Shown: positions 1-64,000 of the stretch, piece after piece
Layout of the letters: each line of letters starts with the position of its first letter
Numbering within the stretch: the stretch's first letter is position 1
Assembly (NCBI RefSeq): GCF_009828925.2
Contig: NZ_WUTY02000001.1
Coordinates: forward strand, 2,758,492 to 2,822,491
DNA length: 64,000 nucleotides
Source of the DNA: Methylicorpusculum oleiharenae
Lineage (GTDB): Bacteria; Pseudomonadota; Gammaproteobacteria; Methylococcales; Methylomonadaceae
Direction: 5' to 3'
Notes under the pieces: model-generated
The model's input: the letters and a program-made list of their open reading frames with translations, nothing else
Database searches by the model: none
Told to the model about the DNA's origin: nothing
Translations under genes and position numbers: made by a program

Positions 1-812
1 ATGAAGTCATGCTGGAAGCCGAGCGTTTGGCGAATGCCGGTGTCAAAGAATTGTTGGTGGTCTCTCAGGATACCAGCGCTTATGGTTTGGATCTTAAATA
101 TCAGGAGAGAAACTGGCGCGGCAATGCATACAGAACCCGTTTTTACGATTTGGCCAATGCGTTGGGCGAATTGGATATTTGGGTGAGGATGCATTACGTC
201 TATCCCTACCCCCATGTTGATGAAGTAGTGCCTTTGATGGCTGAAGGTAAAATATTGCCGTATCTGGATGTCCCTTTTCAACATGCCAGCAGCCGAATTC
301 TTAAGTTGATGAAACGTCCCGCTGCTGCTGAAAACAATCTGGAACGCATTAAAGCCTGGCGTAGTGCATGTCCCGATATGACCTTGCGCAGTACTTTCAT
401 CGTGGGTTTTCCGGGAGAAACGGAACAGGAATTTGAAGACTTGCTGCAATTTTTGACCGAAGCGCAGATGGACAGGGTCGGTTGTTTTGCTTACTCGCCG
501 GTTAAAGGTGCGGTAGCCAATGACCTGCCGGATTCGATACCTGAGGAAATCAAACAAGAAAGATTGGCTCGTTTTATGGCGCATCAAGCAGAAATTAGTG
601 CTGACAGGTTGCAACAGAGAGTCGGTCGTGTTGAAACTGTCTTGATTGATGAGGTCGTTGCAGAAGGGGCTGTCGCCAGAAGTAAAGCTGATGCGCCTGA
701 AATCGATGGTCAGGTATTTATTGATGGTGCAACACACCTCAATGTCGGCGAGTGGGTTGATGTTGAAATTGAGGAAGCGGATGAGCATGATTTATGGGCG
801 CATTTAATCTAA
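1..812 (+). CDS. rimO: Ribosomal protein S12 methylthiotransferase RimO (3' part)
   Basis: RimO is the radical-SAM enzyme that adds a methylthio group to the conserved aspartate of ribosomal protein uS12. The reading frame is open from the first base (codons begin at position 3), so the gene starts before the window. About 270 of the usual 440 residues are present. Visible family signatures are [45 protein letters not shown] and [19 protein letters not shown]-terminal TRAM domain ends in [10 protein letters not shown]. The N-terminal UPF0004 domain and the CxxxCxxC cluster motif lie outside the window. Identification is secure. Confidence 0.96.
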
Positions 813-895
813 AAGCTGCTTTATCGTTATTGTTTTTTGATGCAGATCGAGCTTGTTTGACTCAATAAATAGCCTTCAATTGGGCTGATTGTCGT

Positions 896-917
896 AAATA
901 TGATCTGCATCACACTA
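896..917. promoter_or_regulatory. CRP/Vfr-like binding site
   Basis: The 22-bp stretch agrees with the E. coli CRP consensus at 17 positions, including a TGATC/ATCACA core (TATGATCTGCATCACA). It lies about 150 bp upstream of the small membrane-protein gene at 1064. A second inverted repeat, TAGTAC-GCGA-GTACTA (950-965), lies between them and could be another operator. Binding is inferred from sequence only. Confidence 0.45.
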
Positions 918-1063
918 ATTATATGATTTACTTCATGTTATTGATATTCTAGTACGCGAGTACTATGGCTTTTTAGGGGTTGTTTTCATAGAATTTACTC
1001 CGCACCTAAAAAGGAATTCATTCAATAAGACGGAAAGATGCGAGATTAATTTGAGGCGATTCT

Positions 1064-1267
1064 ATGCAAAAACAGATGAGAAAAAACGTTATTTTTAGTT
1101 GTTTGGTTCTACTGATGTTGCTTGGAGAAAATTCCTCTATGGCCAGTAATGAATTTGCCAATGAGGGCACTGTTCAATCAGTATCCCAGTGGCCAATGGC
1201 TATGTGGTATGGTTTGAGTGTCGTGCTGGCACTCATTGGCTATGTATCCGCCAAATCCAGGCATTAA
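1064..1267 (+). CDS. Small exported or membrane protein, unknown
   Basis: A 67-residue protein with a basic N-terminus, a hydrophobic signal-like stretch (about residues 8-27, ending near SSMA) and a second hydrophobic helix at about residues 46-63 (WYGLSVVLALIGYVSA). It is probably cleaved after the first segment and anchored by the second, or has two membrane helices. A GAGGCG stretch lies just upstream as a possible ribosome site. The gene stands alone between rimO and a terminator-like hairpin, behind a CRP-like site. I recognise no family. The hydrophobic pattern, upstream elements and following hairpin argue that it is a real gene. Confidence 0.6.
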   Translation: MQKQMRKNVIFSCLVLLMLLGENSSMASNEFANEGTVQSVSQWPMAMWYGLSVVLALIGYVSAKSRH

Positions 1268-1274
1268 TTAAGTC

Positions 1275-1308
1275 GAGGCGTTGAGCGAGTGCTCAGCGCC
1301 TCTTTCCT
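1275..1308 (+). terminator. Intrinsic terminator after the small membrane protein
   Basis: A 12-bp stem (1275-1286 with 1291-1302, one G-T pair) with a GAGT tetraloop is followed by TTTCCTT. It lies directly after the stop codon of the gene ending at 1267 and before the convergent YeeE/YedE genes. Confidence 0.7.
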
Positions 1309-1318
1309 TGAAATCCGG

Positions 1319-1729
1319 TTACACTTTCATTTTTCCATGAGCCCAAAAGCCTGCATAAATAGCGCAGACCATAATCAGTGCCTCGGTGTTGCCAAGTCCC
1401 AAGCCAGCAACTGAAGGACCCGGACAGTAACCTGTAATTCCCCAGCCTATGCCGAAAATAGCAGAACCCAAAATGAGAGGTTTATCCAGGGCTGTTCTAC
1501 TGGCAATCACAAACCGCTGAGCCAAAAGAGGCGACGGCTTTTTTAAAATCCGCCTGAAACTGATCATCGTTACCGTTAATGCACCCAACATGACGAATAT
1601 AAGGCTAGGATCCCAATTTCCGGCAATATCCAAAAAACCAAGCACTTTGGCTGGATCAGTCATTTGGCTTAGTGTCAAACCTGCTCCGAAAGTAATCCCG
1701 CACATAAGAGCAATAGCATTATTGTTCAT
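1319..1729 (-). CDS. YeeE/YedE family membrane protein, second half
   Basis: 136 residues, strongly hydrophobic, with about four membrane helices. The signature GITGYCPGPSVAGLGLG carries the conserved cysteine of the YeeE/YedE (sulfur transport) family. It overlaps the upstream partner gene (1726-2157) by 4 bp, so the two are translationally coupled. In this split form the two half-size proteins are thought to form one transporter for a reduced sulfur species such as thiosulfate. No rhodanese or regulator gene is adjacent, so the substrate is an inference from the family. Confidence 0.85.
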   Translation of the reverse strand: MNNNAIALMCGITFGAGLTLSQMTDPAKVLGFLDIAGNWDPSLIFVMLGALTVTMISFRRILKKPSPLLAQRFVIASRTALDKPLILGSAIFGIGWGITGYCPGPSVAGLGLGNTEALIMVCAIYAGFWAHGKMKV

Positions 1730-2157
1730 ACTGAAAGACCTATAATGTGACGCAAAAGATATACGGTTAACATGCCGCTAACAATAAAGGTGAGCGTTGC
1801 CGCAATCGAGCGTTTTGAACGACGCGCAATGCCGCAAACCGCATGACCACTTGTGCAGCCATTAGCCATGCGTGTACCGAAACCGACCAGGAAGCCTCCT
1901 ATGGTCAGTAGGCCATAAGGAAAGCCTTCTCTTATTTTTATCGACTCAGGTATGAGGGCTTTAACAAGCAGGGCGCCCAGAACAAGGCCCAGCAAAAAAA
2001 CGAGACGCCAGAGTATTTCTCCTTTGCTGGGGCTTATCAGGCCACTCATGATGCCGCTAATGCCCGCTATTCGGCCATTAAATAAAAGTAAAAGCGTTGC
2101 TGCGAGACCGATAAGAAGCCCGCCGGAAAATGAGGAAAGAGGGGTAAAGTTATCCAA
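1726..2157 (-). CDS. YeeE/YedE family membrane protein, first half
   Basis: 143 residues with about four membrane helices. It has the family motif GTRMANGCTSGHAVCG, whose cysteines are thought to relay sulfur in YeeE-type thiosulfate importers. A short basic stretch (ARRSKRS) follows the motif. It is the first gene of a two-gene operon, overlapping the next (1319-1729) at ATGA. The upstream region (2158-2300) is AT-rich and probably holds the promoter. Family assignment is firm; the transported sulfur compound is not determined by the sequence. Confidence 0.86.
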   Translation of the reverse strand: MDNFTPLSSFSGGLLIGLAATLLLLFNGRIAGISGIMSGLISPSKGEILWRLVFLLGLVLGALLVKALIPESIKIREGFPYGLLTIGGFLVGFGTRMANGCTSGHAVCGIARRSKRSIAATLTFIVSGMLTVYLLRHIIGLSV

Positions 2158-2308
2158 GACATCACCTATATATTAACAAGTGCTAATACTCTACTATAAA
2201 TTAACGTTCTTGTTGAATAAAATAGATACTTTTTAGATAGAAATGAATAAAGATTCAGCAAAAAATTATGCGTGGGTGTATTTCCGGACGGCTTTATTCT
2301 ATGAAAAC

Positions 2309-2461
2309 GTAACTACTCGTCCGCTTTGAATTGAGGGTGTAGGTGATTTATTTCAAAGGATGCTTGAAAAAGTCCATGTGGCTCTCTCCAACATCTCTGT
2401 TGCAGAAGCCTTTTCAATCAATCCTCCACACCCAATAAAATTGCAGCGGGTGAGCAGATAC
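2309..2461 (+). mobile_element. Family A miniature element, copy A1 (MITE-like)
   Basis: A 153-bp element beginning GTAACTACTCG and ending GAGCAGATAC, so the ends form an imperfect inverted repeat (GTAWCTRCTC, 8 of 10). It is flanked by a perfect 8-bp direct repeat, ATGAAAAC (2301-2308 and 2462-2469), as expected of a target-site duplication. Its reverse complement aligns along nearly its whole length with copy A3 (38907-39060). It has no coding capacity. It occupies most of the 2158-2603 gap between the YeeE/YedE operon and the lipoprotein gene. Confidence 0.85.
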
Positions 2462-2603
2462 ATGAAAACAATTAAAGATGGCATAATAGGGTTAATTAAT
2501 TATGATTTAGCTTGCTATGAATAGCTGTTTAAGTACTTGAATTGAGTGAAGAAAAAGATAATTTCGCGCAGACTATCAATCAGGTTATCCACCTCTCTTA
2601 TAA

Positions 2604-3923
2604 ATGCGCATCAACAAAACTGAACTAATGATTATGACTAGACATTACATAAATAGCAGAGCTTATTTATTTTTCCTCGGCATAGCGGGCATGATTTCTA
2701 TATCCGGTTGTACGAGTTTTGGTAAAGGTATTGCTGAAGCTGTGCTCGAGAAGTCGAATGAACAAGATACGCGGGTTTGTCAGGTTAAAGGTAAAGCATT
2801 TGACGGAATCGAGCCAGGATTGGCCAACAGTTCCAGTAAAACGAAAGTGTTGATGGTTCATGGTGTTGGTGATCGCTTGCCGGGCTATGCTACCGAGTTC
2901 TTTGAGAAACTGGGTGGTGAGCTCAAGGTAACAGCAAAGCAAAGCGCCTATCGGGATATCAAGTTATCGTCACCTTTAGCTCCTAAAAAAGATATGGGTA
3001 ATTTGCGAATTACACGTTTGCAAAATGAGGATGGCAGCAAAGAATTACTTTTTTACGAACTGACTTGGTCGGAAATTACACGTAGCGAAAAAGCCTTGCT
3101 TGATTTTGATAATTCCGGTGAATATTCTTTTCGTCGTGCAGAAGTCAATGACATGATGAAGAAGTTTTCCAATGATACCGGCCCTGATCCTATTATCTAT
3201 TTAGGTGAAAGCAGAAAATATATCCTGATGGCCTTCTCACAGGCATTTTGTTGGATGGGCTTGGGTGGGTGGGAGGATTTACCAAAATCCGGTAAACATA
3301 CCTGCACATCGGATAGGAGTTATGAAAAAAGTCTGAATGATAACTTCGTTTTCATATCCCATAGTTTAGGCAGTCGGATTACAATCGATGGCTTGCAGCG
3401 ATTGGTTTCCATGCTGGATGAGCCTGAAATACACTCCAATGGCGTCTACAAAATCAAGGCGATTGACAGGGTAAGGAACTTTTTACATGATCGTCGATTT
3501 CAAATCTTTATGTTGTCGAACCAACTGCCGATGCTACAGTTGGGGCGGGAATTGCCAAAAGTAACAGGGCAGAACGAAGCTTACTGTGAGCCGGAAGGTG
3601 ATAAATACGAATTGAAGGCAGTCAAAGAAACCTCCATTATTGCTTTCAGTGACCCGAATGATTTACTGAGTTATGCAATACCATACGGATTTGTAGATAA
3701 ATATCTTGATTCCAGGCTGTGCGTTAATGTAACTAACGTAAATATCAATGTTGCCAAAGTGATCGATGCTTTTGGATTTGGAAAAGTTGCCAATCCTCTT
3801 GAAGCACATGTCGGTTATACCAAAGATGACCGGGTAGTTGCGTTAATTGCCGAGGGTATCGGCAATCACCATACTGCCCCCATCGTAAAAGACGGATGTC
3901 AGTGGACTGAAATTGCGGATTAG
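2604..3923 (+). CDS. Lipoprotein with alpha/beta-hydrolase fold, unknown
   Basis: 439 residues. A hydrophobic signal segment ends in a lipobox-like ISGC, so the mature protein is probably lipid-anchored. An alpha/beta-hydrolase pattern follows: VLMVHGVGDRLPG at about residue 94 (strand plus oxyanion-type HG) and VFISHSLGSRITIDGL at about residue 250, where the serine in HSLGS sits at a nucleophile elbow (SxSxGS rather than strict GxSxG). A histidine-bearing C-terminal segment (GNHHTAPIV) could complete a triad. The start is uncertain, since in-frame ATGs at 2628 and 2634 lie nearer the signal peptide. No close family is recognised. A role as esterase or lipase of the cell envelope is an inference. 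Confidence 0.7.
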   Translation: MRINKTELMIMTRHYINSRAYLFFLGIAGMISISGCTSFGKGIAEAVLEKSNEQDTRVCQVKGKAFDGIEPGLANSSSKTKVLMVHGVGDRLPGYATEFFEKLGGELKVTAKQSAYRDIKLSSPLAPKKDMGNLRITRLQNEDGSKELLFYELTWSEITRSEKALLDFDNSGEYSFRRAEVNDMMKKFSNDTGPDPIIYLGESRKYILMAFSQAFCWMGLGGWEDLPKSGKHTCTSDRSYEKSLNDNFVFISHSLGSRITIDGLQRLVSMLDEPEIHSNGVYKIKAIDRVRNFLHDRRFQIFMLSNQLPMLQLGRELPKVTGQNEAYCEPEGDKYELKAVKETSIIAFSDPNDLLSYAIPYGFVDKYLDSRLCVNVTNVNINVAKVIDAFGFGKVANPLEAHVGYTKDDRVVALIAEGIGNHHTAPIVKDGCQWTEIAD

Positions 3924-3932
3924 GATTAATAA

Positions 3933-4011
3933 AATAAGCAGGATAAGACTCCACAGAGACACAGTATTTGTAAGATCGCTGCGTTCTGTGGAGAGATTTG
4001 TCTTGCTTATT
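3933..4011. terminator. Long hairpin between convergent genes
   Basis: A perfect 9-bp stem CTCCACAGA/TCTGTGGAG (3949-3957 with 3985-3993) is nested in an outer stem AATAAGCA/TGCTTATT (3933-3940 with 4004-4011). It lies between the convergent lipoprotein and aqpZ genes and probably stops transcription in both directions. There is no clean U-tract. Confidence 0.4.
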
Positions 4012-4711
4012 ACGCTTGATCTGTGTTCCCTAACCAGCGATAAACGACGCCAGCAAGCAAAGCACCTAAGATAGGCGCGACCCAGAACAGCCATAATTGA
4101 GACAGAGCCCAGTCACCTGCAAAAATTGCGACAGCAGTGCTTCTTGCCGGATTAACTGATGTGTTGGTGACAGGAATACTGATCAAGTGAATCAATGTAA
4201 GCCCTAAGCCAATTGCAATGGGGGCAAAACCTTGGGGAGCTCTGCTGTCAGTACTACCTAAAATGATCATCAAAAACATGAAGGTCATGACGACTTCAGT
4301 GACTAATGCTGCAACAAGACTGTATCCGCCGGGTGAGTGCTCACCGTAACCGTTCGACGCAAAACCGCCGCTCAGATCAAATCCTGCTTTACCTGTTGCA
4401 ATCAGATAGAGAATCGCTGCGCCTGTTATGCCGCCTAAAACCTGAGCTGCGATATAAGGCCCCAGTTCTTTAGCGCCGAACCGGCCTCCCATCCAAAGTC
4501 CAATTGAAACGGCCGGATTAAGGTGACAACCTGAAATATGGCCGATACCATAAGCCATCGTCAAGACGGTCAAGCCGAAAGCGAATGAAACACCCATAAG
4601 TCCGATGCCCACTTCAGGAAAAGCAGCTGCAAGGACTGCGCTGCCGCAACCCCCTAATACCAACCAGAATGTGCCGATAAATTCTGCGCCTAATTTTTTT
4701 GAAAGTGCCAT
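4010..4711 (-). CDS. aqpZ: Aquaporin Z
   Basis: A 233-residue major intrinsic protein that conducts water across the inner membrane. Both hallmark NPA boxes are present (GCHLNPAVS in the first half, TSVNPARS in the second), with six membrane helices and the arginine after the second NPA typical of water-selective pores. The N-terminus [24 protein letters not shown] is characteristic of AqpZ. The ATG at 4711 is preceded by GGGGAA at good spacing. It is monocistronic and convergent with the lipoprotein gene. Identification is secure. Confidence 0.95.
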
Positions 4712-5139
4712 TATTTGTTCCCCTAAAATGTTAGTAATTGTTTTTCTTATGGTTTACTAAGCAAATATGTTAACTACTCTTTTTGCATCCTCCTTCACAC
4801 TTTTTTAATAAATTGGTTGCAATTTATCAGAGTTTAAAATGAGCATCTAGTCATTTGTAAACTTGATTTTATTTTGATTTGTTTTTTGCGCCTGAGCATA
4901 GGCGGCAGAAGGGATTACGCTAGGCGCAAAGACAAAAAATTAAATACCTGGACCGGTAAAGACACAAATTGTTGCGTCTTTACCTATCGATCATTCCGGG
5001 CTGAAGGAGATGGTGGGTAAAAAGTTAAGCAAAAATCGAATCCCTAGCCATTACAAGTACAGTCATTTGACAAGTGATAAGACGTTGACTTGACTCAAGC
5101 AGATACAAGCTGGCAAGGTTGGGCTGGATGAAGTAAAGG
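4712..5139. other. Intergenic region without a recognised gene
   Basis: 428 bp between aqpZ and purN. The only clear structure is a 13-bp inverted repeat with one mismatch (4955-4967 with 4972-4984, GGTAAAGAC arms). It may end the purN transcript, but the nearest T-rich stretch on the minus strand is about 15 nt further on. The aqpZ promoter must lie in the AT-rich part next to 4712. Nothing else was seen. Confidence 0.4.
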
Positions 5140-5715
5140 TTAGCGGGGGGCAATGTCTTTCAATACTTTGATGTAGAGTTCAGCTTCGATGGCCCGAACT
5201 CGCTGACCCAGCGTCTCAATCGTATCACCAGGAAAAACGGGCACTTCTTCCTGTAATAATACGGGGCCTTCATCGTAGGCGCCGTTCACCCAGTGAACAG
5301 ACGCGCCTGAAACCCCATCTCCGGACTGTAAAACCGAAGCGTGAACATAGTCTCCGTATTTACCTTGCCCACCGTGTTTTGGTAGCAGGGAAGGGTGTAT
5401 GTTCAGGATTTTGTCAGCAAACGTCGACAAGGTCAGCGGGCCGATTTTTTTCATGTAACCGGATAACACGACCAGGTCAGTGCGGGATTCAACTAAACAG
5501 TCCCTGATTGCCTGATCTTCATTATCCGGATGGGTTTTGGCGCTGATATGGTGAACTGTAATCTGATTATCGATGCACCATGGGTAAATGGGGGCATCTT
5601 TATTATTGGTAATAAGGATGCCGATTTCATACCCGGCTAATTCGCCTTGACGGATCGCTGTTACTATTTGCCTGGCTGAACTGCCTCCATGGGAAGCGAG
5701 AAAACTTAATTTCAT
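5140..5715 (-). CDS. purN: Phosphoribosylglycinamide formyltransferase
   Basis: 191 residues. It transfers a formyl group from 10-formyl-THF to GAR in purine synthesis. The formyltransferase core shows GYMKKIGP, the catalytic NIHPSLLPKHGGQG (Asn, His) and GASVHWVNGAYDEGPVLLQ with the conserved aspartate. The N-terminus (LASHGGSSARQIV) fits the PurN phosphate-binding loop, although GSNLQ of the enterobacterial enzyme is replaced. It lies 12 bp after lpdA and is the last gene of the aceE-aceF-lpdA-purN run. A purine gene behind pyruvate dehydrogenase is a little unusual and suggests co-transcription. Another small formyltransferase activity is possible but less likely. Confidence 0.85.
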   Translation of the reverse strand: MKLSFLASHGGSSARQIVTAIRQGELAGYEIGILITNNKDAPIYPWCIDNQITVHHISAKTHPDNEDQAIRDCLVESRTDLVVLSGYMKKIGPLTLSTFADKILNIHPSLLPKHGGQGKYGDYVHASVLQSGDGVSGASVHWVNGAYDEGPVLLQEEVPVFPGDTIETLGQRVRAIEAELYIKVLKDIAPR

Positions 5716-5727
5716 ATCAGAGGCCGA

Positions 5728-7161
5728 TCAACGCTTCTTACCGAGGTAAAGGTCGGTAATGGTGCCTGTGACTACTTCGGTTGCAAACGCTAAAGTCTCG
5801 GAAAGCGTGGGGTGAGGGTGAATGGATAAAGCGATATCTTCAGCATCGGCACCCATTTCCAAAGCCAGGACGGCTTCGGCGATCAGATCGCCTGCATGCG
5901 GACCGACAATGCCCGCGCCAATGATACGCCCGGTTCCTTTTTCGCAAAGCACTTTGGTCATGCCTTCACTGCGGCCCATACTCAATGAGCGTCCGCTGGC
6001 AGCCCAAGGGAATACGCCTTTATCATATTCTATGCCTTGTTCTTTGGCTTGGTTTTCGGACAGCCCCATCCACGCAACTTCAGGATCCGTATAAGCTACA
6101 GAAGGAATGGTCATGGCATCGAACGCCGCTTTGTGTCCGGCAATAACTTCGGCAGCGATTTTGCCTTCGTAGACTGCTTTATGAGCGAGCATGGGATTGC
6201 CGACGATATCGCCGATCGCGAAAATATGGGGAAGATTCGTGCGTTGCTGTTTATCGACCGGAATGAAGCCTTGTTCATTGACTTCTATACCCGCGTTTTC
6301 AGCACCGATTTTTTTGCCGTTAGGCCTTCTACCTACTGCCACCAGCACCGCGTTGAAAACTTCTGTTTCTGGTGCTTTGCTACCTTCGAAAGAGACTTTC
6401 AGGCCTTCTTCCTGAGATTCAATTGCTGTGACGCGTGTTTCCAGCCAAATATTGTCGTATTGTTTTTTGATACGGTTTTGTAGAGGCCGGGTCAAGTCTT
6501 TATCACAGCCCGGAATGATTTGATCCATCAGTTCAACAATGCTGATTTTTGAGCCCAGGGCATGGTAAACCGTTGCCATTTCGAGGCCAATAATACCGCC
6601 GCCAACGATCAATAATTTTTCGGGAATAGTCTGCAGATTCAATGCATCAGTCGAATCCCAAAGACGAGGGTCATCATTAGGGAATACAGGTATTTTCGTA
6701 GGTTGAGAGCCGGCTGCGATGATGGCGTTATCAAAGCGAATTACGCGGGTTCCTTCAGCCGATTCCACCTGGACTTCATTGGCGGAGATAAAATGGCCCG
6801 AACCTTGTATTAGCGTAATCTTGCGTTGTTTGATCAGGCTGTCCAATCCTGTGTTGAGGCCCTTGGTGACACTTTCTTTCCAGCTTCTGATTTTGTCCAA
6901 ATCCAGTTGCGGGTGGCCAAACTCGACGCCGTGATGAGCAAACTCCTGTGCCTCATGAATAATCTGCGCCATATGCAGCAAGGCCTTGGAAGGAATACAG
7001 CCGACATTGAGGCAGACGCCGCCCAGAACCGGATACCGTTCAACGAGGATAACTTGTTTACCCAGATCGGCCGCCCTGAAGGCTGCCGTATATCCGCCAG
7101 GGCCGCCGCCCAACACAAGCACTTCTGTTTGTTCATTAGGGGATGCTGCTTTATCGGTCAT
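5728..7161 (-). CDS. lpdA: Dihydrolipoyl dehydrogenase (E3)
   Basis: 477 residues. It reoxidises the dihydrolipoyl groups of the 2-oxoacid dehydrogenase complexes with NAD. The FAD motif is LGGGPGGYTAAFRAADLG. The redox disulfide is in GGVCLNVGCIPSKALL, the NAD site is VGGGIIGLEMATVYHALG, and the active-site His-Glu region is SIHPHPTLSETL. There is no N-terminal lipoyl domain, unlike some neisserial-type enzymes. The ATG at 7161 follows AGGAAC at good spacing. It is third in the aceE-aceF-lpdA order, 93 bp after aceF. Identification is secure. Confidence 0.97.
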   Translation of the reverse strand: MTDKAASPNEQTEVLVLGGGPGGYTAAFRAADLGKQVILVERYPVLGGVCLNVGCIPSKALLHMAQIIHEAQEFAHHGVEFGHPQLDLDKIRSWKESVTKGLNTGLDSLIKQRKITLIQGSGHFISANEVQVESAEGTRVIRFDNAIIAAGSQPTKIPVFPNDDPRLWDSTDALNLQTIPEKLLIVGGGIIGLEMATVYHALGSKISIVELMDQIIPGCDKDLTRPLQNRIKKQYDNIWLETRVTAIESQEEGLKVSFEGSKAPETEVFNAVLVAVGRRPNGKKIGAENAGIEVNEQGFIPVDKQQRTNLPHIFAIGDIVGNPMLAHKAVYEGKIAAEVIAGHKAAFDAMTIPSVAYTDPEVAWMGLSENQAKEQGIEYDKGVFPWAASGRSLSMGRSEGMTKVLCEKGTGRIIGAGIVGPHAGDLIAEAVLALEMGADAEDIALSIHPHPTLSETLAFATEVVTGTITDLYLGKKR

Positions 7162-7254
7162 GAGGTGTTCCTATTTTGGTTCAATGCGATTGCAATCAGG
7201 CAGCCGCGTGTAAAACGAGGGGGTTGCGTCAATCAAAATTATTCAGATGATCAC

Positions 7255-8559
7255 TCAGAGCATGAAACGCCTGATGTCACTCAATAGTTTACTTAGCGTG
7301 ACCATAAACCGGGCGGCTTCTGCGCCATCAATGACGCGGTGGTCGTAGCTTAGATCCAGCGGCAGTATCAATCGCGGCACAAACTGTTTGCCATCCCATA
7401 CCGGTTGCATTTTAGCCCGCGTGATGCCGAGAATGGCCACTTCAGGCGCATTGACTATGGGTGTGAAAGCCGTACCACCGATGCCGCCCAGGCTGGAAAT
7501 AGTCATGCAGCCGCCTTGCATGTCTGTAGGTTTTAGTTTGCCTGCACGAGCTTTTTCGCTGAGTTCGGCCAGTTCGGACGACAATTCGAAAATGGATTTC
7601 TTGTCCACATCACGTAAAACAGGAACCACAAGGCCGTTTGGAGTATCGACAGCAATTCCGATATGACAGTATTTTTTGAAAATCAGGCTACCGGCATCTG
7701 CTGATAATGACGCGTTAAACTGGGGAAATTGCTTCATGACCGTGGCTAGCGCTTTGGTGATGAAAATCAGGCCTGTTAACTTGTTTTCCTTGTTTTCGCT
7801 ATTGATTGATTTACGAAAGTCTTCCAGATCCGTGATATCCGCTTCATCATGATGGGTCACCATCGGCAGGTTTAGCCAGACTCGAGTCAGATTTTGTCCG
7901 GTCAGGCGTTTGATCTTGCTCAAAGGCAATGTTTCAATTTCACCGAACTGAGTAAAATCGACCGCTGGAATCGCGGGTATGCCCACTGTTCCGCCTTGAG
8001 GGGCGGTATTCAAGGTTTGTTTTACATACGATTTGATATCTTCCTTGAGGATACGGCCTTTTCGTCCTGTGCCCTTGGCGATTTTGTATAGATCAATACC
8101 CAGCTCCCTTGCAAATAATCGCACTGCTGGAGTTGCATGGGGTTTTGCCTGGCCGGTGGTATCGATCGAAACCGGTTGAAGGCTTGCAACCGGAGGCGCC
8201 GGAGCTGGTTTTGCCGGTTCAACTGCTGCTTCCGGGATCGGTGCTTCCGCAACCGATGCTACCGGGGCTTCGGCTTTTGGAGTCTGGGCCGGAATAACGG
8301 TCTCGGTTTTCAGACTCTCGCCGGGTTTGAATAAAGCAATGATGTGGCCTTGTGATATTTTATCGCCAACTTTGACTTTGACTTCTACAATGGTTCCTGC
8401 CTGAGTAGAGGGCAAATCCATCGTCGCCTTATCGCTTTCCATCACCGCCAGCGTCTGCTCAGGGGCGATACTATCGCCCGGCTTAATCAGAACTTCAACA
8501 ACTTCGACCTCGGTCGCGCCGCCTAAATCGGGTACTTTAATTTCAATTAAATCACTCAT
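7255..8559 (-). CDS. aceF: Pyruvate dehydrogenase E2, dihydrolipoamide acetyltransferase
   Basis: 434 residues forming the core of the pyruvate dehydrogenase complex. The order is one lipoyl domain (about 1-75, lysine in MESDKATMDLPS), an Ala-Pro-rich linker (about 90-130), an E1/E3-binding domain (about 138-175, ATPAVRLFARELGIDL and GRILKEDI) and the catalytic domain ending in YDHRVIDGAEAARFM with the catalytic histidine. Many gammaproteobacterial AceF proteins have two or three lipoyl domains; this has one. It lies 14 bp after aceE with its own AAGGAACC ribosome site. Identification is secure. Confidence 0.97.
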   Translation of the reverse strand: MSDLIEIKVPDLGGATEVEVVEVLIKPGDSIAPEQTLAVMESDKATMDLPSTQAGTIVEVKVKVGDKISQGHIIALFKPGESLKTETVIPAQTPKAEAPVASVAEAPIPEAAVEPAKPAPAPPVASLQPVSIDTTGQAKPHATPAVRLFARELGIDLYKIAKGTGRKGRILKEDIKSYVKQTLNTAPQGGTVGIPAIPAVDFTQFGEIETLPLSKIKRLTGQNLTRVWLNLPMVTHHDEADITDLEDFRKSINSENKENKLTGLIFITKALATVMKQFPQFNASLSADAGSLIFKKYCHIGIAVDTPNGLVVPVLRDVDKKSIFELSSELAELSEKARAGKLKPTDMQGGCMTISSLGGIGGTAFTPIVNAPEVAILGITRAKMQPVWDGKQFVPRLILPLDLSYDHRVIDGAEAARFMVTLSKLLSDIRRFML

Positions 8560-8573
8560 TTGCCGGTTCCTTG

Positions 8574-11252
8574 TTATAAGCGCCAGGGTGCAGGGCTGTC
8601 TGGGTTGATGCCGTACTGGGTTATAGCGTTTTTAACTGTGGTCAATTCAATTTCTCCGGCATCAGCAAGGCTTTTTAATGCAGTTACCACAATATGATAC
8701 CGGTTGACTTCAAAGAAACGGCGCAACGCTTCGCGGCTGTCGGATCTTCCAAAGCCATCCGTACCCAAGACTGTGTAAGGAGCTGAAATATATGGACGAA
8801 TTTGATCGGCAAAAAGACGAATATAATCAGTTGCTGCAACAATAGGACCTTTGGCATTTTCCAGGCACTGTTTGACGTGGGGTTTGAGAGGGGTTTCAGT
8901 AGGATGCAGGCGATTCCAGCGATCACATGATTGACCATCTCTTGCTAATTCAGTAAAACTTGGACAACTCCATAAATCCGCTTCAACTTTCCAGTCCGCT
9001 TTAAGCAATTCCGCAGCTGCAACCACTTCTCTGAATATGGTTCCCGAACCCAGTAATTGAACGCGGGGTGCTTTGCTCTTGCCGCCTGGTTTGAACAAAT
9101 ACATACCTTTAAGAATATCCTGTTCGATACCTTGCGGCATCGCCGGATGTTCATAGTTTTCGTTCATGACCGTCAGGTAATAAAAGATATCTTCCTGTTC
9201 GGCGTACATCCTGCGCATACCGTCCTGAATAATGACGACGACTTCGTAGGCGTAAGTGGGGTCATAGGAAACGCAGTTCGGAACGGAGCTGGCAAAAATA
9301 TGACTGTGTCCGTCTTCATGCTGTAAACCTTCTCCGTTTAAGGTTGTTCTGCCAGCGGTGCCGCCCAGCAGGAAACCGCGCGTGCGTTGATCGGCTGCTG
9401 CCCAGATCAAATCGCCTATCCGCTGGAATCCGAACATTGAATAAAAAATGAAAAACGGAATTAATGGAACATTGTGTGTCGAATAAGATGTACCGGCTGC
9501 AATCCAGTCACAGATTCCGCCCGCTTCATTGATGCCTTCCTGTAAAACCTGTCCGTGTTTGGATTCTTTGTAAAACATCAACTGATCGGCATCCTGCGGG
9601 GTATAAAGTTGACCGACCTGAGACCAGATGCCCAGTTGTCTGAACATGCCTTCCATACCAAAGGTGCGCGATTCGTCGGGCACGATCGGAACAATGCGGT
9701 TGCCGATGTTTTTGTCCTTGACCAGGATGTTTAGCATGCGCACAAAAGCCATGGTCGTGGAAATTTCTCGCCCTTCGCCGGTGCTTTCCAGCAAGGATTT
9801 AAAGGTATCCAGAACTGGAATTTCAAGCGGTGTGGACTTTGCTCTTCTGTTGGGCAGAAAGCCTCCAAGTTCTTCGCGGCGTTTACGCATATACGCCATT
9901 TCTTTGGAGTCTTCGGCAAATTTCAGATAAGGCAATTTTTCAAGATCTTCTTCATCAATGGGGAGTTCGTAACGTTCTCTGAAACGTTTTAACGAATCGC
10001 CGCTCATTTTCTTTTGTTGATGCGAGGTGTTTTGCGCTTCGCCCGATTCACCCATTGAATAGCCTTTGATGGTCTTGGCTAAAATGACGGTAGGTTGACC
10101 TTTATAATTTATAGCGGCATTAAATGCGGCATATATTTTCATCGGATCATGTCCGCCCCGATTGAGCTGCCAAATATCCAGATCGGATAAATCTGCGACC
10201 ATCGCTTTCAGTTCAGGTGTATTGAAAAAATATTCGCGGACGTATGCGCCGTCTTTAGCTTTAAAAGTCTGGTAGTCACCGTCAACGCATTCCATCATGC
10301 GTTTGACCAGTAAGCCGTCCTTGTCTCTCGCGAAGAGCGAATCCCAATGGCGGCCCCATATGACTTTGATGACATTCCAGCCGGCGCCTCTAAACGTGCT
10401 TTCAAGTTCCTGAATAATTTTGCCGTTGCCTCGTACCGGTCCGTCCAGACGTTGCAGATTGCAATTGACGACAAAAATGAGATTATCGAGTTTTTCCCGT
10501 CCCGCCATGCCGATAGCGCCTAGCGATTCAGGTTCGTCAGTTTCGCCGTCTCCCAGGAAACTCCAGACCTTACGACCTTCGGTTTGGGCAAATCCGCGAT
10601 CTTGCAGGTAGCGCATAAAACGAGCCTGATAAATCGACATAATGGGTCCCAGGCCCATCGAGACAGTTGGAAATTGCCAGAATTCGGGCATTAACCAGGG
10701 ATGCGGATAAGAAGACAAGCCATTTCCATCAACTTCCTGCCGGAAACGATCCAATTGTTCTTCGTTTAGACGGCCCAGCAGATAAGCGCGGGCATAATCA
10801 CCCGGTGCCGAATGCCCCTGGATATAGACAAGATCCCCGTCATTAGTCTCTGATGCACCCCGCCAAAAATGGTTGTGACCAATGTCATAAAGGGTTGCCG
10901 CCGATGCGAAACTGGCGATATGGCCGCCGACATTACTATATTTATTGGCTCTCAGTACCATCATCATGGCATTCCAGCGTATATAGGACCGGATCCGCCG
11001 CTCGATCGTTATGTCTCCGGGAAACTGTATTTGCTGGTCTAGGGAAATAGTATTGATGTAGGCGGTATTTGCGCTGAAAGGAATTTGTGACCCGGATTGG
11101 CGGGCTTTTGCCACTAATTTCTCAATGAGATATTGGGCTCTATCCTTGCCTTCATGTTCCAGAACCGCATCAAGTGCATCAATCCATTCCTGAGTTTCTA
11201 CTGGATCAATATCTTCCTGTTCACTAACCGCAGGGATGGTGTTATTTGTCAT
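8574..11252 (-). CDS. aceE: Pyruvate dehydrogenase E1 (homodimeric)
   Basis: An 892-residue thiamine-diphosphate enzyme that decarboxylates pyruvate and transfers acetyl groups to E2 lipoyl lysines. The length fits the homodimeric gammaproteobacterial type (about 885-890). The ThDP/Mg motif is GDGETDEPESLGAI...NCN. GHSAPGDYARAYLLGRL and GFGRSDSREALRRFFEV are also typical. GGAGCT precedes the ATG at 11252. It is first in the operon aceE-aceF-lpdA-purN, behind a promoter whose spacer contains a perfect palindrome (11305-11322). Identification is secure. Confidence 0.97.
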   Translation of the reverse strand: MTNNTIPAVSEQEDIDPVETQEWIDALDAVLEHEGKDRAQYLIEKLVAKARQSGSQIPFSANTAYINTISLDQQIQFPGDITIERRIRSYIRWNAMMMVLRANKYSNVGGHIASFASAATLYDIGHNHFWRGASETNDGDLVYIQGHSAPGDYARAYLLGRLNEEQLDRFRQEVDGNGLSSYPHPWLMPEFWQFPTVSMGLGPIMSIYQARFMRYLQDRGFAQTEGRKVWSFLGDGETDEPESLGAIGMAGREKLDNLIFVVNCNLQRLDGPVRGNGKIIQELESTFRGAGWNVIKVIWGRHWDSLFARDKDGLLVKRMMECVDGDYQTFKAKDGAYVREYFFNTPELKAMVADLSDLDIWQLNRGGHDPMKIYAAFNAAINYKGQPTVILAKTIKGYSMGESGEAQNTSHQQKKMSGDSLKRFRERYELPIDEEDLEKLPYLKFAEDSKEMAYMRKRREELGGFLPNRRAKSTPLEIPVLDTFKSLLESTGEGREISTTMAFVRMLNILVKDKNIGNRIVPIVPDESRTFGMEGMFRQLGIWSQVGQLYTPQDADQLMFYKESKHGQVLQEGINEAGGICDWIAAGTSYSTHNVPLIPFFIFYSMFGFQRIGDLIWAAADQRTRGFLLGGTAGRTTLNGEGLQHEDGHSHIFASSVPNCVSYDPTYAYEVVVIIQDGMRRMYAEQEDIFYYLTVMNENYEHPAMPQGIEQDILKGMYLFKPGGKSKAPRVQLLGSGTIFREVVAAAELLKADWKVEADLWSCPSFTELARDGQSCDRWNRLHPTETPLKPHVKQCLENAKGPIVAATDYIRLFADQIRPYISAPYTVLGTDGFGRSDSREALRRFFEVNRYHIVVTALKSLADAGEIELTTVKNAITQYGINPDSPAPWRL

Positions 11253-11301
11253 TTATTTTTAGCTCCATCGTCAGACGCGATATCTGATTTTGTGTCAGAG
11301 T

Positions 11302-11331
11302 TTTATACTCCGCGCGGAGTATAGTTGTAAA
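11302..11331 (-). promoter_or_regulatory. aceE promoter with palindromic operator in the spacer
   Basis: On the minus strand a -35 TTTACA (11331-11326) and a -10 TATAAA (11307-11302) are separated by 18 bp. Each matches the sigma70 consensus at 5 of 6 positions. A perfect 18-bp palindrome, ATACTCCGCGCGGAGTAT (11305-11322), fills the spacer and overlaps the -10. This is a typical position for a repressor or a MerR-like activator. It does not resemble the enterobacterial PdhR site. Transcription would start near 11295, giving a leader of about 43 nt. Confidence 0.6.
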
Positions 11332-11426
11332 TTTTACGTGGTTAAATCGCAGCCGATTCTTATTGGTTTAGTTAAAAATAACATCAAAGAACCGGCAATG
11401 GTTTTTAAGCGCGATAGTATAAACCA

Positions 11427-12725
11427 TTAACGCCCGCTAATGGCTATCACATCGCGTTTGGCGGGTCCTTTATACAATTGTCTCGGGCGGCCGATTTTTT
11501 GTTCTTTATCGGAAATCATTTCATCCCAGTGAGCAATCCAGCCTACGGATCTGGCCATTGCAAAGATAGCGGTGAACATGACTGTAGGTATGCCCAGCGC
11601 GCGCATCACAATGCCGGAATAGAAGTCGACATTAGGATACAGCTTCTTTTCAATGAAATAATCATCTTCCAGAGCAATGCGTTCCAGTTCAAGTGCGAGT
11701 TCAAACAGAGGATCATCGTGCAGTCCCAGTTCGGTAAGCACTTCATGACAGGTATTGCGCATCAGTTTGGCGCGCGGGTCATGGTTTTTATAAACGCGGT
11801 GGCCGAAGCCCATTAGCCGGAAAGGATCATTTTTATCCTTGGCGCGTTTTATGAATTCGCCAATTTTTGATTTATCACCGATTTCCTCGAGCATTCTCAA
11901 GACGGCTTCGTTCGCCCCGCCGTGAGCGGCACCCCATAAACAGGCAATACCGGAAGTGATGCAGGCGTAGGGATTGGCGCCGCTGGAACCCGCCAAACGG
12001 ACCGTCGAGGTCGATGCGTTTTGTTCATGATCAGCATGAAGAATCATGATTCTGTCCATCGCTCTGACCAGAACAGGATTTTGAACATAATCCTCACAAG
12101 GCGTGGCATGCATCATGTGCATGAAGTTTTCAACGTAGCCCAAACGATTTTGTGGGTACATGAAAGGCATGCCGGTGCTGTAACGATGACTCATGGCAAC
12201 GATGGTCGGCATTTTGGCAATCAATCGAATAGCCGATAAATTACGGTCAATCGGGCATCTGATATCCAGTTCATGATGGTAGAAAGCGGATAATGCACCC
12301 ACGACCGCTACTATGGTTGCCATAGGGTGAGCATCACGTCTAAAGCCTTTGTAGAAGTTGGTCAGTTGGTCATGCACCATGGTGTGATACGTAACTTCCT
12401 TAACGAAGCCCTGCATTTCTCTACCGGTAGGTAACTCGCTTTTAAGCAGCAGGTAACACACTTCCAGAAAGTCACATTTTTCCGCGAGCTGTTCAATTGG
12501 GTAGCCCCGGTACAGCAGAACGCCTTGGTCGCCATCTATATAGGTGATGGTGGAACTGCAACTTGCGGTTGAAGTGAAGCCTGGGTCGTACGTGAACATA
12601 CCGGTTTTTTGGCTTAGCGTTCGTATATCGATCACATCGGGCCCTATGGTTCCCGATAAAACGGGCAGTTCACAAGACGTTTTCGTGGTTTCGTTCTGTA
12701 AAATTACATGGTTATCATCAGTCAT
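11427..12725 (-). CDS. gltA: Citrate synthase (type II)
   Basis: 432 residues. It condenses acetyl-CoA with oxaloacetate at entry to the TCA cycle. Catalytic regions are [18 protein letters not shown] and [14 protein letters not shown] (His), with [12 protein letters not shown] and RPRQLYKGP near the C-terminus. The N-terminal domain carries the [25 protein letters not shown] region of the NADH-sensitive hexameric gammaproteobacterial enzyme. AAGGGC precedes the start. It lies on the same strand as the PDH operon but 174 bp upstream of aceE, and is probably transcribed separately. Identification is secure. Confidence 0.97.
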
Positions 12726-12835
12726 GGCATAGCCCTTCTGGTTAAGTATTCGTATGTCATCCGGCCCCGGTCGGTCTGACCGCGTTCGGATGAGTTATTA
12801 CCCATTACATTTTGTTAGCTGAATAATTCCGTTTG

Positions 12836-12858
12836 ATTCAAAGCGGGCGAGTAGTTAC
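12836..12858 (-). repeat. Family A end fragment (A2)
   Basis: 23 bp, including GGGCGAGTAGTTAC, match the right end of copy A3 (39038-39060). Only this terminal fragment is present, between eda and gltA. It may be a decayed insertion. Confidence 0.6.
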
Positions 12859-12884
12859 CAAAAATGTTTAATTCTCTGGAACTA

Positions 12885-13529
12885 TTACACGGCATTTGCT
12901 ATGGCTGTTTTAGCCAGTTCTGTTATTTTTTGCCAGTTTTTGGTAGAGACGGCTTCATCGGGCGCAAGCCAGGAACCGCCTACGCACGCTACATTGGGTA
13001 GTTTCAAATACTCGTTGTAGTTATCCGCCGATATGCCGCCGGTGGGGCAAAAAGTAGCAGCAGGAATAGGGCCAGCGATGCCTTTTAACATATTGACGCC
13101 GCCCGCTGCAGAAGCAGGGAAAAATTTGAAATGGTCCAGGCCATATTCCATGCCCATCATTAGTTCGGATAACGTTGAAATGCCGGGTATCAGCGCAATC
13201 CTGCTTTTACAGGCGGCTTCCAACAGTCGAGGCGTAAGTCCGGGGCTGATGGCAAATACGGCACCTGCCTCTTCAGCGGCGGCTAATTGTTCGGGAGTCA
13301 GAATAGTGCCTGCTCCGACAATGGCGTCTTTGACATGGGTGCTGATTTCCTTGATAGCCTCAAGTGCAACAGGTGTGCGCAGCGTAATTTCAAGCACTCT
13401 TATGCCGCCTGCGACCAGGGCTTTAGCCAGAGGAACGGCATCTTCCAGTTGTTTAATGACCATTACGGGCATTACCGGTCCGGCGCTAAGAACATCTTTA
13501 GGATTGATTTTCCAGTTAATTTGATTCAT
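12885..13529 (-). CDS. eda: KDPG aldolase
   Basis: A 214-residue class I aldolase that cleaves 2-keto-3-deoxy-6-phosphogluconate to pyruvate and glyceraldehyde-3-P. The family features are GIRVLEITLRTPVALEAI, VGAGTILTPEQLAAAEEAGA (Glu) and the Schiff-base lysine in HFKFFPASAAGG. FCPTGGISADNYNEYL binds phosphate. It lies 205 bp downstream of edd in the zwf-edd-eda order, the usual arrangement of an Entner-Doudoroff locus. No regulator (HexR) is in the window. Identification is secure. Confidence 0.96.
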   Translation of the reverse strand: MNQINWKINPKDVLSAGPVMPVMVIKQLEDAVPLAKALVAGGIRVLEITLRTPVALEAIKEISTHVKDAIVGAGTILTPEQLAAAEEAGAVFAISPGLTPRLLEAACKSRIALIPGISTLSELMMGMEYGLDHFKFFPASAAGGVNMLKGIAGPIPAATFCPTGGISADNYNEYLKLPNVACVGGSWLAPDEAVSTKNWQKITELAKTAIANAV

Positions 13530-13734
13530 TCGGTTCCGTATTTCAGAAAGTTAAATTATTCAGTTCGCTGTGTTTGCAAAATGACGCAGCATCCTTCAAT
13601 TTTGATTCATCAAGCCTTCAAAAAGAGCTATTCAAGCTTCCACTATCAGAAGATAAGTGGGGCGAGTAAAAGTTCATGTCGCCGGTATTATTAAGGCTTG
13701 GATTCTGTTCCATGAGTTTTTTTAGTTTCCTGAG

Positions 13735-15555
13735 TTAATCATTGAAAAATAAATTGCTGGCACCATTTTCCGCCGAAGTGGCATTTAGACGGAAACCGGC
13801 AAATAACTCGCGGCCCATGCCATGATGGTGATCTTTAGCAGAGTTGATAGCCGGTTTGCGAGCGTTGAATTCGGCTTTATCGATCAATACGTTGATTTCG
13901 CCTGTTTGCGTATTCAAATGGATGATATCTCCGTTCCTTACTTTCGCAAGAGGGCCGCCATCGGCACATTCCGGGCACATATGAATGGCTGAAGGTACCT
14001 TGCCGGATGCGCCTGACATTCTGCCGTCAGTGACCAAGGCAACCTTAAATCCTTTGTCCTGCAGTGAGCCCAAAGGCGGAGTCAGCTTATGCAATTCAGG
14101 CATGCCGTTTGATTTAGGACCTTGAAACCGGATGACCGCGATAAAGTCTTTCTCCAATTCGCCGCGTTTGAAAGCAGCCATCAGATCATCCTGATCATCA
14201 AATACCAAGGCTGGCGCTTCGACAATTTGATGTTCTTTGGCAACTGCGGAAATCTTTGAAATGCCTCGGCCCAAATTGCCGTGCATGACATGCAAGCCAC
14301 CGCCTTCGGCAAAAGGACTGGCAACAGAGCTGATCACTTCAGGGTCTAAAGATGCTTTAGGGGAGGGTTCCCAAGTGAGTTTGCCATCAATCACTTTGGG
14401 CTCTTGCGTATAGTTACTCAAGCCGGGTTTATCAGCAATCGTGATGATGTCTTCATGGAGCAAGCCGTTAGCCAGCAATTCGCCAATCAAGACACCCATG
14501 CCGCCTGCAGCCTGAAAATGGTTAACATCGGCCGGACCATTCGGGTAGATCTTAGCGAGCAACGGCACGGCACGCGAAAGCTGATCAAAATCATCCCAGT
14601 TCAAAATAATGCCTGCGGCGCGAGCGATAGCGACCAAATGCATGGTGTGGTTGGTTGAACCGCCCGTTGCCAGAAGACCGATAACCGCGTTGAGTATTGC
14701 TTTTTCGTTGATCAAATGCCCTATAGGTCTGAAGTCATTACCTTGAGCGGTAAATTTCAGTACCTGTCTGGCAGCTGCCTTGGTGAGTTCATCTCTTATC
14801 GGTGTATAAGGGTTGACGAATGAACTGCCAGGTAAATGCAAGCCCATGATTTCGACCATCATCTGATTGCTGTTGGCCGTGCCGTAAAAAGTACAGGTGC
14901 CGGGGCCATGGTAAGATTTGGATTCCGATTCCAGCAATTCCTGACGGCTGATTTTTCCTTCTGCAAATTTTTGCCTTGCCCGCGCTTTTTCCTTGTTGGT
15001 TATACCGCTGGTCATTGGGCCGGCGGGAACAAAAACAGCAGGAAGATGACCAAAAGTGAGTGCGCCGATCAACAGGCCAGGGACAATTTTGTCGCAAACG
15101 CCCAGATAAAGCGCTGCATCGAACATGTTGTGGCTCAGGCCAATTGCGGTTGCCATCGCGATCACATCGCGGCTGAACAAGGATAATTCCATGCCGGGTT
15201 GGCCTTGGGTCACCCCGTCGCACATTGCCGGAACGCCTGATGCAAATTGAGCAATGCCGCCGGCTTCGCTGATGGCCGCTTTGATCAATGCAGGGGCGTC
15301 TTTGTACGGTTCATGCGCAGACAACATATCGTTGTAAGAGGAAATAATGGCGACATTGGCTTTTTTTGTCGCGGCCAAATCGATTTTTTCACTGGCAGAA
15401 CACGCTGCAAAGCCATGAGCTAAGTTTCCGCAACCGAGGCTTCCCCGCGATGGGCCGTCCGATACCGCAGAATCAATTCGGGCCAGATAGACTGCGCGGG
15501 TTTCGCGGCTGCGTTTTATCACATCCTGAGTAACTTTTTCTAATACCGAGTGCAT
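13735..15555 (-). CDS. edd: 6-Phosphogluconate dehydratase
   Basis: A 606-residue IlvD/Edd-family 4Fe-4S dehydratase converting 6-phosphogluconate to KDPG. Signatures are [31 protein letters not shown] (cluster cysteine), [19 protein letters not shown] and [21 protein letters not shown]. Full family length. A GAAGGAAG ribosome site precedes the ATG at 15555, and a small GCCGC-TTTT-GCGGC hairpin (15575-15588) sits just upstream of it. It lies between zwf and eda. Identification is secure. Confidence 0.96.
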
Positions 15556-15758
15556 AGCTTACTTCCTTCGATTGGCCGCTTTTGCGGCTCTATAAACAAG
15601 CGTTGTTATAACGAACGATTCAATTTTATCTTACAGGATTTTATTTAATCAGTTCTTTCTTACCATATACAAACTTTATAGGATATATAGCTTATTTGTC
15701 TTCCTGTCCTTTTAGTCTCCTGAATATGACAAAGGGCCGGTTTAACTGATCTTTCTGC

Positions 15759-17225
15759 TCAGCCTTCCCACGCTCTTCCATCCTGGGCCAGAAGAGAATC
15801 CGAAGCAATGGGCCCCCAGGTTCCTGCCGGGTAAGATATGGGCGATTCAAGCAGGTGGGTCCATGCATTCTGAATTGAGTCAATCCACGTCCAGGCCTGT
15901 TCGATCTCTTCACGGCTGAGAAATAGCGTAGGGTTACCCCGCATGGCCTCCAGCACTAATTTCTCATATCCGCCAAAAATACGGCTATTTTTAAATGTTT
16001 CTGAAAAGCTGAGATCCAGCTTGGTTTTTTGCAGTTTGATGTTTTCGTCAATCCCAGGAATCTTGTTTAACACCTGAATTTCAACGCCCTCATTCGGTTG
16101 CAAATGAATAATAAGTTTATTGGGAGGCAATTCGCGATAACTGTCTCTAAAAATATTGTGCGGCAGGCGTTTGAAGTTGATGACAATTTCAGTTCTTTTG
16201 CCGTTCATCCGTTTACCCGTCCGCAAGTAAAAAGGCACTCCGGCCCAGCGCCAGTTGTCGATATCAACCCTCAGTGCGACAAAGCTTTCGGTGATACTTT
16301 TTGTGTTGGCGCCTTCTTCCTCAAGATAACCGGGTACCGGTTTGCCTTTCATGTAACCCGCCGTGTATTGGCCGCGTACCGTTTTCTCTTTGACATTCTT
16401 GGCGGTGATCGGACGCAGTGCTTTTAGCACTTTAATTTTTTCGCTATGAATACTTTGGGCTTCGAGAGTGGCGGGAGGCTCCATGGCAACAAAAGTCAAT
16501 ATTTGCAGTAAATGATTTTGCAGCATATCCCGCAGTTGTCCGGTGTGATCGAAATATTCCCATCGGCCTTCAATCCCGACTTCCTCTGCCACGGTAATCT
16601 GTACATGGTCGATGGTGTTGTGATCCCAGTTGGTTGTAAAAATCGAATTGGCAAAGCGAAGTGCCAGTAAATTGAGTACCGTTTCTTTGCCTAGATAGTG
16701 ATCGATTCTAAAAACCTGATCTTCCTTGAATACCTTGGCCACTTCATCATTGATCTCACGGGAAGACTTAAGGTCATGACCAATCGGTTTCTCCATTACC
16801 ATTCTGGAGGTGCTGCTCAAAACGCCTGATTGATCAAGCCCTTGGCAGATGTTTTTGAAAAGCACAGGCGACACGGCAAAATAGTTGACCATGACGCGCT
16901 TCGAATGATCAACGAAATCTTGAAGCTTGGAATATTGATCCATTTGAGTCAGATCAATCTGCAAATATGACAGCCGTGATGAAAATCGTTTCCAGACGGC
17001 CTCATCCAGTTCCGTGTTTAGAAACTCCTGCAAGCTTTTATGAGCGATCTCAATAAAACCGGGTGAATCCAGTTCCATTCTATCGATACCGATGATACAC
17101 GTTTCAGGTTCAATAAAATTGGATAGCTCGAGACGGTACAGACAAGTCAGTAATTTACGTCTGGATAAGTCGCCTAGTGCACCGTATATGACCAAGTCGC
17201 AAGGATTATAAGTTTTTGATGACAT
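15759..17225 (-). CDS. zwf: Glucose-6-phosphate 1-dehydrogenase
   Basis: 488 residues. It oxidises glucose-6-P to 6-phosphogluconolactone with NAD(P). The dinucleotide site is near the start (IYGALGDLSRRKLLTCLYRL) and the substrate/catalytic motif is FRIDHYLGKETVLNLLALRF. YLRTGKRM and YEKLVLEAMRGNPTLFLSREE are also typical. No strong ribosome site precedes the ATG. The phosphogluconolactonase gene (pgl) commonly found beside zwf is absent here. The gene feeds edd and eda downstream, or the ribulose monophosphate cycle if this is a methanotroph. Identification is secure. Confidence 0.97.
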   Translation of the reverse strand: MSSKTYNPCDLVIYGALGDLSRRKLLTCLYRLELSNFIEPETCIIGIDRMELDSPGFIEIAHKSLQEFLNTELDEAVWKRFSSRLSYLQIDLTQMDQYSKLQDFVDHSKRVMVNYFAVSPVLFKNICQGLDQSGVLSSTSRMVMEKPIGHDLKSSREINDEVAKVFKEDQVFRIDHYLGKETVLNLLALRFANSIFTTNWDHNTIDHVQITVAEEVGIEGRWEYFDHTGQLRDMLQNHLLQILTFVAMEPPATLEAQSIHSEKIKVLKALRPITAKNVKEKTVRGQYTAGYMKGKPVPGYLEEEGANTKSITESFVALRVDIDNWRWAGVPFYLRTGKRMNGKRTEIVINFKRLPHNIFRDSYRELPPNKLIIHLQPNEGVEIQVLNKIPGIDENIKLQKTKLDLSFSETFKNSRIFGGYEKLVLEAMRGNPTLFLSREEIEQAWTWIDSIQNAWTHLLESPISYPAGTWGPIASDSLLAQDGRAWEG

Positions 17226-17982
17226 TGTTTTGATACTGGAGAAAATTTTTGAGTTTTTAACGTACTAACAAGTTAAAAGGGGGAAACGTTTTAAAGCCAT
17301 CGACATCACGTATGCCACACTTTAGCAGTTTCATTTTTAGAGTTTTTACGAAAGTAAGAATTATTTGTTTTTTATAAGCAAAATGTAAACCATTTGTTAA
17401 TTGCTATTTTAACTCTATGTAAAAAAACCAGTTTTTACATCCGATAAACAATAGGTAGATTTGAGCGCTCTTCAACAAGCAGCAAATAATACATTTTATT
17501 AAAAATAATGCACCATAAGTTCGTTGGTGCTTCATTTTGGTGCATTCGTGCCGAGCTTGCTGTACGGCTGCATGCGGGTGATTGTTGTTAGAATGTTTCC
17601 AGTCTATTCAAGTTTTTTCAATGATGTTTGGTAATCACTCAGAGTAGGTCGGGTTGCCTGCTTTTCGCAACCCAACAATTAAAACCCTGGCTTTAAATGT
17701 TGGGTTGGCTATCGCCAACCGCAACCTACAGGGTGCAACACCTTTGCCTGGTTGTTTCGCTGAATAGTTACGATGTTTGTTTAATTTGCCAGGACGATCT
17801 ATAAGGCTTTACAGGTTCAAACCGTTTCTAAGCTGTGTGGGTTGGTTTCCGGGCTGGAATTAGATTTATTTTTTTGCCTTAAGACAGTAGAAATTTTTAA
17901 ACCGGGTCAATTCAGGTATAATTAGCAACTTTTTTAATTTGTTGCATGTGCAATTGATGATGGTGTTGAGAGGAATTTACTG
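17226..17982. other. Long intergenic region between zwf and purE
   Basis: 757 bp between divergent zwf and purE. It contains GGTGC-type inverted and direct motifs at 17509-17544 resembling NtrC sites, a palindromic repeat of family C at 17644-17729, and a likely purE promoter near 17917-17922 (TATAAT). Just after that -10, an inverted GCAAC/GTTGC pair lies in the purE leader (17925-17945). No open frame looks coding. Confidence 0.5.
17644..17729. repeat. Palindromic repeat, family C
   Basis: An 86-bp stretch starting GTAGGTCGGGTTGC and ending GCAACCTAC, with inner CAACCCAAC/GTTGGGTTGG arms. A shorter relative is at 39455-39491. GTAGGTTGGGTT...AACCCAACCTAC palindromes are common intergenic repeats in proteobacteria. 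Confidence 0.6.
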
Positions 17983-18483
17983 ATGGCCGGTGTTTTGGTC
18001 GGGATAATTATGGGGTCAACGTCTGACTGGGAAACAATGCGTCACGCGGCGGAAAAGCTTGAACAGTTAGGTATTTCTCACGAAGTTGAAGTGGTCTCCG
18101 CCCACCGGACACCGGACAAACTATTTAACTATGCCGAATCGGCCGAGGCAAGAGGGCTGGAAGTCATTATAGCCGGAGCAGGCGGGGCGGCTCATTTGCC
18201 GGGGATGGTGGCAGCCAAGACACTGGTTCCGGTATTAGGTGTTCCTGTGCAATCAAAAGCGCTCAGCGGCATGGATTCTTTGTTGTCTATTGTGCAAATG
18301 CCGGCAGGTATTCCAGTCGGCACCCTCGCGATTGGAAAAGCCGGTGCGATCAACGCAGCTTTGCTGGCGGCCGCTATAGTGGGCAATAAATGTCAGGAAC
18401 ATAAAGAGGCATTGCGCCAGTTCAGATTGCAACAGACTGATTCAGTGCTAGCTAATCCAGATCCGAGAGAATTCGATTTATGA
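17983..18483 (+). CDS. purE: N5-carboxyaminoimidazole ribonucleotide mutase
   Basis: 166 residues, class I PurE. It converts N5-CAIR made by PurK to CAIR in purine synthesis. Active-site motifs are [28 protein letters not shown] and [13 protein letters not shown], with [29 protein letters not shown] as the family hallmark. GAGAGGAA precedes the ATG. Its stop overlaps the start of purK (ATGA), so the two enzymes are translationally coupled. Identification is secure. Confidence 0.97.
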
Positions 18484-19574
18484 TGGTGGGTATTTTTGGT
18501 GCTGGCCAGTTAGCCAGAATGCTGGCTTTGGCGGGCAAACCTTTAGGCTTGGAGTTCTTATTTTTGGATCCCGCATCCGAAGTCTGCGCTGCAGAGGTCG
18601 GTACTCATTTGCAGGGTGACTATACTGATCATGCTTTATTGATGCAGATGGCTGAGCAATGCGATGTGATCACGTATGAATTTGAGAACGTACCGGCTGA
18701 GACGATTGATTTTATTTCGGCACATGCAACGGTTTATCCGGCTCCCAAAGCGCTGGCTATCGGTCAGGACCGGTTGATAGAGAAGAACTTTTTGCGTGAT
18801 CTGGATATTCCTACGGCACCATTTGCCGCTGTCGACAGTTTGAATGATCTGGAAAATGCCGCTGCAAAAATTGGATACCCCGCATTACTGAAAACCCGCC
18901 GTCTGGGCTATGACGGTAAAGGTCAGGTCCTGTTGCGTTCATCTTCAGATCTGATAGTGGGTTGGGATGAGCTTATGGGCGCGCCATGCATATTGGAGGG
19001 CTTTGTTCCGTTTCGCAGGGAAGTCTCCATCATTGCTGTCCGAAGTGTTTCAGGTGAAATAGCCTACTATCCGTTGTCTGAAAATCATCATAAAGGCGGA
19101 ATCTTGCGGGTCGCCAAATGTTCTGAAAATGATCCATTGCAACAGCAGGCAGAGTCAATTGCGACCCGATTGCTCAGTGGCCTGGATTATGTAGGGGTCA
19201 TTGCGGTCGAATTGTTTGATGTTGATAGCCATCTTGTTGCCAATGAATTTGCGCCGCGTGTGCATAATTCAGGTCATTGGACTATTGAAGGCGCGGAAAC
19301 CAGCCAGTTTGAAAATCATCTCAGAGCGATTTTAGGTATGCCTCTGGGCAGGACATCCCCTCTGGGTTATTCAGCCATGCAGAATTTTATTGGCGGATTG
19401 CCGTCGCTAAAAGAATTGCTGAGCTTATCGGATGTTCATCCGCACTTTTATAACAAGGCGCCGAGAAAAGGCCGGAAAGTGGCGCATGCCACGGTTCGTG
19501 CGCACAGTCCTGAGCAGTTATCAGGGCGTATGGCGTATTTGGCAAAATTAGCCGGCCTTACGGACGATTCCTGA
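18480..19574 (+). CDS. purK: N5-carboxyaminoimidazole ribonucleotide synthase
   Basis: A 364-residue ATP-grasp enzyme carboxylating AIR with bicarbonate and ATP. It opens with [16 protein letters not shown] (nucleotide-fold loop) and shows [31 protein letters not shown] (ATP-grasp lysine/loop) and [33 protein letters not shown] near the end of the catalytic domain. It overlaps purE by 4 bp. A second start two codons on (MVGIFG) is possible. Identification is secure. Confidence 0.97.
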
Positions 19575-19633
19575 TCGATAGGGGTGATTGAGCATTTTTA
19601 AAAATCAGAAATCCAGCAATTGGCGAGGTTTAC

Positions 19634-19782
19634 AATAATTCTCAGTATGAACTTTTTATGTGGCTTTGAGGGTTGGCGTAAGCCTTGCGAGGAACGCCGT
19701 AGACCCATCCATGGGAGCTTTGGCGGCAGCATCCACGCAAAGCTTAAGCCTCTCCCTCTTAATCATCAAACTGGGAATCGTA
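19634..19782 (+). mobile_element. Family B miniature element, copy B1
   Basis: About 149 bp with ends TTCTCAGT and ACTGGGAA forming an imperfect inverted repeat. It is flanked by the 11-bp direct repeat GCGAGGTTTAC (19623-19633 and 19783-19793). The core GGCTTTGAGGGTTGGCGTA and CGCCGTAGACCCATCCA is shared with B2 (36369-36532). It lies in the purK to Anbu gap (19575-19900). Short frames through it are not genes. Confidence 0.7.
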
Positions 19783-19900
19783 GCGAGGTTTACCCGATTA
19801 AAATTTATTTTGCCTTATAAGTATGGACTGCTCCAATTAATCAGAAAGACCCGGCATTAAGGGTCCGCATGACCGTTTTAACTTTTAGAAAGATTTAATT

Positions 19901-20656
19901 ATGACTTATTGTATCGCCGCCTCATTAAATGAAGGGCTTGTTCTTGTCTCTGACTCAAGAACCAACGCTGGAATCGATAACGTCAGTACCTATGGAAAAA
20001 TGCACGCATTTGAAACGTCCAAGGACAGGACGATCGTCTTATTGAGCGCGGGTAACTTAGCGACGACTCAAGCTGTTTTGGAGCAGCTCAAAAGGGATAA
20101 AATCAAGGATGCAAAAATAAATATCAATACAGTGGATTATCTGTCGGAAGCGGCCCAGTATCTTGGGCAGGTCAGTCTTGAAAAACAAAAACAGCATATG
20201 GATGCAGAAGGGCAGTCCGCTTTCAATCCTTCGGCGACATTTATTCTTGCGGGGCAAATAGGCGATGAGCCGCCCGCCGCTTATATGATTTATGCTGAAG
20301 GCAATAACATTACCACCTCGGCTCATACCCCTTTTTTGCAAATAGGTGAAACAAAATACGGCAAGCCGGTATTGGACCGTTTTTTAAAGCCTGACAGTGA
20401 TCTGGACGAAGCGGCGCTGTGTTGTCTGGTATCTATGGATTCTACAATTCGTAGTAACGTGAGTGTGGGGCCGCCTATCGAAATGGTTATTTATCGAAAG
20501 GACAGTTACAGGCTCGACGAATACTATTGCTTTGAATCGGAAAACGCTTATATGTTAAATCTTCGAAAAAGCTGGGAAGCAACTTTGCGGGAAGCATTTT
20601 CAAGACTGCCCGCACTGGATAAAACAAGATCCAAGTCATTATTGGCTGATTTGTAA
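19901..20656 (+). CDS. Anbu proteasome-like peptidase
   Basis: 251 residues of the Ntn-hydrolase fold, the bacterial Anbu (ancestral beta subunit) branch related to HslV and 20S proteasome. After removal of Met1 the chain starts Thr1 (TYCIAAS), the expected nucleophile. Asp17 (VSDSRTNAG) and Lys32 (STYGKMH) match the catalytic partners. Anbu genes usually sit beside genes for a circularly permuted ATP-grasp protein, an Alpha-E protein and a transglutaminase-like protein. The first two are here, convergent at 20803-23291; the transglutaminase is not in the window. The substrate is unknown and no unfoldase partner is adjacent. Confidence 0.88.
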   Translation: MTYCIAASLNEGLVLVSDSRTNAGIDNVSTYGKMHAFETSKDRTIVLLSAGNLATTQAVLEQLKRDKIKDAKININTVDYLSEAAQYLGQVSLEKQKQHMDAEGQSAFNPSATFILAGQIGDEPPAAYMIYAEGNNITTSAHTPFLQIGETKYGKPVLDRFLKPDSDLDEAALCCLVSMDSTIRSNVSVGPPIEMVIYRKDSYRLDEYYCFESENAYMLNLRKSWEATLREAFSRLPALDKTRSKSLLADL

Positions 20657-20734
20657 TCGGTTATTAAATGCTTGATCACCCGTCATTTCAAGAAGCGTTC
20701 CTGAATAACGTGGGTCACTAAAGAGATTGGTTCA

Positions 20735-20751
20735 GGGCGGAAAAACCGCCC
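20735..20751. terminator. Hairpin between convergent genes
   Basis: A perfect GGGCGG-AAAAA-CCGCCC stem-loop between the Anbu gene (+) and the Alpha-E gene (-). No clear U-tract follows on either strand, so it is only a possible bidirectional terminator. Confidence 0.35.
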
Positions 20752-20802
20752 ATACAACGTCAGGCTAAATTCCAGGTTGTCTGATTTGTTTCTGGCACAT
20801 TC

Positions 20803-21783
20803 CTAAGCTGAGTTTTGCTCTTCTGTCTTGGGGGAAGATTGGATTTGATCCTGCGTGCTGTTTAGAAACCAGTGTTGTGCAATCTGAGCGTGTAAAACAC
20901 CCAGCCTGGATTGTAAATGATCCAGTATTACGCGTAGCTGTGTCTGAGTGGTTTGCCGCGTATCAATCAATTTGACGTAGTCTTGGAGTTCAGCCAATTT
21001 TTCAGGCAGCCGGTTGTGATTCGGTAACGATTTTATGGCGTCAGCCATTTCAAAAAGACAGCAATTGACGGAACGCGGCAAGGCTTCGTCCAAAAGCAGA
21101 TAATTAAGCACGTCATCATCCTTGATTCTGCTTCTAACGTGCCGGCGATACATCAGCAGGGCGTTTAGAGATTGCAGAATATTCATCCAAAGTATGTTCT
21201 CGTATTGGCGTGCGCTCGGGCTTCTGGCTTCCGATAACAGTATGGAGCCCAATTCGAGTATTCGTGTGGTCATGTCGGCCCGCTCAATATTTCTGCCGAG
21301 TCTAATGAACCGGTAAGCGTTGTCATGGCTCATATAGCCCGATAAAAGCCCGTTGAAACGTTGGCAGCCCTCTAAAATCTCATTTAAAAAAAGTACTCGG
21401 CTTCGGCGGTTAATTATCGCATCGATTTGTTTATTGCTGTAAAGGTAAAGCTCGTTAACCTGTCTCCAGGCTTCATCCGGCATCAGTTCGCGAGACGTGC
21501 GGATATTTTCGCGTGCAAAACTCAAAGAGGATAGTAGGGAGCCTGGGTGCGTTGAGTCTGTTAATAAGAAACGCGTTACGTTTCTTTCCTGGCTTGAACT
21601 GTATCGAGAATAGAATGCATCTTTGCAGCCATTGATTTGAATTAAATGCTGCCAGCCCATTTCTACGTCTTTGGGTAAGTCCATCAGTAAATTCATGTGC
21701 ACGTTAACTTGGCGAGCTATATTCTCAGTCCTCTCCAAATAACGAGCCAGCCAATATAAGCGCTCTGCAGAACGAGAAAGCAT
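20803..21783 (-). CDS. Alpha-E domain protein
   Basis: 326 residues, mostly alpha-helical, with the family opening MLSRSAERLYWLARYLERTENIARQVNVH and a helical core including RFIRLGRNIERADMTTRILELGS. Alpha-E proteins occur with circularly permuted ATP-grasp proteins in predicted peptide-ligation systems, where they may assist the ligase. The catalytic role is not established. Its start codon overlaps the stop of the ATP-grasp gene by one base (TGATG), showing tight coupling. The C-terminus (SSPKTEEQNSA) is polar and probably disordered. Confidence 0.88.
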   Translation of the reverse strand: MLSRSAERLYWLARYLERTENIARQVNVHMNLLMDLPKDVEMGWQHLIQINGCKDAFYSRYSSSQERNVTRFLLTDSTHPGSLLSSLSFARENIRTSRELMPDEAWRQVNELYLYSNKQIDAIINRRSRVLFLNEILEGCQRFNGLLSGYMSHDNAYRFIRLGRNIERADMTTRILELGSILLSEARSPSARQYENILWMNILQSLNALLMYRRHVRSRIKDDDVLNYLLLDEALPRSVNCCLFEMADAIKSLPNHNRLPEKLAELQDYVKLIDTRQTTQTQLRVILDHLQSRLGVLHAQIAQHWFLNSTQDQIQSSPKTEEQNSA

Positions 21784-23291
21784 CAGTTTGTCTCCATGTT
21801 GATTATCCAGGTATCTTTACTGCCGCCACCCTGTGATGAATTGACGACCAATGAGCCTTTCTTCAAGGCGACACGAGTCAATCCTCCGGCCGTAACGAAC
21901 GTGTTTTCTCCCTGGAGAATAAAAGGCCGCAGGTCAATATGTCGTGGTTCAAGTTTATTTTTGCACAAAGTCGGTGATGTCGATATCGCTAATGTTGGCT
22001 GGGCAATATAGTTTCTGGGGTTGCCCATCACTACTTTTCTAAACGCTTCTACTTCCTTGGCGGTTGCATGAGGTCCCACCAACATGCCATATCCACCGGA
22101 TTCATTGGCGGGTTTTACCACAAGTTCTGCCAGATGTTTAAGAACATAATCCAGATGCGCCGGATCGCTGCATAAATAGGTTTCTACGTTCGGCAGTATG
22201 GGTTCTTCATTAAGATAATAGCGAATCATTTCAGGAACGTAAGCATAGACAACCTTGTCGTCAGCCACTCCGGCTCCCGGTGCATTGGCCAGGGCCACAT
22301 TGCCTGCTTTCCATGCCCGCATCAGACCCGGCACGCCAAGGATGGAGTCTTTGCGGAAAACTTCGGGATCTAAAAAGTCATCATCAATACGCCGGTAAAT
22401 AACATCTACCTTTTCGTGACCTTCAATGGTGCGCATGTAGACACAATCGTCATCATCGACTATCAAATCGCCACCTTCAACCAATTGAGCGCCCATTTGT
22501 TGAGCGAGGTAAGCATGTTCAAAATAGGCCGAGTTATAAATGCCGGGTGTCAGAACCGCTATTTGAGGCTTACCGTTCGGATTAGGAGCGATTGAGCAAA
22601 GCATTTCATGCAATTGCGTCGGGTAATCATCTATAGGAAGGATCTCTATGTCTTGAAGCAATTCAGGGAATACGCGCTTGGTAATGATCCTGTTTTCAAG
22701 CATGTAGGATACGCCGGAGGGTACTCGCAGGTTATCTTCCAGTACATACATGATGCCATCTTTGTCACGCACTAAATCGGTGCCGCAGATGTTTGCCCAG
22801 ACATTATGTTTAGGCTTTATACCGACGCACTCTTTTCTGAAGTTTTTTGAGCTGCTTATTATTTCCCGCGGTATCAGGTTTTCCTTGATGAAGGTTTGCT
22901 GGTCGTAAACATCGCTGATAAAGCAATTTAATGCCGTCAGTCTTTGTTTAAGTCCTTTGTCTATGATTTTCCATTCACGCGCGTCAATGATTCTGGGAAT
23001 GATATCGAACGGCCAAGCTCTATCTATATTACCTTCATCGCTGTATACCGTGAAGGTAATGCCCATTTCCAGGATGGCAAGTTCGGCTGCTGTTTTTCGT
23101 TTATCTATATCTTCCCTGTTGAGGGTGTTTAGATACTGACAAAGCGTATGGCTGACGGCGCGCGGTTGATATTCGGCAAACATCAGTTCATCGTAGGCGT
23201 TATCGGTTTTATAGTTTTCCCAGATACTAGACATAGTGTCACTTTTTATTATGTGGTTACTTTCCTCTGATTTAAGCATAAAAAATGCCAA
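21783..23291 (-). CDS. Circularly permuted ATP-grasp type 2 protein
   Basis: 502 residues of the DUF404/DUF407 type, predicted to ligate amino acids or peptides with ATP. Motifs include GVSYMLENR, VLTPGIYNSAYFEHAYLA, VYRRIDDDFLDPEVFRKDS, GNVALANAPGAGVADDKVVYAYVPEMIRYYL, VVKPANESGGYGMLVGP (nucleotide-binding loop) and HIDLRPFILQG. The start is uncertain: ATGs at 23291 and 23279 open an extra segment not obviously part of the family, and ATG at 23234 (MSSIWENYK) fits the family better. It is first in a two-gene operon with the Alpha-E gene. Product and substrate are unknown. Confidence 0.9.
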   Translation of the reverse strand: MAFFMLKSEESNHIIKSDTMSSIWENYKTDNAYDELMFAEYQPRAVSHTLCQYLNTLNREDIDKRKTAAELAILEMGITFTVYSDEGNIDRAWPFDIIPRIIDAREWKIIDKGLKQRLTALNCFISDVYDQQTFIKENLIPREIISSSKNFRKECVGIKPKHNVWANICGTDLVRDKDGIMYVLEDNLRVPSGVSYMLENRIITKRVFPELLQDIEILPIDDYPTQLHEMLCSIAPNPNGKPQIAVLTPGIYNSAYFEHAYLAQQMGAQLVEGGDLIVDDDDCVYMRTIEGHEKVDVIYRRIDDDFLDPEVFRKDSILGVPGLMRAWKAGNVALANAPGAGVADDKVVYAYVPEMIRYYLNEEPILPNVETYLCSDPAHLDYVLKHLAELVVKPANESGGYGMLVGPHATAKEVEAFRKVVMGNPRNYIAQPTLAISTSPTLCKNKLEPRHIDLRPFILQGENTFVTAGGLTRVALKKGSLVVNSSQGGGSKDTWIINMETN

Positions 23292-23764
23292 TTGGAGGTT
23301 TTATTATGCAGGGTAGGCGAATATCCTTAACTGAAGAAAAGATTACGTTTTGGACTTAGCGATTTTTTTTGTTTGAAAGGATCTTGATGATTTTACTGAG
23401 CGTACTTAAAAAGGTCAGGAAAGGTTAACATTTAATTAGAACCGCTCTTGGAAAGTCAAGTACTACTCGGTGTGTTTTGGCGCATTGTTTTGGTGCGTTA
23501 TCGTGTGTGGTATGTATAAAGTGGTGCAGAGCATTGTCTGCGGCTTTATCCTTTGTTTTCAGGGAATCTGAATTGGTTCATAAACAGAGCAACTGGATAG
23601 CGATCAATCACTGTTTGGATAGGTATAAATTAAATTGCAGGCTTTAAGCACAATTAAAAAGTTTTAATCAAGCGGAGAGTATATTTTATAGAGAGGGGGG
23701 TTAATTGTGGCTTACTTGTGGGGTGCTTAAAAACCCCCGTCGAAGGTCAACGGGGGTGAATAAC
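23292..23764. other. Intergenic region upstream of the ATP-grasp operon
   Basis: 473 bp. TTTTGGCGC and TTTTGGTGCG (23475-23497) resemble the motif at 17524-17544. GCATTGTTTTGGTGC matches an E. coli glnA NtrC site at 12 of 15 positions, but no clear sigma54 promoter follows. A terminator for the gene at 23765 lies at 23732-23757. No coding frame was seen. Confidence 0.4.
23732..23757 (-). terminator. Intrinsic terminator of the 63-residue membrane protein gene
   Basis: The stem ACCCCCGT/ACGGGGGT (23733-23740 with 23750-23757) is followed on the minus strand by TTTTTAAG. It lies 8 bp after the stop of the gene ending at 23765. Confidence 0.85.
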
Positions 23765-23956
23765 TTATTCTACAGCTGTATTTGAAGTTTTTCTTTTAGC
23801 AAAAGTTTTTTCAACTTCAGCTTTTTGGATTTGTATAGCGTCGCTTGCCAAATGCTCGGTTTCTCTGCTTTTCAACACCAAAACAAGGACGACTGTCACG
23901 ACAATTATTCCGCCGATCCATAACCAAAAGTTATCTTTTTCTTGTGCTTCTGCCAT
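23765..23956 (-). CDS. Small single-helix membrane protein, unknown
   Basis: 63 residues: a short acidic N-terminus, one membrane helix (about 10-28, WLWIGGIIVVTVVLVLVL) and a charged tail of about 35 residues (KAEVEKTFAKRK). A GAGGAT ribosome site sits at good spacing before the ATG, and a strong intrinsic terminator follows, so the gene is very likely real and monocistronic. No family is recognised. Confidence 0.72.
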   Translation of the reverse strand: MAEAQEKDNFWLWIGGIIVVTVVLVLVLKSRETEHLASDAIQIQKAEVEKTFAKRKTSNTAVE

Positions 23957-23985
23957 TTTAATATCCTCTTTGTTATTTTAATAAT

Positions 23986-24039
23986 GATTAAAAACCCCCT
24001 CTCCTCAAAGGGGATTCCTTATAGCTGAAACTATAAGGA
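23986..24039 (-). terminator. Tandem hairpins with U-tract
   Basis: Read on the minus strand: a perfect 9-bp stem TCCTTATAG/CTATAAGGA (24016-24024 with 24031-24039), then CCCC/GGGG (24010-24013 with 23996-23999) followed by TTTTTAATC. It lies between the UPF0016 gene and the 63-residue gene. It may end the former's transcript or act in the leader of the latter. Confidence 0.5.
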
Positions 24040-24217
24040 TGCTGTCGATGTGATTATCTACGACAGGGCACTTTTTATCATGGTCGACTGTGTTGTGTCA
24101 AAACTATTGTGGGAATTTTAGTTAAATTCTAGGGTGGCAGATGTTTAAAGCGAATTTAAGGCATTGAAACACATGGTTATTTATTTTTATCGCGCGGCTA
24201 AAAAAGCAGAGTGCCGG

Positions 24218-24251
24218 GATTGTCTGAAAATTTTATGGTAATCAGACAATC
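24218..24251. terminator. 10-bp perfect inverted repeat downstream of the UPF0016 gene
   Basis: GATTGTCTGA (24218-24227) and TCAGACAATC (24242-24251) form a perfect stem with a 14-nt loop, 33 bp after the UPF0016 stop codon. On the minus strand the T-run begins only about 12 nt later, so it is not a classical terminator. Most of the remaining 23957-24284 gap is unassigned. Confidence 0.4.
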
Positions 24252-24284
24252 TTACTAATCAAAAGCGTTTGTTTTGCCCGTTTT

Positions 24285-24932
24285 TTATAAAACGGCAAAG
24301 CTTAAATAAGCTTGATAGCCTGCGGCAGCGGCCAAAATCAGAAAGATACTTCCGCTGATACGATGCAGTAACACCAACGGTATTTTTTTCATGATCGTTC
24401 TACCGGCAATAACCCCCAAGGCCGATGTAAAAGTGAGTGCACAGGTGGCCCCCAGCCATACGGCAATGGGCTGTGATGTGCTGCTTAAAGCGACAACGGC
24501 TAGCTGGGTTTTATCCCCAAATTCAGCTAAAGTGATCAGTAAAAACGTGGTGAAAAAAATGCCGTGCCCGCTTTTTTCCTTGATAACTTCATCGTCTTCT
24601 TCTTCCTTGGATAGCAAGGCATGAATACCGAAGACGGCAAACAGTAATGCAACGGTCGATGCAACAATATAATCCGGTAGCCAGCTGGCGATTGCTGCGC
24701 CAAAAATAACCGCCAAGGTATTCAGTAAGGCAAAAGCCGCAATGGCACCAAAAATAATCGGAAATGACCGATGTCTTGCTGCCAGGGTCATGCAAACCAA
24801 TTGGCTTTTATCACCGATTTCAGCGGCGGCGATCAGTGTAAAACTGGTCAGTCCGGTGAAGGACAGCTCGGCGAAGTTGATAGCCATAAAAGAGTTTGTC
24901 AGGTTTTGCAATGCAATTTGAGCGGTTTCCAT
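24285..24932 (-). CDS. UPF0016/GDT1 family cation transporter
   Basis: About 215 residues with six membrane helices in two repeats. Each repeat carries the family motif (AAEIGDKSQL and LAEFGDKTQL), separated by an acidic loop (KEEEDDEVIKEK). Bacterial members of this family export manganese, and the eukaryotic relatives move Ca/Mn. The frame is open upstream to 24983, but that extension overlaps a strong hairpin (24972-25001). I place the start at the ATG at 24932 (METAQ); 24887 (MAINF) is also possible. No start has a clear ribosome site. It lies beside a ZIP metal transporter on the same strand, which suggests a metal-handling cluster. Confidence 0.86.
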   Translation of the reverse strand: METAQIALQNLTNSFMAINFAELSFTGLTSFTLIAAAEIGDKSQLVCMTLAARHRSFPIIFGAIAAFALLNTLAVIFGAAIASWLPDYIVASTVALLFAVFGIHALLSKEEEDDEVIKEKSGHGIFFTTFLLITLAEFGDKTQLAVVALSSTSQPIAVWLGATCALTFTSALGVIAGRTIMKKIPLVLLHRISGSIFLILAAAAGYQAYLSFAVL

Positions 24933-24971
24933 AAAGGTTGATAGTGGGCAGTTGAATGATTGAGGTCGTTT

Positions 24972-25006
24972 AACGCGTCGCATGATGGGAAGCGACGCGT
25001 TTTTTC
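24972..25006. promoter_or_regulatory. Perfect 10-bp hairpin upstream of the UPF0016 gene
   Basis: AACGCGTCGC (24972-24981) pairs with GCGACGCGTT (24992-25001), and the + strand continues TTTTT. On the + strand it has terminator form, but no + gene precedes it. On the minus strand it would lie in the leader of the UPF0016 gene, about 40 nt before ATG 24932, or end the ZIP transcript without a U-tract. I did not recognise a yybP-ykoY (Mn) riboswitch here. Confidence 0.4.
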
Positions 25007-25038
25007 GGAATGGGAGGGTCGTGTTTAAAGGTTCTGAG

Positions 25039-25986
25039 TTAACCCAACATATTATCCAGAGCCATCATGATGATAAAACCGATCATTAATGCAAAAGTCG
25101 CCAGACGCGAGCGGCCATTAGAATGGGTTTCCGGGATGATTTCTTCGCTGATAACAAACAGCATGGCGCCGGCAGCAAAGCCCATGGCGATGGGAAGTAT
25201 AGGTGAAAACACGGTGACCATGGTAATCCCCAGCAATCCCCCGACAGGCTCAACCAATCCTGTTGCTGTGGCTATCCCAACGGCTCGCCATTTGTTGTAT
25301 CCCAGTCCTACCAAAGGCAAGGCTACGGCCAAGCCTTCAGGAAGGTTTTGTAAGGCGATTGCCGTCGCTAATACGATTCCGTTTTTCATATCACCGGAGC
25401 CAAAGCTTACGCCTACCGACATGCCCTCAGGAAAGTTATGTATCGTGATGGCAATAATAAACAGCCAGATCTTTTTTAACGAAGTTAACTGGTTATCCAG
25501 CGCCGCATCAAAATGGATGTGCGGTAACTGGCGGTCTGCAATGTCAAGAAACAAAGCGCCTATCACCATGCCTAGCGAGACCACCCATAGGCCATTTCCA
25601 GGCCATATCTCATTGCCATAGGCTATGCCGGGAACCAGCAACGAAAAAGCGGTTGCCGCGAGCATCACACCGGCGGCTGCGCCCAGCATGCTGTTGAAGA
25701 GGTTTCTGGAAATGTTTGTAAAAAATAAAGCAGGTATGGCGCCGACGCCTGTCGCGAGGCCTGCCAAAATACTGGCGAGGAAGCCGATGACCACTATTTT
25801 GCCGAAAATCAGATAAAGCCCACCGAATACGATGACCTGGGATGCGGCAAAAACTCCGGCTAAGGTCATCCATCTTTTGGGTGGAGGCATATCCATGAGT
25901 TTTTTGTAGTATTCGCTTTGTTGAACTTTTTGTACTTGAGAGCCGTAAAATTGCTGAATTTTTGTGGCAATGGGTGGGTTAGTCAT
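25039..25986 (-). CDS. ZIP family metal transporter
   Basis: About 315 residues with eight predicted helices. The metal-binding helices carry HNFPEGMSVGVSFGSG and QNLPEGLAVALPLVG, the hallmark of ZIP zinc/iron importers, plus ATGLVEPVGGLLG and FVISEEIIPETHSNG. The frame is open to 26118, but the first ATG that fits the family is at 25986 (MTNPPIATK); longer versions would run into the divergent promoter of the TonB receptor. Zinc is the most common substrate of this subfamily, though the metal cannot be read from sequence. It is divergent from a TonB-dependent receptor, suggesting import of the same metal across both membranes. Confidence 0.9.
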   Translation of the reverse strand: MTNPPIATKIQQFYGSQVQKVQQSEYYKKLMDMPPPKRWMTLAGVFAASQVIVFGGLYLIFGKIVVIGFLASILAGLATGVGAIPALFFTNISRNLFNSMLGAAAGVMLAATAFSLLVPGIAYGNEIWPGNGLWVVSLGMVIGALFLDIADRQLPHIHFDAALDNQLTSLKKIWLFIIAITIHNFPEGMSVGVSFGSGDMKNGIVLATAIALQNLPEGLAVALPLVGLGYNKWRAVGIATATGLVEPVGGLLGITMVTVFSPILPIAMGFAAGAMLFVISEEIIPETHSNGRSRLATFALMIGFIIMMALDNMLG

Positions 25987-26290
25987 GAAAGTACCCTGAG
26001 CTGGTGAATGAATGTAAAAGCTGCTCAAGGAGTCAGAAAAACGCAGTGTGGGCCTTGAGCTGGGTTGGTTAACACTTCGAACTCTAGCCGGGTCTGTTGC
26101 CTGTAAACAGACAATCACCTATCAGAGTACCGTTGGTCGTGCTTATTATAAACAATTAAGGCTGAATCACTTCAATTTCGTGGGGGCATTCGCTAAGGTA
26201 GTAGGAATATTTCCTTTTTATTCAAGGCCGATAGTTATGTTTGAATCATCTGAATATCATAGCGATCCAGATTTTTACGAGATAAAAGGA
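25987..26290. promoter_or_regulatory. Divergent control region of ZIP transporter and TonB receptor
   Basis: 304 bp between the two likely starts. It includes an inverted repeat GTCTGTT-n7-AACAGAC (26092-26098 with 26106-26112) and an AT-rich TTATTATAAAC block near 26145 that could be the -10 of the receptor promoter. No clear Fur or Zur box was found. Confidence 0.4.
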
Positions 26291-28621
26291 ATGAAACGAT
26301 TTTTTTGCACAGTTTTGGGTGTCGCCTCTATGGGAACCGTCGGAACAGTTCTTGCTGATGACAGTGCGATGGAGCTGGAAACTATGGAAGTGATCGGTGT
26401 GACGCCGTTGCCCGGATCGGATGTGCCTGTCGATAAAATCCCCGCGAACATTCAAACTGTAACATCCGAAGAACTGCAAAATGCTCAGGCTATTTCATTG
26501 GCTGAGTATTTAAATCGTTATCTTGGCAGTGTGCACGTCAACGAAGCGCAAAATAACCCGTTACAGCCCGATATTTACTACCGTGGTTTTGTCGCCTCAC
26601 CTTTGTTGGGCTTGCCGCAAGGCTTGTCTACCTATGTTAATGGCGTCCGATTTAACGAGCCGTTCGGCGATACGGTTAACTGGGATTTGATCCCCGAAGG
26701 GGCAATCGAATCTATGGCTTTATATCCCGGCTCAAACCCTGTCTACGGATTAAACAGTCTGGGTGGGGCTATTTCGGTCAGAACCAAAACCGGTTTTTCT
26801 GCGCCAGGCCATCAAGTTGAGGCTTATGGCGGCTCCTGGGACAGGCATTCGGAGGAATTAACCAGCGGCTGGAATAACGGTACCTGGGGTTATTTTTTAG
26901 CTCTACATCATTTTGAAGAAGAGGGTTGGCGGGATTTTTCTCCTACCAAGGCCGATCAGGCTTTCGGCACCTTAAGCTGGCGGGGCGATAAAGGCTCTCT
27001 GGATTTGACTTTAGGCGGCAATGATAACGATCTGAGAGGCAACGGTGCGGTGCCGGTACAGTTGTTGGATGAGCATGAAAAAGCAGTTTTTACCCATCCG
27101 GATCAAACGATTACCCGCATGTTTTTTTCCGAACTGGAAGGCAGCTATTCAGTGACCGATGATATTGAACTCAGCGGTAATGCTTATTTTCGTCAGAATC
27201 GTATCAAGACGTTTAATGGTGATGACAGTGATTTTGAAGCGTGTGAGGATGCCGGTAATGCAGGCTTTCTTTGCGAAGAGGATGATGGTGATGAAGCGCG
27301 TGTCGCCGATATTTTCGGTAATGATATTCTTGCTTCCGACGATGTTGAAGGGGCAACCAACAACACCAGTCAAACCAATATGCGCAGCCGTGGCGGAACC
27401 TTGCAAGCAACTTTTGGTCAGGACTTGTTCAAACACAAAAACAGTTTAACGACCGGCGTTAGTTATGACTATGCCAAAGTCAATTTTTCATCCGATACCG
27501 AATTGGGCTCATTAACGCGGTCAAGAGGAACGACGCAAAGCGGTGTGCTCATCGATGAATCCAGAGTGCGCCTGGATACCAATACGTCGACGGTGGGCGT
27601 CTTTCTGACCGATACGTTTGATATTACCGAGAAATTGAGTGCAACTATTGCCGGGCGCTACAACTATTCTCATATCAATATGATTGATCAGTACATCAAC
27701 GATCCCGATAAAACATTAGATGGTTCTCATACTTTTGAGCGTCTGAATCCATCGGGTGGCTTGACCTACAAGATTTTAGACAACTTGACGGTTTATGGGG
27801 GCTACAGTGAGTCTTCCCGGATTCCGTCGCCGATGGAATTGAGTTGCGCCGATCCGGAAGCGCCTTGTAAATTGCCGAACTCCTTCGTTGCCGACCCACC
27901 GCTTGAGCAAGTCGTGGCCAAAACTTATGAGGGGGGATTCAGAGGTGATTTGGATCAATTATTGGGGCGCGGCGATTTGAAATGGAATCTGGGTTATTTT
28001 CATACCACCAATTCTAACGATATTATTTTCCAGCGTGGCGGTGACAGCATCAGTGAGGGCTATTTTGACAATGTCGGTAAAACCCGTCGTTACGGAGTGG
28101 AAACAGGGGCTTCGGTCACTTATCCTCAGTTATTCAGCGGTATAGATGACTGGCATTTCATGGCGAATTATACGTATTTGAACGCCCGTTTTTTAAGTAA
28201 ATTTAAAACTCAGGATCCCGTTGATGAAGATAATGAAGACGGTGTGATGGTTGAAAAAGGTGACCGGATTCCCGGGATACCCGAGCATATGTTTAAAGCG
28301 GCCGTCAGCGTTGATTTGTGGCAAAAGGTCTCATTGGGCATGGATGGAACTTACAGCGGTGCGCGCTTCTTCAGAGGTGACGAAGCCAACAATCACGGCA
28401 AATTAAGCGGTTACTGGTTGTTTAACGGAAAGGCTGAATACAAAGTGACCCAAAATTTTGCTGTGTTTGGCAGGGTCGACAACATATTCGATAAACGCTA
28501 TAACTCGTTTGGTGTTTACGGAGAAGCGGATGAAGTATTGGGCGATGCTTATGACGATGGCCGGTTTGTCGCGCCGGGCGCACCCAGAGCCGGTTGGATT
28601 GGCGTGCGCTTGAGTATGTAA
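26291..28621 (+). CDS. TonB-dependent outer-membrane receptor
   Basis: About 776 residues. A signal peptide (MKRFFCTVLGVASMGTVGTVLA) precedes a TonB-box-like MELETMEVIGV. The plug domain has NIQTVTSEELQNAQ, YYRGFVASPLLGLPQGLSTYVNGVRFNEP and NSLGGAISVRTKTG. The 22-stranded barrel ends with RAGWIGVRLSM. The frame is open from 26048, but ATG 26291, directly behind AAAGGA, begins the signal peptide. Two cysteine-bracketed loops occur (C-EDAGNAGFL-C in a very acidic insert, and C-ADPEAP-C). It is divergent from a ZIP transporter, so a metal or metallophore substrate is likely but not shown. Confidence 0.92.
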   Translation: MKRFFCTVLGVASMGTVGTVLADDSAMELETMEVIGVTPLPGSDVPVDKIPANIQTVTSEELQNAQAISLAEYLNRYLGSVHVNEAQNNPLQPDIYYRGFVASPLLGLPQGLSTYVNGVRFNEPFGDTVNWDLIPEGAIESMALYPGSNPVYGLNSLGGAISVRTKTGFSAPGHQVEAYGGSWDRHSEELTSGWNNGTWGYFLALHHFEEEGWRDFSPTKADQAFGTLSWRGDKGSLDLTLGGNDNDLRGNGAVPVQLLDEHEKAVFTHPDQTITRMFFSELEGSYSVTDDIELSGNAYFRQNRIKTFNGDDSDFEACEDAGNAGFLCEEDDGDEARVADIFGNDILASDDVEGATNNTSQTNMRSRGGTLQATFGQDLFKHKNSLTTGVSYDYAKVNFSSDTELGSLTRSRGTTQSGVLIDESRVRLDTNTSTVGVFLTDTFDITEKLSATIAGRYNYSHINMIDQYINDPDKTLDGSHTFERLNPSGGLTYKILDNLTVYGGYSESSRIPSPMELSCADPEAPCKLPNSFVADPPLEQVVAKTYEGGFRGDLDQLLGRGDLKWNLGYFHTTNSNDIIFQRGGDSISEGYFDNVGKTRRYGVETGASVTYPQLFSGIDDWHFMANYTYLNARFLSKFKTQDPVDEDNEDGVMVEKGDRIPGIPEHMFKAAVSVDLWQKVSLGMDGTYSGARFFRGDEANNHGKLSGYWLFNGKAEYKVTQNFAVFGRVDNIFDKRYNSFGVYGEADEVLGDAYDDGRFVAPGAPRAGWIGVRLSM

Positions 28622-28643
28622 TCGGGAGTTTTGATTTTCTATG

Positions 28644-28672
28644 AAATGGCGGTCAATGGACCGCCATTTTTT
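28644..28672 (+). terminator. Intrinsic terminator of the TonB receptor gene
   Basis: An 11-bp stem AAATGGCGGTC/GACCGCCATTT (28644-28654 with 28659-28669) with an AATG loop is followed by a T-run. It lies 23 bp after the stop codon. Confidence 0.9.
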
Positions 28673-28705
28673 ATCCGGAAAAAGCAGGTTTGGGTTTATT
28701 TCAGG

Positions 28706-28880
28706 CAATAAAAAGCCCGCTTTCGCGGGCATGTTCAGGTGTTATTATTATTATTGAATGAACGTTGTTGACTCAAGGACAACTAAGCTTTAACTCGTTT
28801 GTTATTGTTATTGTTACGAGACCGATTTGGTCTATCCTCCTCATTACCGATTTAGAATCGGGCTCACTCCGTTTAGCTGT
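28706..28880 (-). ncRNA. Candidate small regulatory RNA, about 175 nt
   Basis: A complete transcription unit without a convincing protein gene. The promoter (28886-28915) has -35 TAGACA, an 18-bp spacer and -10 TAGAAT. Then follow three perfect hairpins: 28847-28861 (CCGATT/AATCGG arms), 28819-28833 (AGACC/GGTCT) and 28764-28783 (GTTGT/ACAAC). An intrinsic terminator GCCCGC-GAAA-GCGGGC followed by TTTTTATT closes it (28730-28706). The linkers (about 28784-28818 and 28731-28763) are rich in AAC/AAT triplets, as in Hfq ARN-binding stretches. GGAGGA lies exposed between hairpins one and two. Only a 23-codon frame exists in it. No known RNA family is recognised. Confidence 0.65.
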
Positions 28881-28885
28881 CGAGC

Positions 28886-28915
28886 ATTCTATACCATCAA
28901 AAAACGTGTTGTCTA
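28886..28915 (-). promoter_or_regulatory. Sigma70-type promoter of the candidate small RNA
   Basis: On the minus strand, TAGACA (28915-28910) and TAGAAT (28891-28886) are separated by 18 bp; each differs from consensus at one base. An overlapping TATAGA hexamer (28893-28888) gives a 16-bp spacer. Confidence 0.6.
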
Positions 28916-29095
28916 TCAAAAAAGTCAAATTAAATGAAATAATAGTTTCGTGTCGAAAACATAGTTATTCATCATAAGCTTACAATCCATATTAAGCCTG
29001 AATCAGGTATTTTGATCGGCAGTGGCTGCCATGCTTTTTCATGTTATTAAGTTTCAGTTCATCAACTGTGTATTGTTTTGAATAGGCAGTTCAAT

Positions 29096-30556
29096 CTATC
29101 GGTCAAGTTTACGCTCGCGTTCTTCGTTGATAAAAAATGCCAAGCGCTCATCTAGAATCGCAGAAAGATGTTGGCTTAATCCGGCCGCCTTTTGAGCGAG
29201 TTTAATTTGTATGATTGCCGCTTCATTTTGCCCCAGTTTGTAATAGTATTCGGCAAGATGACGGTGAGATTCCGCAGGTTGCTGTAAATCACTGTAAATT
29301 TGAGCCAGGAGCTTAAGATAAAGGGCGCTCTGTTTGATTTTAGGGGTTAGCAACAGCATGATTTCTCTTGCCTCTTCCGGTTTGCCTATCTTCAGAAGCG
29401 TGCTGATGTAATCCATTTTTAGCGCTGTATTCCCCGGAAACTGAAAGAGCGCTTTTTTATATAAATTCAGAGCGGCGGGGTAGTCACGGGATTCTTGAGC
29501 CGTTTTAGCCATTGCCGTTACATAATGAGTTTGTTCCGGATATTCGGTCATCAATTGCTTAAAGAGTACGGCAGCATCGTTAAATTGTTGCTGTTTCAAA
29601 TAAACCAGACCCAATCCATAGCGGGCTATCGCTCGTTGTTGGACCGTTCCCTGGTTAAGCCGGATTTTAAAATAGTCTTGCACTGAAGATAAATCATGGC
29701 TCGTGCTTACCCGAAGTTTTGCCTGGGCGATGAGGTAGCCCAGCGAATCAGGGTATTGCTGATAAGGATATTTTTCAGCACGTCCCCGAGTGTCTGAGAT
29801 TCGAGATGATGTAACCGGGTGAGTTCTTAAAAATTCAGGAATGCCGCGTCCGTAATATCGGCTTGATTGTTGTAGTCGTTCAAAAAAAATCGGCATACTG
29901 CGTGGATCAAACTTTGAATTAGCCAATGTCTGCATGCCGACCCTGTCCGCTTCCATTTCATTATCACGGGTAAAGTCGATTTGAAATTGTATGCTGCTGG
30001 CTTGGACCGCCACAATAGCGGCCTGAGCCAGTTCTGGAGACTGTGTGCCTAACAGTATGGCCGCCAGCGTTGCTGCTGCGGTTGGAATAGACAAGCGGCT
30101 GGCGGCTTCGAAGGCGCGGTAAAGATGGCGCTGTGTAACGTGTGCAATTTCGTGAGCCATTACCGAGGCTAATTCACTTTCCGCTTCAGTTGTTAAAATT
30201 AATCCCGAATTAACGCCTATGAAGCCGCCGGGGCCTGCAAACGCATTGATGGCATTATCATTAACCACAAAAAAATGAAACGGATTGCCGGGTGAATCAC
30301 TGTTTGCAACAAGCTTGCTGCCTATGGTTTCAATGTACTCTTGAATTTCAACATCCTGGTTGACATCAATCTGTGAATTCAAGCTTCTGAAAAAAGCTTC
30401 ACCCAGTTCTTGTTCCTGTACCGGGGAAATCAGTGTACCTGAAGAATCACCGATATCCGGCAGATTGAATTTTTCGGGTTCCAGGTCAAGAGCTGCAGCG
30501 CTGTATGTTGCAAGGACTAAATAAACGGCAAAAAATTTAGCGGGATTTTTTATCAT
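29096..30556 (-). CDS. bepA: Periplasmic M48 metalloprotease, BepA-like
   Basis: 486 residues. The signal peptide ends near AAALDL. The zinc site HEIAH is at residues 135-139, with the third ligand in DNEMEADRVGMQTL. The C-terminal half consists of TPR repeats (for example IARYGLGLVYLKQQQFNDAAVLFKQL, split here by family spacing). This is the architecture of BepA (YfgC), which degrades or assists stalled LptD/BAM substrates in the periplasm. The length matches BepA (about 487). No neighbour is functionally related. The BepA assignment is firm at family level; the client proteins are inferred. Confidence 0.9.
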   Translation of the reverse strand: MIKNPAKFFAVYLVLATYSAAALDLEPEKFNLPDIGDSSGTLISPVQEQELGEAFFRSLNSQIDVNQDVEIQEYIETIGSKLVANSDSPGNPFHFFVVNDNAINAFAGPGGFIGVNSGLILTTEAESELASVMAHEIAHVTQRHLYRAFEAASRLSIPTAAATLAAILLGTQSPELAQAAIVAVQASSIQFQIDFTRDNEMEADRVGMQTLANSKFDPRSMPIFFERLQQSSRYYGRGIPEFLRTHPVTSSRISDTRGRAEKYPYQQYPDSLGYLIAQAKLRVSTSHDLSSVQDYFKIRLNQGTVQQRAIARYGLGLVYLKQQQFNDAAVLFKQLMTEYPEQTHYVTAMAKTAQESRDYPAALNLYKKALFQFPGNTALKMDYISTLLKIGKPEEAREIMLLLTPKIKQSALYLKLLAQIYSDLQQPAESHRHLAEYYYKLGQNEAAIIQIKLAQKAAGLSQHLSAILDERLAFFINEERERKLDR

Positions 30557-30817
30557 GAAAGTTCGGACATAAGGGCGGAATTTTGGTTCCTTTGTTTAAG
30601 GCTGGCTTGATCAGTTGCCACTCGGAAAGCTCCCTTTATGGGGTAGTCAAACTGTGAGTTTGAATGATGAATCTTACTACAACAGCGATATTATTCAGAG
30701 TTCGAGCAAGCGAGTAGGGGAGAAAAAGGCAGGTCAGCATTTTGTTTTAAATCGTGGCCGATTATAATCTTTTGAAAGACCGTCTAGCAATTTGTGTCTC
30801 ATAACAGGCCTTAAAAA

Positions 30818-31207
30818 ATGAAATTCACTCTTCAGATCGACAGCAGTCCTACTGCCGGACAAAGCGGTTACTATGCTTATCGTTTCGCTTGTGAGCTGAT
30901 AAAGGCGGGTCATCAGGTCATCAGGATATTTTTTTATCGGGAAGGTATCTATCACGGTTACCGTTATTCCACGCCGCCGGACGATGAGCTGAATTTCTCG
31001 CGTTTATGGTCGGCTTTGTCACAGGCGCACTCTATTGATTTGGTCATTTGTGTTTCGGCGGCTCAACGCCGGGGCTTATTACACCCGGATGAAGCCCAAA
31101 GACAGGGAAAATTGGATAATGATCTTGCAGAAGGTTTTCGAATTTCGGGTCTGGGGCAAATGATCGAGGCTTCTTTATTAGCGGATCGACTGATCGTTTT
31201 CCCGTGA
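30818..31207 (+). CDS. tusD: Sulfur relay protein TusD/DsrE
   Basis: 129 residues of the DsrE fold. It starts MKFTLQIDSSPTAGQSGYYAYRFACELIKAGHQV; the active cysteine is in DLVICVSAAQRRG (about residue 78), matching TusD Cys78. TusD in the TusBCD hexamer passes persulfide from TusA to TusE for 2-thiouridine formation in tRNA; DsrE does similar work in sulfur oxidisers. The next gene, tusC, overlaps by 4 bp. tusB and tusE are not adjacent. Confidence 0.9.
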   Translation: MKFTLQIDSSPTAGQSGYYAYRFACELIKAGHQVIRIFFYREGIYHGYRYSTPPDDELNFSRLWSALSQAHSIDLVICVSAAQRRGLLHPDEAQRQGKLDNDLAEGFRISGLGQMIEASLLADRLIVFP

Positions 31208-31566
31208 GCCGGATGAAAAAGTTTCTATTTATTATCAGCAAATCAGCGAGTGGGGTGTCTGTTCAGGAAGCGCTTGATCAGATCATGATCGCAGCAGCTT
31301 TTGATCAGGCTGTGTCTTTGCTGTTTATTGATGACGGCGTATTTCAAATTAAAAAAAATCAGCGTCCTGATGCACTGGGATTGAAAGCGACTGCCTCAAT
31401 TTTCGAAGCACTGGAAGTTTACGATGTTAATGCTTTTTATGCGGAAACGGAATCGCTAGAGCAAAGCGGCTTAACTGTTCAGGATTTGTGTTTACCCGTT
31501 AAATTGCTTGCCAGAAACCAAATTGCCGAATTTATAAAGCAACATGAGTGCATTTTGCCCGGTTGA
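31204..31566 (+). CDS. tusC: Sulfur relay protein TusC/DsrF
   Basis: About 120 residues of the DsrF/TusC family: FLFIISKSASGVSVQEALDQIMIAAAFDQAVSLLFIDDGVFQI and a C-terminal LCLPVKLLARNQIAEFIKQHE. GTG at 31204 overlaps the tusD stop; the ATG at 31213 (MKKFLF) is the other possible start. TusC is the non-catalytic scaffold subunit of TusBCD. The third subunit, TusB/DsrH (about 95 residues), would be expected next, but only repeat DNA follows until ettA. Confidence 0.9.
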   Translation: MSRMKKFLFIISKSASGVSVQEALDQIMIAAAFDQAVSLLFIDDGVFQIKKNQRPDALGLKATASIFEALEVYDVNAFYAETESLEQSGLTVQDLCLPVKLLARNQIAEFIKQHECILPG

Positions 31567-31967
31567 CCAGGCGTGGGTAGTTGTTTGTACCCATCGTAGA
31601 TCGAAATTCGGCACCGGGGTGCCCGTCAAAGGACGCCGTAAATACATCCATGTAGGCTCTATGCCAGCATCCATGCTGGCAAAGCCTTTGCCGAACAACC
31701 CGTTGCCTCCTTAGACACTGCCGGAATTTGAAGTGCGAAAGGTATATCAGGCCTCTGTTCTGATTTTCTATAACCGGAGTCTAACTTATTCCTTTCATAT
31801 TGAAAAATCTTCGACTTTGATAAAGGGACGGGATGTGCCTTTAGAGGTCCGCCGTGAATCCGTCCATGAAGGCTTGACTGCAGCTTTCCTGCTGCCGACA
31901 TCCTCGCCAAACACCCCCCGCACCTTCTTGAACCAAAATAGGTTTAGATCAGATAGGGGGGGCTCAT
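31567..31967. repeat. Two degenerate family B repeats (B3, B4)
   Basis: The gap between tusC and ettA has two copies of the family B core. At about 31610-31700 it reads GACGCCGTAAATACATCCA with a GCCAGCATCCATGCTGGC hairpin; at about 31845-31920 it reads CCGCCGTGAATCCGTCCA with GCAG...CTGC arms. A GGCACC-GGGGTGCC palindrome lies at 31601-31613. No intact ends or target duplications were found. Open frames across the gap follow the repeats and are not genes. Confidence 0.55.
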
Positions 31968-33635
31968 TTACTGGGTCAGTTTTTTATATTTCAAGCGGTG
32001 CGGGTTGTCCGCATCACTGCCTAATCGGCGGTGGCGATCTGCTTCGTAATCCTGATAATTACCTTCGAACCATACGACTTGGCTGTCGCCTTCAAAAGCC
32101 AGCATATGCGTAGCGATTCTATCCAGGAACCAGCGATCATGCGAAATAACCACGGCACAACCGGGGAAAGCCAGCAAGGCGTCTTCCAGTGCGCGCAGAG
32201 TTTCAACATCAAGGTCGTTTGTCGGCTCATCAAGTAATAAAACGTTTCCGCCGCTTTTCAGTAGTTTCGCGAGATGTACGCGGTTGCGTTCGCCGCCTGA
32301 AAGATCGCCTATTCTTTTTTGCTGATCCGCGCCCTTGAAGTTAAAGCGTCCGACATAGGCACGCGACGGTGTTTCATATTTACCCACGGTAATCATGTCC
32401 AATCCGTCGGTAATTTCTTCAAAGACTGTTTTACCGGCATCCATGTTGTCACGCAACTGATCAACATAAGCCAGCTGGACGGTTTGTCCCAGCGTCAGCG
32501 TGCCTTCATCCGGCTTTTCAAGGCCGGCCATCATTCTGAATAATGTGGTTTTACCGGCGCCGTTAGGGCCGATGATGCCGACAATGCCGCCGGGCGGTAG
32601 CTTAAAGCTTAAATTATTGAACAAGAGGCGATCGCCAAAACCTTTGCTGACATTTTCGGCATCTATGACAATATCACCTAGACGAGGTCCGGGTGGAATG
32701 TAGATCTCCTGAGTTTCGTTGCGTTTTTGGACTTCTTGAGATGCCAGTTCATCGAAACGGGCTAAGCGCGCTTTACTTTTTGCATGACGCCCTTTGGGAT
32801 TTGAACGTACCCATTCCAGTTCCATTTTCATGGCTTTTTGGCGGGATGATTCTTGTTTTTCTTCGAGTTCCAGTCGCTTGCCTTTTTGTTCCAGCCAGCT
32901 TGAATAGTTGCCTTCCCACGGTATACCGGAACCTCTATCGAGTTCCAGAATCCAGCCCGCAACATTATCCAGGAAATAACGATCATGGGTTACTGCAACG
33001 ACAGTACCGGGATAATCGTGTAAAAACCTTTCCAGCCACGCGACCGATTCAGCGTCCAGATGGTTGGTCGGTTCATCAAGCAGCAGCATGTCAGGATTTG
33101 AGAGCAACAGGCGGCACAAGGCTACACGCCTTTTTTCACCACCCGATAGCGTGGTGACATCGGCGTCCCAGTCAGGCAAGCGTAATGCATCGGCGGCAAT
33201 TTCGAGTTTTCTGTCCAATTCCCAGGCGCCTGCCGCTTCGATTTTATCTTGTAGCGCGGCTTGCTCGGTCAGTAAGGCGTCAAAATCAGCGTCCGGATCA
33301 GCAAAGGCATTGCTCACTTCGTCAAAACGGGTCAGTATTGCTTTGATATCGGCGACGGCTTCTTCGACATTGCCTCTGACGGTTTTGGTGGGATCAAGTT
33401 GAGGTTCTTGCGGCAGATAGCCGATATTGATGCCTTTTAATGGTATTGCCTCGCCTTCAATTTCCTTGTCAATGCCGGCCATGATACGGAGCAGCGTCGA
33501 TTTTCCGGAGCCGTTCAAGCCTAACACGCCTATTTTGGCGCCTGGAAAGAATGACAGGGAGATATCTTTGAGAATATATTTTTTGGGCGGGACAATTTTG
33601 CCGACCCGGTTCATGGAATAAATGTATTGAGCCAT
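31968..33635 (-). CDS. ettA: Energy-dependent translational throttle protein EttA
   Basis: A 555-residue ABC-F ATPase with two nucleotide-binding domains and no membrane part. Walker A motifs are GLNGSGKST and GPNGAGKTT; signatures are LSGGEKRRV and LSGGERNRV. Walker B is [14 protein letters not shown] and [14 protein letters not shown]. The arm and linker contain the basic [26 protein letters not shown] segment typical of EttA. It binds the ribosomal E site and gates the first elongation step according to the ATP/ADP ratio. It starts [17 protein letters not shown], the EttA N-terminus. Monocistronic; identification secure. Confidence 0.96.
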
Positions 33636-34049
33636 ATTCTTTAGGTAATTCGCCTTGAGTTAATGATTTAAACCTTCTTGAGGCTAATATTCCATCTTAT
33701 CAGAATAAATTTAAGTTGATAAACGCGAATAAGATGATCAGAGCAGATTTAATTGGACTATCGTGTAATGAGAAATCAGGCTGCCTGATCGCAAGCTGCA
33801 GATATTCATACTTAGGGAGGCAATCCAAGCTTTGTTGGCGGATTGAAAAAATAGCGCTATCGGTGTTTTTCCTGAATAGAAAGATTTTTCAGGTCAAAGC
33901 TTTCGACACGAATAGGCAGTTTGATAAAAGCTGACTGTAATGTTTGAAGCGTGTGATTTTTTTTGCAGGAATACGTTAGACCTCGAACTTGAATTTTCAC
34001 TTTGTCAGCAGACATCGGTAAACAAGAACGATTTTTGAAGCTTTAATTA
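33636..34049. other. Intergenic region without a recognised gene
   Basis: About 414 bp between divergent ettA and the cold-shock terminator. It is AT-rich in parts, with a small ATAGCGCTAT palindrome near 33850. The ettA promoter should be near 33650-33720. Nothing else is supported. Confidence 0.4.
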
Positions 34050-34082
34050 AAAAACTGCCCAAAATTAATTGGGCAGTTTAAT
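34050..34082 (-). terminator. Intrinsic terminator of the cold-shock gene
   Basis: A 9-bp stem AAACTGCCC/GGGCAGTTT lies 15 bp after the csp stop, followed on the minus strand by TTTAATT. Confidence 0.85.
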
Positions 34083-34093
34083 TGGATTATTTT

Positions 34094-34303
34094 TTAAGCG
34101 GGTGTTACGTTTTCCGCTTGAGGGCCTTTTTGACCTTGAGTTACTTCCATAGTAACTTTTTGGCCTTCATGCAAGGTTTTACGGCCAGAACCGTTAATTG
34201 CACTGTGGTGAACGAAAACGTCTTTACCACCTTCCTGTTCAATAAATCCAAAACCTTTTTCATCATTGAACCATTTGACGGTACCTGTAACTTGATTTGC
34301 CAT
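34094..34303 (-). CDS. Cold-shock domain protein
   Basis: A 69-residue CspA-type single OB-fold RNA/DNA chaperone. RNP1 (KGFGFIEQ) and RNP2 (VFVHHSAI) are intact, as is the opening [14 protein letters not shown]. It probably melts mRNA secondary structure; whether it is cold-induced cannot be read. The transcript has its own promoter (34362-34390), a leader of about 50 nt and an intrinsic terminator. The leader is shorter than the roughly 160-nt leader of E. coli cspA. Confidence 0.95.
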
Positions 34304-34361
34304 AACACTCTCTTACTTTTTTAATATGCCGCTCAAACGCAGCGTTGAAATAAACAAGGCT

Positions 34362-34390
34362 ATGATAAGACGCTGATTTTAGGAAAGCAA
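34362..34390 (-). promoter_or_regulatory. Promoter of the cold-shock gene
   Basis: On the minus strand, TTGCTT (34390-34385) and TATCAT (34367-34362) are separated by exactly 17 bp, placing the start near 34355, about 52 nt before the ATG. The rest of the 34304-34643 gap is AT-rich and shows nothing else I recognise. Confidence 0.6.
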
Positions 34391-34643
34391 TTTAATTTTT
34401 TCTAACGAATTGCATAATGAGCATAAATTTTAATAAACACATGGTTTATCAATGGTTTTTGGTTAATCAAAAATTGAACAGTTGTTAATTTTTTTCCTTG
34501 TTCAGTCTAGTTTGAGGCGAATCAGTCTTTTTTCACGTTAGATTTATTCAGCGTTTCCCGGCAAAACTAAGTATTATTAGCGTTTCGCTACCACTCATGG
34601 CAGCGTGTGCGGTTAACACTTTTAACCAAGATAAGGGGATTTT

Positions 34644-34877
34644 ATGCTTAAACAAGAACTAGTAGATGAGCTGAACATTTTATTGCACTATAACCTGACT
34701 ACGACTTTAGAAGGTATCAAGATCCATAAGTCAGCGGATGCTTCGGTGATTGATGCGGTAGAGCGTATGTTTCATAAAGGCTTGGTCACGCGGCATGATG
34801 GCGGCTATTTGACCGATCTGGGACGGGCGGCGGCAGAGCATGCTCAGGCCTGTTATACCATTTTGACCTCGGGTTGA
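34644..34877 (+). CDS. TIGR02647-type small DNA-binding-like protein
   Basis: 77 residues: MLKQELVDELNILLHYNLTTTLEGIKIHKSAD followed by a helical region VIDAVERMFHKGLVTRHDGGYLTDLGRAAAEHAQ, a winged-helix-like pattern. It matches my recollection of a small conserved gammaproteobacterial family (TIGR02647) annotated as DNA-binding. Function is unknown. AAGGGG lies a few bases before the ATG. hemN follows 80 bp later on the same strand. Confidence 0.75.
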   Translation: MLKQELVDELNILLHYNLTTTLEGIKIHKSADASVIDAVERMFHKGLVTRHDGGYLTDLGRAAAEHAQACYTILTSG

Positions 34878-34957
34878 ATTAGAATTCAGCTCTTAAGTTA
34901 TAGTGAAAAAGTAACTTAGCCTCAAGCAACGTGTAGCCCAAAAAATAATACAGGCAA

Positions 34958-36337
34958 ATGAATCAAAATCTGACTTTCGACAGCGATTTAATCAATCGTT
35001 ACGATACAGCTGGACCCCGTTACACCTCTTATCCAACCGCGCTGGAACTGCATGACGGGTTTGAAGAGCAAGACTATGTGCGCCAAATTGAACTTTCCAA
35101 CGCCAGGGGCGGACCGCTGTCTTTGTATGTTCACATCCCATTTTGCGATACTGTCTGCTTTTATTGCGCCTGCAACAAAATTATTACTAACAACCGGCAA
35201 CATTCCGAGCCTTATCTGCAAAACTTGATAAAAGAAATTGCCTTGCAAGGCGCTCTTTTTGACCGTAAGCGGATCGTCGATCAGTTGCATTGGGGCGGAG
35301 GTACGCCGACGTTTTTAAACAATGCTCAAATGCAGGCATTAATGAACGCACTGCGTGAGCATTTTCATTTTAGATCCGATGATGAAGGTCAGTATTCAAT
35401 AGAAGTCGATCCCAGAGAAACCAACGACAGCACAATAGCTGAACTCAGGCGGCTAGGGTTTAACCGTATCAGTTTGGGATTGCAGGATTTTGACGTTAAT
35501 GTGCAAAAAGCGGTCAACCGGATCCAATCCGAGCAGGAAACGTTTGCTGTTTTGGCGGCTGCCCGCAAGGAAGGTTTCAGATCGGCCAGTATTGACTTGA
35601 TCTATGGGCTGCCTTTGCAGACGGTACAAAGTTTTTCGGTCACGCTGGATAAAATTTTGGCGGTCGAGCCGGATCGTTTCTCGGTGTTCAATTATGCGCA
35701 CTTGCCGCAGCGTTTTAAAACCCAGCGGCAGATCTATGAAGCCGATTTGCCTTCGGCTGAAGTCAAGCTGGCTATTTTGCAAACGGTGATTCAACGGCTG
35801 ACAGAGGCCGGATATGTCTATATCGGCATGGATCATTTTGCCAAACCGGATGACGAGTTGGCGGTTGCTCAGCGCGAAGGCAAGCTTTATCGGAATTTTC
35901 AAGGCTATTCCACCCATTCAGATTGCGATTTGATCGGTTTGGGGATTACCTCGATTGGACGGGTGGGGGATGCCTATATCCAGAATGCCAAAGAACTGGA
36001 AACCTATGCGCAGGCCTTAAGCCGGGATTATTTGCCGGTATTTAAAGGCGTGGTGTTAACTCAGGATGACAAAATCCGCCGCGAAGTCATCACCCAATTA
36101 ATTTGCCATTTTGAATTACATTTCGGCGCTATTGAACAACAGTTTGCCCTTGTATTTGATGACTATTTTGCAAAAGAATTGCGCGAATTGGAAAACATGC
36201 AGGCAGACGGACTGCTGGTTGTTTCATCATCCGGCATCAAGGTCTTGCCGGCAGGGCGGTTATTGATCCGCAATATCTGTATGATTTTTGACCGGTATCT
36301 GGCTAAAAAGAATGCGGCATTTTCAAAAGTGATTTAA
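34958..36337 (+). CDS. hemN: Oxygen-independent coproporphyrinogen III oxidase
   Basis: A 459-residue radical-SAM enzyme converting coproporphyrinogen III to protoporphyrinogen IX without oxygen. The cluster motif is HIPFCDTVCFYCACNK (CxxxCxxC, with the extra cysteine of HemN). YTSYPTA, LHWGGGTPTFL, SIEVDPRE and RISLGLQDFDVNVQKAVNRIQ follow. The C-terminal HemN domain has GLGITSIGRVGD. Length and N-terminal YDTAGPRYTSYPTA distinguish true HemN from HemW. No Fnr box was identified upstream. Identification is secure. Confidence 0.96.
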   Translation: MNQNLTFDSDLINRYDTAGPRYTSYPTALELHDGFEEQDYVRQIELSNARGGPLSLYVHIPFCDTVCFYCACNKIITNNRQHSEPYLQNLIKEIALQGALFDRKRIVDQLHWGGGTPTFLNNAQMQALMNALREHFHFRSDDEGQYSIEVDPRETNDSTIAELRRLGFNRISLGLQDFDVNVQKAVNRIQSEQETFAVLAAARKEGFRSASIDLIYGLPLQTVQSFSVTLDKILAVEPDRFSVFNYAHLPQRFKTQRQIYEADLPSAEVKLAILQTVIQRLTEAGYVYIGMDHFAKPDDELAVAQREGKLYRNFQGYSTHSDCDLIGLGITSIGRVGDAYIQNAKELETYAQALSRDYLPVFKGVVLTQDDKIRREVITQLICHFELHFGAIEQQFALVFDDYFAKELRELENMQADGLLVVSSSGIKVLPAGRLLIRNICMIFDRYLAKKNAAFSKVI

Positions 36338-36368
36338 TGTAATGTCACGCGTTAAATGGGGCTTTTAA

Positions 36369-36532
36369 CCAGCAAATACCCAGTTTAAACTTTTAAGGTG
36401 GCTTTGAGGGTTGGCGTAGGCCTTGCGAGGATCGCCGTAGACCCATCCAACGGGAGCGGCGGCATCCCTGCTGCCGGCATCCCCGCAAAGCTTGCGCCAT
36501 CCCTTTTTTATCATCTCACTGGGAATTGCTGG
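36369..36532 (+). mobile_element. Family B miniature element, copy B2 (MITE-like)
   Basis: 164 bp with terminal inverted repeats CCAGCAAATACCCAGT (36369-36384) and ACTGGGAATTGCTGG (36518-36532). It is flanked by a perfect 7-bp direct repeat CTTTTAA (36362-36368 and 36533-36539), as expected of a target duplication. The core resembles B1 (GGCTTTGAGGGTTGGCGTA, CGCCGTAGACCCATCCA). No coding capacity. It lies between hemN and the sigma54-type regulator. Confidence 0.8.
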
Positions 36533-36576
36533 CTTTTAACTTTACCGGTTGCATAATTCATAATGATCCCATGTAA

Positions 36577-37905
36577 ATGAATGAGTCCTTTTTAACCTGG
36601 ATGGAGCAATTCAATGATGCCGAACTTCTGGCGCGATTGTTTCAATTATTCAACGATCTGCCTTTTTATGCCGTAGATGAAGCTGGCCGCGTCCTGTTCT
36701 GGAATCCGGCTCTTGAGGATATCACCGGCTTCATGCAAACTGAGCTTTTAGGGCAGCCATCGCCGATCGCTTGTCCGCGTGATTATCCGAATGATGTTTT
36801 AATCCGGTCGATCGAATTTCAATCTAACGCCGGAAAAGTCATGCAACTGACAGTAAGAGAGCGGGGGCTGTTTGGACCTGATGGCGAACTGGCCGGCGCT
36901 GTTGCATGGGTCGCCGTTGACCGTGATCTTGAATCTGACAAACAGCCCGCCATCAAGCCTGTTGAACCCACTCAAAACTTTCATGGCATTATCAGTCGGT
37001 CGCCTGCAATGGAAGCGGTATTTCAAATTATACAGAACGCGGCCCAAACAGAAGCCACCGTTCTGGTCAGAGGGGAAAGCGGTTCCGGCAAGGAACTGGT
37101 TGCCCGGGCAATTCATGATCTCAGTATGCGCAGGCAGGCACCTTTTTTGGCCATCAATTGCGCGGCATTGTCTGCAAACTTGCTGGAAAGCGAATTATTC
37201 GGGCATGTTCGGGGTGCTTTTACCGGTGCCATCAAAGATCATCCGGGGTTATTTCAAAGAGCCAAAGGCGGCACGCTTTTTTTGGACGAAGTGGCTGAAC
37301 TGCCATTGGAACTTCAAGCCAAATTATTACGGGTCATTCAGGAACGAAATTACTATCCGGTTGGCGGAGACCGATTACTGGATGTGGATGTGCGTCTGGT
37401 TGCGGCCACCCATCGTTCGCTCCGTGAAGAGGTGAAATCAGGGCAATTTCGTGAAGATTTAATGTACCGCTTGCGGGTTGTACCTATTTTTTTGCCTTCT
37501 TTACGTGAACGAAGAGAAGATATTCCTCTTTTACTTTGGCATTTCATCCGATTACACAACGCCCAGAATTTTAGAAAAATAGAAAAAATTGATCCGCAAG
37601 CGATGCGGGTTTTGCTGGATTATCACTGGCCGGGTAATATCAGGGAATTACATAATATTATAGAATACGCCTTTGCCGTTGGACGGGGAGCTTGTCTGAG
37701 ATTGAGTGAGTTACCCCCCGAATTCAGGGAAGCGGCCAAACCGGAACCGATACTGCAGACACCTGTCCTTACGGCGAAAAATGAAGAGGACTTTATCCGC
37801 GAGGCACTTAAACGGTCTTCAGGGTCAGTTGAGGCTGCGGCCGGCATGCTGGGTATGAGTCGCGTTACATTTTGGCGAAAACGCAAACGTTATGGCATAG
37901 AATGA
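36577..37905 (+). CDS. PAS-containing sigma54-dependent transcription activator
   Basis: 442 residues. The N-terminal PAS domain (about 15-120) includes [23 protein letters not shown]. The AAA+ domain starts near residue 140, with Walker A GESGSGKE at 166-173, the sigma54-contacting GAFTGA at 213-218 and [23 protein letters not shown] as Walker B. A Fis-type helix-turn-helix ([25 protein letters not shown]) ends the protein. There is no receiver domain, so the PAS ligand or cofactor probably controls it directly. No kinase or sigma54 target gene lies next to it. Regulated genes are unknown. Confidence 0.93.
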
Positions 37906-37928
37906 CTGTCAAATCACTTTTCTAAATA

Positions 37929-38855
37929 ATGCCGATGCGGATTACGTTACATCAATTACAACTCTTCGATGCGGCAGCAAGAATGCCCAGTTTTAAAGCA
38001 GCAGCCGAGGCGTTGAATTTGAGTCCGCCAGCCTTGAGTATTCAACTTAAAATTCTGGAAGAATCCCTGGGCGTCAGTCTATTTGAGCAGATCGGCAAGA
38101 AAAAATACCTGACGTCGCCGGGCTTGGAACTTCAGCAAGTCTGTCACCGCATTTTTGACGAACTGAATCATCTGGATATGCGATTCACGCAACTGCGTGG
38201 CGGTATGGCGGGAAAGTTGAGTATCGCCATCGTGACCAGTGCTAAATATTTTACGCCGCATTTGTTTGGTGCCTTTCAAAGGGTTTATCCTAATGTAGAA
38301 TTCAACATGATGGTTGCCAATCGCACCCGAATACTGGAGCGGCTGGAAAATAATGCAGATGATTTGGTGATCATGGCGCATGTGCCCGATGCCTTTGATA
38401 TAAAGGCCGTAGATTTTCTGGATAATCCTCTGATTGTTATTGCTTCACCGGATCACCCGTTGGTGAATGTCAAAAATATATCCTTTGAACAACTTGCGCA
38501 GCAGCCTTTTTTAATCAGGGAAAGCGGTTCAGGAACCCGAATGGCGGTTGAGCAGTATTTCAGTTCCCACAATGCGGCGATGAAAGTGGCAATGGAGTTG
38601 GGAAGCAGTGAGGCGATTAAACAAGGCGTTCTGGCGGGTTTGGGTATTTCCATACTCTCTCGCCACTGCGTGTGGCTGGAATTGAAAACGGGCTTTTTAA
38701 AGCAGTTGGATGTACAGGGCTATCCTGATGTGCGGTCCTGGTATGTCGTTTACCGCGTAGGCAAGCAACTTTCACCGGTTGCCGAGGCCTTCATCAAATT
38801 TATTGTTGCTAATGGACAGATAATGCTGGATGAAGTGGAACAACTGTATCGATAG
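37929..38855 (+). CDS. LysR-family regulator, CbbR/PycR-like
   Basis: 308 residues. An N-terminal winged helix (ITLHQLQLFDAAARMPSFKAAAEALNLSPPALSIQLKILEES, split by family spacing) is followed by a LysR effector domain (about 95-300). The long helix and sequence resemble CbbR, the regulator of Calvin-cycle genes. The neighbour downstream is pyruvate carboxylase, and in pseudomonads a LysR protein (PycR) precedes pycA, so control of pycAB is plausible. The ATG at 37935 (MRITLHQ) is another possible start. Two mobile repeats now separate it from pycA. Confidence 0.88.
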   Translation: MPMRITLHQLQLFDAAARMPSFKAAAEALNLSPPALSIQLKILEESLGVSLFEQIGKKKYLTSPGLELQQVCHRIFDELNHLDMRFTQLRGGMAGKLSIAIVTSAKYFTPHLFGAFQRVYPNVEFNMMVANRTRILERLENNADDLVIMAHVPDAFDIKAVDFLDNPLIVIASPDHPLVNVKNISFEQLAQQPFLIRESGSGTRMAVEQYFSSHNAAMKVAMELGSSEAIKQGVLAGLGISILSRHCVWLELKTGFLKQLDVQGYPDVRSWYVVYRVGKQLSPVAEAFIKFIVANGQIMLDEVEQLYR

Positions 38856-38906
38856 CTTAACGCTTAAGAGCTATTTGAAAATTGTTCGAAGAAATAAATA
38901 GTACGG

Positions 38907-39060
38907 GTCTCTGCTCACCCCCTTCCAATTTTATTGGGTGTAGGTGGTTGATTGAAAAGGCTTCTGCAACAGGGATGTTACAGAGAGCTACAGGGACGTG
39001 TTTACGCGTCCTTTGAAATCAAGCACCTACATCCTTAATTCAAAGCGGGCGAGTAGTTAC
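38907..39060 (-). mobile_element. Family A miniature element, copy A3 (MITE-like)
   Basis: 154 bp in the opposite orientation to A1, with ends GTCTCTGCTC and GAGTAGTTAC. The flanks TAGTACGG (38899-38906) and TGGTACGG (39061-39068) match at 7 of 8 bases, an aged 8-bp target duplication. The inside carries subterminal inverted repeats around GGTGNTTGATT and AATCAAGCACC. Non-coding. It is the first of three repeats in the lysR-pycA gap. Confidence 0.85.
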
Positions 39061-39454
39061 TGGTACGGTACATTAACAATAAGTTTATCCACGGAAAAGT
39101 TAAAACCACGAAAGTATTCAAGGCGATAGCTCGTTGCAGAACCATAACCTAACGACCCTAACGATGTATATATTATCCTGGAAAATGAAAGTACCTGGTT
39201 ATGATCGTGCACTTTTACAGTCAAGGGGAATAGTGTATTTCTGTAACGGTCTGATATTCTAGGTCATTTAGTGCATTTGGAGAGCTAAAATCGGTTTTTC
39301 GAGGAATAGGTTAACGGCGTTATCATGGCTTTTATCGTTTAGTTTTATTTAACTATTCCGTTAAAATAATTAAATGTATTTAAGTTGCTAACTGGCTTAT
39401 GCTTAAAATCAAGTAACTGTCCAGCGAAACAACAAAACGAAGAAGATGCACCGG

Positions 39455-39491
39455 GTAGTTGGGTTAGGCTCTCCGAGCTAACCCAACCTAC
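39455..39491. repeat. Palindromic repeat, family C (short copy)
   Basis: GTAGTTGGGTTAGGCTCT and its near-inverse ending AGCTAACCCAACCTAC form a 37-bp hairpin. It lies between the two family A elements of the lysR-pycA gap and is related to 17644-17729. Confidence 0.6.
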
Positions 39492-39511
39492 TCTGAAACA
39501 TTACAAATTAA

Positions 39512-39664
39512 GTAACTACTCGCTCACCTGGAATAGAGGATTTAGGTGCTTGATTGAACAGGATTGTGCAACGGGGATGTTGCAGAGAGCTTCAGGGATG
39601 TATTTATGCGCCCTTTGAAATCAAGCGTCTACACCCAATAAAATGGAAGGGTGTGAGCAGATAC
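39512..39664 (+). mobile_element. Family A miniature element, copy A4, with inverted core
   Basis: 153 bp, beginning GTAACTACTCG and ending GAGCAGATAC like A1. It is flanked by a perfect 8-bp direct repeat CAAATTAA (39504-39511 and 39665-39672). Its inner 75 bp or so, however, aligns with A3 on the same strand while its ends align with A1, so the core is inverted relative to the arms. It ends 34 bp before the likely pycA start, so the pycA promoter or leader must lie in or beside it. Confidence 0.85.
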
Positions 39665-39697
39665 CAAATTAATATCATTACGGGGTCTCCAGCTGTT

Positions 39698-41116
39698 ATG
39701 TTACGCAAAATTCTTATCGCCAATCGCGGCGAAATTGCTGTCAGAATTATCAGGGCCTGTGCAGAAATGGGCATTCGCTCGGTAGCAATCTATTCAGAGG
39801 CGGACCGTTTTGCACTGCATGTCAAAAAGGCGGATGAATCCTACTGCATAGGAAGTGAACCTCTTGCGGGTTATCTTAACCCTCACGCCTTAGTCAACCT
39901 CGCTGCTGCAACCGGCTGCGATGCCATTCATCCGGGTTATGGATTTTTGTCTGAAAATGCACTTTTTGCTAAAATCTGCAAAGACCGTGGGCTGGTTTTT
40001 ATAGGTCCGGAGCCCGATGTCATTCATCGCATGGGCGATAAAACCGAAGCCCGTAAAGCAATGATTAAAGCCGGTATTCCGGTGACGCCCGGTTCAGAAG
40101 GCAATGTTGCCAATGTCGAAGAAGCACTGTCCATAGCGGAACAAATCGGTTATCCGATCATGTTGAAAGCAACGTCCGGCGGGGGCGGCAGGGGCATTCG
40201 CCGCTGCGATAGTCAGCAGGAATTGCTGCAAAACTACGACAGGGTTATTTCCGAGGCGACCAAAGCTTTTGGAAGTGCCGACGTATTTTTGGAAAAATGT
40301 GTCGTCAATCCAAGGCATATTGAAGTGCAGGTGCTGGCCGATCATCACGGCAATACCATTCATCTTTACGAACGCGATTGTTCCATTCAGCGCCGCAATC
40401 AAAAGTTGATCGAAATAGCCCCCTCGCCCCAGCTCGATGAAGCTCAGCGCCAGTATATCGGGGGGCTTGCCGTGTTGGCGGCCAAAGCGGTGGGTTATAC
40501 CAATGCGGGGACAGTAGAGTTCTTGCTGGATGACAAAGACCGTTTTTACTTTATGGAAATGAATACCCGCGTTCAGGTTGAGCATACCATTACTGAAACC
40601 ATTACTGGCGTGGATATTGTCGAAGAACAAATCCGGGTTGCTGCCGGCTTACCCTTGCGTTTCAAGCAAGAGGAAATCAAACGCAGGGGCTACGCCATTC
40701 AGTTTCGCGTCAATGCCGAAGACCCGAAAAACAGTTTTTTACCCAGTTTCGGACATATTTCCCGTTATTACGCGCCGGGCGGTCCGGGTGTGCGTACCGA
40801 TACAGCTATTTATACCGGCTATGAAGTCCCGCCATTTTATGACTCCATGCTGGCTAAAGTGATTGTGAATGCGCATACCTGGGAAGATGCCATCAAGCGT
40901 GGGGAAAGAGCGCTCAAAGATATGGGTTTGTTCGGCATTAAAACGACGATCCCTTATTATTTGAAAATTTTGAGCCACCCTGAGTTTCGATCCGGCCGCT
41001 TCAATACCAGCTTTGTCGAAAGTCATCCCGAACTGGTCAATTATTCGTTAAAACCCAGACCTGAAGTATTGGCCAGCGTAATTGCTGCAGCCATGGCCGC
41101 GCATACCGGTCTTTGA
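39698..41116 (+). CDS. pycA: Pyruvate carboxylase subunit A (biotin carboxylase)
   Basis: 472 residues, AccC-type. It carboxylates biotin with bicarbonate and ATP. It starts MLRKILIANRGEIAVRIIRACAEMGI; the ATP-grasp glycine loop is ATSGGGGRGIR and the catalytic region MEMNTRVQVEHTITE. The frame stays open upstream to 39554, but that part is inside repeat A4, and the family begins at the ATG at 39698. pycB follows 24 bp later, which marks this as the biotin carboxylase of a two-subunit pyruvate carboxylase rather than of acetyl-CoA carboxylase. Confidence 0.92.
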   Translation: MLRKILIANRGEIAVRIIRACAEMGIRSVAIYSEADRFALHVKKADESYCIGSEPLAGYLNPHALVNLAAATGCDAIHPGYGFLSENALFAKICKDRGLVFIGPEPDVIHRMGDKTEARKAMIKAGIPVTPGSEGNVANVEEALSIAEQIGYPIMLKATSGGGGRGIRRCDSQQELLQNYDRVISEATKAFGSADVFLEKCVVNPRHIEVQVLADHHGNTIHLYERDCSIQRRNQKLIEIAPSPQLDEAQRQYIGGLAVLAAKAVGYTNAGTVEFLLDDKDRFYFMEMNTRVQVEHTITETITGVDIVEEQIRVAAGLPLRFKQEEIKRRGYAIQFRVNAEDPKNSFLPSFGHISRYYAPGGPGVRTDTAIYTGYEVPPFYDSMLAKVIVNAHTWEDAIKRGERALKDMGLFGIKTTIPYYLKILSHPEFRSGRFNTSFVESHPELVNYSLKPRPEVLASVIAAAMAAHTGL

Positions 41117-41140
41117 ATCCGTTTTTCCTAGGAATACCCG

Positions 41141-42967
41141 ATGCAAAAAGTACACATTACTGACGTTATACTTCGCGATGCACACCAGTCATTGATTGCA
41201 ACGCGGCTGCGCACTGAGGACATGCTGCCCGCATGCGAGATGCTCGATAGTATCGGCTATTGGTCCTTGGAATGCTGGGGCGGGGCGACTTTTGATGCCT
41301 GTCTGCGTTTTCTGAAAGAAGATCCTTGGGAACGGCTAAGCAAGCTTAGAGCCGCTTTGCCTAAAACCCGCTTGCAGATGTTATTGCGCGGACAAAATTT
41401 GCTGGGTTATCGTCATTACTCCGATGATGTTGTTAAAGCGTTCATTGAGCGAGCAGCAGCTAACGGGATGGACGTATTCCGTATTTTTGATGCGTTGAAT
41501 GATGTCAGAAATCTCCAAACCGCTATTGAAGTGACCAAAGCGACCGGCAAGCATGCGCAGGGAACCATTTGTTACACCACCAGCCCGGTCCATGATGTCA
41601 AAAGTTTTGTGACTTTGGGCAAAGCGTTGGCGGATTTGGGTTGCGATTCGATTGCGATTAAGGACATGGCCGGACTGCTGACACCTTTTGCCGCTAGCGA
41701 CTTGGTCAAAGCACTTAAAGACGCACTGGATTTACCGCTGCATTTACATACGCATGCGACATCCGGTTTGGCAGAAATGTGCCAGCTTAAAGCCATTGAA
41801 GCAGGATGCGAGCATGTCGATACGGCTTTGTCCTCATGGTCCGGCGGCACCAGCCATCCGCCTACAGAGAGTTTGGTGACCGCGCTGCGCGGCACGCCTT
41901 ATGATACCGGTCTGGATTTGGATAAACTGGAAGCGGCAAATGCCTATTTTGCCAATGTCAGAAAAAAATACCGCCGTTTTGAAAGTGAATTTACCGGCGT
42001 GGATACGCGGGTTCATGTTTTTCAGGTGCCGGGCGGCATGATTTCGAATCTGGCCAACCAGTTGAAAGAGCGTAATGCGTTGGATCGCATCGAAGAAGTG
42101 TACAGAGAAATTCCCAAAGTACGTGAAGACCTGGGTTACCCGCCTTTGGTAACGCCGACTTCACAAATCGTCGGAACTCAGGCGGTACTGAATATTCTGA
42201 CGGGTAAGCGCTATGACACGATTTCCAACGAAGTAAAACGTTATTTGCAAGGCGGATACGGCAAAGCTCCTGCACCTGTGAACAAGGAATTACAACATAA
42301 GGCGATTGGTAAAGAAGACTTGATTGAATGCCGTCCGGCCGATTTGCTCAAGCCTGAATTCGAACATCTGCGTCAGGAAATTGCTCATCTGGCCAAAAAT
42401 GATGAGGACGTCTTGAGTTATGCGATGTTCCCTGAAATCGGCAAACAATTTCTGGAATTACGTTCCACTGATCATTTGGTCGCAGAGCCTTTGGAACTTG
42501 AAGCGCCGGTTGAAAATGGCCTAAAAACCGCGCCTACCGAATTTAATGTGGCATTGCACGGAGAGGCTTACCACATCAAAGTGACCGGAGCGGGGCCTAA
42601 GAATCAAACGCTGCGTCACTTTTATTTTATGGTCGATGGCGTGCCTGAAGAGATTGTCGTCGAAACGCTGGATGAAATAGTGCTCGACGGCGGTACACAA
42701 GGCGCGGTTCAAGGCAGTATTTCCAGCAAACGCCGCCGTCCCAGTGAACCGGGTGATGTGGTGGTCAGCATGCCTTGTAACATTCTTGAAGTACTGGTTA
42801 AACACGGGCAAAAAGTGGATGCAGGACAAGCGGTGCTGGTAACCGAAGCGATGAAAATGGAAACCGAAATTACCTCGCCGATTGCCGGTATCGTCAAAGC
42901 CGTTCATGTGGTTAAGGGTGAGCCGGCCAATCCGAATGAAGTGCTGATAGAAATTGTGCCTGAATGA
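41141..42967 (+). CDS. pycB: Pyruvate carboxylase subunit B (carboxyltransferase plus biotin carrier)
   Basis: 608 residues. The N-terminal HMGL-like TIM barrel (TDVILRDAHQSLIATRLRTEDM; FRIFDALNDVRNL; LHLHTHATSGLAEM) carries the metal-dependent carboxyltransferase site. A PYC/OADA domain follows. The C-terminal biotinyl domain has the biotin lysine in EAMKMETEI, after a linker. With PycA it forms oxaloacetate from pyruvate, replenishing the TCA cycle and supplying citrate synthase. Oxaloacetate decarboxylase alpha subunit has the same layout, but the adjacent biotin carboxylase and absence of membrane beta/gamma subunits favour pyruvate carboxylase. Confidence 0.92.
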   Translation: MQKVHITDVILRDAHQSLIATRLRTEDMLPACEMLDSIGYWSLECWGGATFDACLRFLKEDPWERLSKLRAALPKTRLQMLLRGQNLLGYRHYSDDVVKAFIERAAANGMDVFRIFDALNDVRNLQTAIEVTKATGKHAQGTICYTTSPVHDVKSFVTLGKALADLGCDSIAIKDMAGLLTPFAASDLVKALKDALDLPLHLHTHATSGLAEMCQLKAIEAGCEHVDTALSSWSGGTSHPPTESLVTALRGTPYDTGLDLDKLEAANAYFANVRKKYRRFESEFTGVDTRVHVFQVPGGMISNLANQLKERNALDRIEEVYREIPKVREDLGYPPLVTPTSQIVGTQAVLNILTGKRYDTISNEVKRYLQGGYGKAPAPVNKELQHKAIGKEDLIECRPADLLKPEFEHLRQEIAHLAKNDEDVLSYAMFPEIGKQFLELRSTDHLVAEPLELEAPVENGLKTAPTEFNVALHGEAYHIKVTGAGPKNQTLRHFYFMVDGVPEEIVVETLDEIVLDGGTQGAVQGSISSKRRRPSEPGDVVVSMPCNILEVLVKHGQKVDAGQAVLVTEAMKMETEITSPIAGIVKAVHVVKGEPANPNEVLIEIVPE

Positions 42968-43025
42968 AGCGCTTGATCATAAGCGGTGTGCCAGGCAACC
43001 CTTCTGAATCCAACTTCGCAAATTA

Positions 43026-44006
43026 ATGAGACCGATCAGAGCCAGTTCGGTCGCCATTGAGCGGGCGGCTGAATTATTAAAGCAGGGCGGCTTGGTTGCA
43101 TTTCCCACCGAGACAGTCTACGGCTTGGGCGCAGATGCTAGTAATGCTGAGGCGGTAAAGCGGATTTTTAGCGCCAAAGGACGTCCTGCCGATCATCCTC
43201 TGATTGTTCATCTTGCTTACAGTCATCAATTAAATGACTGGGCCATCGATATCCCTGATGCCGCTTTTAAATTGGCACAGGAGTTCTGGCCCGGACCTTT
43301 GGCGATAATTTTAAAAAAACAAGCTTACGTGCCGTCGGTAGTTACCGGCGGGCAGTCAACCATAGGCTTGCGGGTTCCTAATCATCCGGTTGCATTGTAT
43401 CTGCTGCGTCTCTTTGGCGGCGGCATCGCGGCGCCATCGGCCAATCGTTTTTGCCGCATCAGTCCTACCTGCGCCGATCATGTCGAAGAAGAGTTGGGCG
43501 ATGAAGTCGATATGATCCTGGATGGCGGCAACTGTCAGGTGGGTGTTGAATCGACAATCATCGATCTCAGCGGCAAACGGCCGATTTTGATCAGGCCCGG
43601 CCATATCAGTCTGGAGGAGTTGGAGACAGCTCTTCAGACGGAAGTGTCGTTTCCTGATATGAATAAACCCGGCTTGCGAGCGCCCGGTCTTTTGGCCGTT
43701 CACTATGCGCCGTTAACCACTGCAATACGGTGTAATTCAGCGCGTTTGGATGAGATGCTTTACGAATTAACGTCGGAAGGCAAATCAGTGGGGGTTTTGC
43801 TATACCAGTCAATGTTTGCAGAAATAGAAAATCTGCATGTCATTCAGGCGCCGTTGAAAGCTGAGCCTTATGCGCAGATGTTTTATGCGGCCTTACGGCA
43901 ATTGGATCATTTGAATCTAGACATCATTGTCGTTGAGCAGCCTCCCGAGAATGAGGACTGGCGAGCCATCAATGATCGCTTGAAAAAGGCGACGATTCCA
44001 CGTTAA
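43026..44006 (+). CDS. L-threonylcarbamoyladenylate synthase, Sua5 type
   Basis: 326 residues. It makes threonylcarbamoyl-AMP for the t6A modification of ANN-decoding tRNAs. The YrdC/TsaC domain comes first (GGLVAFPTETVYGLGADASN, KGRPADHPLIVHL, TIGLRVPNHPVALYLL, GIAAPSANRF, VESTIIDLSG). A C-terminal Sua5 domain of about 110 residues follows, which the short TsaC lacks. No clear ribosome site precedes the ATG. It is 58 bp after pycB. Identification is secure. Confidence 0.94.
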   Translation: MRPIRASSVAIERAAELLKQGGLVAFPTETVYGLGADASNAEAVKRIFSAKGRPADHPLIVHLAYSHQLNDWAIDIPDAAFKLAQEFWPGPLAIILKKQAYVPSVVTGGQSTIGLRVPNHPVALYLLRLFGGGIAAPSANRFCRISPTCADHVEEELGDEVDMILDGGNCQVGVESTIIDLSGKRPILIRPGHISLEELETALQTEVSFPDMNKPGLRAPGLLAVHYAPLTTAIRCNSARLDEMLYELTSEGKSVGVLLYQSMFAEIENLHVIQAPLKAEPYAQMFYAALRQLDHLNLDIIVVEQPPENEDWRAINDRLKKATIPR

Positions 44007-44046
44007 AAGCATGGCTTTTAGGGTGGGTTAGCTGCTCTTATACAGA

Positions 44047-44096
44047 AAAGCCCGATCAACAACTGCACAAAAAGTACCGTACAGCATTGACCGGGC
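44047..44096 (+). terminator. Possible terminator after the Sua5 gene
   Basis: Imperfect inverted arms GCCCGATCAA (44047-) and TTGACCGGGC (-44096) enclose about 30 nt. No good U-tract follows, so assignment is weak. Confidence 0.3.
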
Positions 44097-44235
44097 ATTC
44101 CTTTACTATCTCCAAAACGAAAGACAGTGCTTCGTTTTAAGAGTTCAGTCGCACATTAATTTTTTTTATTTGAGACGGACAATTTTGCTGCGGCTGATTA
44201 AATGTGAAACGGATCAAGCGCACCCAGAGCCTGAT

Positions 44236-45411
44236 TTATTGGATATCGGGCCTGAAATTTAACTGGCACAGGGATTGAGCTGCAACTAGCTCGCCATTCA
44301 GCAAATGGTTTTTTAAATACTCGATGCGTTTCATGTAAATGGCTGTGTAGTCGCCAAACGCTTTGGGTAGTTCTTGCTTTTCCATTTTGGACAGATGGCC
44401 ATCAAATGCGGCCGCGAGGCAGAGCAGGTCCAAAAGAAAAAAACGTTCTTCATCCGGCATTTGCCCCAGCAACGCTAAAAAAAGAGGCCAGTCATCGTAA
44501 TCACCTTGCTGATCCAGGTTAAAGCAACTGTTAAATCGATAGATCAGCATCAACATGTTCGGATGGTGATTTTGCGTCATCACCATCATCGTCGCAATGG
44601 CACGGATGGCGCCTTCCTGGGCCTGGGTTGAAAGTTTATCCATAACCTGCTGGGTCAATACTTCCTGACTGATATATTGCACCAGGCTGTGCCCGAAGAT
44701 TCTAAGCCGCGCTTCGCGAACGACTTTGTAGATAACGATGGCGTCCCAGATGCCGGTAATCGGTATTGCTATCCAGCTGAAACTGCTTCTCAAGCCTAAT
44801 TTTCCGCCCATACGCGTTAACAAAAATTTGACTGCGACGCTGGTCAGAATCACTTTGGCTTTATAAAGAAGACCAATAATCAGTAATTTGGGTTTGGAAA
44901 CATATTTTAAAGGATCGATTCCCAAATAGCGGATAACCGGATCCGGCAATTCCAATGCGGCGCGAGCCAGCAAGTTGGCGACAGTATCGTTTCCGGGTAA
45001 CAAAGGATCGCTTTCAGAGGGTTGGGAATGGCTTAAGCAGGCGATACTGTGAACGGTTTTCAAGCCCAGCCAGAACAGTAAGGTCAATTCAATGATTAAC
45101 GAAAGCAAGGCAACGCCAATCTGCAAGAAAATGTACGCGTAAAAGTCCAGCGAATCAAAATAAAACCATTCCACCAGTACTGTGGGAATGGTAGTGGCCG
45201 CACCGATACAAAAGGCAATGATTGCGGCATAGTCAGTAATCAGTACGGATAAAAAGTGACGAATGCTATCGTCAAAAAGGCTGGCATCCAGAGCCTTATT
45301 TTCTCGTTGTTTGTTCAGTTTTCCGGAGAGACGATGAAAATATTTGACTCCCCAGCGTTCCAGGACGCTCTCGGAGTCAGATCTGGCATACTCGGAATTT
45401 GGATTCGGCAT
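44236..45411 (-). CDS. Membrane protein with TerB-like C-terminal region, unknown
   Basis: 391 residues. A charged N-terminus is followed by two or three helices (about 60-120, including AAIIAFCIGAATTIPTVLV and IGVALLSLIIELTLLFWLGL), a hydrophobic amphipathic stretch near 175-215 and a soluble C-terminal third. The latter contains DEERFFLLDLLCLAAAFDGHLSKMEKQEL (split by family spacing), resembling the DGxxxxxE pattern of TerB-like domains. It may belong to the LBF_2804-type family of uncharacterised proteins. Monocistronic, divergent from nothing informative. Function unknown. Confidence 0.7.
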   Translation of the reverse strand: MPNPNSEYARSDSESVLERWGVKYFHRLSGKLNKQRENKALDASLFDDSIRHFLSVLITDYAAIIAFCIGAATTIPTVLVEWFYFDSLDFYAYIFLQIGVALLSLIIELTLLFWLGLKTVHSIACLSHSQPSESDPLLPGNDTVANLLARAALELPDPVIRYLGIDPLKYVSKPKLLIIGLLYKAKVILTSVAVKFLLTRMGGKLGLRSSFSWIAIPITGIWDAIVIYKVVREARLRIFGHSLVQYISQEVLTQQVMDKLSTQAQEGAIRAIATMMVMTQNHHPNMLMLIYRFNSCFNLDQQGDYDDWPLFLALLGQMPDEERFFLLDLLCLAAAFDGHLSKMEKQELPKAFGDYTAIYMKRIEYLKNHLLNGELVAAQSLCQLNFRPDIQ

Positions 45412-45567
45412 TTAAGAACGGGGTAAATGACTGATGATTTTGTGCAGGTTGCTATCCACGGCAAGCATTCTGCCGTGGATAGTCTGATTCACACTGATGA
45501 CAGTTTCTGGCTTGAAAACTCAATCGTCTTCAGTTTTAAACTGTAATAAGCATTGATGATGAGGAAA

Positions 45568-45885
45568 TTATTTCCAGCCTTTTCCAGCTTGCTCAATGAC
45601 ATAAGCGGATACGCTTTCAATTTGTTTTTCATCCAGCGAGGCTTTAAAAGCGGGCATCGGTGCTTTGCCGTTAGTAACAATCGCTTTTACTGCATCTACT
45701 GTTGCAACGCCGTTTTTATCAAGGCTGTCTTTCATCAAGGTTTTTGCAGGGTTCATAATATTGCCCCCGCCTTTATGGCAAGACGCGCAGTTTTTGTCAA
45801 AAACTTCATTTGCACTTACTGCGCCTGAAAATACAGCGGCGGAAGCGGTTAAGGTCAAGGTGGCAAGAAAAACTGATTTTTTCAT
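45568..45885 (-). CDS. Small periplasmic cytochrome c (c5/c6-like)
   Basis: About 105 residues. A signal peptide (MKKSVFLATLTLTASAAVFSGAVSA) is followed by a single heme site CASCH and a likely methionine ligand in KAPMPAFKASLDEKQIESVSAYV. The frame can start at a TTG at 45897 (MENPM), but those codons contain the GGAG ribosome site of the ATG at 45885, so the ATG is preferred. It is probably an electron carrier to a terminal oxidase; the partner is unknown. Confidence 0.92.
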   Translation of the reverse strand: MKKSVFLATLTLTASAAVFSGAVSANEVFDKNCASCHKGGGNIMNPAKTLMKDSLDKNGVATVDAVKAIVTNGKAPMPAFKASLDEKQIESVSAYVIEQAGKGWK

Positions 45886-46074
45886 AGGATTCTCCAAAAA
45901 GTTGCGTAACTTTATTTTGCTTTGATGCGGCTGAAGTTTATTGTTTTTGTCTTTGATGAACTTCAGTCTCTGTGTCTCCGGAGCCGGAATACTCGCATGT
46001 TACGGCCCATCGGGATCTGCCTTATAAGGGCCGGGTCATTGTAACGCCCGTTTCTTGCTATTGGCAAACCTGTA

Positions 46075-46674
46075 ATGGTGTTTCCCTTTGAATTTAACAG
46101 GCATTTGCGGCGTGTTGATTTAAAAATTATACTGATAATGTTAACTGTCCCACATATTTCACATTTTTTGATTGAGTCTAAATTTATGACTGCTGCACAT
46201 CATTACCATTCACTAAAATCGTTACTGAATCATCCTGGATTTTATGAAGGGGAAAATTGGTACAAAAAGACATTTGAAGCCGAGGAGTTAGTGATTTTGG
46301 AAGGCGAGGCCGGTCATGAAATTTACGCAATTCTGAGCGGCAAGGTTTCAGTGTGTACTCAGGTCCAGATTTCAGAATCCAGGAATATGCTTTCGGGGCT
46401 TTGCGAATTATTTGACGGGGAAGAATTTGCGCATTCCTGTTTTTTTGATGACGAACCGCACAGTGCGTCGGTTAAAACAATTACACCTTGTGAACTCGCA
46501 GTGATCGATGCGGCAAAGCTTAAGGTTTTTTTGCGGGATCATCCCGAAATAGGCTTCAACCTTTTGTATTATTGGATAACCATGATGTTGCCTCGAATTC
46601 GCCAAGGTAACAAACGTTTTGCCAGTCTGTTCAGTTGGGGGTTAAAAGCTCATCAACTGGATGTTTCCCTATAA
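46075..46674 (+). CDS. Cyclic nucleotide-binding domain protein without DNA-binding domain
   Basis: 199 residues in the longest frame; the ATG at 46186 (MTAAHHYHSLKSLL) is a more likely start, giving about 162 residues. The cNMP-binding jelly roll is visible (EELVILEGEAGHEIYAILSGKVSVCTQ; CELAVIDAAKLKVFLRDHPEIGFNLLYYWITMMLPRIR). Unlike Crp/Fnr, no helix-turn-helix follows. The phosphate-binding arginine motif (RSA in CRP) is replaced by EPHSASV, so a nucleotide may not bind. Function unknown. Confidence 0.75.
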   Translation: MVFPFEFNRHLRRVDLKIILIMLTVPHISHFLIESKFMTAAHHYHSLKSLLNHPGFYEGENWYKKTFEAEELVILEGEAGHEIYAILSGKVSVCTQVQISESRNMLSGLCELFDGEEFAHSCFFDDEPHSASVKTITPCELAVIDAAKLKVFLRDHPEIGFNLLYYWITMMLPRIRQGNKRFASLFSWGLKAHQLDVSL

Positions 46675-46856
46675 CTGATAATATCTGTCTTCTTCAGCAA
46701 TAACGGCTAAGCGATGCTTTTTTCCTGTTACTCTGTTCATTCTGAAAATTTGTTCGATTGTATTAATGGTGGAGGATGTGCCGTTAGATTAAACTTTCCT
46801 CTTATACAAAACTTTTCCTGATTAGCAAGATGTTTCAGCTAAATCCCTAAGCGCCC

Positions 46857-46983
46857 GTCATGCCCGTCGGGAAACGGGCATCCAGTGCCATGGATGGTAG
46901 CTTCGAGCTATCCATGTGGTCCGGATTTCGGCAATCCCCCGGCATTCCCTGACCGGGGCAGGCTCTGCCGAAATGATGCGGTC
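46857..46983. repeat. Multi-hairpin intergenic repeat, family D
   Basis: About 127 bp with three hairpins in a row: GCCCG/CGGGC, a longer CATGGAT...ATCCATG pair around TAGCTTCGAGCTA, and TTTCGGCA/TGCCGAAA enclosing a CCGG pair. It resembles REP/BIME-like sequences. It lies in the 382-bp gap (46675-47056) directly upstream of the type I restriction island; nothing else was seen in that gap. Confidence 0.6.
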
Positions 46984-47056
46984 GACTAGGGAAAAAAAGT
47001 TAGAGCTGAATTATCTTTATAATCAGTTAAGTATTTGAAAATTTAATAGGATAGCA

Positions 47057-48559
47057 ATGACATTGATCACCCTAAAGGACTTGGAAGCCCACCTTTGGCA
47101 TGCCGCGCATATTCTTACCGGCCCTATTGACGCCTCAGACTATAAAACCTACATCTTCCCTATCTTGTTCTTCAAACGTATTTGCGACGTGTACGATGAA
47201 GAATTTGCAGACGCGTTAGCACAAATCGGTGATGCGGAGCTGGCTAAAGGCGACATGTTTCACCGCATTCAAATTCCGGAACAATGCCATTGGCAACAGG
47301 TTTTTAATAAAACCAAAGATGTTGGTCAGGCGCTTAAAGAAGCATTTCGCGGTATAGAACTCGCTAATGAACGCTTGCACGGTATTTTTGGCGACGCGGG
47401 TTGGACCAATAAAGAACGGTTGTCCGATGAATTGCTAGGCACGCTGCTGAATCATTTCAACAAAGTGAATCTCGGCGTATCCAGTGTTCGCGATGATGAC
47501 ATGGGTCGTGCTTACGAATACCTCATCAAACGCTTTGCCGATAAAGCCAATAAAAAGGCCGGTGAGTTTTATACCCCGCGCACCATCGTGCGTTTAATGG
47601 TTAATATTCTTGACCCCAAAGCCGGTGAAAGCGTTTACGATCCTGCTTGCGGTACAGGTGGCATGTTGCTGGAAACCATCCATCACGTCAAAGAACAGGG
47701 CGGCGATCCTCGCTTGTTAAAAATCAAAGGCCAAGAAAAAAATCTCACCACCGAAGCCATTGCGCGTATGAATTTGTTTCTACATGGCATGGAAGATTTT
47801 GACATTGTGCGTGGTGATACCCTGCGTCATCCCAAATTCATCAAAGGCGATCATTTAGAAACCTTTGACAATGTAATTGCCAATCCGCCCTTTAGCTTAA
47901 GCGAATGGGGCTACGAACTTTGGCAAAACGATCCTTATGGACGTAAACAATTTGGTTTACCCCCGCAAACCAATGGCGACTTTGCTTGGGTACAACACAT
48001 GTTTACCTCGTTAAACGATAACGGACGCATGGCCGTAGTTCTCCCGCATGGCGTGTTATTCCGTGGCGGCGCTGAAGGCCGTATCCGTAAACAACTGCTG
48101 GAACAAAATCGTATTGAGGCCGTTATTGGCGTTGCAACGAATTTGTTTTACGGCACCGGTATTCCCGCTTGCATTCTGGTACTCAGAAAACAACGTCCGT
48201 TTGACCATCAAAGTCATGTACTGATCATTAACGCTGAAGAAATCTTTACCAAAGGTCGTGCGCAAAACACTTTATCGGTTGCGCAAGCGGACGAGATTTA
48301 TCAAATCTACCAAAGCCAGGAACAAGCTGGACCGCAGAATGCAAAGGAAATTGAAGGTGTCGCGCGTTGGATCAATCTATCCGAAATTGAAGAAAACGAC
48401 TTTAACTTAAACATTGCACGTTACGTACAAAAACCGTTAGAAGAAGAAACTATAACCGTGGAACAAGCCTTGTTGGATTTTAAAAATAAACTGGCTGCCT
48501 TAGAGCAGGCTGAGCAAGAGCTGGAAGACCTGTTGATCAAAGAAGGCTTTGAAATATGA
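47057..48559 (+). CDS. hsdM: Type I restriction-modification methyltransferase subunit, NPPF type (HsdM1)
   Basis: 500 residues. An N-terminal HsdM_N helical domain (AAHILTGPIDASDYKTYIFPILFFKR, split by family spacing) is followed by the N6-adenine-type catalytic domain. Motif I is DPACGTGG at residues 195-202 and motif IV is NPPF at 276-279. NPPF marks adenine-N6 (m6A) methylation. Both active-site motifs are intact. It is the first gene of an eight-gene operon and its stop overlaps the next start by 4 bp. A second, different HsdM (49004-50482) is in the same operon. Confidence 0.95.
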   Translation: MTLITLKDLEAHLWHAAHILTGPIDASDYKTYIFPILFFKRICDVYDEEFADALAQIGDAELAKGDMFHRIQIPEQCHWQQVFNKTKDVGQALKEAFRGIELANERLHGIFGDAGWTNKERLSDELLGTLLNHFNKVNLGVSSVRDDDMGRAYEYLIKRFADKANKKAGEFYTPRTIVRLMVNILDPKAGESVYDPACGTGGMLLETIHHVKEQGGDPRLLKIKGQEKNLTTEAIARMNLFLHGMEDFDIVRGDTLRHPKFIKGDHLETFDNVIANPPFSLSEWGYELWQNDPYGRKQFGLPPQTNGDFAWVQHMFTSLNDNGRMAVVLPHGVLFRGGAEGRIRKQLLEQNRIEAVIGVATNLFYGTGIPACILVLRKQRPFDHQSHVLIINAEEIFTKGRAQNTLSVAQADEIYQIYQSQEQAGPQNAKEIEGVARWINLSEIEENDFNLNIARYVQKPLEEETITVEQALLDFKNKLAALEQAEQELEDLLIKEGFEI

Positions 48560-48984
48560 TAAAAAATCCCAGTAGATTTTCTAACCTGGTAGTCGCTGTT
48601 ACAGAGGATATAAAGACCCACGGCTATCTGTATAGCGGCATTTATCCAGATAAAATGGTTGAAATTGGCGCAGACTTAGCTGTTGGCGCTGGCAGGTTAA
48701 CTCGGAATGTAGAGCGAACTGTTGCCGACTTCATTCAATCGTTGTCATTTGATAGTCAAGTTTTTATTTGGAGCGAGTGCTTTGCCACACGGTCTGAAAA
48801 AGATGACTTACTCAATCAACTGTCCAACCATATAACCGAAGGTGCCAAATTCAATTTGTTTGAACAAGAGCATATCACCGCCACACTTTGCTCCGCATTT
48901 ACAGAGGCCGTGTTAGAAAAAGCCCGTATCGCCTATAGCAATTATCAGCAGGATCATTATTCAGAGGGTAGCCATGATATATAA
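48556..48984 (+). CDS. Unknown protein between the two hsdM genes
   Basis: 142 residues, soluble, no signal or membrane helix. It overlaps hsdM1 (ATGATA) and ends 19 bp before hsdM2, so it is translated with the methyltransferases. Residues 1-60 are beta/alpha-mixed (FSNLVVAVTEDIKTHGYLYSG); residues 60-140 look helical, with FDSQVFIWSECFATRSEKDDLLNQLSNHI split by family spacing. I recognise no family. A role as accessory, anti-restriction or assembly factor is possible but unproven. Confidence 0.7.
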   Translation: MIKNPSRFSNLVVAVTEDIKTHGYLYSGIYPDKMVEIGADLAVGAGRLTRNVERTVADFIQSLSFDSQVFIWSECFATRSEKDDLLNQLSNHITEGAKFNLFEQEHITATLCSAFTEAVLEKARIAYSNYQQDHYSEGSHDI

Positions 48985-49003
48985 GGATGGAATTTAAACA
49001 ATC

Positions 49004-50482
49004 ATGAACACCTTAAACAAAAAGAAACTAGAAGACCTCCTTTGGGGCGCGGCAGAATATTTACGCGGCCAAATAGATGCGTCCGACTACAAACAGTACA
49101 TTTTTCCACTGCTATTTTATAAGCGGCTGTCGGATGTCTATTTGGAAGAATACAACGAGGCACTGCAAATTCACGAGGGCGATGCGGAATACGCCGCTAT
49201 GCCGATGTTTCACCGCTTTAACATTCCAATCGAAGCGCGTTGGCAAGTGGTGCGCAATACCACCAAAAATATCGGTGAAGCCATACAAACCGCTTTGCGC
49301 TTAATTGAGTCCAGCAACGAACGTTTGCATGGTGTATTTGGTGATGCGCAATGGACTAACAAAGAGCGCCTGCCGGATCACCTGTTAGCTGATCTGATTC
49401 AGCATTTCAGCAAAATTCCTCTTGGCATCAACACCGTCAATCAAGACGATCTGGGCGAAGCGTATGAGTTTCTGATTAAAAAATTTGCAGACGATTCCGG
49501 CCACACTGCCGCAGAGTTTTACACTAATCGCACCGTCGTGCATTTGATGACGCGCATTATGGGTTTGCAGCCTGGCGAAACCGCCTATGATCCCACTTGC
49601 GGCACCGGCGGCATGTTGTTGAACGGCGTCATGGAACTGCGTAATCAAAACAAGGAATGGCGTAGTGTTAAGCTGTATGGGCAAGAGGTCAATTTACTGA
49701 CCTCAGCGATTTCACGTATGAATATGTTCTTGCACGACATTGAAGAATTTGAAGTACTGCGTGGCGATACGCTCAGTGAACCCAAGTTTATTGAAAACGA
49801 TCAGCTCAAGCAGTTTGATGTCATTTTTGCCAATCCACCTTACTCCATCAAAAAATGGAACCGCGATAAGTTTGCCGCTGATCCTTATGGTCGCAATCTG
49901 TATGGTGTGCCGCCGCAAGGCTGCGCGGATTATGCGTTTTATACGCACATCATCAAAAGTTTAAATCCCAAAACCGGTCGTGCTGCCATGTTGTGGCCGC
50001 ATGGCGTATTGTTTAGAGATTCCGAGCAAGCAATTCGTAAGCAAATCATTGAAGCGGATTGGATTGAAGCAGTGATTGGTCTAGGACCCAACTTGTTTTA
50101 CAACTCACCGATGGAATCGTGCATCGTGGTTCTGCGTCGTTATAAACCCGCAGACCGCCAAAACAAAATCCTGTTTATCAACGGTGTGGAACACGTCACT
50201 CGTGAACGAGCGCATAGTCGTTTATCGGATGAAAATTTAAGCGTACTGACCGAAGCGTACTTTCAGCCAGACAAACAGCCCACTATCGCGGCATTGGTGG
50301 CAATAGAGGATATTCGCGCGAATCAGCACAACCTGTCTATTCCGCTTTATGTGCAAAACGATAGCGGTCACGAAGCGCAAGACATCGAACACGCCATTGA
50401 AGTCTGGAAAATCAGCCGGGTGAAGTTAAAAAAGCAGACTGAGGCGTTATTCAAAAGTTTGGCGGAGTTGGGTTATGAATGA
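49004..50482 (+). CDS. hsdM: Type I restriction-modification methyltransferase subunit, NPPY type (HsdM2)
   Basis: 492 residues, same layout as HsdM1 (DASDYKQYIFPLLFYKRLSDVY, then the catalytic domain) but clearly diverged. Motif I is DPTCGTGG at 196-203 and motif IV is NPPY at 277-280. NPPY at the same position as NPPF in HsdM1 is the mark of the described m4C-producing HsdM family, which works as an M1M2S heteromer. Its stop overlaps the next gene by 8 bp. Heteromeric assembly and cytosine specificity are inferences from this motif pair. Confidence 0.93.
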   Translation: MNTLNKKKLEDLLWGAAEYLRGQIDASDYKQYIFPLLFYKRLSDVYLEEYNEALQIHEGDAEYAAMPMFHRFNIPIEARWQVVRNTTKNIGEAIQTALRLIESSNERLHGVFGDAQWTNKERLPDHLLADLIQHFSKIPLGINTVNQDDLGEAYEFLIKKFADDSGHTAAEFYTNRTVVHLMTRIMGLQPGETAYDPTCGTGGMLLNGVMELRNQNKEWRSVKLYGQEVNLLTSAISRMNMFLHDIEEFEVLRGDTLSEPKFIENDQLKQFDVIFANPPYSIKKWNRDKFAADPYGRNLYGVPPQGCADYAFYTHIIKSLNPKTGRAAMLWPHGVLFRDSEQAIRKQIIEADWIEAVIGLGPNLFYNSPMESCIVVLRRYKPADRQNKILFINGVEHVTRERAHSRLSDENLSVLTEAYFQPDKQPTIAALVAIEDIRANQHNLSIPLYVQNDSGHEAQDIEHAIEVWKISRVKLKKQTEALFKSLAELGYE

Positions 50483-50774
50483 TGAATTATCTCAAGAGGG
50501 TTTAATCAACAGCCCCGAAGAAAATTTGGCGCCTAAAGGGTCTCAAGCATTTGGATTGGTTGTTTTAGATAAACGGGATAACGAAAACTTTACCGTAGCT
50601 TTGAGCAAGATGCCTAATGTGGGTTCTGATGTCGATTTTGAAAGAATTAACGATGAAGATCAACAAAACCGTAAAGCAAAAGCACTGGCTGCGCTGCTAA
50701 AATATCTAGGCCGTATTAAAACTGAACTGTTTGATCGTGAAGCGTTACACTCCAGAGACAATAAAGAGGATTAA
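50475..50774 (+). CDS. Unknown small protein in the hsd operon
   Basis: 99 residues, acidic N-terminus, then LVVLDKRDNENFTVALSKMPNVGSDVDFERI and a charged helical C-terminus (RKAKALAALLKYLGRIKTELFDREAL). It overlaps hsdM2 by 8 bp and ends 2 bp before the next gene, so it is clearly co-translated. No family recognised. It could belong to the toxin-antitoxin pair downstream or to the methyltransferase. Confidence 0.65.
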   Translation: MNDELSQEGLINSPEENLAPKGSQAFGLVVLDKRDNENFTVALSKMPNVGSDVDFERINDEDQQNRKAKALAALLKYLGRIKTELFDREALHSRDNKED

Positions 50775-50776
50775 CG

Positions 50777-50977
50777 ATGAAAACCATTCTGTTAGAAGTT
50801 GAAGATGATAGTTATCAAACTATTCTGGATTTTATTAAATTATTACCTGAACAGCGCTGTCATATATTAGACGATGATGAGTTAACAAAAGAAGAGCATC
50901 ACCATGTCCAAAAATGTTTAACCCAAATTGCGCAAGGCGATTACAGCGAGTTTGATGAGTGGGAAACGGTTAAATGA
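50777..50977 (+). CDS. Putative antitoxin of a RelE/ParE pair
   Basis: 66 residues, very acidic, with a helical LDFIKLLPEQRCHIL region and a C-terminal tail (GDYSEFDEWETVK). Size, charge and 4-bp overlap with the RelE-like gene fit the antitoxin of a type II module. The usual DNA-binding fold is not evident, so it may not autoregulate. It sits inside the restriction operon. Confidence 0.75.
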   Translation: MKTILLEVEDDSYQTILDFIKLLPEQRCHILDDDELTKEEHHHVQKCLTQIAQGDYSEFDEWETVK

Positions 50978-51246
50978 GTTATCGTTTGCTGCTGCATAAA
51001 AGTGTTACCAAGTTTCTTGAAAAGCTTAATGAAAAACAGCGTCAGGATATATCCGATAAATTAGAGTTGTTAAAAGACAACCCTTTTCCAAATCAGCAGC
51101 TGGATATAAAGATCATGCAAGGGTATGAAGGTTTATATCGTTTGCGTGTAGGTCAATATCGCTTAATTTATCAGTTAGAAGCGGATAAATTGCTTATTTT
51201 TATAGTAAAAGCCGGTAATAGAGGCGATATTTACAAAGGGACTTGA
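50974..51246 (+). CDS. RelE/ParE-family toxin
   Basis: 90 residues of the RelE fold: YRLLLHKSVTKFLEKLNEKQRQDISDKLELLKDNPF and the core YRLRVGQYRLIYQLEADKLLIFIVKAGNRGDIYK. RelE proteins cleave mRNA on the ribosome; ParE relatives act on gyrase. The arginines (GLYRLRVGQYRL) of the RelE-type active face are present. It overlaps the antitoxin gene by 4 bp and ends directly before hsdS. It could stabilise the island against loss. Confidence 0.88.
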   Translation: MSYRLLLHKSVTKFLEKLNEKQRQDISDKLELLKDNPFPNQQLDIKIMQGYEGLYRLRVGQYRLIYQLEADKLLIFIVKAGNRGDIYKGT

Positions 51247-52380
51247 ATGAGTAATGACAAACAGCTACCGGAAGGTTGGCGCATGGTTAAGTTTGGGGAT
51301 ATGGCAAAACATATTTCCAAGCGTGTGGAACCCAGTGAAACCGATTTAAATATCTATGTTGGGCTTGAGCACTTAGACCCGGATAGCTTACGGATAAAAC
51401 GGCACGGCGTACCTAGCGATGTTGCAGGGCAAAAACTATTAGTCAAAAAGGGCCAAATCATTTTTGGTAAACGCCGAGCGTATCAACGTAAATTAGGTGT
51501 GGCAGATTGGGATTGTATTTGTTCTGCTCATGCTATGGTTTTAGAAGCCAATCCAAAAACAGTGTTACCTGAGTTTCTGCCGTTTTATATGCAGTCAGAT
51601 GTATTTATGAATCGTGCCATTTCAATTTCAGAAGGTTCTCTATCACCAACTATTAAATGGAAAATATTGGCCATACAAAATTTCTTAATTCCGAACTTAG
51701 AGTACCAGGAAAATTATGTTCGCATATTCAAAACAAGACACAATTTATATGTTGAATATGAAAGTGCTATTGAGTCGGGCCTTAGAGCAATAAATAATAT
51801 TTTATCTTATAGAAAAAACAGTAGGTGGAAGTCAGACAAGCTAGGAGATTTATTGGAAGAGGTAATTGATTATCGCGGTAAAAGTCCACCAAAATCAGAT
51901 TCGGGAGTTCCTCTGATTACAGCAAAAAATATTAGACATGGATATATAAACGAAGAACCAAAAGAGTACATTCCTGAAAGTAAATACTTATTATGGATGA
52001 ACAGAGGCATGCCAATGCCAGGTGATATTTTATTCACAACAGAAGCCCCGCTAGGAAATATAGCTTTTGCTCCAGCGTATAAATTTGCTTTGGGGCAAAG
52101 GACTGTTTGCTTACGCCCTGTTTTAGAAAAGGTATCATCGAAAACTCTTTTTTGGCTGCTTCAAACTAAATTATTTAAACATAAGCTATCAACTAGAACT
52201 ACGGGCACTACTGCTCAGGGAGTTAAAGTAAAGGAGCTTTTAAATTTGGTAATAGATTATCCTCCAACGATTGATCAAATAAAATTTTCAGATTGTTTAG
52301 AGGAAATTAATAAAACACTTGAACTAATTTTAATTGCCCAGAAATCATTGCCTAATATTGACCAAATCTTGGAAAATTAA
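51247..52380 (+). CDS. hsdS: Type I restriction-modification specificity subunit
   Basis: 377 residues with two target-recognition domains. TRD1 (about 8-165) has GWRMVKFGDMAKHISKRVEP and IIFGKRRAYQRKLGVADWDCICSAHAMV (split by family spacing), a type seen in many HsdS. TRD2 (about 195-345) has DKLGDLLEEVIDYRGKSPPKS and ends GTTAQGVKVKELLNLVI. Helical connectors follow each TRD. The second half is noticeably more AT-rich than the neighbours, suggesting exchange of TRD2. In a heteromeric enzyme each TRD would serve one HsdM. The start follows the toxin stop at once. Confidence 0.93.
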   Translation: MSNDKQLPEGWRMVKFGDMAKHISKRVEPSETDLNIYVGLEHLDPDSLRIKRHGVPSDVAGQKLLVKKGQIIFGKRRAYQRKLGVADWDCICSAHAMVLEANPKTVLPEFLPFYMQSDVFMNRAISISEGSLSPTIKWKILAIQNFLIPNLEYQENYVRIFKTRHNLYVEYESAIESGLRAINNILSYRKNSRWKSDKLGDLLEEVIDYRGKSPPKSDSGVPLITAKNIRHGYINEEPKEYIPESKYLLWMNRGMPMPGDILFTTEAPLGNIAFAPAYKFALGQRTVCLRPVLEKVSSKTLFWLLQTKLFKHKLSTRTTGTTAQGVKVKELLNLVIDYPPTIDQIKFSDCLEEINKTLELILIAQKSLPNIDQILEN

Positions 52381-55300
52381 ATGTTTACAGAACAAACCGT
52401 AACCGAAAATGGAATTATTGACCGCTTAAAACAATTAAGCGGTGTAAAGTGGAATTACTGTCACGGTGATGCTCTGCCTAAACAGGTCAACGATATATTC
52501 GTTGATGAATGGCTAAAGACGGCATTGTGTTCGTTAAATCCTGATATTGCCGCCAATCCCGATTATGCCGATGAAGTAATTTATAAGCTGCGCGGTGTCA
52601 TTTTAGAAGCCAAACATACCGGCCTGGTTAAAGCCAACGAAAACTTTAACGAATGGCTGATGGCGGAAAAGACTTTGCCGTTTGGTCAAGATGGCGATCA
52701 TGTCACCATCAACCTGATTGACTTTAACCAGATTGAAAACAACCATTTTGTGGTGTCGCAGCAGGTTCATTATATTGCCGCCACTGAGGTCTATTTTGAT
52801 ATTGTGCTGTATGTGAATGGCATTCCGTTAGTGGTGGGTGAAGTGAAATCGGCTACCCGGCCCTCCATCAGTTGGCAGGATGGCGCAGCGGATTTTATGG
52901 GCGGTCAAAAACACTACTGGAAAAATGTAGAACCGTTCTTTGTGCCGAATTTATTGTGCTTTGCCAGTGAAGGTAAAACCTTTGCGTATGGTGCCGTCAA
53001 TGCGGGTGTTAAGGACTGGGGGCCGTGGCATACAACCAGTCAACGCGATGAGATTCCGTTAACCTTGGCGGCAGTGCTGGACAGTGCCGAAGGTTTGTTG
53101 AATCCGCAAACGCTGTTGCAACTGCTGCATTCTTTTGCGCTGTTTTCGACGATTAAAACCGGCAAAAACACACCACCCAAACGCGCAAAAATCTTACCGC
53201 GCTATCCGCAATTTGAAGCGGCCAAACAGATTGTTGATCGGGTTAAAGCCGGTTATCCGCGTAAAGGACTGATCTGGCATTTTCAAGGTTCGGGTAAATC
53301 GCTATTGATGCTGTATGCAGCGCGTATGTTACGTGCTGATAACGAACTAAAAAATCCGACGGTGTTAGTGGTGGTTGATCGTCGCGATTTGGATACGCAA
53401 ATCAATGAAACCTTTGGCGGTGCGGATGTAAAGAATCTGATCAAAGTGCGCAGTTGTAAAAAGCTGGGGCAACTGATTGAGCAAGATAGTCGCGGCATTT
53501 TGATCACCACAATCTTTAAGTTTAAAGACGTTGAAATTGACGCCAACGATCATAACGGCCTGAATCCACGCGACAACATCATCGTGTTAGTGGATGAGGC
53601 GCATCGCACGCAGGAAGGCTCGTTAGGCGACAAAATGCGCTGGGCGTTGCCGAATGCGCATTTCTACGGTTTAACCGGTACGCCGATTTCCAGTCTGGAA
53701 CGCAATACCTTCAAGCTGTTCGGTGCGGATGAAGATGAAGGCCGTTACATGAATCGCTACAGCTATAAGCAGTCGATTCGGGATGGCGCGACCAATCCGG
53801 TTAAGTTTGAACCGCGCTTGGCTGAATTGCGTGTTGATCAAACAGCGATTGACGAAGAATTTCAACGAATGGTTGCAGAAAACAATCTGGATGACGATGA
53901 AAAAGCGGCACTTTCCAAACGCGCAGGTAAGCTTGCGATTTTACTGAAAGCACCCAAGCGCATGGAGGCCATCAGCGCGGATATTGCCGAGCATTTTGCC
54001 AGCCACGTTAAACCCAAAAAGATGAAGGGCATGGTGGTGGTCTACGACCGCGAAGCCTGTATGCAAATGTATTACTTGTTGGGCAATCGTCTGGGTTTTG
54101 ATGCAGTTGAGGTGGTTATGAATATTGACCAAGCGCCGATAAAAGCCACTGAAGGCGATAAGAAAGGCAAACAGAATAAAGATTGGTTGCGCTGGAAACA
54201 AGAATTGGAACTGCCGATTCAGGAAGCTGATTTTGAACGCTGGCAACACTTTGATGGCGACGAGCAAAAACAAAAAGACCTGATTGAAGAGTACAAAGAC
54301 CCAAGCCATGCGTTACAGCTACTTATCGTCACCGCGAAATTATTAACCGGTTTTGATCCACCGATTTGTTATTGCATGTATCTGGATAAACCCCTTCGAG
54401 ACCATACCTTGCTTCAAGCGATGTGCCGCACCAATCGTCTGTTTGAGATTGATGGCATCCGAAAGGAAATGGGGTTGATCATTGACTATCTCGGTGTGTT
54501 TGAGAATTTACGTTCTGCTTTAGCCTATAACCCGGAAGAAATAGAAGGAGTGATTGAAGGTATAGAGGCGTTTAAAGAACTGTTTCCGCTGCAACTGGAC
54601 AAGTGCTTGGCATTCTTTCCCAACATTGATCGCACGGTGGACGGGTTTGACGGCATTATGGCCGCGCAAGTATGTTTACCGACCAATGAAAAACGTGATG
54701 CGTTTGCGGCTGCGTTTGGTGTGTTAAATAAGCTGTGGACCGCGATTAGTCCTGATCCGTTTTTAGCGCCGTATCGACAAGACTTTACGTGGCTGGCGCA
54801 GATCTATGAATCCGTGCGACCCATTGGTCAAACAGGTGCTTTGGTGTGGGCGGCATTAGGGCCTGAAGTGATCAAGATGATTCACGAGAATACCGATATA
54901 ACCCGTATTCGTGATGATATTGATGAACTGATGATGGATGAACATGCGGTTTTTACCTTGACTGAAAAGGAACAAGAAAAGCGCGCAAGGCAGTTGGAAA
55001 TTAACCTGATGGGGCGTTTGCGAGGTCATGAAAATCCCAAGTTTGTTGCACTGGGCGAACGTCTGGAAAAACTACGTCAAGATTATGAAGCGGGGGTTAT
55101 CAAAGCCATAGACTGGCTGAAAGGCCTGCTGGATGCTGCAAAGCAAGCAGTACATCTGGAACGTGAGCTGGATGAAAAAGTAGTCACTGAAGAAGACAAC
55201 ATTCAGGCATTAACTAAACTCTTTCTGGAAACCAGACCCGATAGCACACCCAAAGTGATTCAGGACATCGTGGAACAGATAGACAAGATCGTTAAAGCGA

Positions 55301-55443
55301 CTCGTTTTGACGGTTGGCAAAAATCCAATAGCGGCCCACGTGAAATTCAGAAAGCGTTGTTATTGACTTTGGCGCAATTTGGACTGGGTAAGGACAAGGA
55401 GCTTTTTAATAAGGCTTATGGGTATATTGAAGAGCATTATTGA
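52381..55443 (+). CDS. hsdR: Type I restriction endonuclease/translocase subunit
   Basis: 1020 residues. The N-terminal PD-(D/E)xK nuclease has D140 and E154-V-K156 (FDIVLYVNGIPLVVGEVKS). The SF2 translocase has Walker A GSGKS at 303-307 and DEAH at 405-408 (VDEAHRTQ), plus YGLTGTPI and LTGFDPP. A C-terminal helical domain binds the methyltransferase core. The gene begins directly after hsdS and is last in the operon. Full-length and apparently intact, so the system should restrict DNA lacking its modification. Confidence 0.96.
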   Translation: MFTEQTVTENGIIDRLKQLSGVKWNYCHGDALPKQVNDIFVDEWLKTALCSLNPDIAANPDYADEVIYKLRGVILEAKHTGLVKANENFNEWLMAEKTLPFGQDGDHVTINLIDFNQIENNHFVVSQQVHYIAATEVYFDIVLYVNGIPLVVGEVKSATRPSISWQDGAADFMGGQKHYWKNVEPFFVPNLLCFASEGKTFAYGAVNAGVKDWGPWHTTSQRDEIPLTLAAVLDSAEGLLNPQTLLQLLHSFALFSTIKTGKNTPPKRAKILPRYPQFEAAKQIVDRVKAGYPRKGLIWHFQGSGKSLLMLYAARMLRADNELKNPTVLVVVDRRDLDTQINETFGGADVKNLIKVRSCKKLGQLIEQDSRGILITTIFKFKDVEIDANDHNGLNPRDNIIVLVDEAHRTQEGSLGDKMRWALPNAHFYGLTGTPISSLERNTFKLFGADEDEGRYMNRYSYKQSIRDGATNPVKFEPRLAELRVDQTAIDEEFQRMVAENNLDDDEKAALSKRAGKLAILLKAPKRMEAISADIAEHFASHVKPKKMKGMVVVYDREACMQMYYLLGNRLGFDAVEVVMNIDQAPIKATEGDKKGKQNKDWLRWKQELELPIQEADFERWQHFDGDEQKQKDLIEEYKDPSHALQLLIVTAKLLTGFDPPICYCMYLDKPLRDHTLLQAMCRTNRLFEIDGIRKEMGLIIDYLGVFENLRSALAYNPEEIEGVIEGIEAFKELFPLQLDKCLAFFPNIDRTVDGFDGIMAAQVCLPTNEKRDAFAAAFGVLNKLWTAISPDPFLAPYRQDFTWLAQIYESVRPIGQTGALVWAALGPEVIKMIHENTDITRIRDDIDELMMDEHAVFTLTEKEQEKRARQLEINLMGRLRGHENPKFVALGERLEKLRQDYEAGVIKAIDWLKGLLDAAKQAVHLERELDEKVVTEEDNIQALTKLFLETRPDSTPKVIQDIVEQIDKIVKATRFDGWQKSNSGPREIQKALLLTLAQFGLGKDKELFNKAYGYIEEHY

Positions 55444-55455
55444 TTATTTCAGTGC

Positions 55456-55582
55456 TGAAGTTTCCCAATAATTTCAAAAACGGACTGCCATTCTGCATGG
55501 GCTGCCGGAACGACGGCAATGATTACTACAAACTGAGTTCTCTAACCAGCCTCGGCAACCCTATAAAAACTGGGAAACTTCA
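55456..55582. repeat. Inverted repeat flanking the end of hsdR
   Basis: TGAAGTTTCCCA (55456-55467) and TGGGAAACTTCA (55571-55582) form a perfect 12-bp inverted repeat about 103 bp apart. The right arm overlaps the stop codon of the gene at 55580. It could be a small element or part of a convergent terminator. No target duplication was found. Confidence 0.5.
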
Positions 55583-56143
55583 TTTGGGTAAGGTCACGCC
55601 GCCTTTTTCGATGATCAACGCTTTTTTTAGCATATCGCTCGCAGACGGGTAGGCCTTGTAGGCTGCGCCTATTTTTTTGTAATAGGTGATCGTATCGAAT
55701 TTTTCATTGGCCTGTTGCCGGGTAATCCGGCTCAGCAAAGCCCTGAAAGCCGGTGATACGGTAACCACCCTCAAGCCTTTGATGATGCTGGTTTTCGACT
55801 CCACTAACACCAAATGAAATGGCAGATAGCCTTCATTGTCTTCCACTTTCTCATCGCCTGCCAAATGAATGGTAAAGGCAAGATCCGACCAGTCCAGAAA
55901 CTTATCGATTTTGAACAAAAAAAACAAGGTATCGTTTTCGTTAAATAAGCCAAATGAGGCAGAACCGTTCAAAAAGCAGTCAATATGCTTTTTAGTAACT
56001 GAAAAATTGAAGGTCAGCAACGGCGCGCCGTTAACCAGAACGATGCTCATACCTTCATCAGGTATGTCGTGATCAAATTTTTTACCCACCGTCAGTTGCA
56101 TGGTTTCCATCATTAATTGTGTCTTTGTGTTTCTTTCTGACAT
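55580..56143 (-). CDS. Unknown soluble protein
   Basis: 187 residues, no signal peptide or membrane helix. Strand-rich N-terminal half (MSIVLVNGAPLLTFNFSVTKK; LFNENDTLFFLFKIDKFLDW, split by family spacing) and a helical C-terminus (YYKKIGAAYKAYPSASDMLKKALIIEK). Family not recognised. It is convergent with hsdR and could mark the right edge of the restriction island or belong to the host core. An ATG at 56113 or 56110 is also possible. Confidence 0.6.
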   Translation of the reverse strand: MSERNTKTQLMMETMQLTVGKKFDHDIPDEGMSIVLVNGAPLLTFNFSVTKKHIDCFLNGSASFGLFNENDTLFFLFKIDKFLDWSDLAFTIHLAGDEKVEDNEGYLPFHLVLVESKTSIIKGLRVVTVSPAFRALLSRITRQQANEKFDTITYYKKIGAAYKAYPSASDMLKKALIIEKGGVTLPK

Positions 56144-56244
56144 TCTATAATCAAGCCCGACTTAAATGAAAATAAAACTGCGGTTAGTCCACGTAATTAT
56201 CGAAAAATCAAGCAGTTGTAGTAATTGGCCAAAAGGTGTCTTTA

Positions 56245-56889
56245 TCAGCCGGATAGTTGATGGTCTACTCTAAACCAGCCTGCGATACTGAAACGTTGTG
56301 CATGAGACATCAAAACTTCGTGCTCGATTTCTTCGCTGAGAAAGACTGCCAGCGTGCCGGCTTCGGGTTTTATACGCGTTGTTGGTGCGCCGGACTCCGG
56401 ATCAAAGAGAATCAATTGGCCGCCGTCCTCGTCCTTCCAGTCTGGATTCAAATAGCTGACGGTGCTCAGAACCCGATTAGCTGCGCCCCTAAAGCTATCT
56501 TTATGTTTGGCATAAAACGTTCCAGGCTCATACAGCGCAAAATGACATTCAAAATAGGTCAGACCCAGAAAAAGCTGTCGATTGATGCCCTGGCGCAAGT
56601 GTTCCATTTGCTCCAGATAAAGGCTTTGTGCCGTTGTCTCGCCGGATAACCAGCGGGTTTGATCGCTTCTTATCGATGGATCGACCATAAAGTCAAGGCC
56701 TCGTCCTACGCCTGCTTGTGTCAATCCGGTTGAACCGGCATGGTTTATCACCTCGTTTCGAAGGTCTTCAATCAAGATGGGTGAAAAATAATCAAAAAGG
56801 ACTCCCCAGCCTTGTTCGGCCAAATTTTGACAGAGTTGATCCATCAGTAAGTCATCAGGCGTTTGAATGGGTGCGTTTATACATGTCAT
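56245..56889 (-). CDS. 2OG-Fe(II) oxygenase, prolyl-4-hydroxylase-like
   Basis: 214 residues of the double-stranded beta-helix dioxygenase superfamily. The iron site is HKD in FYAKHKDSFRG plus a distal histidine in EIEHEVLMSHAQRFSIAGWFR, whose arginine would hold 2-oxoglutarate. YLNPDWKDEDGGQLILFDPE is typical of the P4H-like group. Substrate unknown; free or peptidyl proline and nucleic acids are all possible. It is divergent from rlmG. Confidence 0.88.
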   Translation of the reverse strand: MTCINAPIQTPDDLLMDQLCQNLAEQGWGVLFDYFSPILIEDLRNEVINHAGSTGLTQAGVGRGLDFMVDPSIRSDQTRWLSGETTAQSLYLEQMEHLRQGINRQLFLGLTYFECHFALYEPGTFYAKHKDSFRGAANRVLSTVSYLNPDWKDEDGGQLILFDPESGAPTTRIKPEAGTLAVFLSEEIEHEVLMSHAQRFSIAGWFRVDHQLSG

Positions 56890-56987
56890 CAGGTTTATTA
56901 TCCGGTTAAGAGGCGCGCGACAACCGTATCTTGATATCGGCGTTTCGCGGCGCTGGGGTATAATAGCCGGAAAATTTCAAGGTGTTA

Positions 56988-58151
56988 ATGGTGGTTGTAA
57001 AGCAGTTGGAAAGCAATGCAGATAATCGGATAATTGTTCCCCAGGGACAATTTGTGTTATCACGGTTGCCCGCCAGAAGGAATGAGCTCTTAAGAGCCTG
57101 GGATGCGGCAGATGAGTTGCTGTTGAATGAGTTGAATCAACACGGCTTGCCTGAAGCCGGGTCTCGCATTTTGATCATCAATGATGGCTTTGGGGCTTTG
57201 ACAGTCGCTTTACAACCTTATGCGCCAGTGGGCTGGTCCGATTCTTATCTCAGTCATCAGGCGAGCAGAATCAATCTGGATGCCAATGGCAGGTCGAAAG
57301 ATGAGGTGACTTTTTTGACAAGTTTGAATCAACCTTCCGGCCTGTTCGATTTGATTCTGATTAAAGCACCCAAGACTTTAGCCCTGCTGGAACATCAATT
57401 AATCGGCTTGCGGCCATTGCTTAAACCGGGCACCCGGCTGATCGTTGCCGGCATGGTCAAGGCTTTAACCGGTTCGATATGGACCTTGCTGGAAACGCTG
57501 ATAGGACCTACGACGACCTCGCTGGCTTGGAAGAAAGCGCGACTGATTGACGTGAAGCCTGATTCCCGTTTGCCGGTACCGGTAAATCCTTATCCCGGTT
57601 GTTACAAACTGGAAGGCACTGATTTTGACATCGTCAATCATGCCAATGTCTTTTCAAGAGAGCGTCTTGACATAGGCGCACGGTTTTTTCTTGAGCAACT
57701 GGCTCAGTGGCCGGATGCCCGAGATATTATCGATTTGGGCTGCGGTAACGGCGTGATAGGTCTGATGGCGTCTGCAAAAAATCCCGGAGCGGTCATTCAT
57801 TTTGTCGATGAATCCTATATGGCAGTTGCATCGGCAAGAGAAAATTTTCTCGCGGCGTTCGGTAACCGCGGCGCTGCAACATTCAGGTCAGGCGATTGTT
57901 TAAATGAATTTAAACCCGGTTCAGCGGACGTTATTCTTTGTAATCCACCCTTTCATCAACAACATACGGTGGGCGATATGATTGCCGTCCGGATGTTCAA
58001 GCAAGCCAGGCAAGTACTGAATAAAAAAGGCGCTTTGTGGGTGATTGGCAATCGGCACTTGGGCTACCATCAGACACTTAAAACTCTTTTCAGGCAGGTG
58101 TCTCTGGTTGCCGGCAATGCCAAGTTTGTAGTTTTTAAAGCAACCGGTTAA
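56988..58151 (+). CDS. rlmG: 23S rRNA (guanine-1835-N2)-methyltransferase
   Basis: 387 residues. It methylates G1835 in 23S rRNA using AdoMet. A degenerate N-terminal methyltransferase-like domain (about 1-195) is followed by an active one, with motif I DIIDLGCGNGVIGLMA and the catalytic motif CNPPFHQQH. That motif and the doubled fold are shared with RsmC; length and NPPFHQ fit RlmG better. The frame can start at GTG 56982, but the ATG at 56988 follows AAGG at good spacing. Confidence 0.92.
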   Translation: MVVVKQLESNADNRIIVPQGQFVLSRLPARRNELLRAWDAADELLLNELNQHGLPEAGSRILIINDGFGALTVALQPYAPVGWSDSYLSHQASRINLDANGRSKDEVTFLTSLNQPSGLFDLILIKAPKTLALLEHQLIGLRPLLKPGTRLIVAGMVKALTGSIWTLLETLIGPTTTSLAWKKARLIDVKPDSRLPVPVNPYPGCYKLEGTDFDIVNHANVFSRERLDIGARFFLEQLAQWPDARDIIDLGCGNGVIGLMASAKNPGAVIHFVDESYMAVASARENFLAAFGNRGAATFRSGDCLNEFKPGSADVILCNPPFHQQHTVGDMIAVRMFKQARQVLNKKGALWVIGNRHLGYHQTLKTLFRQVSLVAGNAKFVVFKATG

Positions 58152-58208
58152 AGAAGTGATGAGGTTTATCACTTTCCGGGTAATGTTTCTTTGAAGCAAG
58201 GTTAAAGC

Positions 58209-60002
58209 ATGTGGTGTAGTAGATTTAGATTTTTAAATTATTTAGTTGCGGGTGCTGTTGTATTAGGCGGCTGTACCACGTCAAGGCAGCTGGCTCTTGA
58301 TTATCCGGTACCTAAGGCCAGCTCTCTCGCACCTTCGGAGGGTATCACTTCAGATAATGGCGACGATTATTATGTCCAGCTGATTTCTGAATTTGAATTA
58401 AAAGGTGACAATGCTTTAAAAGCAGGCTGCACCGATATCGGACCCAGCTATGAGACGAATGAAACGTCTGCAGCAGTTATTTTTAAGGTCAAAAACGAGG
58501 CAGTTAACTATCAGCAGGATGTGACTGCGTTGGTTTATAAAGCGGGGACAGGCAAGTGTAATTTTAACCTTGAGACCCGTAAAGCCGCATTAACGCCCTG
58601 GTTAAGACTGGATTTGAGTAAGGAAACGGCCATTGATTACAGCTTTGTGACCAGTAATCAGAGCGATACTAATGTGACCAAATTACTCGGCGACGTCAAT
58701 ACGACGACCAATTTATTGGCCATAACCGGAGTTGGGCTTGGCGTGGCCGTGATGGGTAAAATGGCTAATGAGTGGGTTCAGGGCGCCCCGGTATTTGGCG
58801 CGCAGGTGCCCGTCCCCGCTCAGACGGTTCCTTCGGCGGCAAAAGTAAGCAGTGAAACCCACAACCTTCAATCGCTGATTCGTTTGTCGGGTAAAGATGT
58901 GGTCCTGAATGAAACCCGTTTGCCTGTATACGAAATAGCCGATGGTGCAACCAAAATATTGAGTTCCGAGCCCAAATTATTGGGTGAACTCAAAGTTTAT
59001 CCGGAATTGCGTAGAACACTGCTGCTGAAAAATCCCTCGTTAAATATACCCAATGCCCAGGATCTCAGCCTCGATGAGCTATGGCGCTCGCCCATTCGAA
59101 CCGCAAACGGCAGTATCGATTTAAAAACATTGATTGAAAAAGTGGATTCGGCGGACAAGCCCAATCTTCAGCCTGATTGGCAGAAATACGCCGATGTTGA
59201 AAGTCAGTGCCGCAAGTTAAAAAGAGTCTTGAGAGAGCTGGGTTTCAATAAATACGATCGCAATGCGGTTTTGTTTTATTTTCTGGGTTCTTCAACTGAT
59301 TGGCAAAACTATACGATTCCTGCGGCCAAATTGTCAGCGGGGGATTATAAAATGAGTACGCTGCAACAGTATCGCGAAAGGAGCTTTTCGGGTTGTCTGG
59401 CCAAACCGGATTATGACGCCATGGCGCAAATGGGTTTGTCGGTCAGTACCGATGAAACCTGGGAGACGCTATTAACAGGGCGTCGCAAACAGGAAAGTGT
59501 TGTGGGACCGGTTCAATCCATTGGCCGTCAATTAACCGCCGTGATCAATAATAAAAATCCAACCGAAATGGCGCGGCAAATTTATCCGTTGATTGCAACT
59601 GCCAAAGAGGGCAACGGCCAGGTGTTATTACAAAATAATCTGGGTGATTTCGGTCTGGAAAATCTGCTGGGAGTGACTGCGATCTCCGGCGAGGGCGTTG
59701 TGCTGACTTATCAGCAGGTTGAACAGGTTTTCAACTGGCTTGCTATCAAAGAGTTGAGTTGTTCAAGGCCTGCAATTGAACAGGGAAAACCATTGGGTCA
59801 TATCGGGTTGATGCTGTTTACCACTCAAGACGGATCACCCTGGCCTAAAGGCGGCGCACTGGAGTATGAAATCGTTAATGGCAAGATTGCCCGGCTGTCT
59901 TTCCAGAATCCGGCTTTTCGCGATTTTGAGCAAAGTCTCATTGATTTTCCTGAAGTCGGTGGCTGTCGTATCAGCAATGATTTTGTGCAAAAACTGAAAT
60001 GA
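58209..60002 (+). CDS. Large lipoprotein, unknown
   Basis: 597 residues. The signal peptide ends in the lipobox VLGGC at about residue 22, so the protein is lipid-anchored. A glycine-rich stretch (TNLLAITGVGLGVAVMGK) near residue 170-185 could be a membrane or amphipathic segment. The rest is mostly polar, with a helical middle and a C-terminus VGGCRISNDFVQKL. I recognise no domain. It lies between rlmG and fumA on the same strand, with 57 and 70 bp gaps, and may be transcribed with rlmG. Confidence 0.72.
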   Translation: MWCSRFRFLNYLVAGAVVLGGCTTSRQLALDYPVPKASSLAPSEGITSDNGDDYYVQLISEFELKGDNALKAGCTDIGPSYETNETSAAVIFKVKNEAVNYQQDVTALVYKAGTGKCNFNLETRKAALTPWLRLDLSKETAIDYSFVTSNQSDTNVTKLLGDVNTTTNLLAITGVGLGVAVMGKMANEWVQGAPVFGAQVPVPAQTVPSAAKVSSETHNLQSLIRLSGKDVVLNETRLPVYEIADGATKILSSEPKLLGELKVYPELRRTLLLKNPSLNIPNAQDLSLDELWRSPIRTANGSIDLKTLIEKVDSADKPNLQPDWQKYADVESQCRKLKRVLRELGFNKYDRNAVLFYFLGSSTDWQNYTIPAAKLSAGDYKMSTLQQYRERSFSGCLAKPDYDAMAQMGLSVSTDETWETLLTGRRKQESVVGPVQSIGRQLTAVINNKNPTEMARQIYPLIATAKEGNGQVLLQNNLGDFGLENLLGVTAISGEGVVLTYQQVEQVFNWLAIKELSCSRPAIEQGKPLGHIGLMLFTTQDGSPWPKGGALEYEIVNGKIARLSFQNPAFRDFEQSLIDFPEVGGCRISNDFVQKLK

Positions 60003-60072
60003 GCCGGAAGAATTCAACTATTCACGCAGTAGCGTGGGAACAATCTCATTTTCACTTAGCAAGGAATTAACC

Positions 60073-61599
60073 ATGACTCTTATCCGCCAGGACGATGTTA
60101 TTCAAAGCGTGTTTGATGCGTTGCAATTTATTTCCTATTACCATCCCAAAGATTTTATTCAGGCGATGCATGAGGCGTATCAAAAAGAGCAAAGTCAGGC
60201 AGCCAAGGATGCTATTGCTCAAATCCTCATAAACTCTCGGATGTGCGCGGAGGGGCATCGGCCTATTTGCCAGGATACCGGCATTGTCGTTGTGTTTTTA
60301 AAAGTCGGTATGGATGTGCGCTGGGAAGCCGACATGAGTGTGGCCGATATGGTTAATGAAGGCGTTAGGCGCGCTTATCGGCATCCGGACAATATCTTGA
60401 GAGCGTCCATTTTGTCCGATCCAGCCGGAAAAAGGATTAATACCAAAGACAATACGCCCGCTGTGGTCCACATGGAAATCGTTCCCGGAGATCACGTTGA
60501 AGTCGAAATCGCGGCCAAAGGCGGAGGCTCGGAAGCCAAATCCAAATTCGCCATGCTTAATCCTTCCGACAGCATTGTCGATTGGGTGCTTAAAATGGTG
60601 CCGGTTATGGGCGCCGGTTGGTGTCCGCCCGGCATTTTGGGAATAGGTATCGGTGGCACGGCTGAAAAAGCAATGATACTGGCCAAGCAAGCCTGTATGG
60701 AATCCATCGATATCCACGAATTGATAGCCCGCGGACCGCAGAACAGGGTCGAAGAACTGCGTCTGGAATTGTTCGAAAAAGTGAATGCTTTGGGCATAGG
60801 CGCGCAAGGGCTGGGTGGTCTGACCACGGTGCTGGATATAAAAATCCGTGACTTTCCGACGCATGCCGCGAATCTGCCTATCGCAATGATTCCAAATTGT
60901 GCCGCAACACGGCACGCGCATTTTATTTTGGACGGATCCGGGCCGGCCAAGCTTGAAGCGCCAAGTTTAAGCGATTGGCCCGAAGTGACCTGGGATGCCG
61001 GTACAACAGCCAGGCGTGTAAATCTGGCTACAGTGACACGGGAAGACGTTGCGTCATGGCAGCCGGGCGAAACGTTGTTATTGAGCGGCACCTTACTGAC
61101 CGGCCGGGATGCTGCGCACAAGCGTCTGATCGATTTGTTTAACCGCGGCAAACCGTTGCCGGAGGGTGTCGATTTCACCAATAAATTTATCTACTACGTC
61201 GGCCCTGTGGATGCGGTGCGTGATGAAGTAGTCGGTCCTGCGGGACCTACCACGGCGACACGCATGGATAAATTTACCGGTGCCTTGCTGGACAATACCG
61301 GCTTGCTGGGCATGATAGGCAAAGCCGAACGGGGCCCGGAAGCCATTGCAGCTATAAAAAAACACCGATCTGTGTATTTAATGGCGGTGGGCGGGGCGGC
61401 GTATCTGGTTTCCAAAGCCATACGCCAGGCCCGCATCGTGGCTTTTGCCGATTTGGGTATGGAGGCCATACACGAGTTCGTCGTAGAAGACATGCCCGTA
61501 ACCGTAGCCGTCGATGCCAACGGTATTTCTGTTCATAACACCGGTCCCAAAGCATGGCAGGCTAAAATAGGCAAGATTCCGGTGCTAACTGAAGGATGA
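60073..61599 (+). CDS. fumA: Fumarate hydratase class I
   Basis: 508 residues, iron-sulfur type, interconverting fumarate and malate in the TCA cycle. Cluster cysteines appear in RPICQDTGIVVVFLKVGMDV, GAGWCPPGILGIGIGGTAEKAM and MIPNCAATRHAHF. The C-terminal swivel domain has FIYYVGPVDAVRDEVVGPAGPTTATRMDKF (split by family spacing). The frame extends upstream to 60034, but ATG 60073 has AAGGAA directly before it. The oxygen-sensitive class I form fits a cell living at low oxygen. Identification is secure. Confidence 0.95.
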   Translation: MTLIRQDDVIQSVFDALQFISYYHPKDFIQAMHEAYQKEQSQAAKDAIAQILINSRMCAEGHRPICQDTGIVVVFLKVGMDVRWEADMSVADMVNEGVRRAYRHPDNILRASILSDPAGKRINTKDNTPAVVHMEIVPGDHVEVEIAAKGGGSEAKSKFAMLNPSDSIVDWVLKMVPVMGAGWCPPGILGIGIGGTAEKAMILAKQACMESIDIHELIARGPQNRVEELRLELFEKVNALGIGAQGLGGLTTVLDIKIRDFPTHAANLPIAMIPNCAATRHAHFILDGSGPAKLEAPSLSDWPEVTWDAGTTARRVNLATVTREDVASWQPGETLLLSGTLLTGRDAAHKRLIDLFNRGKPLPEGVDFTNKFIYYVGPVDAVRDEVVGPAGPTTATRMDKFTGALLDNTGLLGMIGKAERGPEAIAAIKKHRSVYLMAVGGAAYLVSKAIRQARIVAFADLGMEAIHEFVVEDMPVTVAVDANGISVHNTGPKAWQAKIGKIPVLTEG

Positions 61600-61613
61600 T
61601 CAAGTCGTTAATG

Positions 61614-61687
61614 GTAACTACTCGCCCGCTTTGAATTAAGGGTGTAGGTGGTTGATTTCAATGGATACGAAAATAGGTCCCTGTAGT
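61614..61687 (+). mobile_element. Family A element, truncated copy A5
   Basis: It begins GTAACTACTCGCCCGC and matches the first 70 bp or so of A1, then loses similarity near 61687. Only one end remains and no target duplication is visible. It lies between fumA and the Rieske gene. Confidence 0.7.
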
Positions 61688-61774
61688 AAAGATTGGGGGA
61701 TTACTGACGGCTCTTCTTTGTTTATTCACCTCTGGCCTGATGTTTGCTTTAATGTAAAACAGGGGTGAACCACT

Positions 61775-62182
61775 ATGGCAATAAAAAGAGTTCCAGAACC
61801 TATTTGTCAGGGATTTCAAATTCCGGAATTAGGTAAGTTTTCTTTTAATATCAAGTATCGGGGGAACGCGTTCGGCGCAATTCTGATTCGTTTTAACGGA
61901 GCGGTATACGGCTATTTGAATCAATGCGTGCATATGCCCAGGGCATTGGATTGTGAGGAAAGCAACATTTTTGATGAGTCGGGACGCTATTTGCAGTGTT
62001 CCATGCACAGTATTTGCTATGACCCGGTTAGCGGCGAATCGTTAAGTGAAATATGTGCAGGGAAAAAGTTGACGGCATTGAAGGTCAGGGAAGAGGGAAC
62101 TTGGGTGTATTTGCTTGATAAAAGAGCTGTAATGGAGACTCAACCCATTTTAGCGGATAAAAATAGCACCATCAGGTCATGA
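61775..62182 (+). CDS. Rieske [2Fe-2S] domain protein
   Basis: 135 residues. The cluster motif is C-V-H (NQCVHMP) and C-S-M-H (LQCSMHSICYDP) about 25 residues apart, the Rieske CxH...CxxH pattern. No signal peptide, membrane helix or oxygenase catalytic domain, so it is probably a soluble ferredoxin-type carrier or a nitrite-reductase small-subunit-like protein. GGGTGAA precedes the ATG. No partner gene lies next to it. It ends in an intrinsic terminator. Confidence 0.9.
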   Translation: MAIKRVPEPICQGFQIPELGKFSFNIKYRGNAFGAILIRFNGAVYGYLNQCVHMPRALDCEESNIFDESGRYLQCSMHSICYDPVSGESLSEICAGKKLTALKVREEGTWVYLLDKRAVMETQPILADKNSTIRS

Positions 62183-62204
62183 AATAACCCGATGGCTCTT
62201 TTTA
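62169..62204 (+). terminator. Intrinsic terminator of the Rieske gene
   Basis: CCATC/GATGG outer arms (62169-62173 with 62191-62195) with inner GG/CC pairs are followed by CTCTTTTTAC. The left arm overlaps the last codons of the gene. Confidence 0.65.
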
Positions 62205-62216
62205 CACCTGCCGCGC

Positions 62217-62765
62217 TTACCAATAATAACGGTCATAGGGATAACCATAGTACCGGTAGGGTCTGAAACCGAAATAAAATGGACTGTAATAAGGTCCGTA
62301 ACCGAATTCGTTCCAGTAATAATATTGGGGTTGTTGTTTAGGCCATAAATAAAGCGTGTTTGCCTGGATGATGGGGATTTTTAACGTTTTGTTGCCAATT
62401 TTTTTTTCGCTCTCACCCGTAAATAAACCGGCAACGGTTATATCGAGATCTTTTTGATAAACGGCTGGATCGAGAAATCGCGGGCTTTGTATCAGGAAGC
62501 GTCCCTCTGTTGCCGAATTACCTTGCGGTCTGCCGTTGCTGCTCAACGGGTAGTAAAGCACTTCGATCTGTGTATATTGTTCTTCATTTCGAACTTCCAG
62601 TATTGTGCCTCCCCATCGAACCGGCCTGTTCAGATGCCTGTCCGGTTGCATCGTGATGTCCTGGTAAGCCAGGTCCGGGATAGGCGGATTTTGCAGTGCC
62701 ACCGGCAAATTGGAGCAACCTTGAAGGTTCAATAACAAAAGAACGAAGAGCCATGAATAGCGCAT
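62217..62765 (-). CDS. Slp-family outer-membrane lipoprotein with tyrosine-rich tail
   Basis: About 182 residues. The ATG at 62765 (MRYSWLFVLLLLNLQGC) gives a proper signal peptide with lipobox LQGC; the frame's 20-residue upstream extension is not typical. The Slp domain follows, with NRPVRWGGTILEVRNEEQYTQIEVLYYPL and FTGESEKKIGNKTLKIPII (split by family spacing). The last 35 residues are strikingly rich in tyrosine and aromatics (YYYWNEFGYGPYYSPF and on). Slp lipoproteins are stationary-phase or stress-induced envelope proteins of unknown action. Confidence 0.87.
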   Translation of the reverse strand: MRYSWLFVLLLLNLQGCSNLPVALQNPPIPDLAYQDITMQPDRHLNRPVRWGGTILEVRNEEQYTQIEVLYYPLSSNGRPQGNSATEGRFLIQSPRFLDPAVYQKDLDITVAGLFTGESEKKIGNKTLKIPIIQANTLYLWPKQQPQYYYWNEFGYGPYYSPFYFGFRPYRYYGYPYDRYYW

Positions 62766-63006
62766 AATCACGTTGATTCCTAAAGTAAAGCGGTGAGGGT
62801 TTGCCGGAGCCGGGTTGATAAACACTCAGACATGCGGCATTATCGAATAATTCCTTATAGGGTTAATTACTTTGTTGTACTTTTAAACGAGTTCGCTTTT
62901 CAAAACGGTGCAACGGGGTGTCATCATCGAATCGGGTCATCGTTCAGTTGATCCGGAAAGTCAAACCAATACGCTCTTAAGGCGCAGTCGCTGATAATTC
63001 CTTCCT

Positions 63007-63930
63007 ATGTATTTTGATCAGTTATTTTTTGCTGTAAATGTGACCGGTCCTACGCTGCTGATCCTGAGTATGGGATGGCTGTTCCGGAAAATAGAGCTGA
63101 TTGATGATCACTTTATAGCGGTCGGCAATAAAATAGTATTCAACGTCACCTTACCTTGTCTACTTTTCTTTGGCACGGTGTCCACGCCGCTGAGTGAATC
63201 ACTGGATGGACCGCTCATTTTGTTTGCTGCTGTCGTCACCGTGATTATTGTCGGTCTGTTATGGTTGGCATCGGCGCTGTTTGTGACCCGCGAAAAACGA
63301 GGCGTTTTTGTGCAGGGTGCATTTCGCGGCAACATGGGGGTCATGGGTATAGCCCTGGTACTTAATGCCTATGGTCAGCAGATCTTGTCCAAAGCCAGTA
63401 TTTATTTGGCCTTGATGACCGTTTTATACAATGTTCTGGCGGTTCTGGTGTTACGAACGGATAAAGCCTCCTATTGGCTGAGTTTGTTAAAAAATCCATT
63501 GGTTCTAGCTGTTTTGCTGGGAATTACCGGCTCCTATCTTGCCGTGGACATTCCTGAAATTGTGGCTAATTCGGGGCACTATTTTTCTCAAATGACGCTG
63601 CCTTTAGCGTTGCTTTGCACGGGGGGCAGTTTACATTGGGACAGTTTTAAAGCCAATCATAAAGAAGTCATCTGGGCGTCCATCTTTAAGCTGGTTATTG
63701 TGCCGGCTATTGTGACGGTCATGGCAATCGGCTGGGGGTTTAGGGCGCAGGAACTGGGTTTGCTGTTTTTGATGATGTCGGTGCCTTGCGCATCAGCCAG
63801 TTTTGTCATGGCTAAACAGATGACTCGCCATGGCGCCATGGCGGCTGAAATTATTGCACTGACAACAATAGGTAGTGCTTTAAGCATAACGGCTGGACTT
63901 TTGCTTTTAAAATATCAGGGCTACATTTGA
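63007..63930 (+). CDS. AEC-family (auxin efflux carrier) transporter
   Basis: A 307-residue membrane protein with about ten helices of the AEC family. Typical features are the opening VTGPTLLILSMGWLFRKIELIDDHF, FNVTLPCLLFFGTV, FRGNMGVMGIALVLNAYG and ALLCTGGSLHW. Bacterial members export or import organic acids such as malonate or malate; the substrate cannot be read here. It stands alone at the end of the window. Confidence 0.9.
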   Translation: MYFDQLFFAVNVTGPTLLILSMGWLFRKIELIDDHFIAVGNKIVFNVTLPCLLFFGTVSTPLSESLDGPLILFAAVVTVIIVGLLWLASALFVTREKRGVFVQGAFRGNMGVMGIALVLNAYGQQILSKASIYLALMTVLYNVLAVLVLRTDKASYWLSLLKNPLVLAVLLGITGSYLAVDIPEIVANSGHYFSQMTLPLALLCTGGSLHWDSFKANHKEVIWASIFKLVIVPAIVTVMAIGWGFRAQELGLLFLMMSVPCASASFVMAKQMTRHGAMAAEIIALTTIGSALSITAGLLLLKYQGYI

Positions 63931-63990
63931 TCGGGCTGGGGCAAGGTTGTTATATTGTTCATTTTTTCAATAAAAGGTTTTTTAAATATC

Positions 63991-64000
63991 ATGAGTTTAT
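63991..64000 (+). CDS. Possible start of a gene leaving the window
   Basis: An ATG at 63991 (ATGAGTTTAT) ends the window 61 bp after the AEC gene. Too little is visible to say whether it is a real start. Confidence 0.2.

Follow-up and report, generated by a model that had tools for sequence, protein, structure and literature searches.

The question raised by this locus is what kind of element its short repeats, here called family A, represent and by what they are moved. Within the window (the whole stretch of 64,000 nucleotides that was analysed, C1:2758492-2822491 of a host genome of 5.85 Mb in three contigs), the family is present as copies A1, A3 and A4, each 153-154 bp long with 8-bp duplications at its sides, and as two incomplete copies (Table 1). 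The initial annotation took them for a miniature inverted-repeat transposable element (MITE), and its coordinates and duplications for the three copies proved exact: the duplications of A1 (ATGAAAAC) and A4 (CAAATTAA) are perfect over 8 bp on both sides, and those of A3 (TAGTACGG/TGGTACGG) are identical at seven of eight positions. Family A has no coding capacity and no tnpC. The proposed GTAWCTRCTC-type ends also stand, since this pattern matches the genome 135 times and the reversed control pattern 60 times, but the shared terminal repeat has to be longer than these 10 bp because the left end (GTAACTACTCGCCC) and the right end (GTATCTGCTCACCCCC) can be told apart. The terminal inverted repeats are imperfect (GTAACTACTCGCCC / GTATCTGCTCACCC). 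A second repeat family, at 19637-19778 and 36375-36526 (77% identity over ~155 bp), is unrelated to family A according to BLAST.

Table 1. Features of family A, related cores and candidate mover fragments; positions refer to the window except in the last row, where they refer to contig C1 of the host genome.
Feature	Position	Strand	Detail
A1 left target duplication	2301..2308	.	ATGAAAAC
MITE copy A1, subfamily I	2309..2461	+	left end GTAACTACTC, right end GTATCTGCTC
YPAL-like two-hairpin core in A1	2355..2412	-	50.6 bits
A1 right target duplication	2462..2469	.	ATGAAAAC
Family A fragment, end only	12833..12860	-	GTAACTACTC at 12849-12858
YPAL-like core in another repeat family that lacks IS66-type ends	31628..31688	-	70.7 bits
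A3 target duplication	38899..38906	.	TAGTACGG
MITE copy A3, subfamily I	38907..39060	- (opposite to A1)	site empty in G001, G002
YPAL-like core in A3	38957..39014	+	73.3 bits
A3 target duplication	39061..39068	.	TGGTACGG
A4 target duplication	39504..39511	.	CAAATTAA
MITE copy A4, subfamily II, core inverted relative to ends	39512..39664	+	site empty in G001, G002
YPAL-like core in A4	39559..39616	+	51.5 bits
A4 target duplication	39665..39672	.	CAAATTAA
Family A half copy, truncated (left end and some core)	61614..61686	+	
Fragments of candidate mover IS	C1 3349349-3349815; 3068415-3069016; 2720360-2720595		

A search of the full genome for the element, as the initial annotation had proposed, places family A at no fewer than 57 distinct sites (at least 57 with BLAST queries A1 and A4 pooled; A1 finds about 40 places and A4 adds more). 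Another 20 or so exact matches to the ends fall elsewhere in the genome, and several of these are evidently relatives that are shorter or truncated. Among 49 two-ended copies the 8-bp duplications are perfect in 15 and have one mismatch in 16, so that 31 of the 49 show at most one mismatch, whereas among control pairings, in which the left and right flanks come from different copies, just 7 of 2,352 (0.3%) do so. This bears out the claim that the copies arose by transposition and not by chance. In the first 30 loci an exact perfect repeat of 8 bp occurs nine times and none of the remaining lengths between 4 and 12 bp is seen more than once; the duplication length is specifically 8 bp. The region 37900-40300 aligns to contig C67 of G001 and contig C107 of G002, two congeneric genomes that both lack A3 and A4. 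After excision of the element and one copy of the duplication, one junction reads TAGTACGGTACATT here and TAATAAGGTACATT in G002, and the other ATTACAAATTAATATC here, ATTACAAATTTATATC in G002 and ATTACAAAATTACTATC in G001. Since the congeners keep one copy of the duplication, as had been predicted, A3 and A4 are insertions here and not deletions there. The reading of family A as a MITE is supported by its inverted ends, by dozens of sites with 8-bp duplications, by the empty sites in the two congeners and by the lack of coding capacity. Among named genomes, a 23-base end pattern is matched exactly only in Methylicorpusculum sp. E9_concoct.bin.41 and Methylomicrobium sp. CROMO_BS_115_2, and no copies of the whole A3 element were found in plasmids and phages. 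Many metagenome-assembled contigs of G001 (C7, C24, C46, C56 and C78 among them) terminate within family A copies; because the repeat breaks assemblies, its copy number is underestimated in such genomes.

Prokaryotic MITEs such as Correia/NEMIS, RUP and ERIC are likewise short, non-coding, hairpin-forming and multi-copy, with inverted ends and target duplications, and family A differs from them in combining 8-bp duplications with IS66-type ends. A recent review of prokaryotic MITEs does not mention IS66 (PMC10969869), and we found no description of family A in the literature on IS66-related or methanotroph MITEs. As a MITE, family A is ordinary in kind; what is unusual is that its ends and its core have separate histories, together with the behaviour of the core elsewhere.

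The best candidate for the mover is a single-gene IS66-family element of ~1.69 kb with ends GTAACTACTCGCCCC / GTAACTACTCACCCCC and 8-bp duplications. Across the family, elements of this subgroup have ends GTAACTACTCGCCCC and GTAACTACTC(A/G)CCCCC or close variants, with one gene seen. The transposase, TnpC, has the IS66 DDE domain (PF03050, E 6e-37; NCBIfam NF033517 above cut-off), and its frame is open over 483 aa in G001 and 479 aa in G034; a sequence search for a solved structure of TnpC returned none. As expected of IS66, the ends start with GTA and the duplications are 8 bp long, perfectly so in G002 (GAAAGCCT), G034 (GCCGATTT), G011 and G101. Single-gene IS66 elements (TnpC only) thus share with family A the ends GTAACTACTC... 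and the duplication length, and differ from it in that family A measures 153 bp, lacks tnpC and has an unrelated interior. The match between MITE and IS ends is short, 14-17 bp: the left end of the MITE agrees with that of the G002 IS (GTAACTACTCGCCC) at 14 of 14 positions and the right end (GTAACTACTCACCCCCT in the IS) at 15 of 17, with mismatches at positions 4 and 7, and both elements carry G on the left and A on the right (CTCG vs CTCA). In G034 both IS ends are GTAACTACTCGCCCC, and the local MITE relatives, which have 8-bp duplications, are of the G type at both ends. MITE ends track IS ends across genera. Family A is almost certainly mobilised by a borrowed IS66-type enzyme, and very likely it is a non-autonomous MITE moved in trans by the TnpC of a single-gene IS66 element and built around a core unrelated to that IS. 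TnpC would recognise both MITE ends and paste the element into mostly AT-rich intergenic DNA, giving rise to the 8-bp duplication.

The initial annotation had also argued that an autonomous relative elsewhere must move the element. Such a relative can be named: it belongs to the IS66 family, has matching ends and makes 8-bp duplications. The host itself, however, offers fragments and two distant IS66 copies, and the best matches with open frames are in related genomes. In the host genome the matching IS survives as fragments of at most 88% identity (Table 1), and because nothing else of it is left, movement here may have slowed or stopped. Copies of subfamily I have a median pairwise identity of 96.7% in G001 and 91.5% in the host, and the greater likeness of the G001 copies fits an intact mover in that genome. 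Nonetheless, the flanks of the G001 IS copy do not match, and the reading frame of the G002 copy appears broken. A derivative of this IS, ~420 bp long with an internal deletion and both ends kept, lies at G001:C141:2249-2668 (L232/L236) in the congener.

It is unlikely that the true mover here is instead the distant IS66 element present in two copies in the host (1,766 bp, AGCG-type ends), tolerating the ends of the MITE because the outer 10 bp are common to both. This element, with ends GTAATTACTCAGCG / GTAACTACTCAGCG recovered by a PF03050 search, is the one that the host possesses in full: both copies have identical open TnpC frames of 474 aa and perfect 8-bp duplications. Moreover, a MITE in G089 with the same kind of core has AGCG-type ends and a perfect 8-bp duplication, so this subgroup probably moves such elements. 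However, the match of the AGCG-type element to family A ends at base 10, whereas the candidate mover with CCCC-type ends matches over 14-17 bp and shares the left/right difference. In another methanotroph, G123, there are 77 matches to the AGCG-type IS66 transposase, many of them fragmentary, which indicates strong amplification and decay.

Copies in the host fall into two subfamilies with common ends, consensus I built from 27 copies including A1 and A3, and consensus II from 16 including A4. They differ in the orientation of a 103-bp core, which agrees at 100 of 103 positions when one consensus is read on the opposite strand. Such 97% identity in inverted orientation might point to continuing flip-flop of a hairpin or to independent captures of the core, yet either seems quite unlikely, since the left-arm type is perfectly linked to core orientation in all typable copies (28/28 in subfamily I and 22/22 in subfamily II) and the inner stem is asymmetric, its asymmetry being reversed along with the core. 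Continuing flip-flop of the core was rejected on account of this linkage. For the same reason, one old inversion of the block is the simplest account and probably the source of the two orientations.

Inside family A the central part consists of two hairpins, ~60 nt in all. Rfam alignments to Ysr224 (RF02770), weak but recurrent, pointed to the Yersinia repeats YPAL/RU-2, and against the published RU-2 sequence (PMC2759123) this core scores 24, compared with a mean of 8.1 and a maximum of 15 in 2,000 shuffles. By alignment, the interior of family A is shown to share ancestry with the central part of Yersinia YPAL/RU-2 and to be unrelated to the IS. YPAL/RU-2 (PMC2759123, PMC2229807) resemble family A in this homologous two-hairpin centre and in being palindromic, intergenic and multi-copy. 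YPAL is, however, ~168 bp long and is reported to be without such terminal repeats and to have duplications of 3-26 bp (PMC2759123, PMC2229807), whereas family A has IS66-like ends in place of YPAL termini and a duplication fixed at 8 bp. Yersinia sRNA 224 (RF02770) has this hairpin motif too. It aligns in L266, L267 and L271, but these related loci score 21-23 bits, below the gathering score of 70, and the window has no match, so that family A is not assigned to it. CGTC-tagged REPs are similar to the core by description, in that they are palindromic, have CGTC close to one end and are not known to have a transposase, and differ as single palindromes of 20-40 bp (PMC3733652).

The core is not confined to family A. 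A query with it finds related elements in 9 of 29 genera of Methylomonadaceae, among them MITEs in G017 (TTTACGAT), G089 (GAACTGGC) and G127 (GATAATGG) that carry IS66-type ends of other kinds between perfect 8-bp duplications, and the core occurs without IS66-type ends in G011, G333 and G498. In the window, the core within a different repeat family (Table 1) has a context like that of the G011 copies (ends like CAAATTTCGGC). A weak core copy outside family A is also seen at 31843-31904 on the minus strand (23.2 bits). A covariance model trained on 12 diverse cores matches 73 of 370 gammaproteobacterial genomes and 63 of 273 genera, about a fifth, at E up to 1e-4 per genome; as 4 of the 12 training rows come from sampled genomes (G333, G498, G011 and the host), a few of the 73 match by construction. 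No core was found in E. coli genomes, and no exact core pattern in viral contigs. To our knowledge, this core was familiar from Yersinia YPAL alone. A limited literature search, with the original YPAL paper outside its scope, established no prior report of the wide spread.

Could the element be kept for a function, as an RNA or a regulatory hairpin, with its spread being secondary? The folding of the consensus is very stable (-63 to -75 kcal/mol), and the core shows compensatory changes across distant taxa: in the 12 diverse cores they fall in 13 cells of a structure made up almost wholly of the first hairpin, against 2.6 in shuffles, none of 500 shuffles reaching 13. In addition, 36 bp separate the end of A4 from the start codon (ATG at 39701) of a biotin-carboxylase-like gene, whose expression A4 may possibly affect; the one promoter-like match within A4 is near shuffled expectation. 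We nevertheless regard a retained function as very unlikely. In 43 host copies pairing is 91.9% both as observed and in shuffles, as neutral decay predicts, congeners have neither A3 nor A4 at the corresponding sites, and Rfam gives no match in the window at the gathering score. Covariation within the genome, being not above shuffles, was rejected as evidence for a functional RNA, and the RNAalifold consensus from the gappy alignment of the 43 copies was uninformative. We found no evidence of a host function for family A.

Least credible of all is that family A is a plain internal-deletion derivative of an IS66 element: the IS does yield such derivatives, as the ~420-bp one with both ends in G001 contig C141 demonstrates, but the MITE interior has no similarity to the IS past the terminal 14-20 bp, which contradicts this origin, and its core is homologous to YPAL and found without IS66 ends in many genomes. 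Given the preferred reading of family A as IS66-type ends around a foreign core, the MITE would have been born when a YPAL-like core came between two such ends.

The surroundings of the core in other genomes may bear on how it arrived there. Forty more copies, drawn from 11 genomes, have the core at a stem's tip; they were taken from the best matches to the covariance model and therefore give no unbiased proportions. When the left arm was scored against the complement of the right arm, 31 copies exceeded the maximum of the mismatched-locus control (12), with the highest at 37. The core often sits atop a long, near-perfect palindrome whose sequence changes from one copy to the next: in G567, G333, G498, G661, G305 and most pairs of G343 and G668, arms of different copies within one genome are no more alike than chance. 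In G011, G636 and G410 copies have arms in common, as in ordinary repeat families. A diverged core also caps a long stem on the conjugative plasmid pDCA of an alphaproteobacterium (L344, NZ_KU922118.1 21431-21486), downstream of a haloalkane dehalogenase gene and adjoining an ISAs1 transposase gene. Two pDCA plasmids both carry this same core insert.

Based on these observations, we put forward, as a speculation that is unlikely to hold, that the core is a widespread module whose insertion either targets palindromes or creates one by inverted copying of a flank; next to an IS66 end, an inverted copy of this kind would produce a ready-made MITE with two ends that a transposase recognises. The targets of YPAL are reported to extend across or lie next to regions of dyad symmetry (PMC2229807), which, for YPAL, favours the palindrome-seeking variant. 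If true, this would be a new route to the birth of MITEs, distinct from internal deletion of an IS. The ends and the interiors of MITEs can have separate histories, and for a MITE family that litters a group of methane-oxidising bacteria both a likely mover and an old core can now be named.
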